A program made the translations under genes and the position numbers. The notes under the pieces are model-generated. The model was given only the letters and a program-made list of their open reading frames with translations. It ran no database searches and was not told the origin of the DNA. DNA of 64,000 nucleotides from Flavobacteriaceae bacterium (GTDB lineage: Bacteria; Bacteroidota; Bacteroidia; Flavobacteriales; Flavobacteriaceae): contig JAKITQ010000005.1 in NCBI GenBank assembly GCA_021647985.1, forward strand, positions 1-64,000. Direction: 5' to 3'. Positions 1 to 64,000 of the stretch are shown here, piece by piece (position 1 is the stretch's first letter; each line of letters opens with the position of its first letter).

Positions 1-1
1 G

Positions 2-91
2 TTTTTACAAAAATTAATTGAAAAATGCCTACCCTTTTTTAAAAATAATCGTAGCGACAGACAAATTGCTTTTAATCTTGTGAAATTTTAA
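2..91 (+). CDS. C-terminal end of an unidentified gene entering from the left
   Basis: An open frame runs in from the window edge for 29 codons and stops with TAA at 89-91; it ends in RSDRQIAFNLVKF. Nothing in this short tail identifies the family. It converges on the truncated RES toxin gene, whose stop lies 30 bp away on the other strand, so the junction between them may be a rearrangement point. It could also be chance open frame. Only sequence upstream of the window can settle it. Confidence 0.3.
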   Translation, partial: FLQKLIEKCLPFFKNNRSDRQIAFNLVKF

Positions 92-121
92 TAGATTTAC
101 CCAATAGCAAATCAGCAAGCC

Positions 122-493
122 CTAATTATGGTCACCTTTTACAACCGCTGAAGGCACTTTTAATAAACAATACTTATTGCTTAAAATAAATTTATCTCCT
201 ATTTCCTGAGTTTTGTTTGTATGTGGAAAATCATTCCACCGATCAGGAAGTTCCTTTTCATTAAGTATAGCAATGCTTATATTTTTGGGAATATCTATTT
301 CCATCATCATAAAATCTCTAGGTAAAGTTGTCAAACTAATGTGTACAGAAACTTCTGCCATAGCCAAGGCCCTACTATCGGCACAATAAATAATCTCTGT
401 CCCTTTTGAATTCCATCTGTTTCCAGATTTTGAGGCTCCTATTCCTGATAATTCTGAAGCGTATTTTTTACGCGATAATCTAAATACTCGCAT
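122..493 (-). CDS. RES-domain toxin, C-terminally truncated
   Basis: This is a RES-family toxin; characterised members break down cellular NAD+ and arrest growth. The 123-residue product opens with MRVFRLS and has the family core: Arg26 in GNRWNSKG, Tyr36 in IIYCADSRALAMAE, Glu47, and the KVPSAVVKGDHN segment with Ser115. RES proteins normally run about 150 residues and continue after the GDxN segment with a tail ending near a DKRLF-like motif. Here the frame stops at once after GDHN, and I found no matching tail in the other two frames. The cognate antitoxin lies 10 bp upstream in the same operon. The toxin may be inactive or weakened. Family assignment is firm; activity is unknown. Confidence 0.85.
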   Translation of the reverse strand: MRVFRLSRKKYASELSGIGASKSGNRWNSKGTEIIYCADSRALAMAEVSVHISLTTLPRDFMMMEIDIPKNISIAILNEKELPDRWNDFPHTNKTQEIGDKFILSNKYCLLKVPSAVVKGDHN

Positions 494-503
494 AACTATT
501 TAC

Positions 504-1004
504 TTAAACAAATACACCGTGATCTATTCGATTTAATTCTTCCATAACCATTTCTTTACCATACGAATCTTTTAATAGTTCTATAGGAGTCATATTACTA
601 AATACAATGGAAGGAGACTTTAACCAACTATAAAAATTTTGAATATTATCAAAAACATCGTTGCCAAAAACTATTACTTCGGCGAGTTCAATGATTTTTT
701 CGGAATGGATAGGTTTAAAAATATAATTGGATTCATTTTTATACCGTTGTAACGATTTGGTAGATATATTTAAAAAAATAGACCAATCTAAATCTGAAAA
801 AGGTGCCGTTTGTTTTATTTTATTAAAGAAAGAATATCTAATGCCCTTTCTTATAGAATGAACAATAAGTAATTTATCATTTAAAAAATCTTTATAAGTC
901 ATATTTTTTTTGATATTACCTGAGCGATATATGGTGGCTACATCTTTTACTAAGGTATTTACATCTTTTTGAAAATTTTTATATTCTTGTTTTTGTGATA
1001 ACAT
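504..1004 (-). CDS. Xre/MbcA/ParS-type antitoxin (DUF2384)
   Basis: The product (166 aa) is the antitoxin partner of the RES toxin that follows it 10 bp downstream. The C-terminal third has the DUF2384 toxin-binding pattern: an AEVIVFGN helix, then F.SWLKSPS, then the MTPIELLKDSYGKEMVMEEL block and a final IDHGVFV. The middle (LDWSIFLNISTKSLQRYKNE) is the helix-turn-helix-like part that in this family binds the operator and autorepresses the operon. I start at the ATG at 1004; a longer frame would need a TTG at 1055 and adds a hydrophobic stretch unlike the family. The order antitoxin-toxin is the usual one for RES-Xre modules. Confidence 0.85.
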   Translation of the reverse strand: MLSQKQEYKNFQKDVNTLVKDVATIYRSGNIKKNMTYKDFLNDKLLIVHSIRKGIRYSFFNKIKQTAPFSDLDWSIFLNISTKSLQRYKNESNYIFKPIHSEKIIELAEVIVFGNDVFDNIQNFYSWLKSPSIVFSNMTPIELLKDSYGKEMVMEELNRIDHGVFV

Positions 1005-1070
1005 CTTTATAAGACTTTTGTCTTCAAATATAAGACATATTTCTAGTAGTAACAAATTTAATACTACATT

Positions 1071-1673
1071 TTATAACTTTAACGAATATTGACTTTCCAA
1101 CAATTTATATGTTTTTCTATGGTGTAGATTAACTCCATGATCTTTTATCGCTTGCCGATGTTCTTTGGTTGGATATCCTTTATTTTTTTTCCAATTATAG
1201 TTTGGAAAATCATTATGTATATTTTCCATATAAGCATCTCGGTAAGTTTTGGCTAAGACTGATGCAGCTGCGATACTTAAATATTTACTATCTCCTTTGA
1301 CAATCGCTTGATGAGGAATATCTTTATATTCTTTAAATTTATTACCATCAACAATAATAAAATTTGGGGTCACTTTTAATTTATCTAAGGATTTGTGCAT
1401 GGCTAAAATGGAGGCATTTAAAATATTAATTGCGTCAATTTCTTCTTGATAAACATAAGCAACCCCAAATGCCAAAGCTTCTTTTTCAATTATTGGCTTT
1501 AATAAAAGTCTTTGTTTTTCAGTTAATTGCTTAGAGTCATTTAGTAATTCATGTTTAAATTCTTGAGGCAATATCACCGCAGCAGCAACTACAGGACCAG
1601 CCAAACAGCCCCTACCCGCCTCATCTGTACCAGCCTCAAATTCTTGTTTTGAAAATTGTGATTTTAGCATCAT
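1071..1673 (-). CDS. rnhB: ribonuclease HII
   Basis: The enzyme cleaves the RNA strand of RNA-DNA hybrids and incises at ribonucleotides misincorporated in DNA. The 200-residue product carries the RNase HII signature [14 protein letters not shown] near the start (catalytic Asp17 and Glu18), the third acidic residue in IIVDGNK (about Asp109), and [14 protein letters not shown] with the fourth near Asp146. The C-terminal [22 protein letters not shown] block is also standard. The longer TTG start is ignored in favour of the ATG at 1673; an adjacent ATG at 1670 is equally possible. It is divergent from the porin gene, with about 80 bp between them. Confidence 0.95.
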
Positions 1674-1729
1674 ATTCAAAAATACGAATACTCTTTGAAA
1701 TTCAATTCATATTATTGCATCAAAAATTT

Positions 1730-1737
1730 TACCTTTG
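1730..1737 (+). promoter_or_regulatory. -7 box TACCTTTG of the porin gene
   Basis: TACCTTTG matches the Bacteroidota -7 consensus TAnnTTTG and lies 18 bp before the ATG at 1756. I see no clear TTG at the usual -33 spacing. Its position rules out the upstream TTG at 1735 as the translation start. Confidence 0.4.
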
Positions 1738-1755
1738 TCATCAATTAAAATTTTC

Positions 1756-3726
1756 ATGACTAAGTATTTAACGGTATTATTTTTATTGTGTTTTGGGCTT
1801 TCCGCTGTAGCGCAAATAGACAGAGGAGGCTTCCCAAGTTTAGACAATAGGTTTGTTGAAGATATTGATGACACTACAAGAATAAACACCAAAGAAATAA
1901 AAATCAAACTAAGTGGTAAAACATTCTTTAAAGATTATAAAATAATCGATTATAAAAATGACACTACTTTTGTTGACACAACACTAGGCATTAAAAAAGA
2001 TTATAGCTTTAATTATATTAGAAAAGATAACTTGGAATTAATTGCTTTTGCCAATCAAGGACAAACCTTTAATAATTTAGCTTATACTTTTTCCAATAAT
2101 ACTTTAATTCCCAAAATTGGTGCTCGAGCCCAACATTTTAACTTTTACCAGGTTGAAGATATTAAGTATTTCTACGTGCCAACACCTACGACCCAGTTAA
2201 TGTATCGATCTGGAATGGAACAAGGTCAGATATTTGATGGTTTTTTCACTTTTAACACCTCAGAACAACTCAATGCTTCGATCGCTTTTAAAGGTATGCG
2301 CTCATTAGGTATCTACCGTAATTCTTTAAGTGATCATGGTAATGCCAGAGTTACACTTAACTATCACACCAAAAATAATCGATATAATATTCGAACACAC
2401 TTGGTAGCTCAAGATTTGAATAATGATCAAAATGGTGGATTAACTGATGATTCTATAGAAGCTTTTGAAAGTGGAGACCCCAATTTTAACGATAGAAATC
2501 GATTGGTTACCAATTTTACAGATGCCAAAAGTACCTTGAGAGGAAATCGCTACTATTTTGATCACAATTATAAAATTTGGACTAAAAATGATAGTTTAAA
2601 AAGAATTCCATCTGGTTTAACTATAGGTCATGTTTTTAACTATGAAAGGAAAAATTTTGAATACCGTCAAGAAATTGCCAGCCCTATTTTTGGAGATGCT
2701 TTCACATCTGAAATAAATGATAAATTAAAATATTCGAAATTATTCAACGAGGTATATTTATCTCTTAATTCACCTATTACTTTAGGTGAAGTAAAATTTA
2801 AAGTCAACAATTTTAACTACAATTATAAATATAATAGTGTTTTAATTTCGGATGATGGATTTATTGACTCAAATCTTAATGGCAATATTATAGCAGTTGG
2901 AGGAGAATGGAATACAAAATTAAAAAAAATTAATTTAAATATTGATGCTTCTACAAACATAAGTGGCAATCTTAATGGACATAATATTTCTGCGAAAGCA
3001 AGTTTTGTTAAAGACAGTTTAGTCAGGTTCAATGCTGGTGTATTTCGAAATAGCAAAGCACCAAATTTTAATTTTTTATTAAATCAAAGTGCTTATAAGG
3101 CTTTTAATTGGCAAAATAATTTTAAAAATGAAGACATGAATGGCTTTAATTTTGAAATAGATGCCAAAAAATGGATTTATGCGTCTGTTGAAATTACCAA
3201 TATTAACAATTACACTTACTTTGATGCACCAAATCCAGGAGAACAAACTAAACCTGTACAAGCATCTGAAACGGTTAATTATTTAAAACTTAAACTCAGT
3301 AAAGAAATTAAATTTGGGAATTTCGCTTTAGACAATCAATTTATTTATCAAAATGTTTCTGCTGGAGCAAATGTTTTGAATGTGCCCGATTTTATTACCC
3401 GAAATACTTTTTATTACGCAAATTATATATTTAAAGGCAAACCATTATTTATACAAACCGGTGTAACATTTAGTTATTTTAGCAAATATTATATGAATAC
3501 TTACAACCCTGTAATTTCAGAATTTTATCTTCAAAACAGTCAAAAATATGGAGGCTTTCCTTTATTAGATTTTTTCGTTAATATAAAGGTGAGAACCATG
3601 CGTGTATATTTTAAATTAGAACATTTTAATTCGAGTTTTGGCGAAAATAATTATTATTCGGCACCAACTTACCCATATCGCGATTTCACAATTCGATTTG
3701 GTTTGGTTTGGAATTTTTTCATATAG
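1756..3726 (+). CDS. putative outer-membrane porin (Porin_10 type)
   Basis: A 656-residue exported beta-barrel protein. It begins with a clear signal peptide (MTKYLTVLFLLCFGLSAVAQ) and continues with alternating aromatic/polar strands full of Tyr, Phe and Asn, such as ITRNTFYYANYIFKGKPLF, ending in DFTIRFGLVWNFFI, whose last residue is aromatic-adjacent as in outer-membrane barrels. Length and layout fit the 'putative porin' family of Bacteroidota, often found next to rnhB. The substrate is unknown. The ATG at 1756 is preferred because a TAnnTTTG box sits just upstream and because it starts the signal peptide exactly. Downstream lies the 165-bp inverted-repeat element. Confidence 0.75.
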   Translation: MTKYLTVLFLLCFGLSAVAQIDRGGFPSLDNRFVEDIDDTTRINTKEIKIKLSGKTFFKDYKIIDYKNDTTFVDTTLGIKKDYSFNYIRKDNLELIAFANQGQTFNNLAYTFSNNTLIPKIGARAQHFNFYQVEDIKYFYVPTPTTQLMYRSGMEQGQIFDGFFTFNTSEQLNASIAFKGMRSLGIYRNSLSDHGNARVTLNYHTKNNRYNIRTHLVAQDLNNDQNGGLTDDSIEAFESGDPNFNDRNRLVTNFTDAKSTLRGNRYYFDHNYKIWTKNDSLKRIPSGLTIGHVFNYERKNFEYRQEIASPIFGDAFTSEINDKLKYSKLFNEVYLSLNSPITLGEVKFKVNNFNYNYKYNSVLISDDGFIDSNLNGNIIAVGGEWNTKLKKINLNIDASTNISGNLNGHNISAKASFVKDSLVRFNAGVFRNSKAPNFNFLLNQSAYKAFNWQNNFKNEDMNGFNFEIDAKKWIYASVEITNINNYTYFDAPNPGEQTKPVQASETVNYLKLKLSKEIKFGNFALDNQFIYQNVSAGANVLNVPDFITRNTFYYANYIFKGKPLFIQTGVTFSYFSKYYMNTYNPVISEFYLQNSQKYGGFPLLDFFVNIKVRTMRVYFKLEHFNSSFGENNYYSAPTYPYRDFTIRFGLVWNFFI

Positions 3727-3735
3727 ATTTATAAC

Positions 3736-3900
3736 TAGTATCTGGTCGGGAATAGATGGGTTTTAATAAATTGAGGTATTTCTGATGAGAATTTGATTTG
3801 TTTTTATGAGATGATGCCTTAGTATCAGGCGATTAAAAATAAATTAAATTATCGCAAAAAGACACGATTTTAAATTTCATGTATTTCCAACCAGATACTA
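3736..3900 (+). mobile_element. 165-bp miniature inverted-repeat element, copy 1
   Basis: The element opens with TAGTATCTGG and closes with CCAGATACTA, perfect 10-bp terminal inverted repeats that continue imperfectly (TCGGGAATA against TATTTCCAA). Inside are a GCCTTAGTATCAGGC hairpin and a GCGAT...ATCGC pair. A second copy of identical length lies at 36388-36552, differing at about 14 of 165 positions by my manual alignment. It has no open frame, so it looks like a non-autonomous MITE or a mobile structured repeat. No transposase for it is visible in the window. Confidence 0.75.
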
Positions 3901-3940
3901 ACTATATTGCTAATCAACTCAAGTTTAAAAAGGTTAAACA

Positions 3941-5509
3941 ATGCAACAAGAATTTCAATTTCAGGTAAAACCAAAGGTTGCTCAAGATCAGGAACTTTTA
4001 AAGCTATTTGTTGCAAAAAAAAACAGGATAGACAAGTGTGATATTAATTATGTAGAAATTTTAAAAAGGTCTGTTGATGCTCGTCAAAAAAATATCAAAA
4101 TAAATTTAAGAGTACGAGTTTTTACCAAAGAAAAATTTATTGATAAACAGGTAGACCTACCAAAATATGGTGATGTTAGCAATGCCAAAGAGGTTATTGT
4201 AATTGGTGCCGGTCCTGCCGGATTATTTGCTGCTTTAAAATTGATTGAGAAAGGATTCAAACCAATTGTAATTGAAAGAGGTAAAAATGTAAGAGATCGT
4301 CGAAGAGATTTAGTAGCAATCACTCAAAATCATATTGTAAATGAAGATTCCAATTATTGCTTTGGCGAAGGTGGTGCAGGTACATATTCTGACGGTAAAC
4401 TTTATACCAGATCAAAAAAAAGAGGCGATGTAAACAATATTTTATCCCTATTAATTGCGCATGGAGCAACAAAAAATATTGCCATTGATGCCCACCCTCA
4501 TATTGGAACCAATAAATTACCAAAGATTATTCAGGCAATTAGAGAGACGATAATAAATTATGGTGGCATTGTTTTATTTAACACCCGAGTTACAGATATT
4601 CTCATTAAAAACAAGGAAGTAAATGGCGTTAAAATACAAAAAGGAGATATAATTAATGCAAAAAAAATAATTCTTGCTACTGGCCATTCTGCAAGAGATG
4701 TTTTTGAATTATTACATCAAAAAGGCATCCATATCGAAGCCAAACCATTTGCTTTAGGCGTTAGGGTTGAGCATACACAACAATTAATTGATCAAATTCA
4801 ATACCATTGTGAAATAAGAGATGATTTCCTACCACCTGCACCATACAGTATTGTTAAACAAGTGAAAAACAGAGGTGTTTATTCTTTTTGCATGTGCCCA
4901 GGTGGCGTTATTGCGCCATGTGCAACAGCTCCTGGAGAAGTGGTCACCAACGGATGGTCGCCGTCTAAAAGAGACCAACCAACTTCCAATTCGGGTATAG
5001 TGGTTGAACTTAAATTAGAAGATTTTGCTCCTTTTAAAAAATTTGGCCCCTTAGCTGGTGTTGAATTTCAAAAGAAAATTGAACAAAACTCCTGGCTTTT
5101 AGCCGGTAAAACGCAAAAAGTACCTGCGCAAAGACTTGTTGATTTCACCAAGGGTAAATTATCAAATAATATCCCTAAAACTTCCTACCAACCGGGAACT
5201 ACAACGGTAGAGTTAGGTTCAGTATTGCCTGAATTTATTTACAAAACCTTACAAAATGGATTTGAACAATTTGGAAGAGCAATGAAGGGATATTTAACCA
5301 ATGATGCTATTGTTCACGCTCCTGAATCAAGAACCTCTTCCCCAGTACGAATTCCCAGAGATCGACAAACTTTAGAGCATATTCAAATAAAGGGATTATA
5401 CCCTTGTGGTGAAGGTGCGGGTTATGCCGGAGGAATAATTTCGGCAGCTATAGATGGTGAGAAATGTGCTGAACAAATTAGTTTGGTTTATGCCAAAAAA
5501 TACAAGTAA
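3941..5509 (+). CDS. FAD-dependent dehydrogenase (COG2509-like)
   Basis: A 522-residue flavoprotein. The ADP-binding fold is at VIVIGAGPAGLFAA (GAGPAG at 89-94), followed by VIERG; a second conserved block is YCFGEGGAGTYSDGKLYTR, and the C-terminus has the FAD-closing motif GLYPCGEGAGYAGGI. The roughly 80 residues before the Rossmann fold are the usual N-terminal extension of this uncharacterised dehydrogenase family. FMCMCPGG-like cysteines (FCMCPGGVIAPC) occur near residue 320. Reaction and substrate are unknown. It stands alone on the + strand between the inverted-repeat element and the convergent gene that ends one base after it. Confidence 0.8.
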   Translation: MQQEFQFQVKPKVAQDQELLKLFVAKKNRIDKCDINYVEILKRSVDARQKNIKINLRVRVFTKEKFIDKQVDLPKYGDVSNAKEVIVIGAGPAGLFAALKLIEKGFKPIVIERGKNVRDRRRDLVAITQNHIVNEDSNYCFGEGGAGTYSDGKLYTRSKKRGDVNNILSLLIAHGATKNIAIDAHPHIGTNKLPKIIQAIRETIINYGGIVLFNTRVTDILIKNKEVNGVKIQKGDIINAKKIILATGHSARDVFELLHQKGIHIEAKPFALGVRVEHTQQLIDQIQYHCEIRDDFLPPAPYSIVKQVKNRGVYSFCMCPGGVIAPCATAPGEVVTNGWSPSKRDQPTSNSGIVVELKLEDFAPFKKFGPLAGVEFQKKIEQNSWLLAGKTQKVPAQRLVDFTKGKLSNNIPKTSYQPGTTTVELGSVLPEFIYKTLQNGFEQFGRAMKGYLTNDAIVHAPESRTSSPVRIPRDRQTLEHIQIKGLYPCGEGAGYAGGIISAAIDGEKCAEQISLVYAKKYK

Positions 5510-6436
5510 CTATTCAACATTAAAAGTTATTACTTGAATACTACCTTCTTTTTCAATATCAATTTTTAAATTACCAGCTTCATCAAAATAGCCTGTAGTT
5601 TCATGCGACTTTCCACCAACATCTTTCCAAGTAATACGATATGTATTTGGTCTAGATGTTTTTAATAGGGTACCTATTTTTTCACCCGTTTGATAGCCAG
5701 ATGTAAAACTCTCTTTAACATAAGCTACTAAACTATTATTTTGCTCTATTAAAATAAATGAAATGTTTTTATTTCTATAAGATTTTGCTATAGATTCTTC
5801 TTTAACAAGTTCCTTTTCTTTCACTTTTACCGATTCCTTTACTAAGGAAGCTTCATTAACTAACACAAAAGGAACAACTTCAACCTCAGCGTTTGCGTTT
5901 GATGTGATTTTAATGGTTGCGGGCTCTATTTTTACTGCATCTTTTACTGCTATCTCTTTTGTTACTAACTCATTTTTAGAGGCTTGTTTGTTTACTACAA
6001 GTTCTTCATTAAAATTATATCCCATCTCTTCAAAAGAAACAAATAAATTTCTCAATGCTTCTTGATAAGATTTTTTAAACTCTTTTTCTTTACTTTTTCC
6101 TTCTGCGGAAGTATAAATAACTTTTCTATAACAGTCACTAAGTTCAATAACTAGCTTTGAAGTAAACATACTAGAGTTATTAATCAATTCAGCTGTCAAA
6201 GCCAAACATGGGTTATTCCTTAAATCTAAAGGGTAATCATCATCTTTCAATAAGGTAGAATATCCGTTTTTCGTAAATAAAAATTTTGTTAAACTATTTA
6301 ACCTGTATTCATCGTCATTTTTTAAAAAATTATATTTCTCTGGAATAATAATGTATTTATATGCGTCTAAAGTTTGTGCCATTGCAATAGACACATATAA
6401 AAATAAGACAACCGTACTGATAAGTTTAATTTTCAT
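5510..6436 (-). CDS. exported protein of unknown function
   Basis: The 308-residue product starts with a signal peptide (MKIKLISTVVLFLYVSIAMAQ). The first half (residues about 22-150) reads as a compact domain (LDAYKYIIIPEKYNFLK, then LTKFLFTKNGYSTL). A charged, repeat-like Val/Lys/Glu linker follows (about 160-215), and a C-terminal beta-rich domain ends in IQVITFNVE. I do not recognise a catalytic motif. It lies 19 bp downstream of the DUF5723 barrel gene on the same strand and is probably co-transcribed, which suggests an envelope role. Confidence 0.6.
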   Translation of the reverse strand: MKIKLISTVVLFLYVSIAMAQTLDAYKYIIIPEKYNFLKNDDEYRLNSLTKFLFTKNGYSTLLKDDDYPLDLRNNPCLALTAELINNSSMFTSKLVIELSDCYRKVIYTSAEGKSKEKEFKKSYQEALRNLFVSFEEMGYNFNEELVVNKQASKNELVTKEIAVKDAVKIEPATIKITSNANAEVEVVPFVLVNEASLVKESVKVKEKELVKEESIAKSYRNKNISFILIEQNNSLVAYVKESFTSGYQTGEKIGTLLKTSRPNTYRITWKDVGGKSHETTGYFDEAGNLKIDIEKEGSIQVITFNVE

Positions 6437-6455
6437 TTATTGATTTTTTATTTTT

Positions 6456-7922
6456 TTAATAAAATATAAAGTTCATACCCAACTGAAAAGATTGGTAATT
6501 GCTATCCTTTAGTTTTGGCAAAGCTAACAAATTATCTGCAGTAGCATAAAAATTAAAATCACGAAAGTGAGTAGAAATTCCCAAACCTATATTTTTTGAA
6601 GAAAATTTATCGTAAGTATATGTTACTTTAGCCTTAAACCCTTTTGTGATTTCACGCATATAAAATGCTGTTACTGCCCAAATCATATAGTTTGGTTTAA
6701 AATCGGTATAGGTATGAATTCCCACTTCGGATATTAAACTTTCATTTACCGGAGTTACAAATCGTGCATCTCTAAAAACAGAATTATAATCTTCATCTCT
6801 TTCATGATTAAACTGATACTTTATCGATGCATTTAGTTTAGGCGATCTTCTAAAATTAAATCCACCATCGTTTATTTCAAGAGGTATATCACCAGTATCA
6901 TAAAAAGAACTAAATTTATCATCCCAATAATTAAATTCATCACCGACTTCTGGGTCAAAATAATCTCTATTATTGTTTTCAGATAGAATAAAATCTTCGG
7001 TTAAACTATAATTTACAACTTTATTGGTATAAGTAATAAAATCTAAATCTATCAAACTACCCGTTAAAGTTATACTTTCGTTGAAATGATAAGTGAAACC
7101 TAAATCTAAACCGGCACCTAAATTTCCTCCTCCAAAAAACAACCCAGAAATGGCTTGGCTTAAACCACCAAAATCACCCGTTCCAAAGTCTTGATCATCA
7201 ATTAGTTTAATAAATCCTGAAGTATTCAAAACAACACGCATAGCATCAAAATTATGTTGATTAAAGGAACTGTTTGCACTAAGTTGATATTCTCCTTGGT
7301 TATTTATAGAATTGAGTTGTAAAGATCCTGACAAGAGCTTAAACCTTGCTCCAATATTTAATTTTTCATTGATTTTTTTTGTTATTCCTATATGGAATAC
7401 CCCTACCAATTCGCCTATAAAATTTAATTGATTAAAATTGAAAACATCTCCTTCTTCAGGGAAACCATCTCTGTCTTGATCATTTCCATTAAAAAAAAGA
7501 TCCACTTCATCTTTGGGATAATTGGCAAAACCTTCAATTTCTTGGTACATTCCAAAACTTAAATAATAGTCGGCATTCCTTAATCTCAACCCTCCATTTA
7601 ATATTTCTAATTGTTGATTTACAAGAAATATTTCATTGCTATTTAAATCTTGCTCAAAGATATTTCTTAAAATATCTATATCCCCATTTGCACCACTAAT
7701 AATATTATTATAATTTATATTTTTATTTGTTGCTCCTACCTGAAGAAAAAAATTAGATAACAAAGGCACGCCAAAATGTTTGTCATAATCAACTTCAGCA
7801 CCAGGGTTTAACAATAAAGTTTGTGGTAATTGATCAAAATCATATAAAATTTGTTGATTTTGAGCATTTGATTTTGCAACTATCAAAACAATGGTTAAAA
7901 ATAAGCATAGTTTTTGCATCAT
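6456..7922 (-). CDS. DUF5723-like outer-membrane barrel protein
   Basis: An exported protein of 488 residues with a signal peptide ending KSNAQ and a long series of amphipathic beta strands. It resembles the PorP/SprF-like and DUF5723 barrels of Bacteroidota: it opens LPQTLLLNPGAEVDYDKHFGVPL and ends YATADNLLALPKLKD...QLGMNFIFY. The GNDQDRDGFPEEGD stretch near residue 150 looks like a Ca-binding Asp loop. I start at the ATG at 7922; the frame could be extended to a GTG at 7949. The exported protein gene follows 19 bp downstream. Barrel prediction is solid; the exact function is unknown. Confidence 0.65.
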   Translation of the reverse strand: MMQKLCLFLTIVLIVAKSNAQNQQILYDFDQLPQTLLLNPGAEVDYDKHFGVPLLSNFFLQVGATNKNINYNNIISGANGDIDILRNIFEQDLNSNEIFLVNQQLEILNGGLRLRNADYYLSFGMYQEIEGFANYPKDEVDLFFNGNDQDRDGFPEEGDVFNFNQLNFIGELVGVFHIGITKKINEKLNIGARFKLLSGSLQLNSINNQGEYQLSANSSFNQHNFDAMRVVLNTSGFIKLIDDQDFGTGDFGGLSQAISGLFFGGGNLGAGLDLGFTYHFNESITLTGSLIDLDFITYTNKVVNYSLTEDFILSENNNRDYFDPEVGDEFNYWDDKFSSFYDTGDIPLEINDGGFNFRRSPKLNASIKYQFNHERDEDYNSVFRDARFVTPVNESLISEVGIHTYTDFKPNYMIWAVTAFYMREITKGFKAKVTYTYDKFSSKNIGLGISTHFRDFNFYATADNLLALPKLKDSNYQSFQLGMNFIFY

Positions 7923-8000
7923 AAGAGGGAGTATTCTAGCAATTTTCACTTTATTAAGAGTAAATATACATTTATTTTTATAATAGGCTCAATTAATGGT

Positions 8001-8681
8001 TTATAAGTAATCTTTTAATTGTTCTAGCTTGGTAATTGTCACTATTTTTTCTGTAGCTATTTCGCCATTAAACGCACAAAAAATAGTATGTATTCCTACA
8101 TGTTTGGCTCCTAAAATATCTGCTTCAAAATTATCGCCAATCATAATACTTTCATCTGCTTTGGCGGTGGCCAAACTTAAAGCATAATTAAATATTTTAG
8201 GGTTAGGTTTTTTAAAACCAGCTTTTTCTGAAGTTATTATTTGATCAAAATAAGATATCAGATTTGAATTCTTCAATTTCTTGAATTGTACCTCCTCAAA
8301 ACCATTGGTTATAATATGCATGGTATACTTAGATTGCAAATAATTAAGTATTTCAATTGTTCCTTCAAACAAATCATTATATTGTGATAAATAGGTAATG
8401 TAATCTTCCGATAAAAGGTCAATCAAATCATTATCTACTTCGTAATTTAATGCATCAAAAGCATCTTTCAACCTACCATATCTAAGTTTTGATTTACTTA
8501 TTTTGTCTTCTCTAAATAATTTCCAGTATTGTGCATTAATTGGTTTGTAAATTTCTTTGAATTCCTTAAAATTAACACCCACATTATTTTTACTAAAAAT
8601 AAATTCGAAAGTTTTATTTGAATTGGTCTCAAAATCCCATAAAGTGTGATCAAGATCAAAAAAGATATGTTTTATGTTCAT
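8001..8681 (-). CDS. YjjG-family HAD pyrimidine 5'-nucleotidase
   Basis: A cytoplasmic haloacid-dehalogenase phosphatase of 226 residues. Motif I is FFDLDHTLWDF at the N-terminus (nucleophile Asp in DLD), motif II is HIITNGFEEVQ, motif III is the Lys in KAGFKKPNPKIF, and motif IV is MIGDNFEADILGA. The WDF after motif I and the cap region fit the YjjG/YfnB subfamily, which dephosphorylates non-canonical pyrimidine nucleotides. It is the last gene of the minus-strand run 13.5-8.0 kb, 2 bp after the flippase gene, but has no obvious glycan role. Confidence 0.85.
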   Translation of the reverse strand: MNIKHIFFDLDHTLWDFETNSNKTFEFIFSKNNVGVNFKEFKEIYKPINAQYWKLFREDKISKSKLRYGRLKDAFDALNYEVDNDLIDLLSEDYITYLSQYNDLFEGTIEILNYLQSKYTMHIITNGFEEVQFKKLKNSNLISYFDQIITSEKAGFKKPNPKIFNYALSLATAKADESIMIGDNFEADILGAKHVGIHTIFCAFNGEIATEKIVTITKLEQLKDYL

Positions 8682-8683
8682 AA

Positions 8684-10108
8684 TTATATTTTAATTGCCA
8701 ATAAATTTTTCTTTAAAAGTAAAATGTAAATAGAAAGAAAAAGAATTCCTAAACAAAAATTCAATATTAAATTCAATTCAAACCGAGTATTAATCAAGCT
8801 ATAAAATACGCCTTGCAATGCTAAAATGAAAATTATTCTCAATACAAATGTGATGTTTTTTTTTGAAAATTTAATAATTTCTCTATCCATAAAATGTAAA
8901 GCAACAACTAAAATAAAATAACTAATTAAGGTTGTATAGGCAGCCCATTTATACCCATACCATCCTATAAAAAATAAATTCAAAACAATATTAAGCAAAG
9001 CAATACTTAAGGCAATTAGCCCTAATTTTTTTAATTTATTGGAAAACTTCAAACGCAATTCATAAAAATTAGATATACCGTGTAAATATGCAGAAACAAA
9101 TATAAAAGGCATTATGGTGTAACCTACTCTAAACTCTTTTCCTAATAAAATATTAGATATGTCTTTAGCAAAAAGACTCAAATAAAAAACTATGGGTAAA
9201 CCAACTATTAAAAACACCTTGATATACCTTTGTATTAGTTTTTTGGAATTACTAAAATTAATTTCTAATTCTTTTAATAGATATGGGTTAACAGAATTAA
9301 AAAAAATAGTTGCCAAAGCAACAACACTTAATTGAGAAATTTTATAAACTTGATCGTAAATTCCAACCTCCTCTACATTACCAAACCATGCAATTATATA
9401 CCTATCGCTAAAGTTTATGGTTAACAAACTAACATTGAGGATTAAGCCCATACTTCCGTAAAGAATCAATTCTGACAAAGCTTTTTTATTAATTAATTTT
9501 AAATCTATTTTTACTAAAACAGGATTATAAAACTTTAAAAATACTATAAAAAGTACATCAACCAATATCAAACTAGAAACTAAAGCTGCAATACTTAAAT
9601 CAAAGTAAAAAACCATTACCAGAGTAATCACTACACTAATTAAGGCCTTTAAGGATTGTACTATCGTGTAAAATTTAGATGCACCCTCCAACCTTACAAT
9701 TACCATGTAAAACAAGAATAACTGATTTAAAAATAGTTGAAAAAAAGAAAAAAGAACAAGTTGTTTTATTAAAGGTTGTTTTGCATTAACATACCAATAA
9801 AATGATATTACGAATAATAGAGTCAATGCTATTAAGTAGATAAAAATAAGGTTAGAATAGAGTACTTTTAAATTGTTTTTATTTTTGTATCTATTATAAA
9901 ACCTCCAGATACATGATCCAATCCATGAAAATAAAAACATTCCAAAAAATGTAAAAGTAATAGTCACCAATCCTAAATTACCATAATCTGCTTTATTAAA
10001 ATGGCGAGTAAAAATAGGTGTTTTAATAAAACCAATAAACAAAGGAATAAAAGAGCCTAAGAAATACCAGCTAAAATCATTTAAAAAAGAATTGCTATTT
10101 AATTTCAA
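8684..10108 (-). CDS. polysaccharide flippase (MOP superfamily, Wzx-like)
   Basis: A 474-residue integral membrane protein with about 12-14 hydrophobic segments. The N-terminus has the pattern of oligosaccharide flippases: FSWYFLGSFIPLFIGFIKTPIFTRHFNKADYG, where the small-residue loop before YG is typical. It would move lipid-linked sugar units across the inner membrane. Its start overlaps the end of the glycosyltransferase gene by 4 bp (ATGA type), showing translational coupling. The membrane segments keep their length throughout and there is no sign of decay. Substrate cannot be read from sequence. Confidence 0.85.
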   Translation of the reverse strand: MKLNSNSFLNDFSWYFLGSFIPLFIGFIKTPIFTRHFNKADYGNLGLVTITFTFFGMFLFSWIGSCIWRFYNRYKNKNNLKVLYSNLIFIYLIALTLLFVISFYWYVNAKQPLIKQLVLFSFFQLFLNQLFLFYMVIVRLEGASKFYTIVQSLKALISVVITLVMVFYFDLSIAALVSSLILVDVLFIVFLKFYNPVLVKIDLKLINKKALSELILYGSMGLILNVSLLTINFSDRYIIAWFGNVEEVGIYDQVYKISQLSVVALATIFFNSVNPYLLKELEINFSNSKKLIQRYIKVFLIVGLPIVFYLSLFAKDISNILLGKEFRVGYTIMPFIFVSAYLHGISNFYELRLKFSNKLKKLGLIALSIALLNIVLNLFFIGWYGYKWAAYTTLISYFILVVALHFMDREIIKFSKKNITFVLRIIFILALQGVFYSLINTRFELNLILNFCLGILFLSIYILLLKKNLLAIKI

Positions 10109-11322
10109 ATTAGTTGGTTTTTATTTCGTCTATTAAGAGCTATGGTATAATAATTTAAGAGTTTCTTAAATTCCATTTCCCATTTATATTTTTTTAAGGT
10201 TGCATTTCTGCCATTCTTACTAAACAATTGATACTTGTTTCTATTTTTCAATAGGTCAATCATGGCAATTGCTATTTGACCTTCTTTTAAAGGATCAACA
10301 ACAACCCCACAGTTTTCTTCTTCAATATATTCTTTTATATGTCCAAAATCACTACCAATAATAGGTAATCCAAATGCCATATATTCAAATACTTTTATAG
10401 GCATACTAATTTCAAATGTTTTTGATTTTAATATGGTAACCAAACCTATTTTACTGTTATTATAAAAATTACTCACTGCTGAATAATTCACCGGTGCATG
10501 CAATTCTACATTATTCTGAAGATCATTTTTATCAATATAAAATTGAAGTTCCTTTTTTAATGAGTCAGGAGAATATTTACCTAAAAGCAGCACCTTTATC
10601 TCGGGTATTTGTGTTTTTGCAATTTTTGTTGCTTCCAATATTTTAAATGCCCCTCTAAGTTTGGTAATACCACCGCAGTAAATAAAATCATGCTTTTTAT
10701 CTTTCCAGTTTGTTTGGCTGTACTGTTTATAATTATCTGTATAATTATACAATACTTCTGCTTTGTTTTTTCCTATTTTTTTTCTAAACTTATCTCTTAC
10801 TATTTTTTCATTGGATATAACCAAATCATAATTTTTTGATTGTTTTTTCTCCCAATAATCAACATATAAAGCAAAGCCCTTAATTAATATTTTAACAAGC
10901 CCCTTTGATTCATTATAAGAAGTATAATCTTCTGCATAAGGTTCTCTTGCATCATAGAACACAACTGGATTATGTTTTAATCCTTTTAATTTTTTGCCTA
11001 TTCTATTGATCCAAAGATCGTGAAAATGATATATATCTGCTTTTACTAAAGTTGCTTTCTTAAGAAGTATTTTATAATTATTATTCGGATTTATTCTTTT
11101 TAAAATAAAATTTAGGAATCGATTTTTAGCAAAGGTTTTAACTTTAAAAATTTCATACTGAATACCTTCTTTGGTGGTTCCTATTTCATTTTTATCGCCA
11201 ATAAGAAAATAAAAAACTTCAAAATTTTTTTCAATCAATGGCACTGCCATTTTCCAATAAATTCTATCGTCATATAAACCATGTTTATCGGCCAAAAAAC
11301 ATATTCTAACACGCTCCTTCAT
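10105..11322 (-). CDS. glycosyltransferase family 4
   Basis: A retaining GT-B glycosyltransferase of 405 residues. The N-terminal half contains YHFHDLWINRIGKKLKG (acceptor side). The C-terminal half has the GT4 donor site FIYCGGITKLRGAFKILEA, the VLLLGK strand, and the EX7E-like region EISMPIKVFEYMAFGLPIIGSD with the conserved Glu of FEYM. It adds a sugar from a nucleotide donor during surface-glycan assembly. It sits between the FemAB-like gene (1 bp gap) and the flippase (4-bp overlap), so it belongs to one transcript. Confidence 0.88.
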   Translation of the reverse strand: MKERVRICFLADKHGLYDDRIYWKMAVPLIEKNFEVFYFLIGDKNEIGTTKEGIQYEIFKVKTFAKNRFLNFILKRINPNNNYKILLKKATLVKADIYHFHDLWINRIGKKLKGLKHNPVVFYDAREPYAEDYTSYNESKGLVKILIKGFALYVDYWEKKQSKNYDLVISNEKIVRDKFRKKIGKNKAEVLYNYTDNYKQYSQTNWKDKKHDFIYCGGITKLRGAFKILEATKIAKTQIPEIKVLLLGKYSPDSLKKELQFYIDKNDLQNNVELHAPVNYSAVSNFYNNSKIGLVTILKSKTFEISMPIKVFEYMAFGLPIIGSDFGHIKEYIEEENCGVVVDPLKEGQIAIAMIDLLKNRNKYQLFSKNGRNATLKKYKWEMEFKKLLNYYTIALNRRNKNQLI

Positions 11323-11323
11323 T

Positions 11324-12190
11324 TTAAATTAAACGTTTTTTATAACGATAATAAATCTCTGTTTTTGCTCCAAAACTTTTATAAAATTTCGCAACACCCT
11401 CAATCATAGATCCTTCAAAGTCTAATACCACATTCGTGTTTTGATTCTCCTTAATCAATTCATTAATCAAAAAAGTTGGTACATTATTATTTTTCGCTTC
11501 TGCATCTGCAAGTGGTAACAAGTAAGTTATTCTCGTTTTACTTTGAAGCCAAACCAACCCTCCAATTATTTTCCCAGAGTTAATAACCGACCAAATATGA
11601 ACAGAATCGTTATTTAAATATAATAACCTTTCCAATTTTTCAATAGAATCTTTATGCATTTCAAAATTAAAAGTTTGCGTTTTGTACAATGCTAAAAAAT
11701 CATAGGCATTGGTATTTTTATCAATTACAAATCCATCAAATTTCTTGACACTAATTCTTCTTCTGTTTTTATTATAGGAATTTTTTATAGCATCAAAATC
11801 TGCATTTAAACAAAGTATATAATTTATTCTTTTGCTTATGTATTTACCATCTAAATGATTATCTGCATTCAATAAATAATCAACCAAAACAAACTTTTTA
11901 GGTATTGCTTTGATAAATTTTAATATTAATGATTGGTTTATTTCCCCCTTAAAAAACACACCTAATTGTTGTACCCAAGGTACCTGATAAACATAATTAA
12001 GACCAATTTTTTTTCTTGTTGGTAGTGGCATAACCGCTTCATAATCATTTAGTATCAATGCATCCCAATTATCAGCAACGCAATTTAAATACCAACTGTA
12101 AGCATATATTCTTGAATTTATAGAACTCGAGATGCAATTATCATATTTTAAAATATCAATATTTGCATTTTTTACATATAAAATCATCAA
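11324..12190 (-). CDS. FemAB-like / GNAT-fold acyltransferase
   Basis: A 288-residue soluble protein. The second half resembles the peptidoglycan-bridge (FemAB/BioF2-like) acyltransferase fold: IWSVINSGKIIGGLVWLQ, then TYLLPLADAEAKNNNVPTFLINELI, then LDFEGSMIEGVAKFYKSFGAK, the last being a hallmark of the family. It may transfer an amino acid or acyl group onto a sugar or lipid. Start choice is between two adjacent ATG codons. It lies within the glycan operon, 17 bp after the deacetylase gene. The acceptor is unknown. Confidence 0.7.
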   Translation of the reverse strand: MMILYVKNANIDILKYDNCISSSINSRIYAYSWYLNCVADNWDALILNDYEAVMPLPTRKKIGLNYVYQVPWVQQLGVFFKGEINQSLILKFIKAIPKKFVLVDYLLNADNHLDGKYISKRINYILCLNADFDAIKNSYNKNRRRISVKKFDGFVIDKNTNAYDFLALYKTQTFNFEMHKDSIEKLERLLYLNNDSVHIWSVINSGKIIGGLVWLQSKTRITYLLPLADAEAKNNNVPTFLINELIKENQNTNVVLDFEGSMIEGVAKFYKSFGAKTEIYYRYKKRLI

Positions 12191-12207
12191 TTATTATTTC
12201 AGTTTTT

Positions 12208-13530
12208 TTAACTATCGGTACTTAATTCCTGAAGCATACGCTCATATAATTTGTTCCAACCACGCCATTGTCCGTAACCACTAACCGATTCATTATGAAA
12301 AAGGGTAATTAATGTTCCATCTACTTTTTTTACTTCCTTTGCAAGTTCCATAATCACATTAAAAGATTTTTTTGGTGTAAAATTCAAATAGTCTTTTAAA
12401 GTACCATCCATTGCGGCAAATGGAAAAATTTTTAACGGGGTTTGAATTTCAAAATCTAGATCATAAAAGTAAAATGGTGTACAGGTACCAGCTCTAAACC
12501 CGTAGTGAGAAGCATATCCCATGGTATAATCTTCTTTTATTTCAAGATCGACTAGATACTGATAGGTTTCAGGAAGTTCCATACGTAAATAGTGTTGTCT
12601 TGACTTTTCTATAGGGAAGTTGACAATCTCTTCTAGTCTCATTTTTTCTTTTTTGATTTTTAAATCCTTTTTCATACTAAAATAAGACGGGTGAATTCCT
12701 ACATCTGTATAATCTGCTATATTTTTAATTAAGAGTTTATAATTTATATTACCTGAAGAAATGTTTTTATCATATGTAGTATATTCGCTTAATAAAAAAA
12801 AGAACAAGGTATTGATATTGTATTTTTTTTGCAGCGAGATTAATTCATCAAAAGTATCAAAAGGGTCTTTTTTAATATTAAAAATAACCAAAAATCGGTA
12901 AAGTATATTTTGAATTTTAAGATTTACCAAATCATTTAAAGCACCTCCTACTGTTCTTATAAAACCTTTATGTTTATAACTAAAGGCAATATCTACATCT
13001 ATGGTTGAAATATAATTAAACCTTCTTTCACCCTTAACAATTTCATTGATTTGATCAGGGAATTTTTCTAATAAAATCTCTTTAAATTTATAGACCCAAA
13101 TATCAATTACTGGCTTGTCTAAAAATTTATGTTGAAATGCCAAACTTTCGGCAGCAGGAAACCTTTCAAATTCATCTTTTACATGTGGTAAATATTCTTC
13201 ATATCTACTAATCAAATAAAAACTAGCTGCAAAAAAATCACAAGGTATATTGTTTTCAGATCCGGTTTGAAAAAAACAAGGTACATCATCCCAATTGGTA
13301 ATATTAATATCTAAATAATCAATACCTTGATTGAAAAGCAAATCACTACTTTTTACAAATATTTCATTCCCTAATGCCTGTTTTGTATAAGAAAATTTCA
13401 ATCCTTCATGCGCAATAAATTCTTCAATTTTAGTCGTAATATTTAATTCAATATGCAATATTCTTGTAAAAATATGTTTAAATATATAGGTTAACCTTGG
13501 AGTAATTTTATAAGTGTAAACTAACAGCAT
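12208..13530 (-). CDS. polysaccharide deacetylase family protein
   Basis: A 440-residue protein with an N-terminal domain beginning MLLVYTYKITPRLTYIFKHIF, common to a Bacteroidota deacetylase subgroup, followed by a NodB-like region: YISTIDVDIAFSYKHKG has the first Asp pair, TDVGIHPSY the metal-binding histidine region, and TLFHNESVSGYGQWRGW the C-terminal conserved tail. It probably removes N- or O-acetyl groups from a cell-surface glycan. I begin at ATG 13530; the longer frame needs TTG 13536. It is the first gene of the operon that continues to the flippase. Confidence 0.8.
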   Translation of the reverse strand: MLLVYTYKITPRLTYIFKHIFTRILHIELNITTKIEEFIAHEGLKFSYTKQALGNEIFVKSSDLLFNQGIDYLDINITNWDDVPCFFQTGSENNIPCDFFAASFYLISRYEEYLPHVKDEFERFPAAESLAFQHKFLDKPVIDIWVYKFKEILLEKFPDQINEIVKGERRFNYISTIDVDIAFSYKHKGFIRTVGGALNDLVNLKIQNILYRFLVIFNIKKDPFDTFDELISLQKKYNINTLFFFLLSEYTTYDKNISSGNINYKLLIKNIADYTDVGIHPSYFSMKKDLKIKKEKMRLEEIVNFPIEKSRQHYLRMELPETYQYLVDLEIKEDYTMGYASHYGFRAGTCTPFYFYDLDFEIQTPLKIFPFAAMDGTLKDYLNFTPKKSFNVIMELAKEVKKVDGTLITLFHNESVSGYGQWRGWNKLYERMLQELSTDS

Positions 13531-13591
13531 GAGCAATTATATTATTGAGGTAGGTTTTAAGGTGGATTTTAAAAATTTATTCACATCAAAA

Positions 13592-13684
13592 TTTTCAGAG
13601 TTTTTCAAAGACAACTATAATTTTTGAAGTACTATCGAGATAATACAATAAAATTTTAGGCAGTATCTGGAAAACTCTGAAAAC
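13592..13684. repeat. inverted-repeat element, 14-bp arms
   Basis: TTTTCAGAGTTTTTC at the left faces GGAAAACTCTGAAAA at the right, enclosing about 65 bp. The right arm is preceded by AGTATCTGG, the same word as in the terminal repeats of the 165-bp element. No open frame is present. It could be a small MITE or a long hairpin in the upstream region of the glycan operon. Confidence 0.4.
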
Positions 13685-13890
13685 CCTTATGGGAACAAAT
13701 ATAACAAATAATCTGCTTCGTTATATTTTTTTTCAATAGCTAAGGCTATTACTCACACTTTTATATTTTTTATAGGAGTTCATGATGTGCTTCGCAGTTC
13801 AAAAAAAATAGAGCCTCGCATCCCTGCCTTGCCGGCAGGCAGGTCATTTGTTCTCTTTGTTTTTTGAAAGAAATTAATTTTTAGAACGCA
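13685..13890. repeat. structured intergenic repeat with TAAGGCTAT core
   Basis: This stretch holds ATCTGCTTCGTTA, a run of T, and the palindrome AATAGCTAAGGCTATT (13735-13750), then a GC-rich hairpin at 13823-13843 (arms CCTGCC and GGCAGG) that stands out from the A+T-rich surroundings. The ATCTGCGTTA...TAACTAAGGCTATGA layout recurs at 21438-21476. It looks like a dispersed Bacteroidota intergenic repeat rather than a gene. Confidence 0.45.
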
Positions 13891-13951
13891 CCTTAAGTTC
13901 AAATGTAAACTTTTATTTAATAATTAGAGTTATGATTTTCATAAGTAATAT

Positions 13952-14650
13952 TTACAAAATTCCTTCATCAGCAAAACTAAAATAACTATTTTCTGTTACA
14001 ATAATATGATCTAGTATTTTGATATCTAAAACTGCACCTCCTTTTTTAATTTTATTGGTCAAACTGATATCTGAATCACTCGGTTTTAAAGTACCCGATG
14101 GGTGGTTGTGACACAAAATCAAACTTGTTGCCGATAGCTCAAGAGCTCTTTTAAACACCAACCGTGTATCTACTAAGGTACCGGTAATTCCTCCTTTACT
14201 CATTTGTGTTTTTAATTGAATTTTATTGGCATTATTTAAATAGATAATCCAAAATTCTTCATGTGATAACTCACCTATTATTGGTTGCATAACTTCATAA
14301 ACAGACTTACTACTCGTAATTTTTGGTTTTTCTAAAGCCACCTCCAACCGTCGCCGCCGCCCAAGTTCAAGTGCTGTAATAATAGAGATTGCTTTGGCTT
14401 CACCAATACCTTTAAATTTTATCAAATCTTCTACAGATAATTTACCAAGTGCATTTAAATTATTATTGATGCTTTGTAGTATTTTTTTTGAAAGCTCTAC
14501 TGCGCTATTTTCTCTATTACCTGAACCAATTAAAATGGCAACCAACTCGGCATCCGACAAGGCTGTTTTACCTTTCAGCAATAATTTTTCTCTTGGTCTA
14601 TCATCTTCATTCCAGTATTTTATACTTAATGAATTATTATAACTGCACAT
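13952..14650 (-). CDS. radC: RadC/JAB-domain protein
   Basis: A 232-residue RadC-family protein. An N-terminal helix-hairpin-helix-like part (LSDAELVAILIGSG, then KFKGIGEAKAISIITALELGRR) precedes the JAB/MPN metallo-domain with Glu of SHEEFWIIYLN, the LCHNHPSGTLKPSDSDI motif (His-x-His plus Asp) and the final FSFADEG. The metal ligands are all present. The family was once linked to DNA repair, but its role remains uncertain. It is divergent from trkA. Confidence 0.92.
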   Translation of the reverse strand: MCSYNNSLSIKYWNEDDRPREKLLLKGKTALSDAELVAILIGSGNRENSAVELSKKILQSINNNLNALGKLSVEDLIKFKGIGEAKAISIITALELGRRRRLEVALEKPKITSSKSVYEVMQPIIGELSHEEFWIIYLNNANKIQLKTQMSKGGITGTLVDTRLVFKRALELSATSLILCHNHPSGTLKPSDSDISLTNKIKKGGAVLDIKILDHIIVTENSYFSFADEGIL

Positions 14651-14685
14651 GATTTTTTCTTTAAAGATATAAAAGAAAAATATAA

Positions 14686-14693
14686 TACATTTG
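14686..14693 (+). promoter_or_regulatory. -7 box TACATTTG upstream of trkA
   Basis: TACATTTG matches TAnnTTTG and lies about 77 bp before the trkA ATG. Between them the leader repeats an ATAGATTTTTATTAA-like word. The -33 region is only T-rich, not a clear TTG. Confidence 0.4.
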
Positions 14694-14769
14694 TACCTTA
14701 AATTTTAATAGATTTTTATTAAGCATTTAATCTATTTTTATTAAAAATCTATTAAATAAAAAAAGATAC

Positions 14770-16119
14770 ATGAATATTATTATTGCCGGTGCCGGAGAAG
14801 TTGGTTTTCATCTTGCAAAACTTCTTTCTTATGAATCGCATGATATTACTTTAATTGATAAAGATAAAGATCGATTGGTCTATGCAGATACCAGACTGGA
14901 TATTAGAACCATCCTAGAAGATGCAACCTCTATATCGGCTTTAAAAAATGCCAATATTAAAAATACGGATCTACTCATTGCTGTAACATCTTCTGAAACT
15001 ACAAATATTACAATTTGTGTAATTTCTAAAAAGTTAGGTGCTCTAAAAACCATAGCACGAATAAGTAATTCAGAATTTACAGCCAATAAAGAAGAGTTGA
15101 ATTTTTCAGATTTAGGTATTGATGAATTAATTTCCACAGAAGAATTAGCAACCAATGAGATCAAACTCCTTTTAGAACAGGCTGCATTTCACGACACCCA
15201 CGAATTTGAAGAAGGTAAATTAACTATGGTTGGTATGACCCTGTCTAAATCGGCTCCTTTTGTTGGTATGTCAGTAAAAAAAGCAGCTGCAAATTTTTCT
15301 GGAATTCATTTTATGCCTGTTGCAATTAGGAGAAAAATATCTAATGAAACCTTAATCCCAAGGGGAGATACTATTTTTAAAGCTGGCGATCAAACCTATT
15401 TTATTACTTTGAAAGAAGGTGTTGGAGAATTAAATAAACTTTCTGCCACGCAAAACAATCCTATTAAAAATGTGATGATTTTAGGTGGTAGCAAAATTGG
15501 TGAAAAAACAGCCAAACAACTATGTAGTATTAATTTAAACATAAAGTTAATAGAAAGAAATAAGGCAAAAGCCATTAAATTAGCAGATGAATTACCTAAT
15601 GCTTTAGTAATTTATGGCGACGGAAGAGATGTTGAATTATTAGAAGAAGAAAACGTATCTGAAATGGATGCGGTAATTGCTGTAACAGGAAGATCGGAAA
15701 CCAATATTATGTCTTGCCTAGTAGCCAAATCCAAAGGCGTAAAAAGAACGATAGCCCTAGTTCAAAATGTAGATTATTTTAATTTAAGTAAAAATATAGG
15801 AATTGACACCTTGATTAACAAAAAATTATTGGCGGCAAATAGTATTTTTAGATATATTAGAAAAGGAGATGTTTTAGAAATGGCTATCTTAAATAATATC
15901 AATGCAGAAATACTTGAATTTAATGTACTTAAAAACTCCAAAATAACTAAAAGCAAAATTAAAGATTTAAAATTTCCAAGAAATGCAATTATTGGAGGTG
16001 TAATTAGAAACGATAAAGGCCAAATAGCATTAGGTGATTTTCAAGTTAGAGAAAATGATAAAGTTGTGGTTTGCTGTTTGCCTAAAACAATTTCTAAAGT
16101 AGAAAATTTCTTTAATTAA
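14770..16119 (+). CDS. trkA: Trk potassium-uptake regulator TrkA
   Basis: The peripheral nucleotide-binding subunit of the Trk K+ transporter. The 449 residues hold two RCK modules: TrkA-N with IIIAGAGEVGFHLAKLL (GAGEVG at 7-12) and its C-terminal domain to about 220, then a second Rossmann domain (VMILGGSKIGEKTAKQL, about 233 onward) and the last TrkA-C to the end. This four-part layout is the full-length form. It gates TrkH, encoded next on the same strand 176 bp downstream. Confidence 0.95.
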   Translation: MNIIIAGAGEVGFHLAKLLSYESHDITLIDKDKDRLVYADTRLDIRTILEDATSISALKNANIKNTDLLIAVTSSETTNITICVISKKLGALKTIARISNSEFTANKEELNFSDLGIDELISTEELATNEIKLLLEQAAFHDTHEFEEGKLTMVGMTLSKSAPFVGMSVKKAAANFSGIHFMPVAIRRKISNETLIPRGDTIFKAGDQTYFITLKEGVGELNKLSATQNNPIKNVMILGGSKIGEKTAKQLCSINLNIKLIERNKAKAIKLADELPNALVIYGDGRDVELLEEENVSEMDAVIAVTGRSETNIMSCLVAKSKGVKRTIALVQNVDYFNLSKNIGIDTLINKKLLAANSIFRYIRKGDVLEMAILNNINAEILEFNVLKNSKITKSKIKDLKFPRNAIIGGVIRNDKGQIALGDFQVRENDKVVVCCLPKTISKVENFFN

Positions 16120-16140
16120 AAATCTAGATAAAAGGTATAA

Positions 16141-16245
16141 AATTCCATCTGTCATCTGACGGACTGGACTGAATAATAGGAAGCGACCCAAGGATCGAAG
16201 TATTAACCAAGATCCCGCTGAAAAAAAGCGGGATTAGTTCGACTA
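16141..16245. repeat. intergenic repeat fragment with GC-rich hairpin
   Basis: Between trkA and trkH is a G+C-richer patch with TGTCATCTGACGGACTGG and a perfect hairpin, arms ATCCCGCT (16212-16219) and AGCGGGAT (16227-16234). No T-run follows, so it is not a good intrinsic terminator. It resembles the GTCATCCTGA-type dispersed repeats seen in Bacteroidota intergenic DNA. It would interrupt a trkA-trkH transcript only weakly. Confidence 0.4.
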
Positions 16246-16295
16246 ACTAAAAAATTGAAATTAATTTTTAGAGTCTCACGAATAAAAATAAACCT

Positions 16296-17807
16296 GTGAA
16301 AAAACTCAATATCAAAATTATCCTTCAAATGATGGGTGTACTACTTATCTTTAATGGTGGTTTTATGCTTTTTTCGGCTTTGATTAGTTGGTATTTTAAA
16401 GATGGTGCTTTACAAGGCATACTGTTTTCGGGAATTATGACTATTGCAATTGGTATTTTATTACAATTTTTTACCAAGGGATTTAAAAAACAAATTAAAA
16501 AAAGAGAAGGCTATTTAATTGTTACTTTGGGCTGGATAACCATGTCGTTATCAGGTGCAATGCCATATATATTTACCGACGCCATTCCTTCATTTACCAA
16601 TGCTTTTTTCGAAACAACGTCTGGTTATACCACAACTGGCGCATCTATTTTAAATGACATTGAAGCAATGCCAAAAAGCTTATTGTTTTGGCGTAGTACA
16701 ACACACTGGATTGGTGGTATGGGAATCATAGTATTGGCCATTGCAATTTTACCCCTGTTGGGAATTGGTGGTATGCAATTATTTGCTGCAGAGGCTCCTG
16801 GACCTTCTTCCGATAAATTACATCCGAGAATAACAGATACTGCAAAAAGGTTGTGGTACTTGTATTTAGGTCTTACTCTTTTGGAGGCCGTATTATTAAA
16901 AATTGCAGGAATGGGTTATTTTGATGCAATAAATCATGCTATGAGTACCTTATCTACTGGAGGTTTTTCAACAAAAAATGCAAATGTAGCTCATTGGAAT
17001 AACCAACCTTTAATTCAATATATAATCCTATTTTTTATGTTTATTGCAGGTACAAATTTTGTATTGAGCTATTTCGCTTTTAAAGGAAAATTTAATAAAT
17101 TTCTTCACGATGAAGAATTTAAATATTACGCATTAACAGTTGTGTTAATTACTGTAATCTCTACATTGGTAGTTTATAATTATGCCGAGGTAACAAAATA
17201 TGCTACTGAAATACAACAAATTACGCACCCAATGATCTATGGAGCGTTTGAAAGTTCATTTAGACATTCATTGTTTCAAGTTTTAGCAGTTATAACCACA
17301 ACAGGTTTTGTTTCTGCAGATTTTACCATATGGTCACCATTTTTAACCGTACTGTTTTTTTTAATGATGTTTTTGGGTGCTTCAGCAGGTTCTACTGCTG
17401 GGGGAGTAAAATTTGTACGCCATATCATAATGATTAAAAATGGATTTTTAGAATTTAAAAGAACCATTCACCCCAATGCAATAATACCGGTAAGATATAA
17501 TAATAAATCAGTAACACGAGGTATCGTATTTAACATCATGGCTTTCTTTATATTGTATCTTATTATCTTTGCTATTGGCGCATCAGTATTTAGTTTTTTA
17601 GGCCTTGACTTTATCACTTCAATGGGAGCAGCAGCATCGTCATTGGGTAACGTAGGTCCAGCTTTTGGAGCATTAAGTCCAGTCAATAATTACGAAATTC
17701 TACCTCCTTTCGGAAAATGGTGGGCATCATTTTTAATGCTATTAGGCAGGCTGGAGCTTTTTACGGTTATAATAATTTTTACACCTTATTTTTGGAGAAA
17801 TAACTAA
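16296..17807 (+). CDS. trkH: Trk potassium transporter membrane subunit TrkH
   Basis: A 503-residue K+ channel-like transporter with about ten membrane segments. The four selectivity-filter P-loops are visible, for example ETTSGYTTTGASI (about 107-119), STLSTGGFST (about 218-227), VITTTGFVSADF (about 331-342) and AAASSLGNVGPAFG. HWIGGMGIIVLAIAILP follows the first filter as in the family. The start is a GTG at 16296; no in-frame ATG fits and the N-terminus MKKLNIKIILQMMGVLLIFNG matches the family start. It works with TrkA, encoded upstream. Confidence 0.94.
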   Translation: MKKLNIKIILQMMGVLLIFNGGFMLFSALISWYFKDGALQGILFSGIMTIAIGILLQFFTKGFKKQIKKREGYLIVTLGWITMSLSGAMPYIFTDAIPSFTNAFFETTSGYTTTGASILNDIEAMPKSLLFWRSTTHWIGGMGIIVLAIAILPLLGIGGMQLFAAEAPGPSSDKLHPRITDTAKRLWYLYLGLTLLEAVLLKIAGMGYFDAINHAMSTLSTGGFSTKNANVAHWNNQPLIQYIILFFMFIAGTNFVLSYFAFKGKFNKFLHDEEFKYYALTVVLITVISTLVVYNYAEVTKYATEIQQITHPMIYGAFESSFRHSLFQVLAVITTTGFVSADFTIWSPFLTVLFFLMMFLGASAGSTAGGVKFVRHIIMIKNGFLEFKRTIHPNAIIPVRYNNKSVTRGIVFNIMAFFILYLIIFAIGASVFSFLGLDFITSMGAAASSLGNVGPAFGALSPVNNYEILPPFGKWWASFLMLLGRLELFTVIIIFTPYFWRNN

Positions 17808-17918
17808 TTTTTAATCCATCTGATTGAATTATTACGAATTCTTAATTTTTACCTTTTCACTCGAAGATTTAATACCCTAAAATCACTAACTTGCAATCGA
17901 TTTTTTAAGCACTTTAGA

Positions 17919-20900
17919 ATGGAAATAGTCAAAGCATATATCCCTAAAAATAAAATAAGAATTGTTACAGCAGCATCGCTTTTTGATGGTCATGATGCTG
18001 CTATCAACGTAATGCGTAGAATCATTCAAGCCACTGGGGTTGAAGTGATTCACTTAGGTCATGATCGCAGCGTTGAAGAGGTAGTAAACACAGCAATTCA
18101 GGAAGATGCCAATGCCATTGCCATAACCTCCTATCAAGGTGGTCACAATGAATATTTTAAATTCATGTACGATTTACTCCAAGAAAAAGGAGCCACACAA
18201 ATTAAAATATTTGGTGGTGGTGGCGGTGTAATTCTCCCTAAAGAAATTAAATATCTAATGGATTATGGAATAACCCGAATTTACTCACCCGATGATGGTA
18301 GGAAAATGGGCTTACAAGGCATGATCAATGATATGGTTTCAAAATGCGATTTTTCTCCTGCCGATGAAGTTCCTAAAACAGAGAGTATTGCCAAAAACTT
18401 AAAAAACAACAATGTAAACACGATTGCCAGACTTATTTCTTTAGCTGAAAATAACCATAGTGACTTTTTAAAAATATTTTCAAAAGTAGAAAATACAGAA
18501 AATAACACTCCCATTTTAGGAATAACAGGAACAGGTGGATCCGGAAAATCTTCTTTAGTAGATGAATTAGTTAGACGATTTTTAGAAGATTTTACCAAAA
18601 AAAATATTGCAATAGTTTCTGTAGACCCTTCCAAACGAAAAACGGGTGGAGCCTTATTAGGAGATCGAATTAGAATGAATTCTATCAACAACAACCGAGT
18701 TTATATGCGCTCTTTAGCCACCCGACAATCTAATTTAGCCCTTTCTAAACACGTAAGTGATGCCCTAAATATATTAAAGCAATCTAATTTTGATTTGATT
18801 ATTTTAGAAACCTCGGGTATTGGACAATCAGATACCGAAATATTAGATCATTCTAATGTTTCATTATATGTTATGACCCCAGAATATGGTGCAGCTACGC
18901 AATTGGAAAAAATTGATATGATCGATTTTGCCGATGTAATCGCATTAAATAAATTTGATAAAAAAGGTGCCCTAGATGCCTTACGAGATGTTAAAAAACA
19001 ATACCAGAGAAATCATAAATTATGGAATGAAAAAATAGATAATATGCCGGTATTTGGTACTATTGCTTCTCAGTTTAATGATCCTGGAACCAATAATATC
19101 TATCGCTTTATTATTGAAAAAATAAATGAAAAAACGAATACGGAATTAATAAGTTCTTTCACTAACAATAAGGCTATGAGTGAAAAAATATTTATTATTC
19201 CGCCAAATAGAGTACGCTATTTATCTGAAATATCCGAAAGTAATACTACTTACGATACTTGGAGTAAAACGCAAAGTGAAATTGCCCAAAACCTATATGG
19301 TATATTCAAAACCATTACAACTATTAGCAAGAAAAATATCGTATTAAACGACAATGGTATTGAAGCTTTAACTAAAAACAACGACAATAATGACTTATTA
19401 AATCAATTAATTCAAGCATTTAATAAGATTAAAAAAGACCTCAACTCGCATAACTGGGATATCATTTTAAATTTTGATAAAAAGAAACAACAATATAAAA
19501 ATGATGTTTTCACTTTTAAAGTAAGAAACAAAGAAATACATATTAAAACACATAGCACGTCTCTATCTCAAATTCAAATTCCAAAAATAACTTTACCCAA
19601 ATACAAAGCTTGGGGTGATCTTTTATTGTGGAGTTTACAAGAAAATGTTCCGGGAGAGTTTCCGTTTACCGCCGGAATTTATCCATTTAAAAGAACAGGT
19701 GAAGACCCTACCAGAATGTTTGCTGGTGAAGGCGGACCAGAAAGAACCAATAGAAGATTTCATTATGTTAGTTTAAACGCACCCGCCAAAAGATTATCTA
19801 CTGCATTTGACAGTGTTACCCTTTACGGAAATGACCCCGATATGCGACCTGATATTTACGGTAAAATTGGTAATGCAGGTGTTTCTGTATGTTGCTTGGA
19901 TGATGCAAAAAAATTATATTCGGGTTTTGAATTAACCAATTCGCTTACTTCTGTTTCTATGACCATCAATGGTCCAGCACCTATGTTACTAGGCTTTTTT
20001 ATGAATTCTGCCATAGATCAAGAATGTGAAAAATACATTAAAACCAACGGATTAGAAAAAAAAATAGAACAAAAAATTAATGATTTTTATAAAAATAAAG
20101 GCATTGAAAGACCAAAATATCAAGGAGATCTACCAAAAGGCAATGATGGTTTAGGTCTCATGTTGTTAGGTATAACAGGAGATCAGGTTTTACCTAAAAA
20201 CGTTTATGATCAAATAAAAAAAGAAACTATTTCTAAAGTTAGAGGAACAGTTCAAGCCGATATTTTAAAGGAAGATCAGGCACAAAATACTTGTATTTTT
20301 TCTACTGAATTTGCTCTGAAAATGATGGGTGATGTACAAGAGTATTTTACACAAAATAATATTAGAAATTTTTATTCAGTTTCTATATCAGGTTATCATA
20401 TTGCTGAAGCAGGAGCCAATCCAATTTCACAACTTGCCTTTACTTTATCCAATGGTTTTACTTATGTAGAATATTATATAAGTCGTGGTATGGATATCGA
20501 TAAATTTGGACCTAATTTGTCTTTCTTTTTCTCTAACGGAACCGATCCTGAATATGCTGTGATAGGTAGAGTTGCCCGAAAAATTTGGGCAAAAGCCATG
20601 AAATTAAAATATGGAGCAAATGAAAGAGCACAAATGCTTAAATATCATATCCAAACTTCTGGTAGATCATTACATGCCCAAGAAATCGATTTTAATGATA
20701 TAAGAACCACATTACAAGCGCTTTATGCTATATATGATAATTGCAACTCGCTGCACACCAACGCTTATGATGAAGCAATTACCACCCCAACAGAAGAATC
20801 TGTACGAAGAGCGATGGCCATTCAACTAATTATCAATAAAGAATTAGGCTTGGCTAAAAATGAAAATCCTTTACAGGGATCTTTTATTATTGAAGAATTA

Positions 20901-21341
20901 ACCGACCTAGTTGAACAAGCTGTTTACCTTGAATTTGATAAAATAACAGAACGTGGTGGCGTATTAGGTGCCATGGAAACCATGTACCAAAGATCAAAAA
21001 TTCAAGAAGAAAGCTTGTATTATGAAGAATTAAAACATACCGGACAATTTGAAATAATTGGCGTTAATACCTTTTTAAGTAGCAAAGGTTCTCCTACCAT
21101 TTTACCTCAGGAAGTAATTAGAGCAACCGAAAAAGAAAAATTACATCAAATTGAAGTCATTAAAAACCTGCATCAATGCAATGATAAAATAGCAGCCATT
21201 GAAATTATAAAATTGAAGGAAAAAGCAATTAAAAATGAAAATGTTTTTGAACAACTAATGGAAGCAACAAAAACTTGCTCCTTGGGCCAAATAACAAATG
21301 CTTTATTTGAAGTTGGTGGACAATACAGAAGAAATATGTAG
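17919..21341 (+). CDS. icmF: fused coenzyme-B12 acyl-CoA mutase with its G-protein chaperone
   Basis: A single 1140-residue chain carries all parts of an IcmF-type mutase. Residues 1-150 are the B12-binding domain ([10 protein letters not shown], with the cobalt-ligand His of DGHD, and [10 protein letters not shown]). Residues about 200-420 form the MeaB-like GTPase with Walker [10 protein letters not shown]. Residues about 560-1120 are the mutase barrel, including [29 protein letters not shown] and [20 protein letters not shown]. Such enzymes rearrange isobutyryl-CoA to butyryl-CoA (or related branched acyl-CoAs). It has no neighbour in the same pathway here. Substrate preference is inferred from the fusion. 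Confidence 0.92.
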
Positions 21342-21384
21342 AATTAATTCTAATATTGATCAATATTACTAATTCAAATTAATT

Positions 21385-21550
21385 ATATACTCAAACCAGA
21401 TAGCTTTTCGGTTTTTTGTCTCGTTCTTTTTCTCTTTATCTGCGTTAAAAAAAGAAACCATAACTAAGGCTATGATTGATTTTTTTGCCTTTCTAAAGAA
21501 AAAAATAATATTCGTCAAAATTCCCCAAAACCTATCTGGTTTGAGTATAT
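21385..21550. repeat. 166-bp inverted-repeat element with 19-bp arms
   Basis: ATATACTCAAACCAGATAG at 21385-21403 is exactly complementary to CTATCTGGTTTGAGTATAT at 21532-21550. Inside lies a second imperfect hairpin around CATAACTAAGGCTATG (21459-21474) flanked by A7 and T7 runs. There is no open frame. The inner core recurs at 13.7 kb. It fills the gap between icmF and the hydrolase gene and looks like a MITE or a mobile structured repeat. Confidence 0.65.
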
Positions 21551-21606
21551 TTGATTTTCTTAAAATTTACCATTAAATCAATTATAGTTAACAAGAAAAC
21601 TAAAAA

Positions 21607-23538
21607 ATGAAACAATTCCCCTTCCGAATAATTCTTCTATTCATTTTAATCAGTTTACAAATATCTTGTACAAAAAACAACAAAGAAGAGCCTTCAGAAA
21701 AACAGGATACTTATGTAATAGACAACTTTAATAAAAAGGAAGTCACCATTAGTATGCGTGATGGAATTAAATTACATACCACAATTTATTCCCCAAAAGA
21801 CAAAAGTAAATCCTATCCAATTTTACTTAAAAGAACTCCTTATAGCTGTAAACCTTATGGAGAATCGGATTATCTTCAAAAAATTGGCCCAAATATACAC
21901 CTTATGAAAGGAGGTAATATTGTTGTTTATCAAGATGTTAGAGGAAGATGGATGAGCGAAGGAATTTATGACAATATGCGAGCCTATATTCCGAATAAAA
22001 AAAACGACAAAGATATTGATGAAAGCTCGGATACTTATGACACGATAGACTGGCTTGTAAAAAACATTGATAATAACAATGGCAATGTTGGTATTTGGGG
22101 TATTTCATACCCTGGATTTTATGCAACTTATGCCACTATAGACGCACATCCTGCCTTAAAAGCTGCTTCTCCTCAAGCTTGTATTGGGGATTTCTTTTTT
22201 GATGATTTTCATCACAATGGCGCCTACTTATTAAGTTATTTTAAAGCTACTGCTCTTTTTGGAACTCCTAAAAACAAACCTATAGATACAGCTTGGTATA
22301 GTTTACCCAATTTAAAAACCCAAGATCAATACCAGTTCTTTTTAGATGCGGGCCCTTTAAAAAATTTAAATAAATATTTCCAATACAATACTGTAGACCA
22401 GCCTAGTTTAAGAAATAATGATAAAGTAGATGATTTTTTTTGGGAAGAGTTAAAAGAGCATCCAAATTATGATACTATTTGGCAGGCAAAAGGTATTATT
22501 CAACATTTAAAAAATATAAAGCCAACGGTAGCAACCATGATTGTTGGAGGTTGGTTCGATGCCGAAGATTTATACGGCCCCTTAGAAACTTATAAAAATA
22601 TTGAAAAATACAATCCGAAAAATTACAATACTATGGTTTTCGGCCCATGGGATCATGGTGCTTGGGCAAGAACCAAAGGAAAAAATATAGTTGGTAATTA
22701 TTACTTTGGAGATTCCATTTCAGAGTTTTTTCAAAAAAATATCGAAACCAAATTCTTTAATCATTTCTTAAAAGGAGAGGGTGATCACAATTCAGGTTTG
22801 CCAGAAGCTTATGTTTATGATTCGGGTAAAAAAGAATGGAAAACTTACGATAGTTGGCCACCACAAGGCGTTGTAAAAGAATCCCTTTTTCTATCTGAGG
22901 ATCAAAAATTATTGTCAAAACAAGAATCAAATACTGGTATTAAATTTGTTAGTGATATCAAAAAACCAGTACCTTATTCAGAAGATATCAAAACGGTTTT
23001 CACACCTAGAAAATACATGACGGATGATCAAAGATTTGCAGCCAGACGACCAGATGTTTTGGTTTTTGAAACAGATATTTTACAAGAAAATTTCACCTTA
23101 GCCGGTGATATTTTAGCCAAATTAAAAGTTGCCACTACTGGTACTGATGCCGATTGGATTGTAAAAATAATTGATGTACATCCAACAGTAATAGAAGAAC
23201 AAAAAGAAGGTATGCAAGACCATTTAAAATTGAGTAATTATCATTTAATGGTTCGCAGTGAGGTAATGAGAGGTAAATTTCGAAATAGTTTTACGTATCC
23301 TGAGGCTTTTATACCAAATAAAAGAACCGATGTAAATATTAAATTACAAGATGTTTTTCACACCTTTAAAAAAGGTCATAAACTACAAGTGCAAGTGCAA
23401 AGCACCTGGTTTCCTTTAATTGATTTAAATCCCCAAACCTTTGTACCTAATATTTTTAAGGCAAATGAAGAAGATTTTAAAACACAAACACACACTGTTT
23501 ACACTTCTTCATCAATTAAATTTACCGTTTTAAAATAA
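21607..23538 (+). CDS. CocE/NonD-family hydrolase, lipoprotein
   Basis: An exported alpha/beta hydrolase of 643 residues related to X-Pro dipeptidyl-peptidases (S15) and cocaine-esterase-like enzymes. A lipoprotein signal ends LISLQISC. The nucleophile elbow is GIWGISYPGFYATYAT (Ser near residue 168), the acid is probably the Asp in GGWFDAEDLYGP, and the His is in FGPWDHGAWAR. The C-terminal jelly-roll (PepX_C) runs from about 470 (FETDILQENFTLAGDI) to the end. It may cleave peptides or esters outside the inner membrane. The transporter gene begins 7 bp downstream, suggesting coupled import of a product. Confidence 0.85.
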   Translation: MKQFPFRIILLFILISLQISCTKNNKEEPSEKQDTYVIDNFNKKEVTISMRDGIKLHTTIYSPKDKSKSYPILLKRTPYSCKPYGESDYLQKIGPNIHLMKGGNIVVYQDVRGRWMSEGIYDNMRAYIPNKKNDKDIDESSDTYDTIDWLVKNIDNNNGNVGIWGISYPGFYATYATIDAHPALKAASPQACIGDFFFDDFHHNGAYLLSYFKATALFGTPKNKPIDTAWYSLPNLKTQDQYQFFLDAGPLKNLNKYFQYNTVDQPSLRNNDKVDDFFWEELKEHPNYDTIWQAKGIIQHLKNIKPTVATMIVGGWFDAEDLYGPLETYKNIEKYNPKNYNTMVFGPWDHGAWARTKGKNIVGNYYFGDSISEFFQKNIETKFFNHFLKGEGDHNSGLPEAYVYDSGKKEWKTYDSWPPQGVVKESLFLSEDQKLLSKQESNTGIKFVSDIKKPVPYSEDIKTVFTPRKYMTDDQRFAARRPDVLVFETDILQENFTLAGDILAKLKVATTGTDADWIVKIIDVHPTVIEEQKEGMQDHLKLSNYHLMVRSEVMRGKFRNSFTYPEAFIPNKRTDVNIKLQDVFHTFKKGHKLQVQVQSTWFPLIDLNPQTFVPNIFKANEEDFKTQTHTVYTSSSIKFTVLK

Positions 23539-23545
23539 ACATGTA

Positions 23546-25075
23546 TTGGATTCACATATTTCTAAAACAGGACAAAAAATTAAATTCGGTGTATTTTTAC
23601 TAGCACCAGTTATATTTTCATATTTGGTGTTTTTTGTAAAATTAGACATAGACAACCCTCAAATTACCTATACTTTAGCGGTTGCTATTTTAATGGCATT
23701 ATGGTGGGTTACTGAAATTGTTCCGCTAGCAATCACATCTCTATTGCCAGTTATTTTATTTCCTATTTTAGGTATAATGAACGGTAAAGATGTATCATCA
23801 ACCTATTTTAATCATGTTATTTTATTATTCCTTGGCGGATTTTTAGTAGCATTAGCAATGCAAAAATGGAATCTTCACAAACGAATTGCACTCAAAATAT
23901 TACTATTGGTAGGAACTGGCCCTGCCAAAATATTATTAGGGTTTATGCTTGCAACAGCATTCTTATCTATGTGGATATCAAATACTGCAACAACTATGTT
24001 AATGATTCCAATATTAATTTCTATCATAAATCAATTAGAAAAAATAAATTCAAAAGAAGCTGTAAAACATTTTTCAATTGGCTTGCTTTTATCCATTGCT
24101 TATAGTGCGTCTATTGGAGGAATTGCAACTTTGGTTGGAACACCACCCAATTTATCGTTTGCTAGAATTTTTAGCATCTATTTTCCTAATGCTCCAGAAA
24201 TATCATTTGCCACATGGTTTTTTTATGCTTTCCCAATAGTTGTTGTAATGTTTGCAATTGCTTGGTTTTATCTTTATTTAGTTTTTGTAAAAAGAAAAAA
24301 CAAATGGAAAAGTTTTAGCAAAGAAAACCTTTTAAATATATATAAAGAACTGGGTAAATGGTCTCAAGAAGAAAAAATAATGCTAATAGTTTTTGTTTCA
24401 ATGGCATTGCTTTGGTTTTTCAGAGCAGATATAACTATTGGCTCAACCACACTTTACGGATGGCAAAATTTATTTAAAAATCCTAATTATTTTAATGATG
24501 GTACTGTTGCAATTTTTATTGCAACTATTTTATTTGTAATTCCGTCAAAGCAACAAAAAGGAAAGTTTTTAATGGATTGGAAAACTGCCGAAGGTATTCC
24601 TTGGGAAATTATTTTATTATTTGGAGGTGGTTTTGCCCTTGCTACAGGCTTTAAAGAATCAGGTTTATCACATTGGTTTGGTGAGCAATTAATTTGGCTA
24701 AAAGATGTTCATCCGTTTTTAATAGTTTTAGCTATTACTATAATAATTACCTTTTTAACTGAAATAACATCAAATACCGCAACCATTGAAACTTTTCTAC
24801 CTGTATTAGCTGGTTTAGCTATGAGTATTGAAATGAATCCATTATTATTTATGTTACCTGCTACCATTGCTAGTTCTTTAGCTTTTATGTTACCTGTTGC
24901 CACACCGCCAAACGCAATTGTTTTTGGAACAAATCGATTACAAATTATTGATATGACAAAAACAGGTTTCTTTTTAAATATTGCAGGAATAATTATTGTT
25001 ACTCTTGCTACCTACTATTTAGGTACATTTATCTTTAATATACAACTTGATGCATTTCCTTTATGGGCAAAATAA
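23546..25075 (+). CDS. DASS-family (SLC13) sodium:anion symporter
   Basis: A 509-residue transporter with about 11-12 membrane segments. The two Na-binding hairpin motifs are seen as WISNTATTMLM and TEITSNTATIETFLPVLAGLA, each with SNTA, along with GGIATLVGTPPNL and ATPPNAIVFGTNRL. It probably imports dicarboxylates, sulfate or similar anions with Na+. The start is a TTG at 23546: an ATG five bases earlier is out of frame and dies after 20 codons. Its end overlaps the methyltransferase gene by 13 bp. Confidence 0.88.
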   Translation: MDSHISKTGQKIKFGVFLLAPVIFSYLVFFVKLDIDNPQITYTLAVAILMALWWVTEIVPLAITSLLPVILFPILGIMNGKDVSSTYFNHVILLFLGGFLVALAMQKWNLHKRIALKILLLVGTGPAKILLGFMLATAFLSMWISNTATTMLMIPILISIINQLEKINSKEAVKHFSIGLLLSIAYSASIGGIATLVGTPPNLSFARIFSIYFPNAPEISFATWFFYAFPIVVVMFAIAWFYLYLVFVKRKNKWKSFSKENLLNIYKELGKWSQEEKIMLIVFVSMALLWFFRADITIGSTTLYGWQNLFKNPNYFNDGTVAIFIATILFVIPSKQQKGKFLMDWKTAEGIPWEIILLFGGGFALATGFKESGLSHWFGEQLIWLKDVHPFLIVLAITIIITFLTEITSNTATIETFLPVLAGLAMSIEMNPLLFMLPATIASSLAFMLPVATPPNAIVFGTNRLQIIDMTKTGFFLNIAGIIIVTLATYYLGTFIFNIQLDAFPLWAK

Positions 25076-25791
25076 TAGTAAATGACATATTTGGTAAAGC
25101 TTTGATTGATTATCAATTAGGTAATTTTATCGAAAATATCACTACTTATTCTTCCGTTTCCGGAAAAGATATGATGGAATTATCTTGGCTTTTTAGAACA
25201 TTTCACGAAATGCCATTAATCGAACAAACTGCATTACAATTGTGTAAAGGATCTATTTTAGATATAGGCTGTGGAGCTGGAAGTCACACCTTGTTTTTAC
25301 AGGATAAAGGGTTTAAAACAAAGGCAATTGATATTTCAAAAGGCGCAATAAAAACCTGTAAGCTTCGAGGAGTTGAAAATGCAATTTTGCAGGATATAAT
25401 GGAATTAAAAAATGAAAAATTCGATACCATTATTGCATTGATGAACGGTACTGGTTTATGTGGAAAATTAGAAAATCTTGAAATATTTCTCAAGCATTTA
25501 AAATCTATTTTAACCATAAACGGACAAATTTTAATTGATTCTTCAGATATAATTTACATGTTTGAAGATGATTTTGGAGACATATCTATTCCGGAAAACC
25601 AAAATTATTATGGTGAGGTTGTATTTGAGTTCAAATACAAAAATGAGTTTAGTGAAAAATTTGATTGGCTTTTTATTGATTTTAATAATTTATGCATTCA
25701 CGCCAATAATGTTGGCTTACACTGTGAATTAATCCAACAAGGTTTTCATTATGAATATTTAGCGAAATTAACTCTGGTAAAGAGCTCTTAG
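25063..25791 (+). CDS. class I SAM-dependent methyltransferase
   Basis: A 242-residue soluble protein. Motif I is ILDIGCGAGSHTLFLQ (near residue 67), followed by the acidic AIDISKGAI and by FDTIIALMNGTGLCG in the motif IV position. The remainder keeps the Rossmann-like alternation. The acceptor substrate is unknown. It starts inside the last codons of the symporter gene (13-bp overlap), so the two are probably translated from one message, although a functional link is not evident. Confidence 0.8.
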   Translation: MGKIIVNDIFGKALIDYQLGNFIENITTYSSVSGKDMMELSWLFRTFHEMPLIEQTALQLCKGSILDIGCGAGSHTLFLQDKGFKTKAIDISKGAIKTCKLRGVENAILQDIMELKNEKFDTIIALMNGTGLCGKLENLEIFLKHLKSILTINGQILIDSSDIIYMFEDDFGDISIPENQNYYGEVVFEFKYKNEFSEKFDWLFIDFNNLCIHANNVGLHCELIQQGFHYEYLAKLTLVKSS

Positions 25792-25796
25792 TTCAC

Positions 25797-26990
25797 CTAG
25801 TTCTGTTTTATCACTTTAAGAAGTACAAATAATAAAATACAAGCAACTAGTAACAAAACAGCCATGACATTCCAGGTAAAAGCAAAGCCATACTTATCTG
25901 ATAGCTGCATACCAATATTTGGCCCAAGTATATGTGCTACCGAAAATGACATGCTATACAAAGCCATATATTCACCTGGCTTGCCTCTTTTAGAACGATT
26001 TAAGGCATAGGCATTTGAAAATGGAAAACCTAACATTTCTCCAAAGGACATTAACAACATACCAATGATTGCAATACCAATCCAATTCGAAATATTTAAA
26101 ACTAAAAAACTTACTGCTAATAAAAATATCCCGACAATAACAATTTTTAAACCTTCTAATTTACTCTTTTCTAAGGCGTGAACCATTGGCATTTCAAACA
26201 AAAAAATAACAAAACCATTCATAGCCAGCAATAAGCCTATCTGCTTTTCATTCATTCTCAAATTTTCACTATAAAACAATGGAATGGTTGAAAAATATTG
26301 CATAAAAGTAAAACCAATTAAAAACATGGCAAACCAAAAAATTAAATATTGCTTATCACGATACGGTGATAATCTCTTTTTAATATTTTCACTTTTTAAC
26401 GCTATAACAGATTTTTTTTGGTATAAAAACTTTACAATTAAAAACGTTGCAGCAATACAAGAAATTCCATCTACCCAAAATAATGCTTGATAACTAATAT
26501 AGGTAATAATCAAACCACCAATAGCAGGTCCAAAAGAAAACCCCAAGTTAATGGCCAGTCTAATTAGTGTAACAGATCTGGTTCTATTTTCTTCTTTGCT
26601 ATAATCCGACAAAGCAACCCAAATAGCTGGTCTAAAAGCATCTGCAACCACAGTCAATAAAAAAACACCTATACAAAGAAAATAAAAAGAAACAATAAAT
26701 TGCAAAGCAAAAAAGGCTAGACCTGTTAAAAATAAACTGGTATACATCACTTTATAATAGCCAACTTTATCGGCTAGTTTTCCTCCGAAAAAAACACCCA
26801 CAACCGAACCAAGACCATAAAAAGTCATAATCCAACCAACTTGACCAAAAGTAAATCCTAAATATTTAGTTAGGTACAAAGATAAAAACGGAATTACCAT
26901 GGCTCCAGCCCTATTAACAAATGTGGTTAGAGCCAAAAGCCAAACTTCCTTTGATAATCCTTTGTAAGGTGTTATTAACTTAGTTAGCAT
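25797..26990 (-). CDS. MFS transporter
   Basis: A 397-residue membrane protein with 12 predicted helices. The major-facilitator signature between helices 2 and 3 is GVFFGGKLADKVGYYKVMYTS, and ENRTRSVTLIRLAINLGFSFGPAIGGLI is the helix 5 motif of drug/proton antiporters. Likely an exporter, substrate unknown. It ends 5 bp from the convergent methyltransferase gene. Confidence 0.88.
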   Translation of the reverse strand: MLTKLITPYKGLSKEVWLLALTTFVNRAGAMVIPFLSLYLTKYLGFTFGQVGWIMTFYGLGSVVGVFFGGKLADKVGYYKVMYTSLFLTGLAFFALQFIVSFYFLCIGVFLLTVVADAFRPAIWVALSDYSKEENRTRSVTLIRLAINLGFSFGPAIGGLIITYISYQALFWVDGISCIAATFLIVKFLYQKKSVIALKSENIKKRLSPYRDKQYLIFWFAMFLIGFTFMQYFSTIPLFYSENLRMNEKQIGLLLAMNGFVIFLFEMPMVHALEKSKLEGLKIVIVGIFLLAVSFLVLNISNWIGIAIIGMLLMSFGEMLGFPFSNAYALNRSKRGKPGEYMALYSMSFSVAHILGPNIGMQLSDKYGFAFTWNVMAVLLLVACILLFVLLKVIKQN

Positions 26991-27066
26991 TTTGTAAAGG
27001 TAAATAAAGTGCGTTCTTTATTATTTAATCATCATCATTTAATGATATAGCTCTATAAAATATACT

Positions 27067-27074
27067 TATATTTG
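27067..27074 (+). promoter_or_regulatory. -7 box TATATTTG of the DUF1684 gene
   Basis: TATATTTG fits TAnnTTTG and lies 18 bp before the ATG at 27093. The region about 20 bp further upstream is T/A-rich without a clear TTG. Confidence 0.4.
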
Positions 27075-27092
27075 ATTCGTTAAAATCACACC

Positions 27093-27698
27093 ATGAAACG
27101 ACTGATAATACTTAGTTTATTTTTAATGAACATGAACATGTTTGCACAACAAAACAAACAAATAAAAGAAGCGCAGAAGTTTCAAAACAAGCTAAATAAA
27201 GAATTTTCCGATAAAGAAAAAAGCCCACTAATGGAGGTTGATTTAAAGGGTTTTAAATCTTTAGATTTTTTCAAAATTGATACAAATTTTATTGTGAAGG
27301 CTAAGCTAAAATTATTTAAAAATAGCAAACCTTTTAAAATGCAAACTACAACAAACAGACTGCCTATTTATAAAGTATATGCAAGCGCCACGTTTAAAAT
27401 TAACGATAAAGAGTTTGTTTTACATATTTACCAAAGTCAAAAATTACTCTTAACTGATAATTTTGAAGATCTATTATTTTTACCCTTTACTGATAAAACG
27501 AATGGTGACAGTACCTATGGAGGAGGACGATATATAGATTTAGATATACCTGAAAATGATACTATAATTATAAACTTTAACAAAGCTTACAATCCTTATT
27601 GTGCTTATAACAGTAAATTTTCGTGCCCTATTCCACCGAGTACAAATCATTTAAACATTGAAATTAAGGCTGGGGTTAAGGCTTTTGTAAGTCGTTAG
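27093..27698 (+). CDS. DUF1684 exported protein
   Basis: A 201-residue protein with a signal peptide (MKRLIILSLFLMNMNMFAQ). The DUF1684 hallmarks are present: FLPFTDKTNGDSTYGGGRYIDLDIP, then FNKAYNPYCAYNSKFSCPIPP near the C-terminus, with the conserved Cys pair and NPYC. The function of the family is unknown. It converges on fluC, the two genes overlapping by 4 bp at their stops. Confidence 0.88.
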   Translation: MKRLIILSLFLMNMNMFAQQNKQIKEAQKFQNKLNKEFSDKEKSPLMEVDLKGFKSLDFFKIDTNFIVKAKLKLFKNSKPFKMQTTTNRLPIYKVYASATFKINDKEFVLHIYQSQKLLLTDNFEDLLFLPFTDKTNGDSTYGGGRYIDLDIPENDTIIINFNKAYNPYCAYNSKFSCPIPPSTNHLNIEIKAGVKAFVSR

Positions 27699-28066
27699 AT
27701 TAATCTTGACAAATACATCCCAAAAAAAACTGCTGAAATTGATAAAACAAATGTTATTATCAAATAAGGAATCATACTGAAGAAATCACCACTCTTTAAA
27801 AATAAATGATTTTCATATGCGAATGTTGAAAAAGTTGTAAAGCCCCCACAAAAACCTGTTGCCAATAATAAAGAATGATTTTCAGTTAATACTCCTGATT
27901 TAGCAGAATAGCCAAAAATTAGACCAATCAACAAACTTCCAAGAATATTAGATAACATGGTACCGTAAGGTATGGCATTTTCAAAATTATTTAATTTTAA
28001 ACTTAACCAATATCTGACAACACTACCTAAACCACCACCAATAAAAACTAAAAATACCTGCTTCAT
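27695..28066 (-). CDS. crcB: fluoride channel FluC/CrcB
   Basis: A 123-residue, four-helix membrane protein. Family signatures are GGGLGSVVRYWLS at the N-terminus, GTMLSNILGSLLIGLIFG with the pore Asn, and GFCGGFTTFSTFAYE with the fluoride-coordinating Phe/Thr track. Dual-topology dimers of this protein expel fluoride. No fluoride riboswitch fits upstream because only 4 bp separate it from the preceding gene. Confidence 0.93.
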   Translation of the reverse strand: MKQVFLVFIGGGLGSVVRYWLSLKLNNFENAIPYGTMLSNILGSLLIGLIFGYSAKSGVLTENHSLLLATGFCGGFTTFSTFAYENHLFLKSGDFFSMIPYLIITFVLSISAVFFGMYLSRLI

Positions 28067-28070
28067 ACGC

Positions 28071-29171
28071 TTATTCTAATTTTACTTTATCTGCATCAAC
28101 CCACGACCTTTTTTCTTTAACCACACCTTTATTTAAAATAACAATTCCAGGATTCGCCCTTACAATTGTTTTTAAAGTAGTTTCATCGCAAAAAAGAAGA
28201 TCAAATTCAAAATTATATTTTGCTTTTATCTTTAAATAATCTTTATTTGTTGAAGCTGAAAAGAAATAAACAGTATATCCATTTTGCAAAGCTTTCTCAC
28301 TGAGCTCTTTAATTTTTTGTAAGCCCTCAACTTTTGCTTTTTGCAAGTCATAAGCAACGATAAGCATTAATCGCTCTTTTTGCATCAATATATCAGTTAT
28401 GTCTTCACCATCAATTTCCATGGTAAAATCATGAATTGGTGGAACATATCCTTCTTCTATAGTTTTCGTTTTTCTATCTACAAAAGTTGCGCCTTCAATA
28501 TTCCAAGGTTTTTCTTCGGTAGTGTACTTTTTATCTACTCCATCTACTTTATAAATCCATGTGTCCTCAAAAATAGGTTTTGCAGCTCCTTCTGGAGACA
28601 CCATTCCTTCTGGTATATTCTTACCTACTGCATAAGCTCTAAAATCAACAATTGGTAAATGTTTTAATACAAAAAAAGTGATAAATATAAAAGACAAAAG
28701 GGAGACTATTGTAACAATTTTTACAAAAAATTCTGAAATAATCGGCTGAATATCATAAACACCTTTAATTAAAACTAAAATTAAAGCTATTAGTATAATA
28801 TTCTTATAAAAAGTTTCCCATGGCGTCAATGTGATTGCATCGCCAAAACAACCGCAATCGGTAACTTTATTATAATAAGCAGAATACCATGTTAAAAATA
28901 AAAAGAGCAAGGTTATAAAAAACAAACTCCAAACAGTTAGTTTGGCTTTAAAACCTACCAATAGCATGACACCAAGCATTATTTCTGCCAAAATTAAAAT
29001 AATTGAAAACTGTAAAGCATAAGGACTTAAAAAATCTAAATTTAAAACATCTGCTCCAAAATATTCTTCAAATTTATAAGCAGATCCTAAGGGGTCTACC
29101 AACTTTACAAATCCTGAAAAAATAAAAGTAACAGCAACTAAAATTCTTGCAATTTGGGTTAATATATTCAT
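28071..29171 (-). CDS. DoxX-domain membrane protein (BT_3928 family)
   Basis: A 366-residue protein. The N-terminal half is a DoxX-type four-helix domain (ILVAVTFIFSGFVKLVDPLGSAYKFEEYF at the start) with TDCGCFGDAITLTPWETFYKN, a Cys motif seen in DoxX/MauE-like proteins. After about residue 190 a soluble domain follows that looks thioredoxin-like in layout (RLMLIVAYDLQKA, VYFFSASTNKD) but lacks a CxxC site. It may take part in envelope redox or quinone chemistry. DUF1599 lies just upstream, the order common in Bacteroidota. Confidence 0.78.
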   Translation of the reverse strand: MNILTQIARILVAVTFIFSGFVKLVDPLGSAYKFEEYFGADVLNLDFLSPYALQFSIILILAEIMLGVMLLVGFKAKLTVWSLFFITLLFLFLTWYSAYYNKVTDCGCFGDAITLTPWETFYKNIILIALILVLIKGVYDIQPIISEFFVKIVTIVSLLSFIFITFFVLKHLPIVDFRAYAVGKNIPEGMVSPEGAAKPIFEDTWIYKVDGVDKKYTTEEKPWNIEGATFVDRKTKTIEEGYVPPIHDFTMEIDGEDITDILMQKERLMLIVAYDLQKAKVEGLQKIKELSEKALQNGYTVYFFSASTNKDYLKIKAKYNFEFDLLFCDETTLKTIVRANPGIVILNKGVVKEKRSWVDADKVKLE

Positions 29172-29194
29172 TTATAATTATTATAATAGTTTAT

Positions 29195-29737
29195 TTAATT
29201 TCCTTCACGCATCAAAATTAAAGCAAAAACAGCATAGTTTATCATATCTTGATAATTGGCATCTATTCCTTCAGAAACCAATGTTTTTCCTTTATTATTC
29301 TCAATTTGCTTAACGCGGAGTAATTTCTGTAAAATTAAATCTGTTAAAGAACTCACACGCATATCACGCCAGGCCTCACCATAATCATGGTTCTTATTTT
29401 CCATTAAGGTTTTTGTTTCGGCTACGTGTTTATCGTATAAACTAATGGCTTCATCAACATTAGTATCAGGTTTATCAACAATTCCTTTTTCAATTTGAAT
29501 TAATGCCATAACAGAATAATTGATTATTCCGATAAATTCAGAAATTTCATCTTCATCTACCTTTCTTACAATATTCTCTTGCAATTGTCTTATTCTTTGC
29601 GCTTTTATAAAAATTTGATCGGTTAATGAAGGTAAACGCAAAATGCGCCAGGCACTTCCATAATCGGTCATTTTGTTTATAAAAAGAGAACGGCATTTCT
29701 CAATTACACCATCATATTCTTCTTTAGTTCTTTGCAT
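29195..29737 (-). CDS. DUF1599 protein
   Basis: A 180-residue soluble protein made of two similar halves. Each half repeats the pattern KMTDYGSAWRILRLPSLTDQIFIKA.RIRQLQE (residues about 20-52) and NHDYGEAWRDMRVSSLTDLILQKLLRVKQIE (about 110-140), each followed by a helix ending in NY.V.ALI. This internal duplication is characteristic of DUF1599. The function is unknown; the D-Y-G/W-R pattern suggests a nucleotide-binding all-alpha fold, which is only my inference. The gene ends 23 bp before BT_3928. Confidence 0.85.
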   Translation of the reverse strand: MQRTKEEYDGVIEKCRSLFINKMTDYGSAWRILRLPSLTDQIFIKAQRIRQLQENIVRKVDEDEISEFIGIINYSVMALIQIEKGIVDKPDTNVDEAISLYDKHVAETKTLMENKNHDYGEAWRDMRVSSLTDLILQKLLRVKQIENNKGKTLVSEGIDANYQDMINYAVFALILMREGN

Positions 29738-29862
29738 GTAAATTGTATAAAATAAGAGATTTTGATTATTCGCATTATTAAAACGAATTTATAAAAATCT
29801 AATGAATTATTATCCATGGTTTGTTTATTTTTACAAAAGATATTAATTCTAAAATTAAATTT

Positions 29863-30447
29863 ATGCAAAGGATAGCTGTGTTTTGCGGGTCGAGTATTGG
29901 TTTTAATGGCGTCTATGAAAATGAAGCCAAAAAAGTAGGTGCGTATTTTGCTCAAAAAAATATAGGTTTGGTATATGGTGGTGGTAAAATTGGCATGATG
30001 GGAGCTATTGCCGATGCTATACTCGAAAACAAAGGCGAAGTTATTGGTGTAATTCCTGAGCTTTTAAGACATGAAGAGGTAGCACACACCCAAATTACAA
30101 GAATGATAGTGACTAAGAAAATGTCAAAAAGAAAAGTAAAAATTAGCAAACTAGTTGATGGATATATTGCTATGGCCGGTGGTTTTGGCACCTTAGATGA
30201 AATATTTGAAGCACTTACATTGGGGCAATTAGGTATCGAAAACAAACCAATTGGCATTTTAAATACCAATAATTTTTTTACACATACTTTAAATCAGTTA
30301 GACCTTATGGTTAAAGAAGGGTTTTTAAAACAAATTAATCGAGACATGGTTTTGGTAAGTGACAATATTGAGGAATTAATTGAGAAAATGAGCAGTTATC
30401 AAGCCCCAAAAATGAGTAAAATTGTCAATACTGTAGCGAGCAAATAA
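29863..30447 (+). CDS. LOG-family phosphoribohydrolase
   Basis: A 194-residue protein of the LONELY GUY / TIGR00730 family, which releases free bases from nucleoside 5'-monophosphates. It starts IAVFCGSSIG and carries GLVYGGGKIGMMGAIADA and the nucleotide-binding block MAGGFGTLDEIFEALT, where the usual PGG is AGG. Start at ATG 29863; an upstream TTG would add an atypical tail. folP begins 2 bp after the stop, so the two are co-transcribed. Confidence 0.9.
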   Translation: MQRIAVFCGSSIGFNGVYENEAKKVGAYFAQKNIGLVYGGGKIGMMGAIADAILENKGEVIGVIPELLRHEEVAHTQITRMIVTKKMSKRKVKISKLVDGYIAMAGGFGTLDEIFEALTLGQLGIENKPIGILNTNNFFTHTLNQLDLMVKEGFLKQINRDMVLVSDNIEELIEKMSSYQAPKMSKIVNTVASK

Positions 30448-30449
30448 AA

Positions 30450-31274
30450 ATGAAAAGTATAAATTGTAAAGGGACCTTAATTGATTTAAATTCGCCCAAA
30501 GTTATGGGTATTTTAAACCTTACTCCTGATTCTTTTTACGACGGCGGAAAATACAAATCAGATAAGGAAATTCTTTTTCAAATTGAAAAAATGCTAAAAG
30601 ATGGAGCTACTTTTATAGATATTGGTGCTTATTCTTCAAGGCCTGGAGCAAAAAATATTAGTGAAGAAACAGAATTGTCACGCATAATACCTGTTTTAAA
30701 AATTGTTATTGATAATTTTCCTGAAATATTAATTTCTATTGACACTTTTAGAAGTAAAGTTGCCAAACAATGTATTGCTATTGGAGCCAGTATGATTAAC
30801 GATATTTCAGCCGGTAGTATGGATACTAATATGTTTACCACCATTGCTGAAATGCAAGTTCCATATATTATGATGCATATGCAGGGTACACCACAAAATA
30901 TGCGACAAAAGGTTGTTTATCATGATTTGATACAAGATATTATCTACTACTTCTCGAAAAAAATTAATCAGTTGAGAAATTTAGGAGTAAACGATTTGAT
31001 TTTAGATGTTGGTTTTGGTTTTAGTAAAACACTAGATCAAAATTATGAATTACTCCATAATTTGAACTTATTTACCAATTTGAATTTACCTATTCTTTCC
31101 GGTTTATCAAGAAAATCAATGTTGTACAATTATTTAAATATCACAAACAAAGAAGCTTTAAATGCAACAACAGTCGTAAATACCGTCGCTTTACAACAAG
31201 GATCAAACATTTTAAGAGTTCATGATGTCAAAGAGGCAGTAGAAACTATTAAAATATTAAAAAAAGTAAAATAA
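30450..31274 (+). CDS. folP: dihydropteroate synthase
   Basis: The folate-pathway enzyme joining 4-aminobenzoate to the pterin pyrophosphate. The 274 residues contain VMGILNLTPDSFYDGG, FIDIGAYSSRPGA, ISIDTFRS, MINDISAG, YIMMHMQGTPQNMR, LILDVGFGFSKT and the closing ILRVHDVKEAVE, all DHPS landmarks in order. It sits 2 bp after the LOG gene and is followed by the lipoprotein gene 4 bp later. Confidence 0.95.
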   Translation: MKSINCKGTLIDLNSPKVMGILNLTPDSFYDGGKYKSDKEILFQIEKMLKDGATFIDIGAYSSRPGAKNISEETELSRIIPVLKIVIDNFPEILISIDTFRSKVAKQCIAIGASMINDISAGSMDTNMFTTIAEMQVPYIMMHMQGTPQNMRQKVVYHDLIQDIIYYFSKKINQLRNLGVNDLILDVGFGFSKTLDQNYELLHNLNLFTNLNLPILSGLSRKSMLYNYLNITNKEALNATTVVNTVALQQGSNILRVHDVKEAVETIKILKKVK

Positions 31275-31278
31275 TATT

Positions 31279-31953
31279 ATGCAAAAACATCATTCGCTGT
31301 CAGTTTTTATATTATTAATACTTTTTACCAGTTGTCTGGATAAAAAAATTCAATTACCTAAAATTGAATCTGAAGGAATTTCTGATATATACAACCATTC
31401 AAGTATTTGGATATTTTTTGAAATAAAAGATGGAGACACCATAGCTAAATTAAATAAAAACAATAAAATTATAAACACGGACTGGATTTATAATATTGAT
31501 AAAAGGCTACCAATGCAAAAAATCACCCCTTTTTTACATGAAATGCAAGAAAATAAAAACAAAGATTCTATGCACAAAAAAGGAGGTATGCTTAATTATT
31601 TTAGTTATGCTGATATACTTAACAATAAAAATGCATTAATTTATATGCATCCAACCAACTATATCTACACAGAAAAAGCGTACCAAGAACTATTAACAAA
31701 AGAAGGTAGCAAAAAAATAATTGAATTGAACATTCAAAATGATCAATTATTTTTGGATGAAGAAAAAATAGACTTGACTAAATTAAGTGATTCACTTAAT
31801 AATATCCATTTTAAAGATAGCTTAAACAACGTGAAATTAATAGTAAAATATAATGGTAATCTCAGTTATCAAAATTACTTAAAAACAAAAATTATACTAA
31901 ACAATACTAAAGTTAAAATTGATTCAACCGAATATATTTATAGTTTAAAATAA
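31279..31953 (+). CDS. lipoprotein of unknown function
   Basis: A 224-residue protein with a lipoprotein signal (LILLFTSC at the lipobox) and no recognised domain. The mature part is Lys/Asn-rich with a DGDTIAKLNKNNKIINTDWIYN stretch and a C-terminal ILNNTKVKIDSTEYIYSLK. It lies between folP and cdaA in the same orientation and close spacing, so it probably belongs to that operon. I cannot suggest a function. Confidence 0.6.
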   Translation: MQKHHSLSVFILLILFTSCLDKKIQLPKIESEGISDIYNHSSIWIFFEIKDGDTIAKLNKNNKIINTDWIYNIDKRLPMQKITPFLHEMQENKNKDSMHKKGGMLNYFSYADILNNKNALIYMHPTNYIYTEKAYQELLTKEGSKKIIELNIQNDQLFLDEEKIDLTKLSDSLNNIHFKDSLNNVKLIVKYNGNLSYQNYLKTKIILNNTKVKIDSTEYIYSLK

Positions 31954-31982
31954 TTCTTACATTTACAAAAACTAACAACCTA

Positions 31983-32765
31983 TTGGACGCCATAGATTTT
32001 TTAAATATCAGCTTTTTAGACATTTTAGATATTGTTTTAGTTGCTGTTCTTCTATTTTATATCTTTAAACTTATACGAGGTACTGCTGCAATTAATATTT
32101 TTATTGGAATTGCAATAATTTACTTAATTTGGAAATTAACGCAAGCCCTCGAAATGGAATTATTAAGTGATATACTTGGTAAATTCTTGGGTGGTGGTTT
32201 TATTGCTTTGATTATTGTATTTCAACAAGAAATAAGAAAGTTTTTATTGATGGTTGGCTCTACGAATATTGCTTCGAAAAAAGGGTTTCTTAGGTATTTT
32301 AGTTTTTTAAAAACAGAAAAAGTTCCAAATAATCATGTTGATGAAATTGTTGCTTTTTGTGATGAGATGGCAAAAATAAAAACTGGTGTTTTAATTGTAT
32401 TAGAAAGAAATAACAGTTTGGAATTTGTAAAGTTAACCGGTGACCCAATGCATATTGAAGTGAACAAACCTATATTAAAAAGTATTTTTTACAAAAATAG
32501 CCCCTTACATGATGGTGCTATTATAATTGAAAAAGATATAATCACGGCTACCAGAGTTATTTTACCAATAGAAAACACCATTGATATTCCTTCGCATTTT
32601 GGCTTAAGGCATAGAGCTGCTTTGGGTATAACTACAAGATCTGATGCACTTGCCATTGTAGTTTCTGAAGAAACTGGCCAAATTTCATACATTAATAATG
32701 GTGCATTTATTCTTTTTGAAGACAGTAATGAACTAACTGAAATCATTAAAGAAGACCTTTCTTAA
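31983..32765 (+). CDS. cdaA: diadenylate cyclase CdaA
   Basis: A membrane-bound enzyme that makes the second messenger c-di-AMP from two ATP. Three N-terminal membrane helices (to about residue 85) are followed by the linker FQQEIRKFLLMVGSTN and the DAC domain with the catalytic SPLHDGAIII (DGA) and LRHRAALGIT (RHR) motifs, and SEETGQIS. The start is TTG at 31983, in agreement with family length (260 aa). c-di-AMP often controls K+ transport, so the trk genes 15 kb away are possible targets, but nothing here shows it. Confidence 0.92.
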   Translation: MDAIDFLNISFLDILDIVLVAVLLFYIFKLIRGTAAINIFIGIAIIYLIWKLTQALEMELLSDILGKFLGGGFIALIIVFQQEIRKFLLMVGSTNIASKKGFLRYFSFLKTEKVPNNHVDEIVAFCDEMAKIKTGVLIVLERNNSLEFVKLTGDPMHIEVNKPILKSIFYKNSPLHDGAIIIEKDIITATRVILPIENTIDIPSHFGLRHRAALGITTRSDALAIVVSEETGQISYINNGAFILFEDSNELTEIIKEDLS

Positions 32766-32779
32766 TTCACCTTATTTTT

Positions 32780-33307
32780 ATGAGTAAGCAATTAATTTTT
32801 GAAACAGAGCGACTAGTTTTCCGACAATTTTCACCTGTTGATAAAGACTCTTTTTTTGATATGATGGGCAATCCAAAAGTAATGCAACCCATACCTTCAC
32901 CAACATTAACAAGAGGAGAAAGCGATTTACAATTGCATGAAATATTAACACTTTATAAAATTAAATCTGAAAAGAAAATATGGGCAGTAGATCTTAAAAG
33001 TAATTTTGAAATGATAGGCCTATCTGGATTAATTATCAATAACGAAAATGAAAATGAAATAGCCTATCGGTTAAGAGAAAAATATTGGAAACATGGTTAT
33101 GGTACTGAAATAGCCGCCGGTTTAATAAAATATGGTTTTAAAAAACTGCATTTTGACCTTATAACAGGCGATGCCTATATTCACAATTTAAAATCGATCA
33201 AAATATTAGAAAAATTCATGTTTTTTAACAAAGAATTTTTCAATGAAAAAGATAACTGCCTTGACAGAAGATATAAATTGTATAAAAAAGATTGGTTAAA
33301 AGCATAA
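32780..33307 (+). CDS. GNAT N-acetyltransferase (RimJ/RimL type)
   Basis: A 175-residue acetyltransferase. It opens LIFETERLVFRQFSPVDKDSFFDMM, typical of the Acetyltransf_3 subgroup, and has the acetyl-CoA loop at YRLREKYWKHGYGTEIAAGLI and the later IHNLKSIKILEKFMF helix. The substrate may be a small molecule or protein N-terminus. It lies 14 bp after cdaA. Confidence 0.85.
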   Translation: MSKQLIFETERLVFRQFSPVDKDSFFDMMGNPKVMQPIPSPTLTRGESDLQLHEILTLYKIKSEKKIWAVDLKSNFEMIGLSGLIINNENENEIAYRLREKYWKHGYGTEIAAGLIKYGFKKLHFDLITGDAYIHNLKSIKILEKFMFFNKEFFNEKDNCLDRRYKLYKKDWLKA

Positions 33308-33308
33308 A

Positions 33309-35087
33309 TTAACTAGCCTTTTTCTGTATAAATTGGATATTATATAATTTACTGTAATAACCTTTTCTATCCAACAATTCTTTATGTGTACCTTGCTCAA
33401 CTATTTTCCCTTCATCCATAACAATAATCTTATCCGCCTTTTTAATTGTAGCCAGTCTATGTGCAATGATAATTGAAGTTCTATTTTTAGTTATTTTCTC
33501 TGTTGCCTTCTGAATCAATTTTTCTGACTGAGAATCTATAGAGGAAGTAGCCTCATCTAATATCAATATACTTGGTTTACTAACAGATGCTCTTAAAAAA
33601 GCAATTAATTGTCTTTGCCCTACAGAAAGCATTACTCCTCTTTCTTTTACATTGTAATTATAATTATTTGGCAGAGACATAATAAAATCATGTATTCCTA
33701 TTTCTTTTGCCGCAACTTTAACTTCATCTAAAGTAATCGCTTCATTCTTTAAGGTAATATTATTATAAATAGTATCAGAAAATAAGAATACATCTTGTAA
33801 TACAACTGCTATTTGGTTACGTAATTCATGTAACGTATAATTGCTAATAGCAATACCATCAATACAAATCTCACCCTGATCTATATTATAAAATCGGTTC
33901 AGTAAATTAATAATTGTTGATTTTCCTGCCCCGGTTGCGCCAACAATTGCAACTGTATCTCCTGCTTGAATATTAAATGAAATACCTTTAACAACTTCTT
34001 CTCCTTTAATATAACTAAAATAAACGTTTTTAAAAGAGATATTGCCCACAAAGGAAGTCGTGATTTTTTCACCACTATCAGTCTCGGTTTGATTAGAATC
34101 CATGATTTTAAAGACTCTTTCAGCTGCAACCATTCCCATTTGTAAAGTATTGAATTTATCAGCGATTTGCCTTAATGGTCTAAATAACATGTTGTTCATC
34201 ATAATAAAACTAATAATCTCACCGGCAGATATAGAACTATCAATTGCCGCATTTAAACCTCCATACCATACAACCAAACCAATAGCAATAGATGGCAATA
34301 ATTCGGCAATCGGAAAAAATACTGAATTATACCAAACTGTTCTAATCCATGCTTTTTTATGTTTGTTATTTATTGCCTTGAATTTGTCATACTCTATTTT
34401 CTCTCTGGTAAACAATTGAATGATTCGCATACCAGTTAAACGTTCTTGAATAAAACTATTCAAATTTGAAACCTCAGTTCTTACTTCCTGAAAAGCAGAT
34501 TTCATTGCCTTTTGAAAAATTTTTGTAGCAAAAATTAATATGGGTAAAATTGCAAATACGATTAGAGCCAATTGCCAATTCATCCATAACATAACCATTG
34601 CAATAATTAGCATTTTTAACAAATCACTAATAATCATAAATAATCCCTGTCCAAATACACTAGCAATTGTTTCAATATCTGAGACTACTCTGGTAACCAA
34701 TTTACCAACGGATGAATTGTTAAAATACTGCATTTTAAAATGCAATAAATGTTTAAAAATCTGGGTACGTATATCCTTTATAATATTTTGACCTAGCCAA
34801 TTGGCAAAGTAAATAAAAAAGAATTGGAAAATCACTTCAATTGTCAATACTATTAACATTAGTACTGCAAAAAACAATAATTGTTGCGCTTCTCTATTTA
34901 CAATATAGTCATCAATTATTTGTTTTAATAAAATGGGTCTTATTGCTGCAAAAATCGCCAGTAACAATACTGAAATAACAGATATTGTAAACTGTTTTTT
35001 ATATGCTTTAGCATAAGTCATAAGCCTTACAAAAAGCTTATAATCATATACTTTACCAGTTACTTTATTATTTTTTTTGTTTTCCAA
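33309..35087 (-). CDS. ABC exporter, fused permease and ATPase
   Basis: A 592-residue half-transporter of the MsbA/MDR type. Six membrane helices occupy residues to about 320. The ATPase has Walker A GATGAGKST, Q-loop VVLQDVFLFSDT, the signature LSVGQRQLIAFLRA (LSVGQ instead of LSGGQ), Walker B ILILDEATSSID and the H-loop IIIAHRLATI. Substrate unknown; lipids or drugs are usual. Translation probably starts at TTG 35087, inside the last 20 bp of truA, so the two are coupled. Confidence 0.9.
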   Translation of the reverse strand: MENKKNNKVTGKVYDYKLFVRLMTYAKAYKKQFTISVISVLLLAIFAAIRPILLKQIIDDYIVNREAQQLLFFAVLMLIVLTIEVIFQFFFIYFANWLGQNIIKDIRTQIFKHLLHFKMQYFNNSSVGKLVTRVVSDIETIASVFGQGLFMIISDLLKMLIIAMVMLWMNWQLALIVFAILPILIFATKIFQKAMKSAFQEVRTEVSNLNSFIQERLTGMRIIQLFTREKIEYDKFKAINNKHKKAWIRTVWYNSVFFPIAELLPSIAIGLVVWYGGLNAAIDSSISAGEIISFIMMNNMLFRPLRQIADKFNTLQMGMVAAERVFKIMDSNQTETDSGEKITTSFVGNISFKNVYFSYIKGEEVVKGISFNIQAGDTVAIVGATGAGKSTIINLLNRFYNIDQGEICIDGIAISNYTLHELRNQIAVVLQDVFLFSDTIYNNITLKNEAITLDEVKVAAKEIGIHDFIMSLPNNYNYNVKERGVMLSVGQRQLIAFLRASVSKPSILILDEATSSIDSQSEKLIQKATEKITKNRTSIIIAHRLATIKKADKIIVMDEGKIVEQGTHKELLDRKGYYSKLYNIQFIQKKAS

Positions 35088-35838
35088 AATTATGATTCAA
35101 TATTTCCTCAGCATATGCAACTTTACACAAAAATAAACCATGTGCTTTAACAGATGCTCCTGCCTTGGTACGATCTTGACTTTCTATTATTTTTCTAAAA
35201 TCATCTAAATTTATTTTTCCTAATCCTATTTCTAATAAGGTACCGACAATGGCTCTTACCATGTTGCGCAAAAACCGATTTGCACTAATTTTAAAAATCA
35301 AAATATTACCCTCTCTTTGCCAAACGGCATTAGAAATTGTACAATTGTATGTTTTAACATCTGTTTTTGATCTAGAAAAACATTTAAAATTTTCATATGC
35401 ATAGAGTAATTTTGCTGCCTTATTCATTTTTTCTATATCATATTCAAGACCATTTACCTGTAATGCCAAATCGGTTACAAAAGGGTCTTTACGCAAACTT
35501 ATTTTATACTCATAACTCCGGCAAACAGCATCGAACCTAGCATGAGCCTTATTATTAACCTTAAATATTTTTATTATTGCAATATCTTTTGGCAAAAAGG
35601 CATTCAACTTAAAATGTAAATTTCCTTCGTCAAATATTCTACCACAATCAAAATGCAAAAAAAATTGAACTGCATGGACTCCTGCATCCGTTCTACCACA
35701 GCCAACTACAGCAATTTTTTCGCCTAATAAAATCGATAATGCCTTTTCCATCTCTTCTTGAACAGAATTAGCATTAGGTTGTATTTGCCAACCGTGATAC
35801 ATTTTTCCATTGTAAGAAAGTTCAATAAAATATCTCAA
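35068..35838 (-). CDS. truA: tRNA pseudouridine(38-40) synthase
   Basis: Converts uridines 38-40 of the anticodon arm to pseudouridine. The 256 residues start MRYFIELSYNGKMYHGWQ and carry the catalytic Asp51 in GCGRTDAGVHA. SANRFLRNMVRAIVGTLLEIG and KAGASVKAHGLFLCKV are the other family blocks. The start codon is TTG (35838), as no ATG precedes the conserved first strand. The ABC exporter gene overlaps its 3' end. Confidence 0.95.
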   Translation of the reverse strand: MRYFIELSYNGKMYHGWQIQPNANSVQEEMEKALSILLGEKIAVVGCGRTDAGVHAVQFFLHFDCGRIFDEGNLHFKLNAFLPKDIAIIKIFKVNNKAHARFDAVCRSYEYKISLRKDPFVTDLALQVNGLEYDIEKMNKAAKLLYAYENFKCFSRSKTDVKTYNCTISNAVWQREGNILIFKISANRFLRNMVRAIVGTLLEIGLGKINLDDFRKIIESQDRTKAGASVKAHGLFLCKVAYAEEILNHNFGKQKK

Positions 35839-35892
35839 AAACTTGTATTTTTACGAAAAACAAAGATAATATAATTATACATTAAATTTTCA

Positions 35893-36390
35893 ATGAGAAA
35901 AATATTACTCCTTTCTGATACTCACGGATTTATAGATGATAAAGTTTTAAACTATTGTCGTCAAGCGGATGAAGTTTGGCATGCTGGAGACATTGGAAAT
36001 ATGTTGGTGGTAGATCAAATTAAAAAAATAACCAAATTAAGGGCTGTTTATGGTAATATTGATGATAAAATAATAAGATCTGAATTTCCTTTAGACAATA
36101 TATTTAGCATTGAAAATGTAAAAGTTTGGATAACACATATTGGTGGTTACCCCAATCGATATAATCAAAGAATTAAAGAGCAGTTGGTTAAAAACCCTCC
36201 TGATTTATTTATTTCTGGACATTCACACATTTTAAAGGTACAATTCGATAAAACAATTAACTTATTGCATTTAAATCCGGGTGCCATTGGTAATTACGGA
36301 ATACACCAAGTAAAAACCATGCTCAGGTTTGAAATTGAAAAAACTGAAATAAAAAATCTAGAGGTTATTGAAATTAAGAAAAATACGTAG
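35893..36390 (+). CDS. YfcE/MJ0936-family metallophosphoesterase
   Basis: A 165-residue calcineurin-fold phosphodiesterase. Metal-binding motifs in order are LLSDTHGFI (D-x-H), VWHAGDIGN (GD), VYGNIDD (GN.D), THIGGY and FISGHSHILK (GH.H), all intact. Substrate unknown. Its TAG stop at 36388-36390 is made of the first three bases of the second 165-bp inverted-repeat element, so the element has defined the present C-terminus (EIKKNT). Confidence 0.9.
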   Translation: MRKILLLSDTHGFIDDKVLNYCRQADEVWHAGDIGNMLVVDQIKKITKLRAVYGNIDDKIIRSEFPLDNIFSIENVKVWITHIGGYPNRYNQRIKEQLVKNPPDLFISGHSHILKVQFDKTINLLHLNPGAIGNYGIHQVKTMLRFEIEKTEIKNLEVIEIKKNT

Positions 36391-36552
36391 TGTCTGGTTG
36401 GAAATAGATGGTTTATAATAAATTGAAGTGTTTTTGATGAGAATTTGATTTATTTTTATGAGGTGATACCTTAGTATCAGGCGATTAAAAATAAAATAAA
36501 TTATCGCAAAAAGACACGATTTTAAATCTCATGTATTTCCAACCAGACACTA
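36388..36552 (+). mobile_element. 165-bp miniature inverted-repeat element, copy 2
   Basis: This copy has ends TAGTGTCTGG and CCAGACACTA and the same length and inner hairpins as copy 1 at 3736-3900. The fifth base of the left arm (A to G) and its partner in the right arm (T to C) changed together, so pairing of the ends is kept. It fills the whole gap between the phosphoesterase gene, whose stop codon it supplies, and the convergent kinase gene. Confidence 0.75.
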
Positions 36553-36553
36553 C

Positions 36554-38356
36554 TTAACTCTTTTTATAAATTGGTACAGAAATAAAAATACTGGTTCCCT
36601 CTCCTTTTTTAGAATTGATATTAAAAACCCCATGCATTATTTTTACTCGTGCATCAATATGACTTAAACCTAAACCATCTTTTTTTCTTTCTTTCTTCAC
36701 ATCAAAGCCCTTACCATCGTCAATAATTTGAATTAAAAGTTTTTCCCCATTCCTTTCAATTAACGTGATAGAAGCATTTTTAGCCTTACTGTGTTTTAAT
36801 ATATTATTGATTAGTTCTTCAATAATACTATAAATTTTAATTTCAAACTTCTGATTGTATCTTTTAACTCCATTATCATCACTAATCAGTTCTAATTGAG
36901 AATTTGAATACTTTTCACAAATGTCATGAATGGCAAAGGCCAACCCAAATTTAAGTAAAACAGACGATATCAACTCATGTGAAAGATTTCGTATTTTAAT
37001 AGAGGCTTCATTTATAATATCTTGAGCCTTAGTTATTTCTACAGGAACTTTAGTTTTTAATATAGATTTTGATGCTTGTAAGTGTAAGTTAGCTGAAGAC
37101 AGTAAGGCACTTACACTATCGTGTAATATTTCGGCTATGGTTTTTCTTTCTTTTTCTTTGGCGTCAATAGTAGCATTGATTATTCTGGTTTGCAAATCGT
37201 TATTTACTTGTTCAATTTTATTTTGTTGTTTTAATTTATAATTTTTATAAAATATTAAAGTCAAAATAACAAATACTAAAGTTAAAAATGCCAAACCGTA
37301 AAACAATACTTGAGCCCGAAATGCATTACCTTTTTCTTCTTCTGTTTTTTGTTCTTCTTTAGCTAAATTATATTTGGCATCTACTTCGGCCAAACTTTCA
37401 GTTAATCGTGTATCGTATAATTTATCTTTTATTCTAAATGATTTATTCAAGTAATTATATGCATTCTTATAATCTTTTAGTGAATCATAGGACACAGATA
37501 AATTCTCATAAATAATCCTTTTTATATACAAAGCCCTAGAAGAAGTATCTTCAATAACATTTGTTTCTGCTTCAATATATTTTTTAATTGCAGTTTTAAA
37601 ATTACGCTCAAAGTGATAAAGGTTGCCCAAGTTAACTTTCAAAGAAGCAATTCCGACGGTATCTCTTTGTTGCAACTTTATTTTAATACCTTCTTTGGCA
37701 TATGCTTTAGCTAGGTCAAAATTATCATTATTTTGAGCTATAACACCTAAATTATTATAGGCATTAGAAATTCTTTGTTCTGTCTTTTCCGTTACCGGAA
37801 AATACGTTACTTGTCGAAAATAATATTTGGCACTATCTGCATTTTTTTTTGCATAATAAAAACTACCCAACCTAATCAATGACTTAGTAATATTGATGGT
37901 GTCTTTAATTAAGATCGCACCTTTTAACGCCTTTTTATTATAAAAGATTCCTTTGTCAAAATTTTGAGAATTCACAAATACTTTTGCTAAATAACTCGAG
38001 AATTCAATATTTAGTGGTGAAAAAGGATTCGTCTTTAATTTTTCATAACCATCCAATAAAATTTCAAGAGCCTTTTCTTTTTTATCCGTTTCAAAATATA
38101 TTTGAGCACGTCTAAATTCAAAAGCTAGCATACGCTCGCTATTTAGTCTAAATAAAAAAGTATTTTTGGTGTTTTTGATTAGATTCTCTGCATCATCAAA
38201 ATTATAAACCTTGATCAAAGAATCTATTTTTTCAAGTTTACTTTCAATATATTTATTTTCATTATTTTTTTCTTGCCCATAAGCAAACACTCCTAAAATA
38301 AAAAATAATATATAAGGGTACTTTTTAAAAATATCAATAAAAGGATTTGAAATCAA
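36554..38356 (-). CDS. TPR-containing sensor histidine kinase (NarX/LuxR-system type)
   Basis: A 600-residue membrane kinase. A signal-like hydrophobic start is followed by a periplasmic tetratricopeptide region (about 45-320, for example AYNNLGVIAQNNDNFDLAKAYAKEGI). One membrane helix follows (about 350-370, VLFYGLAFLTLVFVILTLIF). The HisKA_3 dimerisation motif ERKTIAEILHDSVSALLS has His412, and the ATPase has INNILKHSKA, DDGKGFDVK and GLGLSHIDARV. It phosphorylates the regulator encoded 21 bp upstream in the same operon. Translation starts at TTG 38356. The signal sensed is unknown. Confidence 0.9.
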   Translation of the reverse strand: MISNPFIDIFKKYPYILFFILGVFAYGQEKNNENKYIESKLEKIDSLIKVYNFDDAENLIKNTKNTFLFRLNSERMLAFEFRRAQIYFETDKKEKALEILLDGYEKLKTNPFSPLNIEFSSYLAKVFVNSQNFDKGIFYNKKALKGAILIKDTINITKSLIRLGSFYYAKKNADSAKYYFRQVTYFPVTEKTEQRISNAYNNLGVIAQNNDNFDLAKAYAKEGIKIKLQQRDTVGIASLKVNLGNLYHFERNFKTAIKKYIEAETNVIEDTSSRALYIKRIIYENLSVSYDSLKDYKNAYNYLNKSFRIKDKLYDTRLTESLAEVDAKYNLAKEEQKTEEEKGNAFRAQVLFYGLAFLTLVFVILTLIFYKNYKLKQQNKIEQVNNDLQTRIINATIDAKEKERKTIAEILHDSVSALLSSANLHLQASKSILKTKVPVEITKAQDIINEASIKIRNLSHELISSVLLKFGLAFAIHDICEKYSNSQLELISDDNGVKRYNQKFEIKIYSIIEELINNILKHSKAKNASITLIERNGEKLLIQIIDDGKGFDVKKERKKDGLGLSHIDARVKIMHGVFNINSKKGEGTSIFISVPIYKKS

Positions 38357-38377
38357 ATTAGAATAAGTATTTATGGT

Positions 38378-39037
38378 TTATACGACTTCATTTTTAAGGG
38401 CAAATATAGCCAAACCTACACTGTTTTTTACTTTTACTTTTTTCATTAGATTTTTTCGATGCGTTTCAACTGTACTTTCACTAATGTGCAACTCTTCTGC
38501 AATTTCTCTTGTACTGTACTGTTGTGCAACCAGTTTTAAGACTTGCACTTCCCTTTTTGTTAAAGAACTAATTAAAACACCATCTTGGCTACCTTCGTTT
38601 TTAACCTGCCCATTTAGCAGGGTTTGCATCATTTTTTCTTTTACATCATCGGTAAAGTATTGATTACCTTCCGCAACCTTATACACGGCATTTACTATAT
38701 GCTCTCCTGCAGATTTTTTGGGTACAAAACCTTTTGCCCCCATATTAAGTACTTCTTTTACCAATTTAACATCATCATAGCTTGACAAAATAATAATCTC
38801 AGGAACCTTTTTATTTTTTTTAATTTTTTTCAATACTTCTATGCCATCCAATTCAGGCATATTGATATCTAATATTAAAACATCTGCATTGTTATTTTTA
38901 AACCAATCCAATACTTCAATACCATTTAAAGAAAATCCAACCACCTCAATATCAGGCTCAATATTTAACACAGCTTTTACTCCATCAATCAAAATTTGAT
39001 GGTCATCAGCAATGTGTACTTTAATCTTACTCCCCAT
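38378..39037 (-). CDS. NarL/LuxR-family response regulator
   Basis: A 219-residue DNA-binding regulator. The receiver domain has the acidic pair HIADDHQ (11-12), phosphoacceptor Asp57 in LILDINMPELDG, and the LSS and GFVPKK switch residues. The LuxR-type helix-turn-helix near the end reads LTKREVQVLKLVAQQYSTREIAEELHISESTVETHRKNL. It pairs with the TPR kinase just downstream. Likely targets include the 33-nt motif found at 39666-39698 and 41147-41179 (my inference). Confidence 0.92.
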   Translation of the reverse strand: MGSKIKVHIADDHQILIDGVKAVLNIEPDIEVVGFSLNGIEVLDWFKNNNADVLILDINMPELDGIEVLKKIKKNKKVPEIIILSSYDDVKLVKEVLNMGAKGFVPKKSAGEHIVNAVYKVAEGNQYFTDDVKEKMMQTLLNGQVKNEGSQDGVLISSLTKREVQVLKLVAQQYSTREIAEELHISESTVETHRKNLMKKVKVKNSVGLAIFALKNEVV

Positions 39038-39076
39038 TTTACATGCAATTATTAAGATAAATAATTCTAGTATTAC

Positions 39077-39109
39077 TAAAAAAAATCCGAAAAACTAATT
39101 TTCCGGATT
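39077..39109 (-). terminator. intrinsic terminator of the small exported-protein gene
   Basis: On the minus strand AATCCGGAAAA...TTTTTCGGATT forms a stem of about 11 bp followed by a run of eight T. It lies 57 bp after the stop of the 39166 gene and before the regulator gene, insulating the two. Confidence 0.75.
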
Positions 39110-39165
39110 CATTTATAGTTTACTAAAAAAACGTTTAATAACTAGTTATATTGCTTTAGAAAATT

Positions 39166-39573
39166 TTATTCCCAAATAATAATTCCTTTAGGTCTTCTGT
39201 CTGGATCTTGTGCATTTAACAAAGCATCCATAGCAGCAACATCATAGTTATTTGTATAAATATTGTTAAATGCTGTTTCTACTTTACCGTTAACCGATTG
39301 TAAGCCTAATGTAATTGTTTTAGATTGATTAGAATTACCATTTTCAACTAAAAATATCTCGTTAGAAGAACCAATTAAAGAAGAAGAAACAATAACGTTT
39401 TGATCTACTGTAAAGGTTACAGAAAAGTCTCCATCGTTATCCTCCATTATTGGAGTTGTTTCTAATAAAGTACCTTCTATATCCGCTAAAACCTTTGTAG
39501 TGTTGTTAGTAAGATTAGAAGTAAATGATGCCATAACTAATAATACGGCAATTGCAATTGTAAAGTTTTTCAT
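39166..39573 (-). CDS. small exported protein of unknown function
   Basis: A 135-residue protein with an N-terminal signal (MKNFTIAIAVLLVMASFTS). The mature part is Asp/Asn/Thr-rich with a short beta-type section (GDFSVTFTVDQNVIVSSSLIG, KTITLGLQSVNGKVE) and ends in DRRPKGIIIWE. I do not recognise a family. The upstream TTG-extended frame would place the start inside the leader; the ATG at 39573 opens the signal peptide. It has its own promoter with the 33-nt motif and its own terminator, and lies next to the two-component operon, so it may be a regulated output of that system. Confidence 0.65.
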   Translation of the reverse strand: MKNFTIAIAVLLVMASFTSNLTNNTTKVLADIEGTLLETTPIMEDNDGDFSVTFTVDQNVIVSSSLIGSSNEIFLVENGNSNQSKTITLGLQSVNGKVETAFNNIYTNNYDVAAMDALLNAQDPDRRPKGIIIWE

Positions 39574-39637
39574 AATAATAAATTTTAAAGATTTGTTTGT
39601 ATGTATTTTAATTGTCAACTCAAATAAGTCAACAGGT

Positions 39638-39698
39638 CAAATGTATTTGCAATTAACATACAAAACAATAGTGGAAATAGGGATTTTTTGATATACCC
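39638..39698 (-). promoter_or_regulatory. promoter of the small exported-protein gene with 33-nt upstream motif
   Basis: On the minus strand a TTG (-33, 39666-39668) and TACATTTG (-7, 39638-39645) are separated by 20 nt, a full Bacteroidota promoter. Directly upstream, GGGTATAT, AAAAATCC, TTCC and CTATTG occur in a 33-nt block (39666-39698). The same block, at the same distance from a -7 box, recurs at 41119-41179. The spacing suggests a transcription-factor site. Confidence 0.7.
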
Positions 39699-39940
39699 AA
39701 ATACCACCATATATATCCCTGAAAACCACTATTTAACGATTTTCAAGGATATATATTATATTATTATGTGATTATTTATTTTTCTATCTCATTTTTATAA
39801 CAAAATAATTATGCAATTATCTGTTTTTGTGCTTTTTATGATTTAAAATAGCATTTTACGCCATTATTATTTGAATATTTAACTGAAATTTATTAACTTG
39901 CACCTTACATTGAACAAAATTCAATAGTTGAAATACTTAT

Positions 39941-40078
39941 AGTAAGGAGAGAAGTTATTTGTTATTTATCAATAAATTGTTTTGCTTCTCTCCTAACTCC
40001 CTTTCCTTTTTCCCCTTTAATAGAAGTAAAACTTCTAAAAAAAATACTCACATTTTAAAAAATTTGGGTATTTTTTTT
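39941..40078 (+). ncRNA. candidate ncRNA, unit 0 (divergent)
   Basis: First member of the array. It begins AGTAAGGAGAGAAG, which pairs perfectly over 10 bp with CTTCTCTCCT some 40 nt later. The pyrimidine tail (ACTCCCTTTCC) is followed by a small AGAAGT-AAA-ACTTCT hairpin. It ends with AAATACTC/GGGTATTT and eight T, a good intrinsic terminator. Compared with units 1-4 a G replaces A in the stem and removes their one mismatch, so pairing is maintained. No open frame of note. Confidence 0.6.
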
Positions 40079-40085
40079 GTTTTAT

Positions 40086-40239
40086 AGTAAGGAGAAAAGT
40101 TAATTGTTTATATCTCGTTAAAGATCTAATGTTTCACTTCTCTCCTTTCTCCCCTATCTTTATCTCCAATGTTTGGAGTTATATTATCATTAAATAACTA
40201 TGAAGTTAATTTAATGTTCCTCAATTAAGAGTTTTTTTT
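40086..40239 (+). ncRNA. candidate ncRNA, unit 1
   Basis: A full unit: AAGGAGAAAAGT pairs with ACTTCTCTCCTT (12 bp, one mismatch) across an A/T-rich loop. Then come a C-rich tail (CTTTCTCCCC), the hairpin CTCCAA-TGT-TTGGAG, the hairpin CATTAAATAAC/GTTAATTTAATG and finally a short stem with eight T. It directly follows unit 0's terminator and lacks the CGGAATT block found before units 2-4. Confidence 0.65.
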
Positions 40240-40285
40240 ATAAATGTTTGCGGAATTCATAGCAATTTTCCTTCCGTTTAATAAT

Positions 40286-40440
40286 AGTAAGGAGAAAAGT
40301 TAATTGTTTAATATCTTTTTATAAAATACAATGTTTCACTTCTCTCCTTTCTCCCCTATCTTTATCTCCAATGTTTGGAGTTATATTGTCATTAAACAAC
40401 TATTAAGTTAATTTAATGTACCTCTATTAAGAGTTTTTTT
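40286..40440 (+). ncRNA. candidate ncRNA, unit 2
   Basis: Nearly identical to unit 1 in the stem, C-rich tail and the CTCCAA/TTGGAG hairpin. The third hairpin is CATTAAACAAC/GTTAATTTAATG and the end is CTCTATTAAGAG with seven T. The block CGGAATTCATAGC precedes it at 40251. Confidence 0.65.
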
Positions 40441-40486
40441 ATAAATGTTTGCGGAATTCATAGCAATTTTCGTTCCGTTTAATAAT

Positions 40487-40644
40487 AGTAAGGAGAAAAG
40501 TTAATTGTTTAATATCTTTTTAAAAAATACAATGTTTCACTTCTCTCCTTTCTCCCCTATCTTTATCTCCAATGTTTGGAGCTATATTATCATTAAACAA
40601 CTATATAGTTAATTTAATGCACCTCTTTATTAAGAGTTTTTTTT
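40487..40644 (+). ncRNA. candidate ncRNA, unit 3
   Basis: Same architecture: AAGGAGAAAAGT stem, pyrimidine tail, two middle hairpins and a terminator CTCTT-TATT-AAGAG with eight T. Differences from unit 2 are mostly in loops and in the length of T or A runs. The CGGAATTCATAGC block precedes it at 40452. Confidence 0.65.
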
Positions 40645-40690
40645 ATAAATGTTTGCGGAATTCATAGCAATTTTCCTTCCGTTTAATAAT

Positions 40691-40846
40691 AGTAAGGAGA
40701 AAAGTTAATTGTTTAATATCTTTCTAAAAAATATAATGTTTCACTTCTCTCCTTTCTCCCCTATCTTTATCTCCAATGTTTGGAGCTATATTATCATTAA
40801 ACAACTATATAGTTAATTTAACGCACCTCTTATTAAGAGTTTTTTT
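40691..40846 (+). ncRNA. candidate ncRNA, unit 4
   Basis: Same architecture as unit 3, closing with CTCTT-ATT-AAGAG and seven T. The CGGAATTCATAGC block lies before it at 40656, and another copy follows at 40858, leading only into a truncated AGTA start that runs into a palindrome at 40887. Confidence 0.65.
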
Positions 40847-40886
40847 ATAAATGTTTGCGGAATTCATAGCAATTTTCCTTCCTTTT

Positions 40887-40910
40887 AATAATAGTATCCA
40901 TACTATTATT
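40887..40910. repeat. near-perfect 24-bp palindrome
   Basis: Arms AATAATAGTAT and ATACTATTATT with a two-base centre. The left arm is the end of the tandem unit, so the palindrome marks where the array breaks off. Confidence 0.7.
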
Positions 40911-40990
40911 AGTATTTCTTTTTTAAAGAAATTTGATTTTCAAAAATGTCAATTCGGAATTTATAGCAATTTTTTCCTTTTCAATTTTAA

Positions 40991-41087
40991 AGAAAGAGAG
41001 AAGTAATTTGTTTTAGCAATAAAAATCAAAATCTTCTTCTCTCCTTTCCCCCCTTTTTTTAAATCTTCGTTAAAAGATTATTTTTTT
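40991..41087 (+). ncRNA. candidate ncRNA, unit 5 (short, divergent)
   Basis: A shorter relative: AGAAAGAGAGAAG pairs with CTTCTCTCCTTTC, followed by a C-rich tail (TCCCCCC). The end is AATCTT-CGTTAA-AAGATT with ATTTTTTT, an intrinsic terminator. The upstream block reads CGGAATTTATAGCAATTTT (40955), so the block is conserved where the middle of the unit is not. Confidence 0.55.
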
Positions 41088-41118
41088 AATTACAAATATC
41101 TCATTCATAATTACACTA

Positions 41119-41179
41119 CAAACATATGCCAACATAACGTTATACACAATAGAGGAATTTAGGATTTTTAAATATACCC
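41119..41179 (-). promoter_or_regulatory. second copy of the 33-nt motif promoter, reading into the array
   Basis: Minus-strand TTG (41147-41149), 20 nt, then TATGTTTG (41119-41126), preceded by the same GGGTATAT..AAAAATCC..TTCC.CTATTG block as at 39666-39698. Spacing is identical in both copies. No protein gene follows; a transcript would be antisense to units 5 to 0. Confidence 0.6.
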
Positions 41180-41266
41180 GAAAACCGTTAGAAATGATAG
41201 TTCATAAAAAATGGCTGTTTAAATTATATTAAACAGCCATCACACACTATAACTAAGTTATAAGAC

Positions 41267-41701
41267 CTACCGTAATCTATCTACAGATTTTACGAGTTTT
41301 TCATCCTTTAGTATAGCTTTATTAGCAAATACTAATAAAACGATAACCAATTCAGGGATTAAAAGCCCAATACCCTTCTCTGAAATTTGACTTTCTCCAG
41401 GTACAGTTAGTAAATGATAAACAATAATTCCTAATAAATAGAAGTTGACAACAATATTCAATCTATTGATTGTAATTTGTTGTTTACGATTTTTATATTT
41501 AAAAATAGATATGAATGACATAAGTGAAGAAAGCACAAATACTATCATTAATGTATTAAGTTTCCAGTCAGTTTCTTGTAATAGGTCTAATAAATAATAT
41601 ACTTTGTCATTATTATCTTTCCAAAAAGATAACAAAAACACTACACCTCCCGATAAAATCGTGCTAAATAATAAATATAAGGTTTGTGTTCTTTGTAGCA
41701 T
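41267..41701 (-). CDS. DUF4293 membrane protein
   Basis: A 144-residue protein with four membrane helices, beginning MLQRTQTLYLLFSTILSGG, the typical start of DUF4293. The second helix is followed by the basic loop KYKNRKQQITINRLN and the C-terminus is charged. The family is specific to Bacteroidota and often lies next to rho, as here (divergent). Function unknown. Confidence 0.88.
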   Translation of the reverse strand: MLQRTQTLYLLFSTILSGGVVFLLSFWKDNNDKVYYLLDLLQETDWKLNTLMIVFVLSSLMSFISIFKYKNRKQQITINRLNIVVNFYLLGIIVYHLLTVPGESQISEKGIGLLIPELVIVLLVFANKAILKDEKLVKSVDRLR

Positions 41702-41911
41702 ATTTTTTTAATCGATGGCAAAAATACATTAATCTTTTTTTAAAATAAACATATTATATAAATATTATTTTGTAATATTGTGCCATCAAATCGAAATAAA
41801 TATTGTAGAGCACTTCATTTACAGTATATTAATATAATTACAAAACATATTCAATTTAAAAATTCACATTTCTTAATCAATAGAAATTAAACATTTAATC
41901 CACATATATTT

Positions 41912-43678
41912 ATGATGTTCGAAATAGAAGAACTCAAAGAAAAGAAACTTTTAGAGTTGCAAGAAATTGCTCAAAAAATTGGCGTTCCAAAATTCCGCCA
42001 ATTAAAAAAATTAGACCTAGTTTATCAAATTCTTGATGTACAGGCAGCAAATCCAAAAAAAATTACAGAAGATACTTCTTCAGCCAACAAACCTAAGCGT
42101 AAAAGAATTACAAAAGTTAAAACTCAAGATCTTTTTAAAAATAACGACAATCAAAACGTGCAAAAAGATTTATTTGAACAAACCGAACAGAAAAGTGAGA
42201 AAGTAAACAAAGTACAAAGTAATAAACCGCAACAAAACTCACCACAACAAAATACTCCGCAACAAAAGGCGCCAGAACAAAACCAACCTCAACAAAATAA
42301 TCCACAACCAAATAAGGGGCAGCAAAACTCTCCAGAAAGAAAAAATACCACCAAACCACTTGTTAAACAAGGTGACAACAAGGAAAACCAAAAGGAAATC
42401 GTAAAACCGAAAAATACGAATCCGAATACAGAAAGTTCAGAAAAAAAAGACCAGCCATTTTCAAAACAACATAAACAAAATCAACAAAAAGATCAAAAGT
42501 TTCAAAAACCGAGAAGCAATGATTTTAAAAAGCAAGGAAAATATAGAGATCCTGATTTTGAATTTGATGGTATTATTGAAAGTGAAGGTGTTCTTGAAAT
42601 AATGCCTGATGGTTATGGCTTTTTAAGATCTTCTGATTACAATTACTTGTCATCACCTGATGATATTTACGTTTCACAATCACAAATTAAACTTTTCGGA
42701 TTAAAAACAGGAGATACTGTTAAAGGTAAAGTACGTCCTCCTAAAGAAGGTGAAAAATACTTTCCACTAATTAGAGTTTCTTTTATTAATGGTTTAAATC
42801 CAAGTATTGTTCGTGATAGAGTTTCCTTTGAACACTTAACACCTTTATTTCCTACAGAAAAATACGATATAGCTAGCAATAATGCTTCTATTTCTTCCAG
42901 AATTATTGATTTGTTTTCCCCTATTGGAAAAGGTCAAAGAGGTATGATCGTAGCACAACCAAAAACTGGTAAAACAATTCTGTTAAAAGATATTGCCAAT
43001 TCTATTGCAGCAAATCACCCTGAAGTTTATCAAATTATTTTATTAATTGATGAAAGACCAGAAGAAGTTACCGATATGCAACGCAATGTAAAAGGAGAAG
43101 TAATCGCTTCCACCTTTGATGAATCTGCTGAAAAGCACGTAAGAGTTGCCAATATCGTTTTAGAAAAAGCAAAAAGACTTGTTGAATGTGGTCATGATGT
43201 GGTTATTTTATTAGATTCTCTTACACGATTGGCAAGAGCATATAATACAGTAGCGCCTGCTTCGGGTAAAATTTTATCGGGAGGTATTGATGCCAATGCC
43301 CTACACAAACCAAAAAGATTTTTTGGTGCAGCTCGTAATATAGAAAATGGTGGATCACTTTCAATAATTGCTACTGCATTAACCGATACTGGCTCAAAAA
43401 TGGATGAAGTTATTTTTGAAGAATTTAAAGGTACAGGTAATATGGAATTGCAATTGGATAGAAATATCTCTAATAGAAGAATTTATCCTGCTATTGATCT
43501 TGTTAAATCAAGTACACGTCGTGACGACCTTCTTCTTGATGAAACTGCTAGAAAACGCATGTGGGTATTGCGTAAATACCTTGCGGATATGAATCCTATC
43601 GAAGCCATGGAATTTGTTAATGAAAAAATTAAATTCACAAAAAACAACGACGAATTTTTAATGTCAATGAATGGGTAG
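41912..43678 (+). CDS. rho: transcription termination factor Rho with long N/Q/K-rich insert
   Basis: The hexameric RNA helicase that ends transcription. The 588 residues start with the Rho_N domain (about 1-45). A low-complexity segment of some 160 residues (about 50-210) follows, rich in Gln, Asn, Pro and Lys, with PQQN-type repeats. The RNA-binding cold-shock domain comes next ([21 protein letters not shown], 226-246), then the ATPase with Walker [10 protein letters not shown] (347-355), Walker [16 protein letters not shown] and [10 protein letters not shown]. coli Rho is 419 residues, so the insert accounts for the extra length. Such inserts are reported in other Bacteroidota. A strong terminator follows the gene. 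Confidence 0.96.
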
Positions 43679-43705
43679 TTAAAATCTTTAATCGATACCA
43701 AACTG

Positions 43706-43738
43706 AAAGTCAGATGCAAATAGCATCTGACTTTTTTT
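43706..43738 (+). terminator. intrinsic terminator after rho
   Basis: AAAGTCAGATGC and GCATCTGACTTT form a perfect 12-bp stem with a five-base loop, followed by a T-run. Confidence 0.92.
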
Positions 43739-43750
43739 ATTTTAAAACAC

Positions 43751-43782
43751 TTGTTTATATGATTAAATATATTGTATCTTTG
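43751..43782 (+). promoter_or_regulatory. promoter of the initiator tRNA gene
   Basis: TTG at 43751-43753 and TATCTTTG at 43775-43782 with 21 nt between them give a complete Bacteroidota promoter. Transcription would start a few bases before the tRNA at 43793. Confidence 0.75.
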
Positions 43783-43792
43783 CAGCCGATAT

Positions 43793-43865
<73 letters not shown>

Positions 43866-43875
43866 CTAAAGTTAA

Positions 43876-43902
43876 AAAGTCTCTTTCTAGAGACTTTTTT
43901 TT
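43876..43902 (+). terminator. intrinsic terminator after the tRNA
   Basis: AAAGTCTC and GAGACTTT enclose a short loop and are followed by a T-run, ten bases past the tRNA. Confidence 0.88.
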
Positions 43903-44085
43903 GTTTATGCAACAATGTTATTTGTTTTGGATTCCATTAATTAAACAATTACTTCATTTAACTGGTTTATTGAAGTCCAATTTAAAAACTGTAATTACAC
44001 TTCATAATATTTAATATTGTTACTATTAATTTTATATATTTAAGCCTATTTTAATTTTACTTCTATAAAAATCAACAATAAGTTT

Positions 44086-45567
44086 ATGAACGATTATGGC
44101 TTCCTTTCAATACTACCACCAGTTATAGCTATTATTTTAGCGCTTAAAACAAAACAAGTTTATATTGCCTTACTATTTGGAATATGGTTTGCCTGGGTAA
44201 TTATGAGTGGATGGAATTTTTTAAATGGTACTTTAGCCACTATTGAAGGACTTGTAAACGTATTTAAATCTGAAGGGAATACAAGAACCATTATGTTTAG
44301 CGCCTTGGTTGGGGCACTTTTACTTTTTATACAATATTCAAAAGGTGTTGAAGGATTTGTAAATAAATTAAACGTACTGATTGCATATTTTGAAAAAAAA
44401 CAAAGTGGCTTTAGTAGAGTTGTTGTTCAGTTATTAGCACTATTTACTGGTATGTTACTATTTGTTGAAACCAGTATAAGTTCACTAACTGTTGGAACTT
44501 TATACAGACCTGTATTCGACAAATTAAAAATACCCCGAGAAAAATTAGCTTATATAGCCGACTCTAGTTCAGCCCCTTCTTCCATATTAATACCATTTAA
44601 TGCATGGGGAGCTTTTATTATGGGTTTATTATTAACACAAGGCATAGATAAACCTTTTTCTATGTTGATCTCATCTATCAAATATAATTTCTATCCAATT
44701 ATTGCAATTATTATAGTATTTATTATCATTATATCAAAAAAGGATTTTGGTGCTATGGCTAAAGCCGAAAAAAGAACTAGAGAAACAGGAAAGCTTTTAA
44801 GTGATGATGCCAAACCAATGATATCCGATGCCATAACATCATTTAAACCCAAAGAAGGTATTAAGGCGAAAGCATTTAATATGGTAATACCTTTAGCAAC
44901 TATGGTTGTAATGATGCCTGTTAATCTGGCTTATACAGGCTGGGCTAAAGTAGAATCTTCTAATTCATTTACAGATCATTTATCACAAGCAATTGGAAAT
45001 GGATCTGGTTCATCTTCAGTGCTTTATTCTGTTTTAGCATCTATATTTGTTGCCATGATTTTATACAGGGCGCAGGGCATTATGAAATTAAAAGAAATGG
45101 TTGATCTTGTTTTAAAAGGAATAAGCGAATTAATGCCTCTAGCTCTTTTAATGTTATTGGCCTTTGCCATTAGTGATGCATGTAACCAATTGGGAACAGG
45201 GCAATTTATTGCCGATTGGTCTAAAGATTGGCTTTCGCCAGAATTTTTACCAGCCATTGTATTTCTAATAAGTTCATTTATAGCATTTTCTACAGGTACA
45301 TCATGGGGTACATTTGCCATTATGCTAGCCATTTCAATACCTATGGCCAATATTCACGGCTCAGAACTAACCTTGGTTGTTGCCGCTACATTAGGTGGAG
45401 GTATATTTGGTGACCATTGCTCGCCAATTTCCGATACATCGATAATTTCATCCATGGCATCAGCGAGTGATCATATTGATCATGTTCGAACCCAGTTACC
45501 CTATGCTCTAATTGGAGGAGTAATTACTACCGTACTTTATTTGATCTTGGGCTTTACCATGAATTAA
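44086..45567 (+). CDS. nhaC: NhaC-family Na+/H+ antiporter
   Basis: A 493-residue membrane transporter with about 12 helices. It opens YGFLSILPPVIAIILALKTKQVY, and carries PSSILIPFNAWGAFIMGLL and the conserved FSTGTSWGTFAIM and GGGIFGDHCSPISDTSIISS blocks near residues 400-455, where charged residues sit in membrane regions. It exchanges sodium for protons, fitting a salty habitat. Some NhaC relatives take organic substrates instead. It stands alone. Confidence 0.88.
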   Translation: MNDYGFLSILPPVIAIILALKTKQVYIALLFGIWFAWVIMSGWNFLNGTLATIEGLVNVFKSEGNTRTIMFSALVGALLLFIQYSKGVEGFVNKLNVLIAYFEKKQSGFSRVVVQLLALFTGMLLFVETSISSLTVGTLYRPVFDKLKIPREKLAYIADSSSAPSSILIPFNAWGAFIMGLLLTQGIDKPFSMLISSIKYNFYPIIAIIIVFIIIISKKDFGAMAKAEKRTRETGKLLSDDAKPMISDAITSFKPKEGIKAKAFNMVIPLATMVVMMPVNLAYTGWAKVESSNSFTDHLSQAIGNGSGSSSVLYSVLASIFVAMILYRAQGIMKLKEMVDLVLKGISELMPLALLMLLAFAISDACNQLGTGQFIADWSKDWLSPEFLPAIVFLISSFIAFSTGTSWGTFAIMLAISIPMANIHGSELTLVVAATLGGGIFGDHCSPISDTSIISSMASASDHIDHVRTQLPYALIGGVITTVLYLILGFTMN

Positions 45568-45652
45568 TTAACTTTTTATTTTATACATATTTTAGAATAG
45601 CAGTTTACTTAGCAAATGGTATTACCTTTGTATAAAATTTGAAGCATTAATT

Positions 45653-46534
45653 ATGAAGCACAAAGCAGGTTTTGTTAATATTATTGGTAATCCAAACGTT
45701 GGTAAATCAACTTTAATGAATGCGTTGGTAGGTGAACGAATATCAATTATTACTTCAAAAGCACAAACTACACGACATAGAATATTAGGTATTGTTAACG
45801 GAGATGATTTTCAAATTATTTTTTCAGATACACCAGGAATTATCAAACCCGCATACGAGCTACAAACCTCTATGATGGATTTTGTAAAATCAGCATTTGA
45901 AGATGCCGATATTTTGATTTATATGGTTGAGATTGGCGAAAAGGATTTAAAAGATGAACACTTTTTTCAGAAAATAAAAAATTCTAAAGTTCCCGTATTA
46001 TTACTTATTAATAAGGTAGATAAATCAACCCAAGAAGAAGTTGAAGAAAAATTCAATTATTGGAAAGAAAAAGTTCCCAATGCTAAGATTTTACCCATAT
46101 CTGCCTTGGTAAACTTTAATGTGCAAACCGTGATGGATCAAATTATTGAATTGATTCCTGAATCACCTGCTTTTTACCCAAAAGACCAATTGACAGATAA
46201 ACCCGAACGTTTTTTTGTAAACGAAACCATTCGCGAAAAAATATTAATGCATTACAAAAAAGAAATTCCTTATGCAGTTGAAATTGATACCGAAGAATTT
46301 TTTGAAGATGATAAAATAATCAAAATTCGATCCATCATTATGGTCGAAAGAGAAACCCAAAAAGGCATTATTATTGGCCATAAAGGATCTGCATTAAAAC
46401 GTGTAGGTACCGAGGCGAGAAAAGATCTTGAAAAATTCTTTGGAAAAAAGATATTTCTTGAACTCTATGTAAAAGTCAACAAAAACTGGAGAAGCAATAG
46501 CAAACAATTAAAACGTTTTGGGTATAAAGATTAG
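45653..46534 (+). CDS. era: GTPase Era
   Basis: A ribosome-assembly GTPase of 293 residues that binds the 3' end of 16S rRNA. G1 is GNPNVGKST (12-20), G2 TTRHRI, G3 DTPG, G4 NKVD and G5 SAL. The KH domain at the end has MVERETQKGIIIGHKGSALKRVG. Both domains are full length. Confidence 0.96.
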   Translation: MKHKAGFVNIIGNPNVGKSTLMNALVGERISIITSKAQTTRHRILGIVNGDDFQIIFSDTPGIIKPAYELQTSMMDFVKSAFEDADILIYMVEIGEKDLKDEHFFQKIKNSKVPVLLLINKVDKSTQEEVEEKFNYWKEKVPNAKILPISALVNFNVQTVMDQIIELIPESPAFYPKDQLTDKPERFFVNETIREKILMHYKKEIPYAVEIDTEEFFEDDKIIKIRSIIMVERETQKGIIIGHKGSALKRVGTEARKDLEKFFGKKIFLELYVKVNKNWRSNSKQLKRFGYKD

Positions 46535-46571
46535 TATGCTTATATTTATATGCTACTAATTTATTTAAATT

Positions 46572-47020
46572 ATGAAATCTGTTTTTACGCTAGAATCTTT
46601 TGATGAAATCAACACACGTTTAAATAAACTAAACAAAGACTCCAACAAACAATGGGGAACAATGAATGCGTCTCAAATGTTGGCGCATTGTAGTGAACCT
46701 TTAAAAATTGCCTTGGGTATGGAAAATTCTATCCAGGAACCTTATTTTAAAAAGCTCATCATGGGCTTGTTTAAACAAAAACTATATGATGATTCACCTT
46801 GGAGAAAAAATTTACCTACAACAGATCAATTCAAAATTTCTGAATATAAAAATTTTGACATAGAATTAAAAAACTTAAGATCATTGGTCGAACAAATGCA
46901 TCAAGAAAAAACAAAACCGTTTGGAATGAGCATCCTATTTTTGGTGAATTTACTGCGAAACAATGGGGTAAAATGCAATACAAACATTTAGATCATCATT
47001 TAAAACAATTTGGTCTCTAA
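46572..47020 (+). pseudogene. DUF1569-type DinB-like protein with a C-terminal frameshift
   Basis: The open frame gives 139 residues (46572-46991) with MNASQMLAHCSEPL, the first metal-binding His of the DinB-like fold. The natural C-terminus is in another frame: after PFGM at 46926-46928 only two bases (AG) precede CAT CCT, and from 46931 the frame continues HPIFGEFTAKQWGKMQY and HLDHHLKQFGL to a TAA at 47018. One base is missing at about 46929-46930. As it stands, the protein lacks the HLDHH segment that should complete the site. It may be a true recent mutation or a sequencing error. Confidence 0.85.
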
Positions 47021-47034
47021 CTAATACTTACATT

Positions 47035-48042
47035 TTGAAACAAAACAAACAATTAATTTTTAAAAAAAGACCTATTGGTCTACCAGACAAAGAAACCTGG
47101 GCACTCATCGAAACAGATATTCCTAAACCTAATGATGGTGAATTTTTAATACAATCTCATTACCTTTCACTAGACCCAGCAATGAGAGGTTGGTTGAACG
47201 ATGCTAAATCTTATATTCCACCAGTGCAAATTGATGAAGTTATGAGAGCCATTGGGGTTGGAAAAGTAATTGCTTCTAATCACAAATATTTTAAAGTAAA
47301 CGACTATGTTTATGGAATTACCGGGGTGCAACAATATGTTATTTCTGATGGAAAGGGTTACCATAAAATAGATCCAAACTTAGCACCACTTCCAGTTTAT
47401 ACAAGCACTCTTGGTATGACCGGAATGACCGCATATTTCGGAATTTTAGAGGTTGGAGAACTCAAAGAAGGTGATAACGTATTAGTTTCTGGTGCTGCTG
47501 GTGCTGTTGGTAGTGTGGTTGGACAAATCGCAAAAATTAAAAATGCAAATGTAATTGGTATTGCTGGTGGTGCAGAAAAATGCAAATATCTAACTAATGT
47601 TTTAGGATTTGATGGAGCGATAGATTATAAAAATGATGATATTAATGCAAAACTAAAAGAATATTTCCCAAAAGGGATTGATGTGTTTTTTGATAATGTG
47701 GGAGGAGAAATATTAGATGCTGCCTTAAGCAGATTAGCCATGCATGCAAGAATTGTTATTTGCGGAGCTATTTCGCAATACAACAACAAAACTGATGTAA
47801 AAGGACCTTCTAATTATTTATCCCTTCTAGTAAATAGAGCATCTATGAAAGGAATGGTTGTTTTTGACTATGCGAAGGATTATGAAAAAGCAGCCATGCA
47901 AATGGGACAATGGATGATGCAAGGCAAACTAAAATCTAAAGAAGATATTTACCATGGAATTGAAAATTTTTATGATACTTTTTTAAGACTCTTTTCTGGT
48001 GATAAACTAGGAAAACTAGTACTAAAAGTGAATGAAGAATAG
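47035..48042 (+). CDS. NADP-dependent MDR oxidoreductase (zinc-free)
   Basis: A medium-chain reductase of 335 residues like leukotriene B4 dehydrogenase/CurA-type enzymes. Landmarks are SLDPAMRGWLND, the cofactor-binding VSGAAGAVGSVVGQIAK (about 156-172), DVFFDNVGGEILDAAL and CGAISQYN. The Cys and His zinc ligands of classical alcohol dehydrogenases are absent, as expected. It probably reduces an enone or aldehyde. The start is TTG at 47035. Confidence 0.9.
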   Translation: MKQNKQLIFKKRPIGLPDKETWALIETDIPKPNDGEFLIQSHYLSLDPAMRGWLNDAKSYIPPVQIDEVMRAIGVGKVIASNHKYFKVNDYVYGITGVQQYVISDGKGYHKIDPNLAPLPVYTSTLGMTGMTAYFGILEVGELKEGDNVLVSGAAGAVGSVVGQIAKIKNANVIGIAGGAEKCKYLTNVLGFDGAIDYKNDDINAKLKEYFPKGIDVFFDNVGGEILDAALSRLAMHARIVICGAISQYNNKTDVKGPSNYLSLLVNRASMKGMVVFDYAKDYEKAAMQMGQWMMQGKLKSKEDIYHGIENFYDTFLRLFSGDKLGKLVLKVNEE

Positions 48043-48086
48043 ATTTTTACTTTTCATTGACACTATCCCGTAAAGTGTGTAAACAT

Positions 48087-48424
48087 AAAATCATAGGGGT
48101 TGACTTTTCATAGTTGAACCCTATTTTCAAATATAGTCAAAAACTGATTTAAAATTACGCCCCAGTTTCTAATGGGCATTGTCCATTTTTTTGTTCATCC
48201 AATTGGTGATAATGGTTTGTATAAGAACAGTTGCCGACTGCGTTGCGATTTCTTGACAAGTTACAAGAAAGTTGAACCGATATATACCCCTTGAATTCAC
48301 TGCTGTTTCGGCTACTATTTTTATACATTGATGTGCTTTCGTGCTTTATTTCGATTCCTAATTCACGCAAAATATATTTTATAGTATGTTATTTCAAATT
48401 CCGTAAAGTAGAAACATTTATTGT
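48087..48424. other. gene-free stretch after the reductase, possible relic
   Basis: About 340 bp with visibly higher G+C than the neighbours. It contains an ATAGGGG...CCCTAT hairpin (48093-48124). On the minus strand an open frame of 71 codons (48155-48370) and an overlapping second frame both lack convincing codon use. It could be a decayed transposase or exogenous leftover DNA. I see no functional gene. Confidence 0.4.
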
Positions 48425-49963
48425 TTATCTGGGCATAATCAGTTCCAATGACTGTTTCTGTTTTTCAGGATAGAGTGCCTTTTTATTATTCATTTCATTA
48501 GATAGTACTTTCATCATAATTTTAAGCTGTCGAGGTTCTTTCTCCGCAACATTATTCGTTTCAAACGGGTCTTTTTTTAGGTTGAATAGTTCATAGCTTG
48601 GCTCTTTATCTACCTGATAATGGTAAATTATTTTCCAATCAGATTGAACGAGACTGGTAAAATAACTAGAACGATGTTTATGAGGGAAATGATTCAAGAA
48701 AATCTCATTTCTGTCAAGATTTTTCCCACCATTAAACTGCTCTTGAAGCTTAAAACCATCTACAATATAACCTTTAGGATAATTCACATTTGCTACTTGA
48801 CACAGTGTTATCAAAATGTCCAAAATTGTACCTTGCTGTTGTTGCACTGCGTTAGGAGCAATAGGTGTTTTTTCTTGACAAGATGTTTTTTTATTTGGCG
48901 AAATCCATGATGCAATAAATGGCACACGCATACCACCTTCCCAATGATTACCTTTTTTGCCTTTTATCGGTGAGGAACTACTGTAGTCATTTTTAATAGG
49001 TAAAGGAGCATTAGAACCATTATCTCCAAGAAATAGTATGAGTGTATTCTCGCCCAATCCTAAATCTTTAACGTGTTGCATAATATCCCCTAATGATTTA
49101 TCAATGCCTTCTACTAGTGTAGCATAAGCTTGCGCCTTTTCAGATTTACCAGAATCTTTATAATGATCGGCAAAACGTCGATCCGACTGAAAAGGTGAAT
49201 GCACAGCATAATGTGCCATGTAAAGGAAAAAAGGTTTGCTTTCTTCTTTGGCTTCAGATATGGTTCTTTTGGCCTCAAGGGTTAATGCCTCTGTCAGAAA
49301 TATATCTTTGCCATGATATTTTTCTAAACCAGGAACAGCTCTTTCTTTCTGTCCTTTGATATGTCCGAAACCATCCTTCCCGTAATAACTACCCGGATGT
49401 CCGATAGAGCTTCCTGCAATGTTTATGTCGAAACCAAGGTTGAGCGGGTCTTCACCTTCACTGTCAAAGGGTCCAAAATGAGCTTTCCCCACATGAATGG
49501 TTCTATAACCAGCTTGTTGTAGTATACGAGGAAGTGTCACCGATTCTTGGCTAAGCCCTTTCCAATTCCAATTTGATGGTCCAAATTCTGTTCGATTATC
49601 ATACTCTGATCTAATCCAGTTGGTCGTTCTATGCCGAGCCGAGTTTTGTCCAGTTAGTATTGAAGCTCGTGTTGGAGAACAAACCGAATGTGCATAAAAT
49701 TTTGTAAATCGAACTCCTTGTTCAGCCAACTTCTCCATATTAGGTGTCTGATAAAAATTGTTTAACGGATATTTGACTTGATTGCCATCTGCATCTGTTA
49801 AAAATGGAACCGAAGTATCCATGAGCCCCATATCATCAACCAAAAAAATAATAATGTTTGGAGAGTTATTTTCTTTTGTAGGAGGGTTACATGAGATTAC
49901 AAAAAACAATGATATCAGTGCTAAAACTGAAAATTCTTTTTTTAATCTAATCTTGGTTTTCAT
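48425..49963 (-). CDS. type I sulfatase, lipoprotein
   Basis: A formylglycine-dependent sulfatase of 512 residues. The lipoprotein signal ends FFVISC. The mature enzyme has metal ligands in IIIFLVDDMG (Asp43, Asp44), and the active-site motif SVCSPTRASILTGQ, in which Cys95 would be oxidised by an activating enzyme to formylglycine. HVGKAHFG, HYAVHSPF and LFLGDNGSN are further conserved parts. It would remove sulfate from an algal or animal glycan. There is no SusC/SusD or second sulfatase nearby. The gene looks richer in G+C than its neighbours, which suits acquisition by transfer. Confidence 0.92.
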   Translation of the reverse strand: MKTKIRLKKEFSVLALISLFFVISCNPPTKENNSPNIIIFLVDDMGLMDTSVPFLTDADGNQVKYPLNNFYQTPNMEKLAEQGVRFTKFYAHSVCSPTRASILTGQNSARHRTTNWIRSEYDNRTEFGPSNWNWKGLSQESVTLPRILQQAGYRTIHVGKAHFGPFDSEGEDPLNLGFDINIAGSSIGHPGSYYGKDGFGHIKGQKERAVPGLEKYHGKDIFLTEALTLEAKRTISEAKEESKPFFLYMAHYAVHSPFQSDRRFADHYKDSGKSEKAQAYATLVEGIDKSLGDIMQHVKDLGLGENTLILFLGDNGSNAPLPIKNDYSSSSPIKGKKGNHWEGGMRVPFIASWISPNKKTSCQEKTPIAPNAVQQQQGTILDILITLCQVANVNYPKGYIVDGFKLQEQFNGGKNLDRNEIFLNHFPHKHRSSYFTSLVQSDWKIIYHYQVDKEPSYELFNLKKDPFETNNVAEKEPRQLKIMMKVLSNEMNNKKALYPEKQKQSLELIMPR

Positions 49964-50301
49964 TATTCTACTTATTTTCTCATTATAATTCAGGTTGTTT
50001 TAAAAACTTGCAGTTTAATAATTCTTCTTTTGTCATTAAAGTGTGTTATAAAAGTTAAAAATAATTACTTCAAAAATTATTTCAAGAATGTTTTTTGTTT
50101 TAAAGATCCAAAATATTCCAGAATAACTTTCTATTTATACACTTTATAGGATGCTACCCTATCATTGCTGTCCGATTGTATTTTACTATTATTAAAATAA
50201 TACAAACTTAATTTAAATCGTTGTTTGAGTAAAAATTATATGCAAGCCTATATCAGGGACGTACAATTTGAAACGGTCTTATATCTTTTATCGTACAAAT
50301 T
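49964..50301. other. gene-free stretch upstream of the sulfatase
   Basis: Holds the sulfatase promoter region and the right IS-like end at 50134-50156. I see no conserved -7 box close to the ATG and no RNA gene. Confidence 0.5.
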
Positions 50302-50679
50302 CTATTTTCCTACAATCTTATCGGTAGAATCAACATCTTCATTTTTAGGGTCTGAGCCATATGCATTACTTCCTACAATGCCTGGTGTTGCAGCCAAAAC
50401 AATATTATAAATTGGGATTAGCACATACCACCCACTTTTCCCTACATCGTGCATTCTTCTAATACTTACAGCGATATTTGGAATTAAAACTACTAAGGCA
50501 TATACCCCATTGAATAAACCAATACCATATGATTCATAATATGTTCCAAAAGTAACATCCATATAAGATGTTAAAACCGAATTAAAAAAGTTAATCAGAA
50601 CAAAATACCAATATTCACTCCTTCTGGCTCTACCTGTAAATCCATAATAATTATTTAAAACCTTAATATACCAATACAT
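50302..50679 (-). CDS. DUF805 membrane protein
   Basis: A 125-residue membrane protein with three to four helices. The DUF805 start is typical: YIKVLNNYYGFTGRARRSEYWYFVLIN, and the conserved ISVRRMHDVGKSGWYVLIP follows near residue 70. Function unknown. The gene lies at the end of the minus-strand run that begins with mpl, but 10 bp separate it from the preceding gene. Confidence 0.9.
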   Translation of the reverse strand: MYWYIKVLNNYYGFTGRARRSEYWYFVLINFFNSVLTSYMDVTFGTYYESYGIGLFNGVYALVVLIPNIAVSIRRMHDVGKSGWYVLIPIYNIVLAATPGIVGSNAYGSDPKNEDVDSTDKIVGK

Positions 50680-50689
50680 GATTGTTTTT

Positions 50690-51319
50690 TTATTTTAAAA
50701 AGCCTTGTGCTCTAATACTTTTATGCATTTCTTTTATGTCTTCTGGAGTCTCACCTGTCAACAGCCAATTTACATCCAAGCCATTATTGATAGCCGTTTT
50801 CATTAAATATTCACTATTTCCTATTAAAACGCCTAGCTTTTTTAAATCTTCATTAAATTCCATTCTATAGTCACTATGTAATCTATCAATCATCAAAAGA
50901 ATTTTAAACGCTCTTGCTATGATATAAATACAAAATTTATATGAATTACCGTAAGTGAATTTTTCAATATTAGTATTATTACCTTTCAAAACTTCAATGA
51001 GCATTATTGTATTCAAACTTGCCTCACCCAATTTATCTCTGGTTACGGATACATGTTCATTGATTTCCCCACTCAAATCTCTCATCTCCATCATTAAATA
51101 GCTCGGTCTATAAAAGGATTCTGTAATTCTTTCAACCCGCAATTTAATCCTGTCTTCCATTTCACTTCTTCTATCATCAATAGATGTTGTACTTAACAAT
51201 TCAAAAGTCAACCTATTTGCTAAAGTCAAATCATTTTTTAGCAATCTCAAAATCAGTTTATCTTTTTCCTTAACTGGTAAATTTCTTAATGCTTCTTTAA
51301 ATTCCTTTTCAAATTTCAT
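50690..51319 (-). CDS. conserved flavobacterial protein of unknown function
   Basis: A 209-residue soluble, largely helical protein, starting MKFEKEFKEALRNLPVKEKDKLILRLLKND and ending IRAQGFLK. No catalytic motif or membrane segment is evident. It lies between the 92-residue protein gene (18 bp upstream) and the DUF805 gene in a probable mpl operon. The LAN/LRVER helices suggest an interaction role, which is speculative. Confidence 0.6.
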   Translation of the reverse strand: MKFEKEFKEALRNLPVKEKDKLILRLLKNDLTLANRLTFELLSTTSIDDRRSEMEDRIKLRVERITESFYRPSYLMMEMRDLSGEINEHVSVTRDKLGEASLNTIMLIEVLKGNNTNIEKFTYGNSYKFCIYIIARAFKILLMIDRLHSDYRMEFNEDLKKLGVLIGNSEYLMKTAINNGLDVNWLLTGETPEDIKEMHKSIRAQGFLK

Positions 51320-51337
51320 ATATCTAAACTTATTAAA

Positions 51338-51616
51338 TTATTCAAAAATACCATAATGTTTTTCTTTATATGCAAGCATTTTTTCAAAAAGCAAACTAAG
51401 CTCATCGGCATCATCAAACGAACTTCCAATATTCTCTAAAGCATAATTAGGTATAAGTTTATTTAAATTCGCTGTATTCCATGCTTCTAACGAAAAATCT
51501 AATATTCCCAATGTGTCAATTTCTTTAGGAAACTCTTTAAGGAATTTATCAGAAAAATCCTTCAACATCTCTGAATAGTTCTTACTATTTAATGGAATAA
51601 CTTTATTTCTTACCAT
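51338..51616 (-). CDS. small conserved protein of unknown function
   Basis: A 92-residue acidic protein: KNYSEMLKDFSDKFLKEFPKEIDTLGILDFSLEAWN followed by DADELSLLFEKMLAYKEKHYGIFE. No family recognised. It starts 11 bp after the mpl stop and is therefore probably co-transcribed with it. Confidence 0.6.
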   Translation of the reverse strand: MVRNKVIPLNSKNYSEMLKDFSDKFLKEFPKEIDTLGILDFSLEAWNTANLNKLIPNYALENIGSSFDDADELSLLFEKMLAYKEKHYGIFE

Positions 51617-51627
51617 TATAAAATAAT

Positions 51628-52983
51628 TTATTTAACCAAGCCTTTTACCTCTTCCAAGTCCAAACCTCCATAATCACCCGAGCTCATAAATAGCAAAACA
51701 GTATTGTCTAATTTTTGGGCAAATAAAAAGTCTTTAAACTCCTTTGGATCCGTGTAAATAATCAAATCATCTCGTTGAAAAGCTTCGGCTATTTGTTCTT
51801 TAGAAATGGATTTTAATTTTTTTATTGCGACCGCATGAGGCGAATAAAACACAACAGCCTCATCAGCAGCATCTAATGCATTTTGATATAAATTTAAAAA
51901 TTCAGCATTCAAACTGCTATAGGTATGCAACTCTAAACAAGCCAAAACCCGTTTATTAGTATATTGCTCTTTAACAGCATTAGTAGTTGCTTTTACTTTA
52001 GATGGTGAATGTGCAAAATCTTTAAAAATAACCGAGGTTTTACCTTCTGCTAGTTTTTCTAATCTTTTACTCGCTCCTTTAAATGATGCAATAGCTTCAT
52101 AAAATTCTTGTTCAGAAACACCAATACTCAAACAGATCAATTTGGCTCCGGCAAGATTTTGTAAATTGTGTTTCCCAAAAATCTCTAGTGGTATACCTCC
52201 TTCTGAAGTTTCTAAAACTACCTTACCGCTTTCAATCTTATATTGTGGTGTTTGATATGCCTGTTTTTTGATGGTATTCGCAGTTGTTTCAGCAATCATT
52301 TTCACTTCACTATCTTCTTCATTATAAATTAAAATACCTCCAACAACCATCGTATCTAAAAATATTCTAAACTGATCTACATAGTTTTTATAGGTTGGAA
52401 AAACATTCATATGATCCCAGGCAATTCCGCTAAGCAAAGCTATATTTGCTTTGTATAAATGAAATTTAGGTCGCAGATCAATGGGCGATGATAAATATTC
52501 ATCTCCTTCAATAATCATAAACTCATTTTCTTTGGTTAAATGTACCATGCGATCAAATCCATCTAGCTGAGCACCAACCATGTAATCAACATTTATCTCA
52601 TGATAACTTAATACGTGTAATATCATAGAAGTTATGGTAGTTTTACCATGTGACCCGCCTATAACAACTCGGGTTTTGTTCTTCGCATGTTCATATAGAA
52701 ATTCAGGATAAGAATAAATTTTTAACCCCAATTCTTGCGCTTTAAGCAATTCTGGATTATCTGCTTTGGCATGCATACCTAAAACAATAGCATCTATATC
52801 TTTATTTATCTTTTCAGGACACCAACCCATATTATTAGGCAATAATCCTTTTACTTCTAAGCGAGATTTTGAAGGCTCAAAAATAGCATCATCACTTCCG
52901 GTAATGATGTCTCCTTTTGCTTGCAAGGCAAGAGCCAAATTGTGCATGGCGCTACCGCCAATGGATATAAAGTGTATGTTCAT
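51628..52983 (-). CDS. mpl: UDP-MurNAc:tripeptide ligase (peptidoglycan recycling)
   Basis: A Mur-ligase-family enzyme of 451 residues that reattaches the recycled L-Ala-D-Glu-mDAP peptide to UDP-MurNAc. It begins MNIHFISIGGSAMHNLALALQAKG and has the ATP-binding GGSHGKTTIT, the EGDEYLSSP acidic block, WDHMNVF and DFAHSPSKVKAT, the latter typical of Mpl against MurC. Its neighbours are small proteins of unknown role. Confidence 0.92.
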   Translation of the reverse strand: MNIHFISIGGSAMHNLALALQAKGDIITGSDDAIFEPSKSRLEVKGLLPNNMGWCPEKINKDIDAIVLGMHAKADNPELLKAQELGLKIYSYPEFLYEHAKNKTRVVIGGSHGKTTITSMILHVLSYHEINVDYMVGAQLDGFDRMVHLTKENEFMIIEGDEYLSSPIDLRPKFHLYKANIALLSGIAWDHMNVFPTYKNYVDQFRIFLDTMVVGGILIYNEEDSEVKMIAETTANTIKKQAYQTPQYKIESGKVVLETSEGGIPLEIFGKHNLQNLAGAKLICLSIGVSEQEFYEAIASFKGASKRLEKLAEGKTSVIFKDFAHSPSKVKATTNAVKEQYTNKRVLACLELHTYSSLNAEFLNLYQNALDAADEAVVFYSPHAVAIKKLKSISKEQIAEAFQRDDLIIYTDPKEFKDFLFAQKLDNTVLLFMSSGDYGGLDLEEVKGLVK

Positions 52984-53053
52984 TTATTTAATTTTATTCA
53001 AATTTAACCATCTAAATTTTCATGCTCTCTAAAATTAATTCATCATTTAAATA

Positions 53054-53080
53054 CCAACAAGGTTTTAAAAGCCTTGCAGG
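53054..53080. repeat. palindromic repeat between dnaE and mpl
   Basis: CAAGGTTTTAAAAGCCTTG with outer CC/GG forms a hairpin of five to seven pairs. Variants of AAGGTTTTTAAAACCTT are common between Bacteroidota genes. No T-run follows on the minus strand, so termination of dnaE here is doubtful. Confidence 0.5.
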
Positions 53081-53088
53081 GTAATTTG

Positions 53089-56000
53089 TCAATTTAATTT
53101 AAAATTCAAATCATTTTCATGCAAAGCGTCAATCAATTCATTACAAATTTCAATTTTTGTTGATCTACTTGGCATTTCTAGTTTTAATTTTTCTTTGGCA
53201 TCAAAAACTACAAAATTCAAATTATGTTTCCCTTTATGATTTTTAATTACTTTCTCAATTTTATTAATCTTTTCCTCATTTAAAGTTTTAATATCCAAAT
53301 TAATCGTAATCTTTTTTGCCATTTTGCTCAATACATCTTGTAGCTGCTGAATAACTGTAATATAAATTCGCACATCGCCATTTTGCCATGGCCTGCGCAT
53401 AACAGTTTTTAAATATAAAAATGTATTCGGAATTAAATAATGTCGAAATTTTAAATAATCTTCATTGAATAATTTAAATTCATACGATTCTGTATAATCT
53501 TCAAAAACAAATAAACCCCAAGGTTTACCATTTTTTGTCACCCGATGTTGCACATCTGAAATAATTCCGGCGAAAGTCAATTCAACACCTTCTAATTTAT
53601 CTATATTTTGTAACATATCTATTTTACCATTACAAAAATATTTGATCTCCGTTTTAAAATCGTCCAAAGGATGTCCAGAAATATAAATTCCAATCATCTC
53701 TTTTTCTTTTGATAATTTCTCCATGACATTCCACGGTGGACAAGGCGGAATTATAGGTTCATCAAATTGTACCTCCGATGCTTCTCCAAACAAAGAAACT
53801 TGAGCTGAATTCTTACTTTCCTGAAATTTATTTCCAAAACGAATTGCTTTCTCTATAAAGGTTAGCCCTTTTTCATCTAAAGCATAATATTGTTCTCTTT
53901 GTGTATCTTGAAATGAGTCAAATCCACCAGCCAAAACCAAGCCGTCAAAAGCCCTCTTATTTGCCGCTCTTAAATCTACGCGTTTGGTTACATCAAAAAT
54001 AGATTTATAATCACCATTTTCTTTTCGTTCCTCAACAATGGCTTTTACAGCACTTCCACCCACACCTCTTATAGCTCCCATACCGAACCGAATTGCGCCT
54101 TTTTTATTTACCGAAAATTTATAAAATGATTCATTAATATCCGGACCTAAAACTTCAATTTCAGATCGCTTACACTCCTCCATAAAAAAGCTTACTTGCT
54201 TGATATCGTTCATATTATTACTCAAAACAGAAGCCATATATTCAGCAGGGTAATGCGCTTTTAAATAAGCTGTTTGATAAGCAATAAATGCATAACAGGT
54301 AGAATGTGATTTGTTAAAAGCATAGGCGGCAAATGCTTCCCAATCTTTCCAAATTTTCTCCAAAACATCTTCGGGGTGCCCATTCTTTTTACCACCTTCA
54401 ATAAAAAGGGGTTTTAATTTTTCAAGTAAAGCAAAGATCTTTTTACCCATTGCTTTACGCAACATATCGGCTTCACCTTTGGTAAAACCTGCTAACTTTT
54501 GCGACAAAAGCATCACTTGCTCTTGGTACACCGTGATACCATAGGTTTCTTTCAAATAGCCTTCCATGTCCGGAAGGTCATATTCTATATCTTCCCGCCC
54601 GTGTTTTCTATCAATAAACGAAGGTATATACTCCATTGGCCCTGGTCTATACAAGGCATTCATGGCAATAAGATCTGCAAATTCAGTTGGCTTTAAAGCC
54701 TTCATATGTTTTTGCATTCCTGCAGATTCATATTGAAATATTCCTACCGTTTCACCTCTTTGAAACAGGCCATACGTTTTTTCATCATCCAAAGGAAAAT
54801 CATCAGGAACCAATTCTACATCATGTAATGCTTTTACAATTTTAACCGTATCTTTAATGAGCGTTAACGTTTTTAAACCCAAAAAATCCATTTTCAATAA
54901 ACCGGCATCTTCTACAACACCATTATCGAATTGGGTAACATACATGTCGGTTCCTTTTGCGGTTGCCACCGGAACTAGATTTGTAATATCTTCAGGCGTA
55001 ATAATAACACCACAGGCATGCGTACCTGTATTTCTTACCGTACCTTCTAAGGCTCTTGCCTGATTGATGGTTTCAGCTTCTAAACCACTACTTTCTGCAA
55101 TTCCCTTTAAAATATTTACATTTTCAAGCTCTTCACTTCGCAGTCCTTTTACTTTGGCTTTACTCTTATCATCATCGCCAAAAATATTTTTTAATTTTAT
55201 TAATGGAATCAGTTTGGCAATTCTATCGGCATCCGGTAAGGGTAAATCTAAAACTCTCGCGGTATCTCTTATAGACGATTTTGCCGCCATAGTACCATAA
55301 GTTATGATTTGAGCTACTTGGCTTGCACCGTATTTATTGATAACATAATCAATAACTCGCTGTCTGCCTTCATCATCAAAATCAATATCAATATCGGGTA
55401 GAGAAACCCTATCTGGATTTAAAAAACGTTCAAATAGTAAATCGTATTTTATGGGGTCTATATTGGTAATTCCCAAACAATATGCAACGGCCGAACCTGC
55501 TGCGGAACCTCTACCAGGGCCTACTGAAACATCCATTTTTCGAGCTTCATTGATAAAATCTTCCACAATCAAAAAATAACCAGGATACCCTGTTTTTTCA
55601 ATAATCATCAACTCAAAATCAATACGTTCCTTGGTTTCTTCTGATAATTCTGGGTATCTACTTTTTGCACCTTCAAAGGTCAAGTATTTTAAATAAGCAT
55701 TCTCCCCTCTTTTACCACCATCTTTTTCATCTTCAGTAACATAAAATCTTTTTGGCATATCAAACTTAGGTAACAACACATCACGAGCCAATTGATATAT
55801 TTCTATTTTATCTACAATTTCTTGAATATTTATAATCGATTCAGGAATATTTTGAAATAGAGTTTTCATCTCATCCTGACTCTTAAAATAATATTCGTCA
55901 TTTGGCAAGCCATATCTAAAACCTCGTCCGCGTCCTTTAGGCGTATCTAATTTTTCACCATCTTTTACGCATAGTAAAATATCATGTGCTATAGAGTCTT

Positions 56001-57411
56001 TTTTATTTATATAAAAGGTATTGTTGGTAGCAATTAATTTAACATCATGTTTATTTGCGAAATTTATAATTACCTCATTAACATGTTGTTCATTTTCCTG
56101 TTGGTGGTCATTTAATTCTAAATAAAAATCTTCTCCAAATTCTTCTTTCCACCAAAGCAATGCATCTTCTGCTTGTTTTTCACCAATGTTTAATATTTTA
56201 TTTGGAATTTCTCCATTTATATTACCACTTAAAACAAGGATGCCTTCTTTATATTTCTTTACAAGGTCTTTATCAATTCTCGGTATATAATAAAAACCGT
56301 CAACATAGGCTATTGATGCCATTTTAGCCAAGTTATGATAGCCTTTTTTATTCTTTGCCAGTAAAACCATCTGATAACCATTGTCTTTAGTTGATTTGTC
56401 TAAATGGTTTTCACATATATTAAATTCACAACCAACAATAGGCTTTATAATATTGTCTTCATTGTTTTTGTTGTGATTTAAAATTTCTTTTACAAAAACA
56501 AAAGCTCCCATCATATTACCAGTATCGGTTAGAGCTACAGCGGGCATTTTATCTTTAATTGCAGCTTCTACCAAGTTGGCGACACTTGAAGTAGATTGTA
56601 ATATAGAGTATTGAGAATGGTTGTGTAAATGAACAAAATTCGCTTTTGCCAATACAGATTTGTTGGCGCTTCTAACCTCAACTACTGCATCTTGGGATTT
56701 CTTATCGCGTTCTTTTAATTTTTTACTTTCCTTTTTTAAATTTTTATGTTTTAAACCCAGTAAATTAACCTGACTCGAATTTTTTGATAAGTAATCTCTA
56801 AAATAAGTATCATTAACCTGTAATTCGCCTATTGTATAATTTTGAATTCTTATTAATTCTAAAAAACAACGTGAAGTAGCTTCAACATCAGCAGTTGCAT
56901 TGTGCGCCTCTGCAAAAGGCTGGTTAAATAATTTTTGATGTAATTCCGTTAAAGTTGGCAACTTAAATTTACCATATCTGCCTCCCGGAATTTGGCATAA
57001 AAGCGCTGTTTTTTCTGTACAGGTATCTAAAATTGGTAAGTTAATTAACTCCGTTGCTACATCCAATCTATGGAATTCACAACCCATAATATTCAAATCA
57101 AATTTGACATTCTGTCCAACTACAAATTTTGTTTTTGATAAGGCTTCATTGAATAAAACCAATGCCTCTACCAATGGTATTCCCTGTTTTTCGGCTAATT
57201 GCGTTGAAATACCGTGAATTTGCTCGGCATCATAGGGTATATTAAATTCTTCAGGTTTTATTAAAAAGTCTTGATTTTCAACAAGTAGACCCATATCATC
57301 ATGTAATTGCCAAGCAATTTGAATACATCTGGGCCAATTATCTGTATCAGTAATTGGTGCCTTCCAGTTTTTGGGTAAACCTGTAGTTTCTGTATCAAAA
57401 ATCAAATACAT
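53089..57411 (-). CDS. dnaE: DNA polymerase III alpha with N-terminal proofreading exonuclease
   Basis: The replicative polymerase, 1440 residues. Residues 1-190 are a DnaQ-like 3'-5' exonuclease (FDTETTGLP, GQNVKFDLN, HNATADVEAT), fused ahead of a PHP domain (FVHLHNHSQYSILQS, about 255-270). The polymerase active site lies near residue 680-700 (GPGRGSAAGSAVAYCLG and PDIDIDFDDEGRQRVIDY), and an OB-fold follows at about 1220-1300 (GVELTFAGIISDV). This fused form is standard in the family, so no separate dnaQ is needed for proofreading. Confidence 0.96.
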   Translation of the reverse strand: MYLIFDTETTGLPKNWKAPITDTDNWPRCIQIAWQLHDDMGLLVENQDFLIKPEEFNIPYDAEQIHGISTQLAEKQGIPLVEALVLFNEALSKTKFVVGQNVKFDLNIMGCEFHRLDVATELINLPILDTCTEKTALLCQIPGGRYGKFKLPTLTELHQKLFNQPFAEAHNATADVEATSRCFLELIRIQNYTIGELQVNDTYFRDYLSKNSSQVNLLGLKHKNLKKESKKLKERDKKSQDAVVEVRSANKSVLAKANFVHLHNHSQYSILQSTSSVANLVEAAIKDKMPAVALTDTGNMMGAFVFVKEILNHNKNNEDNIIKPIVGCEFNICENHLDKSTKDNGYQMVLLAKNKKGYHNLAKMASIAYVDGFYYIPRIDKDLVKKYKEGILVLSGNINGEIPNKILNIGEKQAEDALLWWKEEFGEDFYLELNDHQQENEQHVNEVIINFANKHDVKLIATNNTFYINKKDSIAHDILLCVKDGEKLDTPKGRGRGFRYGLPNDEYYFKSQDEMKTLFQNIPESIINIQEIVDKIEIYQLARDVLLPKFDMPKRFYVTEDEKDGGKRGENAYLKYLTFEGAKSRYPELSEETKERIDFELMIIEKTGYPGYFLIVEDFINEARKMDVSVGPGRGSAAGSAVAYCLGITNIDPIKYDLLFERFLNPDRVSLPDIDIDFDDEGRQRVIDYVINKYGASQVAQIITYGTMAAKSSIRDTARVLDLPLPDADRIAKLIPLIKLKNIFGDDDKSKAKVKGLRSEELENVNILKGIAESSGLEAETINQARALEGTVRNTGTHACGVIITPEDITNLVPVATAKGTDMYVTQFDNGVVEDAGLLKMDFLGLKTLTLIKDTVKIVKALHDVELVPDDFPLDDEKTYGLFQRGETVGIFQYESAGMQKHMKALKPTEFADLIAMNALYRPGPMEYIPSFIDRKHGREDIEYDLPDMEGYLKETYGITVYQEQVMLLSQKLAGFTKGEADMLRKAMGKKIFALLEKLKPLFIEGGKKNGHPEDVLEKIWKDWEAFAAYAFNKSHSTCYAFIAYQTAYLKAHYPAEYMASVLSNNMNDIKQVSFFMEECKRSEIEVLGPDINESFYKFSVNKKGAIRFGMGAIRGVGGSAVKAIVEERKENGDYKSIFDVTKRVDLRAANKRAFDGLVLAGGFDSFQDTQREQYYALDEKGLTFIEKAIRFGNKFQESKNSAQVSLFGEASEVQFDEPIIPPCPPWNVMEKLSKEKEMIGIYISGHPLDDFKTEIKYFCNGKIDMLQNIDKLEGVELTFAGIISDVQHRVTKNGKPWGLFVFEDYTESYEFKLFNEDYLKFRHYLIPNTFLYLKTVMRRPWQNGDVRIYITVIQQLQDVLSKMAKKITINLDIKTLNEEKINKIEKVIKNHKGKHNLNFVVFDAKEKLKLEMPSRSTKIEICNELIDALHENDLNFKLN

Positions 57412-57642
57412 GGAATAGACTTTATTTGAATAAAATTAAAAGTTTAAAAATAGGGAAATAGCTAGTTTAAATATGCTAACGGAAACTATTTTTATCAACA
57501 AAATGATTGGAATAAATCAAATACAAAAAATAGTTTTTTTATTTATTCTTACCCGATCAATAACTGGTATTAATCTAATGAAATCTGTAGGAACCATCTA
57601 AAAAAGAAAGTGATTTTAAAACTTATAAAGCGCTTTTAATAT

Positions 57643-58383
57643 CTAGCTTAATAACTCCCTAACCTTTTCAACATCTTCTGCAGTATCCACAGGCACAGAA
57701 ATATCTCTTGTGATTGCTACTTTTATTTTATTGCCATTTTCTAACCAGCGTAATTGTTCTAATTTTTCATGATTTTCCAAATTTGTTTGTGTCAAATTGG
57801 CGAATTCTTTTAAAGTATCTGGTGTAAATCCGTACATACCAACATGTTTATAAAATGTATGACCTTTACTCCAAACCTCTTTTTCTTCATCGCGAAGGGC
57901 AGGAATTACAGATCTACTAAAATATAAGGCATTATAATTTTTATCAAAAACTACAAAAACTCCTGAATTCAAATCTTCATTTTTTAAGGTAGGGATAACC
58001 AAGGTAGCCATTTTAGTTTCTGGAGATTCAAAACAAAATACCAATGCTTTTATTTGCTTAGGTGCTAATAAAGGTTCGTCTCCCTGAATATTTAAAATAA
58101 CATCAAATTTAATATCGAATTGTCTTTTAAAAATTTCATAGGCTTCTAAACATCTATTAGTACCTGTTGTATGATTTGGGGAAGTCATTACTACATTGCC
58201 ACCAAATTTTTTAACAGCATTTTCAATCCGCACATCATCGGTAGCGATCAAAACATGTTCCAAGGCCTTATTTGCTTGTTCATAAACTCTTTGAATCATA
58301 GTTTTTCCACATAAATCTACCAAAGGTTTTCCTTCTAACCTTACTGAAGCAAATCGCGCCGGAATAATTCCTAAAATATTCAT
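57643..58383 (-). CDS. kdsB: 3-deoxy-manno-octulosonate cytidylyltransferase
   Basis: Activates KDO for lipopolysaccharide core synthesis as CMP-KDO. The 246 residues start MNILGIIPARFASVRLEGKP and have VLIATDD, MTSPNHTTGTNRC, ILNIQGDEPLLAP, FKHVGMYGFTPD and the C-terminal SVPVDTAEDVEKVR. The start used is the ATG at 58383, because the upstream 41 codons match no KdsB start. Confidence 0.95.
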   Translation of the reverse strand: MNILGIIPARFASVRLEGKPLVDLCGKTMIQRVYEQANKALEHVLIATDDVRIENAVKKFGGNVVMTSPNHTTGTNRCLEAYEIFKRQFDIKFDVILNIQGDEPLLAPKQIKALVFCFESPETKMATLVIPTLKNEDLNSGVFVVFDKNYNALYFSRSVIPALRDEEKEVWSKGHTFYKHVGMYGFTPDTLKEFANLTQTNLENHEKLEQLRWLENGNKIKVAITRDISVPVDTAEDVEKVRELLS

Positions 58384-58528
58384 TCTATTTCTTTTATTTA
58401 ATGGCAAAGATAAATGTTTTATTAGCTTGATTTGTATATCAATAATAAGATTTTTTCTTTCGAATACCTTTCTGAAATAATTACAAAACAAATTTTCGAT
58501 AAACAACTTACAATCAAAAAAATATTAC

Positions 58529-58607
58529 TAATTTTGCGCCCTACTTCGAGAAAGTAGAATTTATATTAATTATAACTTAGGTCGAGTACCTAAAAATTTA
58601 AACAATT
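58529..58607 (+). promoter_or_regulatory. rpsP promoter and structured leader
   Basis: A -7 box TAATTTTG (58529-58536) precedes a leader with two consecutive 17-nt hairpins: CTACTTCGAGAAAGTAG (58541-58557) and TTAGGTCGAGTACCTAA (58577-58593). Each has a six-pair stem and a loop that begins CGAG. The matching loops suggest a protein-binding leader, perhaps for S16 autoregulation; a Flavobacteria-type S16 leader has been described, but I could not compare with it. Confidence 0.6.
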
Positions 58608-59189
58608 ATGTCAGTAAAAATTAGATTACAAAGACACGGACGAAAAGGTAAGCCATTTTATTGGGTGGTTGCTGCTGATGCTCGTTCAAAACGTGATGGT
58701 AGATCATTAGAAAAAATAGGAACTTACAATCCTAACACCAACCCCGCAACTATTGAATTGGATGTTGATGCTGCGGTAAAATGGTTACAAAATGGTGCAC
58801 AACCAACAGATACAGCGAGAGCTATTTTATCTTACAAAGGTGCATTACTTAAAAATCATTTGGCAGGTGGTGTTAAAAAAGGTGCTTTAACTGAAGAACA
58901 AGCGGATGCAAAATTCCAAACTTGGTTAGATGAAAAAAATACAAAAGTTTCTGAAAGAGAAAATACACTAGCAAAAGCGCAAGAAGAAGTTGATACTAAA
59001 GCATTTGAAGCTGAAAAAGAAGTAAATGCTAAACGTAAATCTGCCGCTAATGAAGCTGAAAATGAAGCGATTAAAGCTGCTGCCGATGCAAAAGCTGCTA
59101 AGGAAGCTGCAAATGCTCCTGAAGTAGTTGAAGAAGCTCCTCAAACCATTGAAGGTGCTGCAGAAGAAGCTAAAGAAGAAGGAAAATAA
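58608..59189 (+). CDS. rpsP: 30S ribosomal protein S16 with acidic/alanine tail
   Basis: The ribosomal core (residues 1-80: KIRLQRHGRKGKPFYWVVAADAR, IEKIGTYNPN-like segment) is normal for bS16. The usual length is about 80-90 residues; here a tail of some 100 residues continues with Ala, Glu and Lys repeats (TKAFEAEKEVNAKRKSAANEAENEAIKAAADAKAAK) that would form a long helix or stay flexible. Such tails are common in Bacteroidota S16. rimM follows after the terminator. Confidence 0.96.
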   Translation: MSVKIRLQRHGRKGKPFYWVVAADARSKRDGRSLEKIGTYNPNTNPATIELDVDAAVKWLQNGAQPTDTARAILSYKGALLKNHLAGGVKKGALTEEQADAKFQTWLDEKNTKVSERENTLAKAQEEVDTKAFEAEKEVNAKRKSAANEAENEAIKAAADAKAAKEAANAPEVVEEAPQTIEGAAEEAKEEGK

Positions 59190-59213
59190 TAAATCTATTT
59201 TCTATAAAAATCG

Positions 59214-59244
59214 AAAACCTGATATTTATTTATCAGGTTTTTTT
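59214..59244 (+). terminator. intrinsic terminator after rpsP
   Basis: AAAACCTGATA and TATCAGGTTTT form a stem of 11 pairs with a short loop, then a T-run, 25 bp after the rpsP stop. Confidence 0.9.
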
Positions 59245-59313
59245 GTTTTGAAATCCTATTAATAGAGGTGCCCTTAAGCATAAATTTACAAACTATTTTA
59301 ACACATATGTACC

Positions 59314-59841
59314 ATGCAAAAAAAAGAATGTTTTTACCTAGGTAAAATTGTTAAAAAATATAGCTTTAAAGGCGAAGTTATTCTTAAATTAGATACAGAC
59401 GAACCTGCTATTTATGAGAATCTGGATGCCGTGTTTTTAGATTTGGGAAAAAAATTATTACCCTTTTTTATAGAGAATAGCTTATTGCAAAAAGGCAATC
59501 AATTGCGTATAAGGTTTGAAGATGTTAAAAACGAAGAGGATGCAGATGCCATATTAAAAACAGACGTTTACTTACCCTTAAATTTACTGCCAAAATTGAA
59601 AGGTGATCAATTTTATTTTCATGAAATTATTGGGTTCATGTTAAAAGATGTTAATTATGGTGAAGTAGGAATAATTACCTCTATTAACGATAAAACAGCC
59701 CAGGATTTGTTTGTAATAGAAAAAGAAAATTCTGAAATTTTAATACCAATGATAGATGATTTTATTAAAAAAATAGATCGGAAAAATAAAATAGTTCTGG
59801 TAAAAACTCCCGAAGGATTGATTGAAATGAATAATGACTAG
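59314..59841 (+). CDS. rimM: 16S rRNA processing protein RimM
   Basis: Assembly factor for the 30S head, 175 residues. It opens with FYLGKIVKKYSFKGEVILK, the RimM N-terminal domain, and has the PRC-barrel (EIIGFMLKD to LIPMIDDFIKKIDRKNKIVLVKTPEGLIEM). It follows rpsP as in many bacteria, with a terminator between them. Confidence 0.94.
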   Translation: MQKKECFYLGKIVKKYSFKGEVILKLDTDEPAIYENLDAVFLDLGKKLLPFFIENSLLQKGNQLRIRFEDVKNEEDADAILKTDVYLPLNLLPKLKGDQFYFHEIIGFMLKDVNYGEVGIITSINDKTAQDLFVIEKENSEILIPMIDDFIKKIDRKNKIVLVKTPEGLIEMNND

Positions 59842-59880
59842 GTGATGGGTATGAGGTAGCAGGTACATATTAAATAAATT

Positions 59881-60597
59881 ATGAGCAACAAACCATTTCA
59901 ATTTAAAGAATTTAGTGTCAACCAAAATAAAACTGCCATGAAAGTGGGTACAGATGGTGTTTTACTAGGCGCATGGGTTACTATTGCAAATGATGTGACA
60001 TCAGTTTTAGATATTGGTACAGGAACCGGACTTATTGCTTTACAAGTAGCACAAAAAAGTGATTGTAAAATTATTGACGCTGTAGAAATTGAACCTGATG
60101 CTTATGAACAAGCTGTAGAAAATTTTGAAAATTCACCTTGGGCTAATCGCCTATTTTGCTATCATGCGTCTATACAGGAATTTGCAAATGAAATGGATGA
60201 AAAATATGATTTGATTATATCCAATCCACCATATTTTAATGATACCTATAAAAAATTAGAATCGAAACGTGCAAAGGCTAGGCATACTAAAACTTTGTCT
60301 TTTGAAGAATTACTTTCCGCGACAGCGAATTTATTAACACCAAATGGAACTTGCGCTTTTGTTTTACCAATTCATGAAGAAGAAAAATTCTTAATACTAG
60401 CTGAAAAGTTAAATTTGCACCCCAACAGCATTTTACGGGTAAAAGGCAATAAAGAATCTCCTTTAAAAAGAATTCTTATACAATTGGGGTTTAAAAAAAC
60501 CTTCCCAAATATGGATACCCTAATTATTGAAATTGAGCGTCATATTTACACTGAAGAATATAAAAACTTAGTGAGAGAATTCTATTTAAATCTTTAA
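59881..60597 (+). CDS. tRNA1(Val) A37 N6-methyltransferase TrmN6
   Basis: A 238-residue class I methyltransferase. SAM motif: LDIGTGTGLIALQVAQ (about 40-55). The catalytic motif IISNPPYFNDTYKK has the NPPY signature of N6-adenine methylases. The N-terminal KFSVNQNK-like part (FKEFSVNQNKTAMKVGTDGVLLGAW) is diagnostic of TrmN6/YfiC. It converges on the bile-acid symporter gene with a 12-bp overlap. Confidence 0.92.
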   Translation: MSNKPFQFKEFSVNQNKTAMKVGTDGVLLGAWVTIANDVTSVLDIGTGTGLIALQVAQKSDCKIIDAVEIEPDAYEQAVENFENSPWANRLFCYHASIQEFANEMDEKYDLIISNPPYFNDTYKKLESKRAKARHTKTLSFEELLSATANLLTPNGTCAFVLPIHEEEKFLILAEKLNLHPNSILRVKGNKESPLKRILIQLGFKKTFPNMDTLIIEIERHIYTEEYKNLVREFYLNL

Positions 60598-61464
60598 GGT
60601 GGGTTCTTCCATAACACCAAGGGGTTTTCGAAGAAAAATAATAATTGCACTAGTAAAAAACATCAACAAACCATAAACCGCAGGTACTATAGAATATTCG
60701 GCATTATTTAAAGCAATTGTCGCTAAGGTTATTGCCAATGTACCATTTTGAACCCCTGCTTCAATCGAAATACTGATTGCCTGAGGTCTTGTTAACTTAA
60801 ACAACATAGCCAATAAAAACCCGATTACCATAGTACTAACATTTAATATAATGGATGGCAAACCAGCTTCTCCCAGGTATGAAAAAAATACATCTTTTAT
60901 ACTAAAAATAACGCCAATTATTACCAAAATAAAAATTATTGCCGAAGCTTTTTTTACAGGTTTTTCCATTCGTTCTGCAAATTGCTGAAAGTTAGATTTT
61001 ATCAACATTCCTATACTTACTGGTATGATAACAATAACCATTAACTGTGTTATCATCGTAATCGAATCTACGGTAACTACTTGACTTTCATTTAAAAACT
61101 CTAGCAATGCAAATTGAACTATTATAGGTATTGTAATAATAGATAGGATACTGCTTATTGCTGTAAGAGAAACCGAAAGTGCTAAATCTCCTTTAGCCAA
61201 ATGTGTTAATAAATTTGATGTTGCACCGCCCGGGCAAGCTGACAATAGCATAATTCCAATAGCAATGGTTGGCGATAAATCTAATCCCGTTGCAATCAAA
61301 TATCCTATCAAAGGCAATACTAATATCTGACATACCAGTCCGACTATAACAGCTTTGGGATAAGTAACAACACGTTTAAAGTCATTTATTGTTAACGACA
61401 AGCCCATTCCAAACATGATAATTATTAAAGAAAGTGCTAGAACAATTCCGGTTACTGAAGTCAT
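60586..61464 (-). CDS. bile acid:sodium symporter family protein
   Basis: A 292-residue BASS/SLC10-type transporter with nine to ten helices. Family marks are LSACPGGATSNLLTHLAKGDLALSVSLTA (the crossover region with the Na-binding Thr/Asn) and EAGVQNGTLAITLA. It may carry organic anions such as pyruvate or pantoate; the substrate cannot be read. Confidence 0.9.
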   Translation of the reverse strand: MTSVTGIVLALSLIIIMFGMGLSLTINDFKRVVTYPKAVIVGLVCQILVLPLIGYLIATGLDLSPTIAIGIMLLSACPGGATSNLLTHLAKGDLALSVSLTAISSILSIITIPIIVQFALLEFLNESQVVTVDSITMITQLMVIVIIPVSIGMLIKSNFQQFAERMEKPVKKASAIIFILVIIGVIFSIKDVFFSYLGEAGLPSIILNVSTMVIGFLLAMLFKLTRPQAISISIEAGVQNGTLAITLATIALNNAEYSIVPAVYGLLMFFTSAIIIFLRKPLGVMEEPTLKI

Positions 61465-61853
61465 AGATATAGATTAAAATAGTTAGTATGTTGCCGAAGA
61501 TAGTAAAAAATATTTTTAAGCCTTTTTCACAATAAATGAATTGTTTAAAATTCAAAATAATCTCCTATCTCAACCCTTCATGTAATTTTGAGTTATGCAT
61601 GTTGAACCTGCCTCACCGGCCAATGTCAATAAGTTAAGCTTTTTTGTTCTTCCCCTTACCTTAAAGGGAGTCAAAAAAGGTAAGCATTCAATGATTTTCC
61701 CCTTTAGGGTTAGGGTAAAAAATCATTGAATGAGAATTTGGATTCCTTAACTTTTTTAACATTGGCCTTTGGGGTATACTGGTACGACTTTTTATAAAAT
61801 TTCTAGCTTGAACCTAGAGCCTGCCGTCAGGAAGAGAGTTTTTATTCACTAAA
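61465..61853. other. gene-free stretch between symporter and saccharopine dehydrogenase genes
   Basis: About 390 bp. Apart from the nested inverted repeat at 61618-61767 and a CCTGCCGTCAGG palindrome near 61820, I see no gene. A clear terminator is not evident. Confidence 0.6.
61618..61767. repeat. nested inverted-repeat element, 150 bp
   Basis: Outer arms GGCCAATGTCAATAAG and the complementary end at 61745-61767 (ACATTGGCC with two or three mismatches) enclose inner perfect arms CATTCAATGATTTT (61685-61698) and AAAATCATTGAATG (61719-61732). A CTTACC/GGTAAG pair lies to the left of these. A long cruciform or hairpin RNA is possible. The surroundings to either side contain TTGAACCT...CCTGCC words twice. 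Confidence 0.6.
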
Positions 61854-63224
61854 TTAAGCCCCTAAATTAAAAGGATTGTACCCTAAATATTCTACCTCTT
61901 TTTCATTAAAGCGAACACCGTACGATTCCAATTCTTTTAATATAGGCTCATACACTTCTTTTGTAATTGGTAATTGTACACCCGGGCTTGTAATTTCTTT
62001 ATTCAAAATTTTCAAAGTTGCAATTGCAACAGGCAACCCAACTGTTTTTGCCATAGCGGTATACACCTGATCATCTCCAATAACAACCATATTAGATTCA
62101 ATTTGTTTTTTCTTACCGTTTAACTCGTAACCAAATTTATGATACATTACAATCATATCTTTATCTTCTTCTTCAAGGCTCCAACTATCCATTAATATTT
62201 TTTGTAATATCTGTGCAGGTGTAGCATCTTTTAAGGTTACTTTTTTTGATTTACTAAATAAATCTAATTCCATTAACTTATCCCATAAAATATCATCTTG
62301 ATCGATATTTAAATAGTGACGTAATTTTAATTCTACAGAATCTGATGGACTATAAGCTAAAAAGGAGTTAATAAAATCACGATAGGTCATATTTTCTGAA
62401 CCTTCCATAACATAGCTATCATCGGTCATGCCTAGTTGAACAAAAACATTCCATGCACGAGAAAACCCAACCCTTCTTATTGTACCTCGATATAATGTAA
62501 GTACATCTTCTAATCCATAAATCTCTCTGTAGCTTAAAGAATCTCTGTTTGCCAGAGCCTCAAATTTACCAAAACCTTTTACCTCTAAGAATTCTGTTCT
62601 TCTAAATAATTTATGATAGGGAATGTATTTGTATTTCCCTTCTTGTATAAATTTTGCAACACCTCCTTGTCCTGCGACAACAACATTTCTTGGGTTCCAG
62701 GTGAACTTATAATTCCATAAATTATTATCACTTTCAGGGGCGACTAAACCTCCTGTAAAAGATTCAAATAAAATCACTTTACCACCTTTGTCTTTTATGG
62801 CATCTATAACCTGCATAGCACTCATATGATCAACTCCCGGATCTAGCCCTATTTCATTCATAAAAACTAGCCCCTTAGATCTAACTTCTTTGTCTAAGGC
62901 TTTTAATTCATCAGAAATATAGGAAGCCGTTACAAGGCTTTTACCATAAAAAACACAATCTTTAGCAACATCAATATGAAACCTTGCGGGTAACATAGAA
63001 ATTACGATATCCGCATTTTGAATGATCTTTTTCCTATCTAATTCATTAAAAATATCAAGCTCCAACACTTTACTATTTGGATGATTTTGAGCTAATTTAA
63101 TACAATTATCTAGAGATATATCAGCAATTATTACTTGTATTTTTTCTTCAACCGATTTATCGAGTAAATACTTTACTAAGGATGATGCTGATCTTCCTGC
63201 GCCAATAATTAATATCTTTCTCAT
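61854..63224 (-). CDS. saccharopine dehydrogenase (C-terminal-domain type)
   Basis: A 456-residue enzyme with N-terminal NAD(P) fold ILIIGAGRSASSLVKYLLDKS and VISMLPARFHIDVAKDC, then MNEIGLDPGVDHMSAM, the substrate-binding region. It would split or form saccharopine in lysine metabolism. Lysine degradation is the usual role in Bacteroidota, but a carboxyspermidine-like activity is also possible. No lysine pathway neighbours are visible. Confidence 0.88.
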   Translation of the reverse strand: MRKILIIGAGRSASSLVKYLLDKSVEEKIQVIIADISLDNCIKLAQNHPNSKVLELDIFNELDRKKIIQNADIVISMLPARFHIDVAKDCVFYGKSLVTASYISDELKALDKEVRSKGLVFMNEIGLDPGVDHMSAMQVIDAIKDKGGKVILFESFTGGLVAPESDNNLWNYKFTWNPRNVVVAGQGGVAKFIQEGKYKYIPYHKLFRRTEFLEVKGFGKFEALANRDSLSYREIYGLEDVLTLYRGTIRRVGFSRAWNVFVQLGMTDDSYVMEGSENMTYRDFINSFLAYSPSDSVELKLRHYLNIDQDDILWDKLMELDLFSKSKKVTLKDATPAQILQKILMDSWSLEEEDKDMIVMYHKFGYELNGKKKQIESNMVVIGDDQVYTAMAKTVGLPVAIATLKILNKEITSPGVQLPITKEVYEPILKELESYGVRFNEKEVEYLGYNPFNLGA

Positions 63225-63382
63225 TCTAATTTATTCTTGTAATTTTGGATTCAAATTTAAATATTTCATATCAATAAAAGTATATAATGCCATTTTTTTG
63301 CTTAATTTATTATCAACAAATATTGACATCCTTTATTATTGAGTATTTTACTGTATTCATTTAATCAAAAACAATTAAAATT

Positions 63383-63451
63383 ATGAAACGAGCATACCAA
63401 ATTTTGACACACAAGGAAATGAATAATAGCGAACAGCATGTAACCAATTAA
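63383..63451 (+). CDS. possible 22-codon open frame
   Basis: ATG at 63383 opens a short frame (MKRAYQILTHKEMNNSEQHV and two more residues) ending in TAA before the DUF423 gene. It is preceded by AACAATTAAAATT, with no ribosome-binding site. It may be chance or a leader peptide. Confidence 0.2.
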   Translation: MKRAYQILTHKEMNNSEQHVTN

Positions 63452-63470
63452 AAACAATAAATACAAACAC

Positions 63471-63845
63471 ATGAAAATAAATTTCACTCTTGCCTCTATT
63501 TTAGGACTATTATCTGTTGTATTGGGAGCATTCGGAGCGCATGCCTTAAAAGAATTATTAAGTCCCGAAGCATTAAGTAGCTTTGAAACAGGTGTTCGCT
63601 ATATGATGTACCACAGCATTATTATTTTATTCGTCAACAGCTATTCAGGCTTTACTGAAAAAATAAAAAAGAAAATCAGTTTGATATTCTTTATTGGTAT
63701 TCTGTTTTTTTCAGGATCTATTTTCGCTATTTCCACCGGAAGTATAATGGCAAAGTCAATTTGGTTTATAACACCTTTGGGTGGCATATTCTTGATTTTA
63801 GGATGGTTAATTATGATATTCTCGTTTTTAAAAGCCAAAAATTGA
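63471..63845 (+). CDS. DUF423 membrane protein
   Basis: A 124-residue, four-helix membrane protein starting ILGLLSVVLGAFGAHALKELLSPEAL, the DUF423 signature, followed by GVRYMMYHSIIILFV and ITPLGGIFLILGW. Function unknown. The pckA gene follows on the same strand. Confidence 0.92.
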   Translation: MKINFTLASILGLLSVVLGAFGAHALKELLSPEALSSFETGVRYMMYHSIIILFVNSYSGFTEKIKKKISLIFFIGILFFSGSIFAISTGSIMAKSIWFITPLGGIFLILGWLIMIFSFLKAKN

Positions 63846-63871
63846 AATAATTAATTTTTTTATTTAAATTA

Positions 63872-63903
63872 TAACTTTGTTTCAACAAGAAAATATAACT
63901 TTG
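63872..63903 (+). promoter_or_regulatory. two tandem -7 boxes before pckA
   Basis: TAACTTTG occurs at 63872-63879 and again at 63896-63903, 24 bp apart; both match TAnnTTTG. The second box would put transcription within about 20 bases of the ATG. Two start sites could be used under different conditions. Confidence 0.5.
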
Positions 63904-63928
63904 TTCTACTCAAAATAACTCAATTTAA

Positions 63929-64000
63929 ATGAATAAAGAACAAGTCACCAATAATTCTTTAGAAGAATTTGGTATAAAGAATTCAACTACCCATTGGAAT
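63929..64000 (+). CDS. pckA: phosphoenolpyruvate carboxykinase (ATP), partial
   Basis: Only 24 codons are in the window, running off the right edge. They read MNKEQVTNNS then LEEFGIKNSTTHWN, which resembles the start of flavobacterial PEP carboxykinase (YGIKNATVHWN-like). The identification rests on this short stretch. The enzyme turns oxaloacetate into phosphoenolpyruvate for gluconeogenesis. Confidence 0.65.
   Translation, partial: MNKEQVTNNSLEEFGIKNSTTHWN

Follow-up and report, generated by a model that had tools for sequence, protein, structure and literature searches.

The window analysed here, a 64,000-nucleotide stretch from a Flavobacteriaceae genome (contig JAKITQ010000005.1), carries between a response regulator operon and a DUF4293 gene an array of tandem units, and the question raised by this locus is whether the array specifies RNA and, if so, from which strand and with what partner. 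An earlier note had read the six units as independent + strand small RNA genes. The array and its upstream region comprise the following features.

39941..40079, + strand: unit 0, type A, read as a putative + strand small RNA, with hairpin GGAGAGAAG/CTTCTCTCC, C-rich tail CTAACTCCCTTTCCTTTTTCCCC and a terminator hairpin at 40037-40079
40083..40160, - strand: core of unit 1, type B, with the GGGGAGAAAGGAGAGAAG patch and hairpin on the minus strand
40252..40271, - strand: motif separating units 1 and 2, reading GGAAAATTGCTATGAATTCC on minus, with near copies between later units
40283..40362, - strand: core of unit 2, type B
40484..40563, - strand: core of unit 3, type B
40688..40767, - strand: core of unit 4, type B
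40987..41059, - strand: core of unit 5, type C, with GGGGGGAAAGGAGAGAAG on minus; the strand call for type C is ambiguous
41119..41149, - strand: promoter TTG-N20-TATGTTTG, reading into the array
41150..41201, - strand: regulatory element upstream of the array promoter, gap-free in a 26-sequence alignment

Four copies of a 201-bp unit lie at 40084-40896 with 94% matches (Tandem Repeats Finder), and two diverged relatives flank them, at ~39941 (unit 0) and ~40987 (unit 5). This layout had been described in the earlier note and was confirmed by sequence comparison as well, as were the motif common to the six units, GGAGARAAG ... CTTCTCTCC (AGAGAGAAG in unit 5) with a C-rich tail, and the observation that the terminator sequences of units 0 and 5 are unlike those of units 1-4. 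The type of a unit is set by its position, the first being A (CTCCTAACTCCC..), those in the middle B (CTCCTTTCTCCCC) and the last C (CTCCTTTCCCCCC). No further array copies were found in the same genome by blast with one unit. In two related loci (L041 and L042) the motif TTATTAGCGTTA (or TTT) occurs in the loops of the B units and in a hairpin between unit A and its terminator. A small minus-strand ORF following the promoter (MKK.. in L033) was rejected, its frame not being kept in L034, L037 and L044 as judged by eye.

Searches with one unit (blast) found arrays in 12 of the 22 genomes of the genus (Lutimonas, judging by named relatives), its own included, and in 6/6 near-complete ones, with mostly the stem arms and C-rich tail alone being kept across them. 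A pattern scan added Aureibaculum luteum, A. flavum, A. marinum and further Flavobacteriaceae (26 stretches), and repeat number was found to vary naturally between genomes from 2 to 7. The array covariance model, under strict filters, matched 7 of 397 genomes of the family in 4 genera, a count that includes G394, whose weak match (L068) is a short hairpin directly after a gene and was set aside. At the level of the order 11 of 395 genomes were matched; nine of these are weak matches (R1, E 4e-5 to 9e-4) in 0.6-Mb genomes of one other family and were rejected, the three such loci that were opened being protein-coding and glycine-rich by appearance. A Dyadobacter match (L076) was taken as chance, being a longer inverted repeat of purine/pyrimidine type that lacks the flanking promoter. 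No distant blastn match to the array was found in phage records, and the unit pattern occurred in 0 viral contigs. That the repeats are real and selected, forming, as the earlier note preferred, non-coding RNA rather than inert satellite DNA, is strongly supported by their conservation across genera.

The note had also pointed to comparison with Rfam, which places the array in no curated family: Rfam 15 gave nothing over the gathering threshold for the array (tRNA only in the window), and at E<=10 the region 39600-41300 returned sub-threshold, chance-like matches only, GibS not among them. Flavo-1 and 6S-Flavo are presumably both Rfam families. Among the literature matches listed, mostly open-access papers, there was no report of the array or of the unlinked RNA described below, none combining Lutimonas with small RNA, and none combining Flavobacterium, small RNA, C-rich and tandem; the best 12 of 45 matches on sponges included no Bacteroidota sponge by title.

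Each unit had been thought to end on the + strand in a hairpin and T-run. This held for unit 0, which has a strong + terminator (-12.4 kcal/mol, with T8), but the corresponding structures are weak in units 1-4 (-1.6 to -3.8 kcal/mol) and in the unit 5 fragment (-3.9). A strong + terminator after unit A recurs in L065, in L087 and in each of the 7 Lutimonas loci scanned, and none above threshold was present in 9/9 scanned arrays at the second of the two loci defined below. On the minus strand, scans of seven Lutimonas loci and of the second-locus arrays gave no convincing terminator that would end an array transcript; the sole candidates in the Lutimonas scan were instances of the hairpin common to A and B1 (-5.1 in the window, -7.5 in L044), and none lay at the array end in second-locus arrays.

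All six units of the window share CTTCTCTCC as the 3' arm of the stem. Facing it, the GGAGAAAAG found in units 1-4 leaves an A.C mismatch on the + strand and G.U on the minus strand, contrary to the suggestion that + strand pairing is preserved in variant units. When 58 units of the genus were aligned (RNAalifold), 3 of the 8 consensus pairs showed change on both sides, each in one sequence only; outer-stem covariation is nearly absent, and what is conserved is the sequence. In the inner hairpins of second-locus arrays, the sequence differs and the pairing stays (GTTAAG/CTTAAC, GAATTAA/TTAATTC; by eye). Wobble was scored over the outer 9 bp of the stem, counting cells as G.U or A.C on the + strand, where A.C corresponds to G.U on the minus strand. 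The A units (n = 11) gave 9 G.U and 0 A.C, the B units (n = 42) 6 and 15, the C units (n = 11) 5 and 4 with 6 other, and the second-locus units (n = 24) 0 and 25, counts that represent few events because of shared ancestry, the 25:0 being mostly one common substitution at stem position 6 in 22 of the 24 units. These units come from a set of 96 hits, from which 7 duplicates were removed together with 1 empty string; of the resulting 88, 86 have enough upstream sequence for the promoter count. In 67 of the 88 the MFE is lower for the minus strand; by mean folding z-score the strands hardly differ (-3.16 plus, -3.05 minus, with minus lower in 49/88).

The TTG trinucleotide is a -33 promoter element. 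TAnnTTTG is given as the sigmaA -7 box in the available part of PMC9723704. The consensus TTG-N20-TAnnTTTG is present on the minus strand, pointing into the array, in 26/26 arrays with flank; 28 array loci were tried, two of which (L036, L043) end inside the array, and L086 lay outside the list. The N20 spacing is exact, the promoter stands 60-84 bp from the first purine patch, and the promoter region aligns without gaps over 93 columns in the 26 sequences. A second count of 26/26 is a repeat of the first because its windows were preselected for the promoter; the independent parts are the number of promoters pointing away from the array (0), the letter shuffles, which give a mean of 0.31 and a maximum of 4, and the counts on the + strand, where the consensus lies upstream of 0/86 units and TAnnTTTG alone upstream of 2/86, other sigma factors being possible. 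A sigma-54 promoter at the GGAATTCATAGCAATTTTCC motif was rejected by eye, as the spacing does not fit. With the strong + terminator and + G.U variation confined to unit 0, and with the promoter on the minus strand and not on the +, six independent + strand small RNA genes are not upheld. Type A is probably read on the + strand and type B on the minus strand, and type C is assigned, probably, to the minus strand because of the minus promoter. The array strand would thus differ from the first proposal for most units, a correction of practical weight, as follow-up work would otherwise target the wrong strand.

The element upstream of this promoter occurs a second time in the window, on the other side of the array, and the genes concerned are the following.

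41267..41701, - strand: DUF4293 protein, encoded upstream of the array in the minus direction; a hairpin resembling a minus terminator lies at ~41209-41241
39632..39712, - strand: copy of element and promoter before the secreted-protein/response regulator/histidine kinase operon (E 7.2e-10)
39166..39618, - strand: first operon gene, a secreted-type protein of ~150 aa with no Pfam family
38378..39037, - strand: response regulator with receiver and LuxR/GerE DNA-binding domain
36554..38356, - strand: histidine kinase with TPR repeats (HisKA_3, HATPase_c)

DUF4293, the minus strand of the array and the response regulator operon all run in the same direction. The response regulator likely binds the array element. 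A sequence model of the promoter region (R2) was run on eight genomes; the array promoter was the best match in 8/8, and a weaker site was found by the response regulator operon in 8/8, the operon having been identified from its full sequence in L044, L065, L148, L149 and the window and by position in the remainder. A third R2 site precedes a small secreted-protein operon in five Lutimonas genomes and G166. Six weaker R2 sites were also opened, of which two lie directly before a response regulator gene (L150 and L156, in two further genera) and none of the others (L151, L152, L154, L155) does. This placement of the element might be what an autoregulated response regulator leaves. In the secreted-protein operon (L142-L147, L153), small proteins of secreted type are encoded in tandem behind the element, and they carry VTTFPNGEEAITI / KVTKYVTTFPNGEEAITI or a close variant. 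L151, a weak match to the promoter model, shows at ~3095-3160 a set of nearly identical repeated genes, the first preceded by 12 consecutive C residues that may form a phase-variable tract.

The array and promoter layout is kept at two loci, assigned by tblastn. At the first, beside DUF4293/rho or the secreted protein/response regulator genes, lie the arrays of the window, L033-L044, L065 and L087; at the second, beside MiaE and/or DUF4870, lie those of L066, L067, L070-L072, L074, L079, L081, L082, L084, L086, L088, L090 and L092, four of which (L074, L084, L088, L092) start ~10-30 nt past the miaE stop codon. The response regulator locus is suggested as the array's place of origin, since a lone unit remains there in genomes with the array elsewhere. 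Such single unit-like elements, carrying the 14-mer described next, were seen near that locus in L148 (~3190-3260, reverse complement), L149, L169 and L203, the last being placed there from its element and promoter only.

The tail of the B units contains a C-rich 14-mer, TCTCCTTTCTCCCC, exactly complementary to the purine patch of the minus strand. In five Lutimonas genomes (G000, G001, G002, G008, G021) the exact 14-mer is found in the array only, and Aureibaculum G333 has five, of which two are in the array, one at the response regulator promoter and two unlinked; the reversed-control 14-mer had 0 exact matches in 16 genomes. Unlinked copies number 1-5 per genome, 351-510 bp apart where there are several, and belong to an element of ~190-260 nt (340 in one genome) that usually runs AGGGGGAA, a hairpin GAAGC..GCTTC, GGGAAAATTGCTATGAAAAA or a relative, the 14-mer, and a GC-rich hairpin with T6-T8, terminator and 14-mer both lying on the C-rich strand. 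The consensus hairpin of the element shows G-C/G-U and C-G/U-A/A-U exchanges. The first 16 bases of the inter-unit motif GGAAAATTGCTATGAATTCC are present in unlinked-RNA copies of other genera, and one L203 unit has AATTGCTATGAAA and the 14-mer in common with the unlinked RNA, in + orientation. Further exact 14-mers lie in a unit of response regulator-locus type at G416:C1, at the other array end at G419:C2, and at G417:C35 and G423:C36.

A model of the part of the element preceding the 14-mer (R3), chosen to reduce selection by the 14-mer itself, matched 13/13 genomes with the array at miaE/DUF4870 and 0/12 others among 25 genomes, the negative twelve being G349, in which the family scans found no array, and eleven whose array lies at rho/RR (nine Lutimonas, G166, G427). 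In the family sample R3 matched 2/397 genomes, both Aureibaculum. This co-distribution follows clade lines and may represent few events. Among 33 unlinked copies, two identical pairs included, the 14-mer is exact in 24, all first found by it, and the nine found otherwise have one mismatch (6), three (1) or no 14-mer (2, both G421); the best match of the reversed control in these copies has 3 to 7 mismatches. Of the 13 genomes with the element, 10 carry the 14-mer in it unchanged, and by homology the complement of the patch is also present in unit 0 of Lutimonas; the earlier idea of the C-rich tail as a pairing site is supported in this changed form. The element is interpreted as a putative small RNA with the C-rich stretch as its seed. 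The loci tested gave nothing but tRNA over gathering in Rfam, with sub-threshold matches only for two run in E-value mode, and the GibS model scored 18.1 bits against 115 on one copy; the co-distributed C-rich family was not found in any of the libraries searched. When array, unlinked and response regulator-locus copies were removed, the 14-mer at <=2 mismatches hit 74 places in four genomes, compared with 67 for the reversed control, and no target is named for this reason. The unlinked loci L157, L198-L202, L204-L207, L215, L217, L219, L225 and L233 have strong terminators and resemble an RNA family in their own right; the element of L157 lies beside a zinc-ribbon-looking gene (MEKLCPECGAKIIG..). 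In the first copies of L204-L206 a frame of 18 codons starts at an ATG in GCTATGAAAAA and spans the 14-mer; it was discarded by eye on account of an early stop or shift in most others.

The reading we favour, to which we give slightly less than an even chance, is that the array is a tandem-repeat RNA gene, transcribed mainly from the minus strand under two-component control, that acts as a multi-site sponge of C-rich small RNAs. From its conservation, the minus promoter, the element shared with the response regulator operon, and the complementary element with its co-distribution, we infer transcription, response regulator binding, duplex formation, a sponge effect and mRNA targets of the small RNA. 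The TPR histidine kinase and LuxR-type response regulator would activate the promoter just beyond unit 5, and the minus transcript would extend from unit 5 through unit 1, every unit forming a stable hairpin with the purine patch GGGGAGAAAGGAG in front of it. These patches would pair with small RNAs bearing the C-rich UCUCCUUUCUCCCC, removing those RNAs from action. The partner would be the unlinked RNA in second-locus genomes, and in Lutimonas unit 0, as a + strand small RNA with its own terminator at the far array end. For unit A on the + strand, the predicted duplex energy is -76.6 kcal/mol when the B unit is read on minus, compared with -34.8 for the + strand, a value that is expected and no independent proof because the units are homologous. 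The purine patch itself is predicted to be paired over half of its length or more, GGGGAGA being partly open and AAGGAGA in the stem. A fuller version of the sponge, in which 2-7 hairpin sites are exact complements of the seed of the co-distributed small RNA, titration strength scales with repeat number, and the Lutimonas sponge and + strand small RNA occupy opposite ends of one two-component-controlled locus, is a tentative proposal that we think somewhat more apt to be wrong than right.

Several points weigh against a sponge: no convincing minus terminator ends the transcript, the z-scores are close on both strands, the patch is largely paired in the prediction, type C is ambiguous, the 25:0 wobble count and the co-distribution may each reflect few events, and two G421 copies lack the 14-mer. 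The + terminator and G.U pattern of unit 0 also indicate + transcription at least there, and the same data would fit two small RNA families with a common C-rich seed if the array were read on the + strand. The unlinked RNA of other genera would then be another family, alike in seed and targets, and the minus promoter would, under an active response regulator, give an antisense transcript that silences the array. This is doubtful, yet it retains about a quarter of our belief because unit A lies on the + strand, the unlinked RNA has its 14-mer on the terminator-defined C-rich strand, and there is no clear minus terminator; the + orientation of what the L203 unit shares with that RNA, and the recurrence of the terminator after unit A, are in its favour too. 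It accounts poorly for the absence of a consensus promoter on the + strand, for the weak + terminators of units 1-4, and for second-locus arrays that have no above-threshold + terminator and in four cases begin just past miaE.

Alternatively, the minus patches (AGAAAGGAG) could be extended Shine-Dalgarno (SD) mimics that pair with the 16S tail CUCCUUUCU and titrate bS21-free ribosomes, altering translation of rpsU and other genes. The appeal of the idea is that AGAAAGGAG is complementary to the 16S tail in a group in which other SDs are said to be rare; the available part of PMC9976891 describes SDs as very rare in Flavobacteriales except for rpsU, bS21-free ribosomes as preferring very strong SDs, and values below -13 kcal/mol as characteristic of rpsU. 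The 16S gene of G021 ends in CACCTCCTTTCT (mature end assumed), and its tail forms duplexes of -13.8 (B) and -13.5 kcal/mol (C) by RNAduplex, nominally beyond the -13 obtained with another program. However, rpsU of G021 pairs far better (-21.5, RNAduplex), half of the patch is inside the hairpin, the type A patch reaches only -10.0, and the complementary RNA is left unexplained, so that we regard a ribosome decoy as unlikely. Judging from the same portion of PMC9976891, the array resembles the extended SD of Flavobacterium johnsoniae rpsU in that its purine patch complements the 16S tail, but the latter is an mRNA leader with longer pairing and the array is non-coding and repeated.

We attach equally little weight to a protein decoy in the manner of CsrB/RsmZ, in which GGAG-bearing hairpins would sequester an RNA-binding protein under the LuxR-type response regulator. 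In CsrB/RsmXYZ systems under GacA, a LuxR-type response regulator controls RNA with repeated GGA motifs that sequesters CsrA/RsmA. The near-identical hairpins, GGA motifs and putative LuxR-type control of the array are alike; the CsrA/RsmA-type protein is a feature of the CsrB/RsmXYZ side, CsrA is to our knowledge absent in Bacteroidota, and the complementary RNA is again unaccounted for. GacAS-controlled Rsm RNAs are mentioned in the part of PMC4132741 available. A DNA-level or neutral repeat array without RNA function can be set aside as very improbable: recombination expands tandem repeats, and the B units match unit 2 at 93-95% identity, but arms and patch are conserved across genera while spacers diverge, and promoter and element are conserved as well.

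The sponge that we favour has a counterpart in CrfA of Caulobacter crescentus, which acts with Hfq as a sponge of the sibling small RNAs SisA-D and beside which QrrX is named as another (PMC12559287, available text). Both would be separate, signal- or stress-induced RNAs that pair with and neutralise a sibling family, the array's side of the likeness being drawn from sequence; unlike CrfA, judging from that text, the array would carry 2-7 tandem hairpin sites, be two-component-driven and belong to Flavobacteriaceae (PMC12559287). Listeria LhrC, in the accessible portion of PMC4132741, comprises near-identical copies with CU/UCCC-rich pairing motifs whose expression requires LisRK. The array likewise has several near-identical copies with a C/U-rich pairing motif, but LhrC is the C-rich strand binding mRNA and the array is probably mostly the purine strand, in another phylum. 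Copies each with their own promoter and terminator on the C-rich strand, as in the LhrC comparison, were not found, in keeping with the + strand counts above; an element that may reflect two-component control is common to array and response regulator operon, but at the minus promoter. Within Bacteroidota, the FopS family of Bacteroides thetaiotaomicron consists, as far as the available part of PMC11697453 describes it, of 14 small RNAs of ~65-70 nt with canonical sigmaABfr promoters and a 5' seed that targets susC mRNAs. FopS/GibS is similarly a paralogous small RNA family in this phylum, unlike the array in that the word tandem does not occur in the part of the paper available (PMC11697453); the array lies below gathering for GibS, a comparison made with the Rfam GibS model.

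If the fuller version of the sponge is true, flavobacteria would possess a dosage-tunable RNA titration circuit. The proposed circuit, assembled here from sequence comparison alone, consists of a sensor kinase, a response regulator with its DNA element, target promoters of three kinds, the repeat RNA and a partner element that matches it perfectly over 14 bases, and the natural range of 2 to 7 repeats would make titration strength comparable across species. RNA regulation in Flavobacteriaceae is little known, the best-studied precedent found in the phylum, from partly available sources, being FopS/RbpB in Bacteroides.

The rho gene of the window (41912-43678), which lies beyond DUF4293, encodes a Rho protein with a long Q/N-rich N-terminal stretch, and tandem repeats of 15-60 bp are present at 42224-42337. 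The Rho of Bacteroides reportedly contains a disordered insertion.
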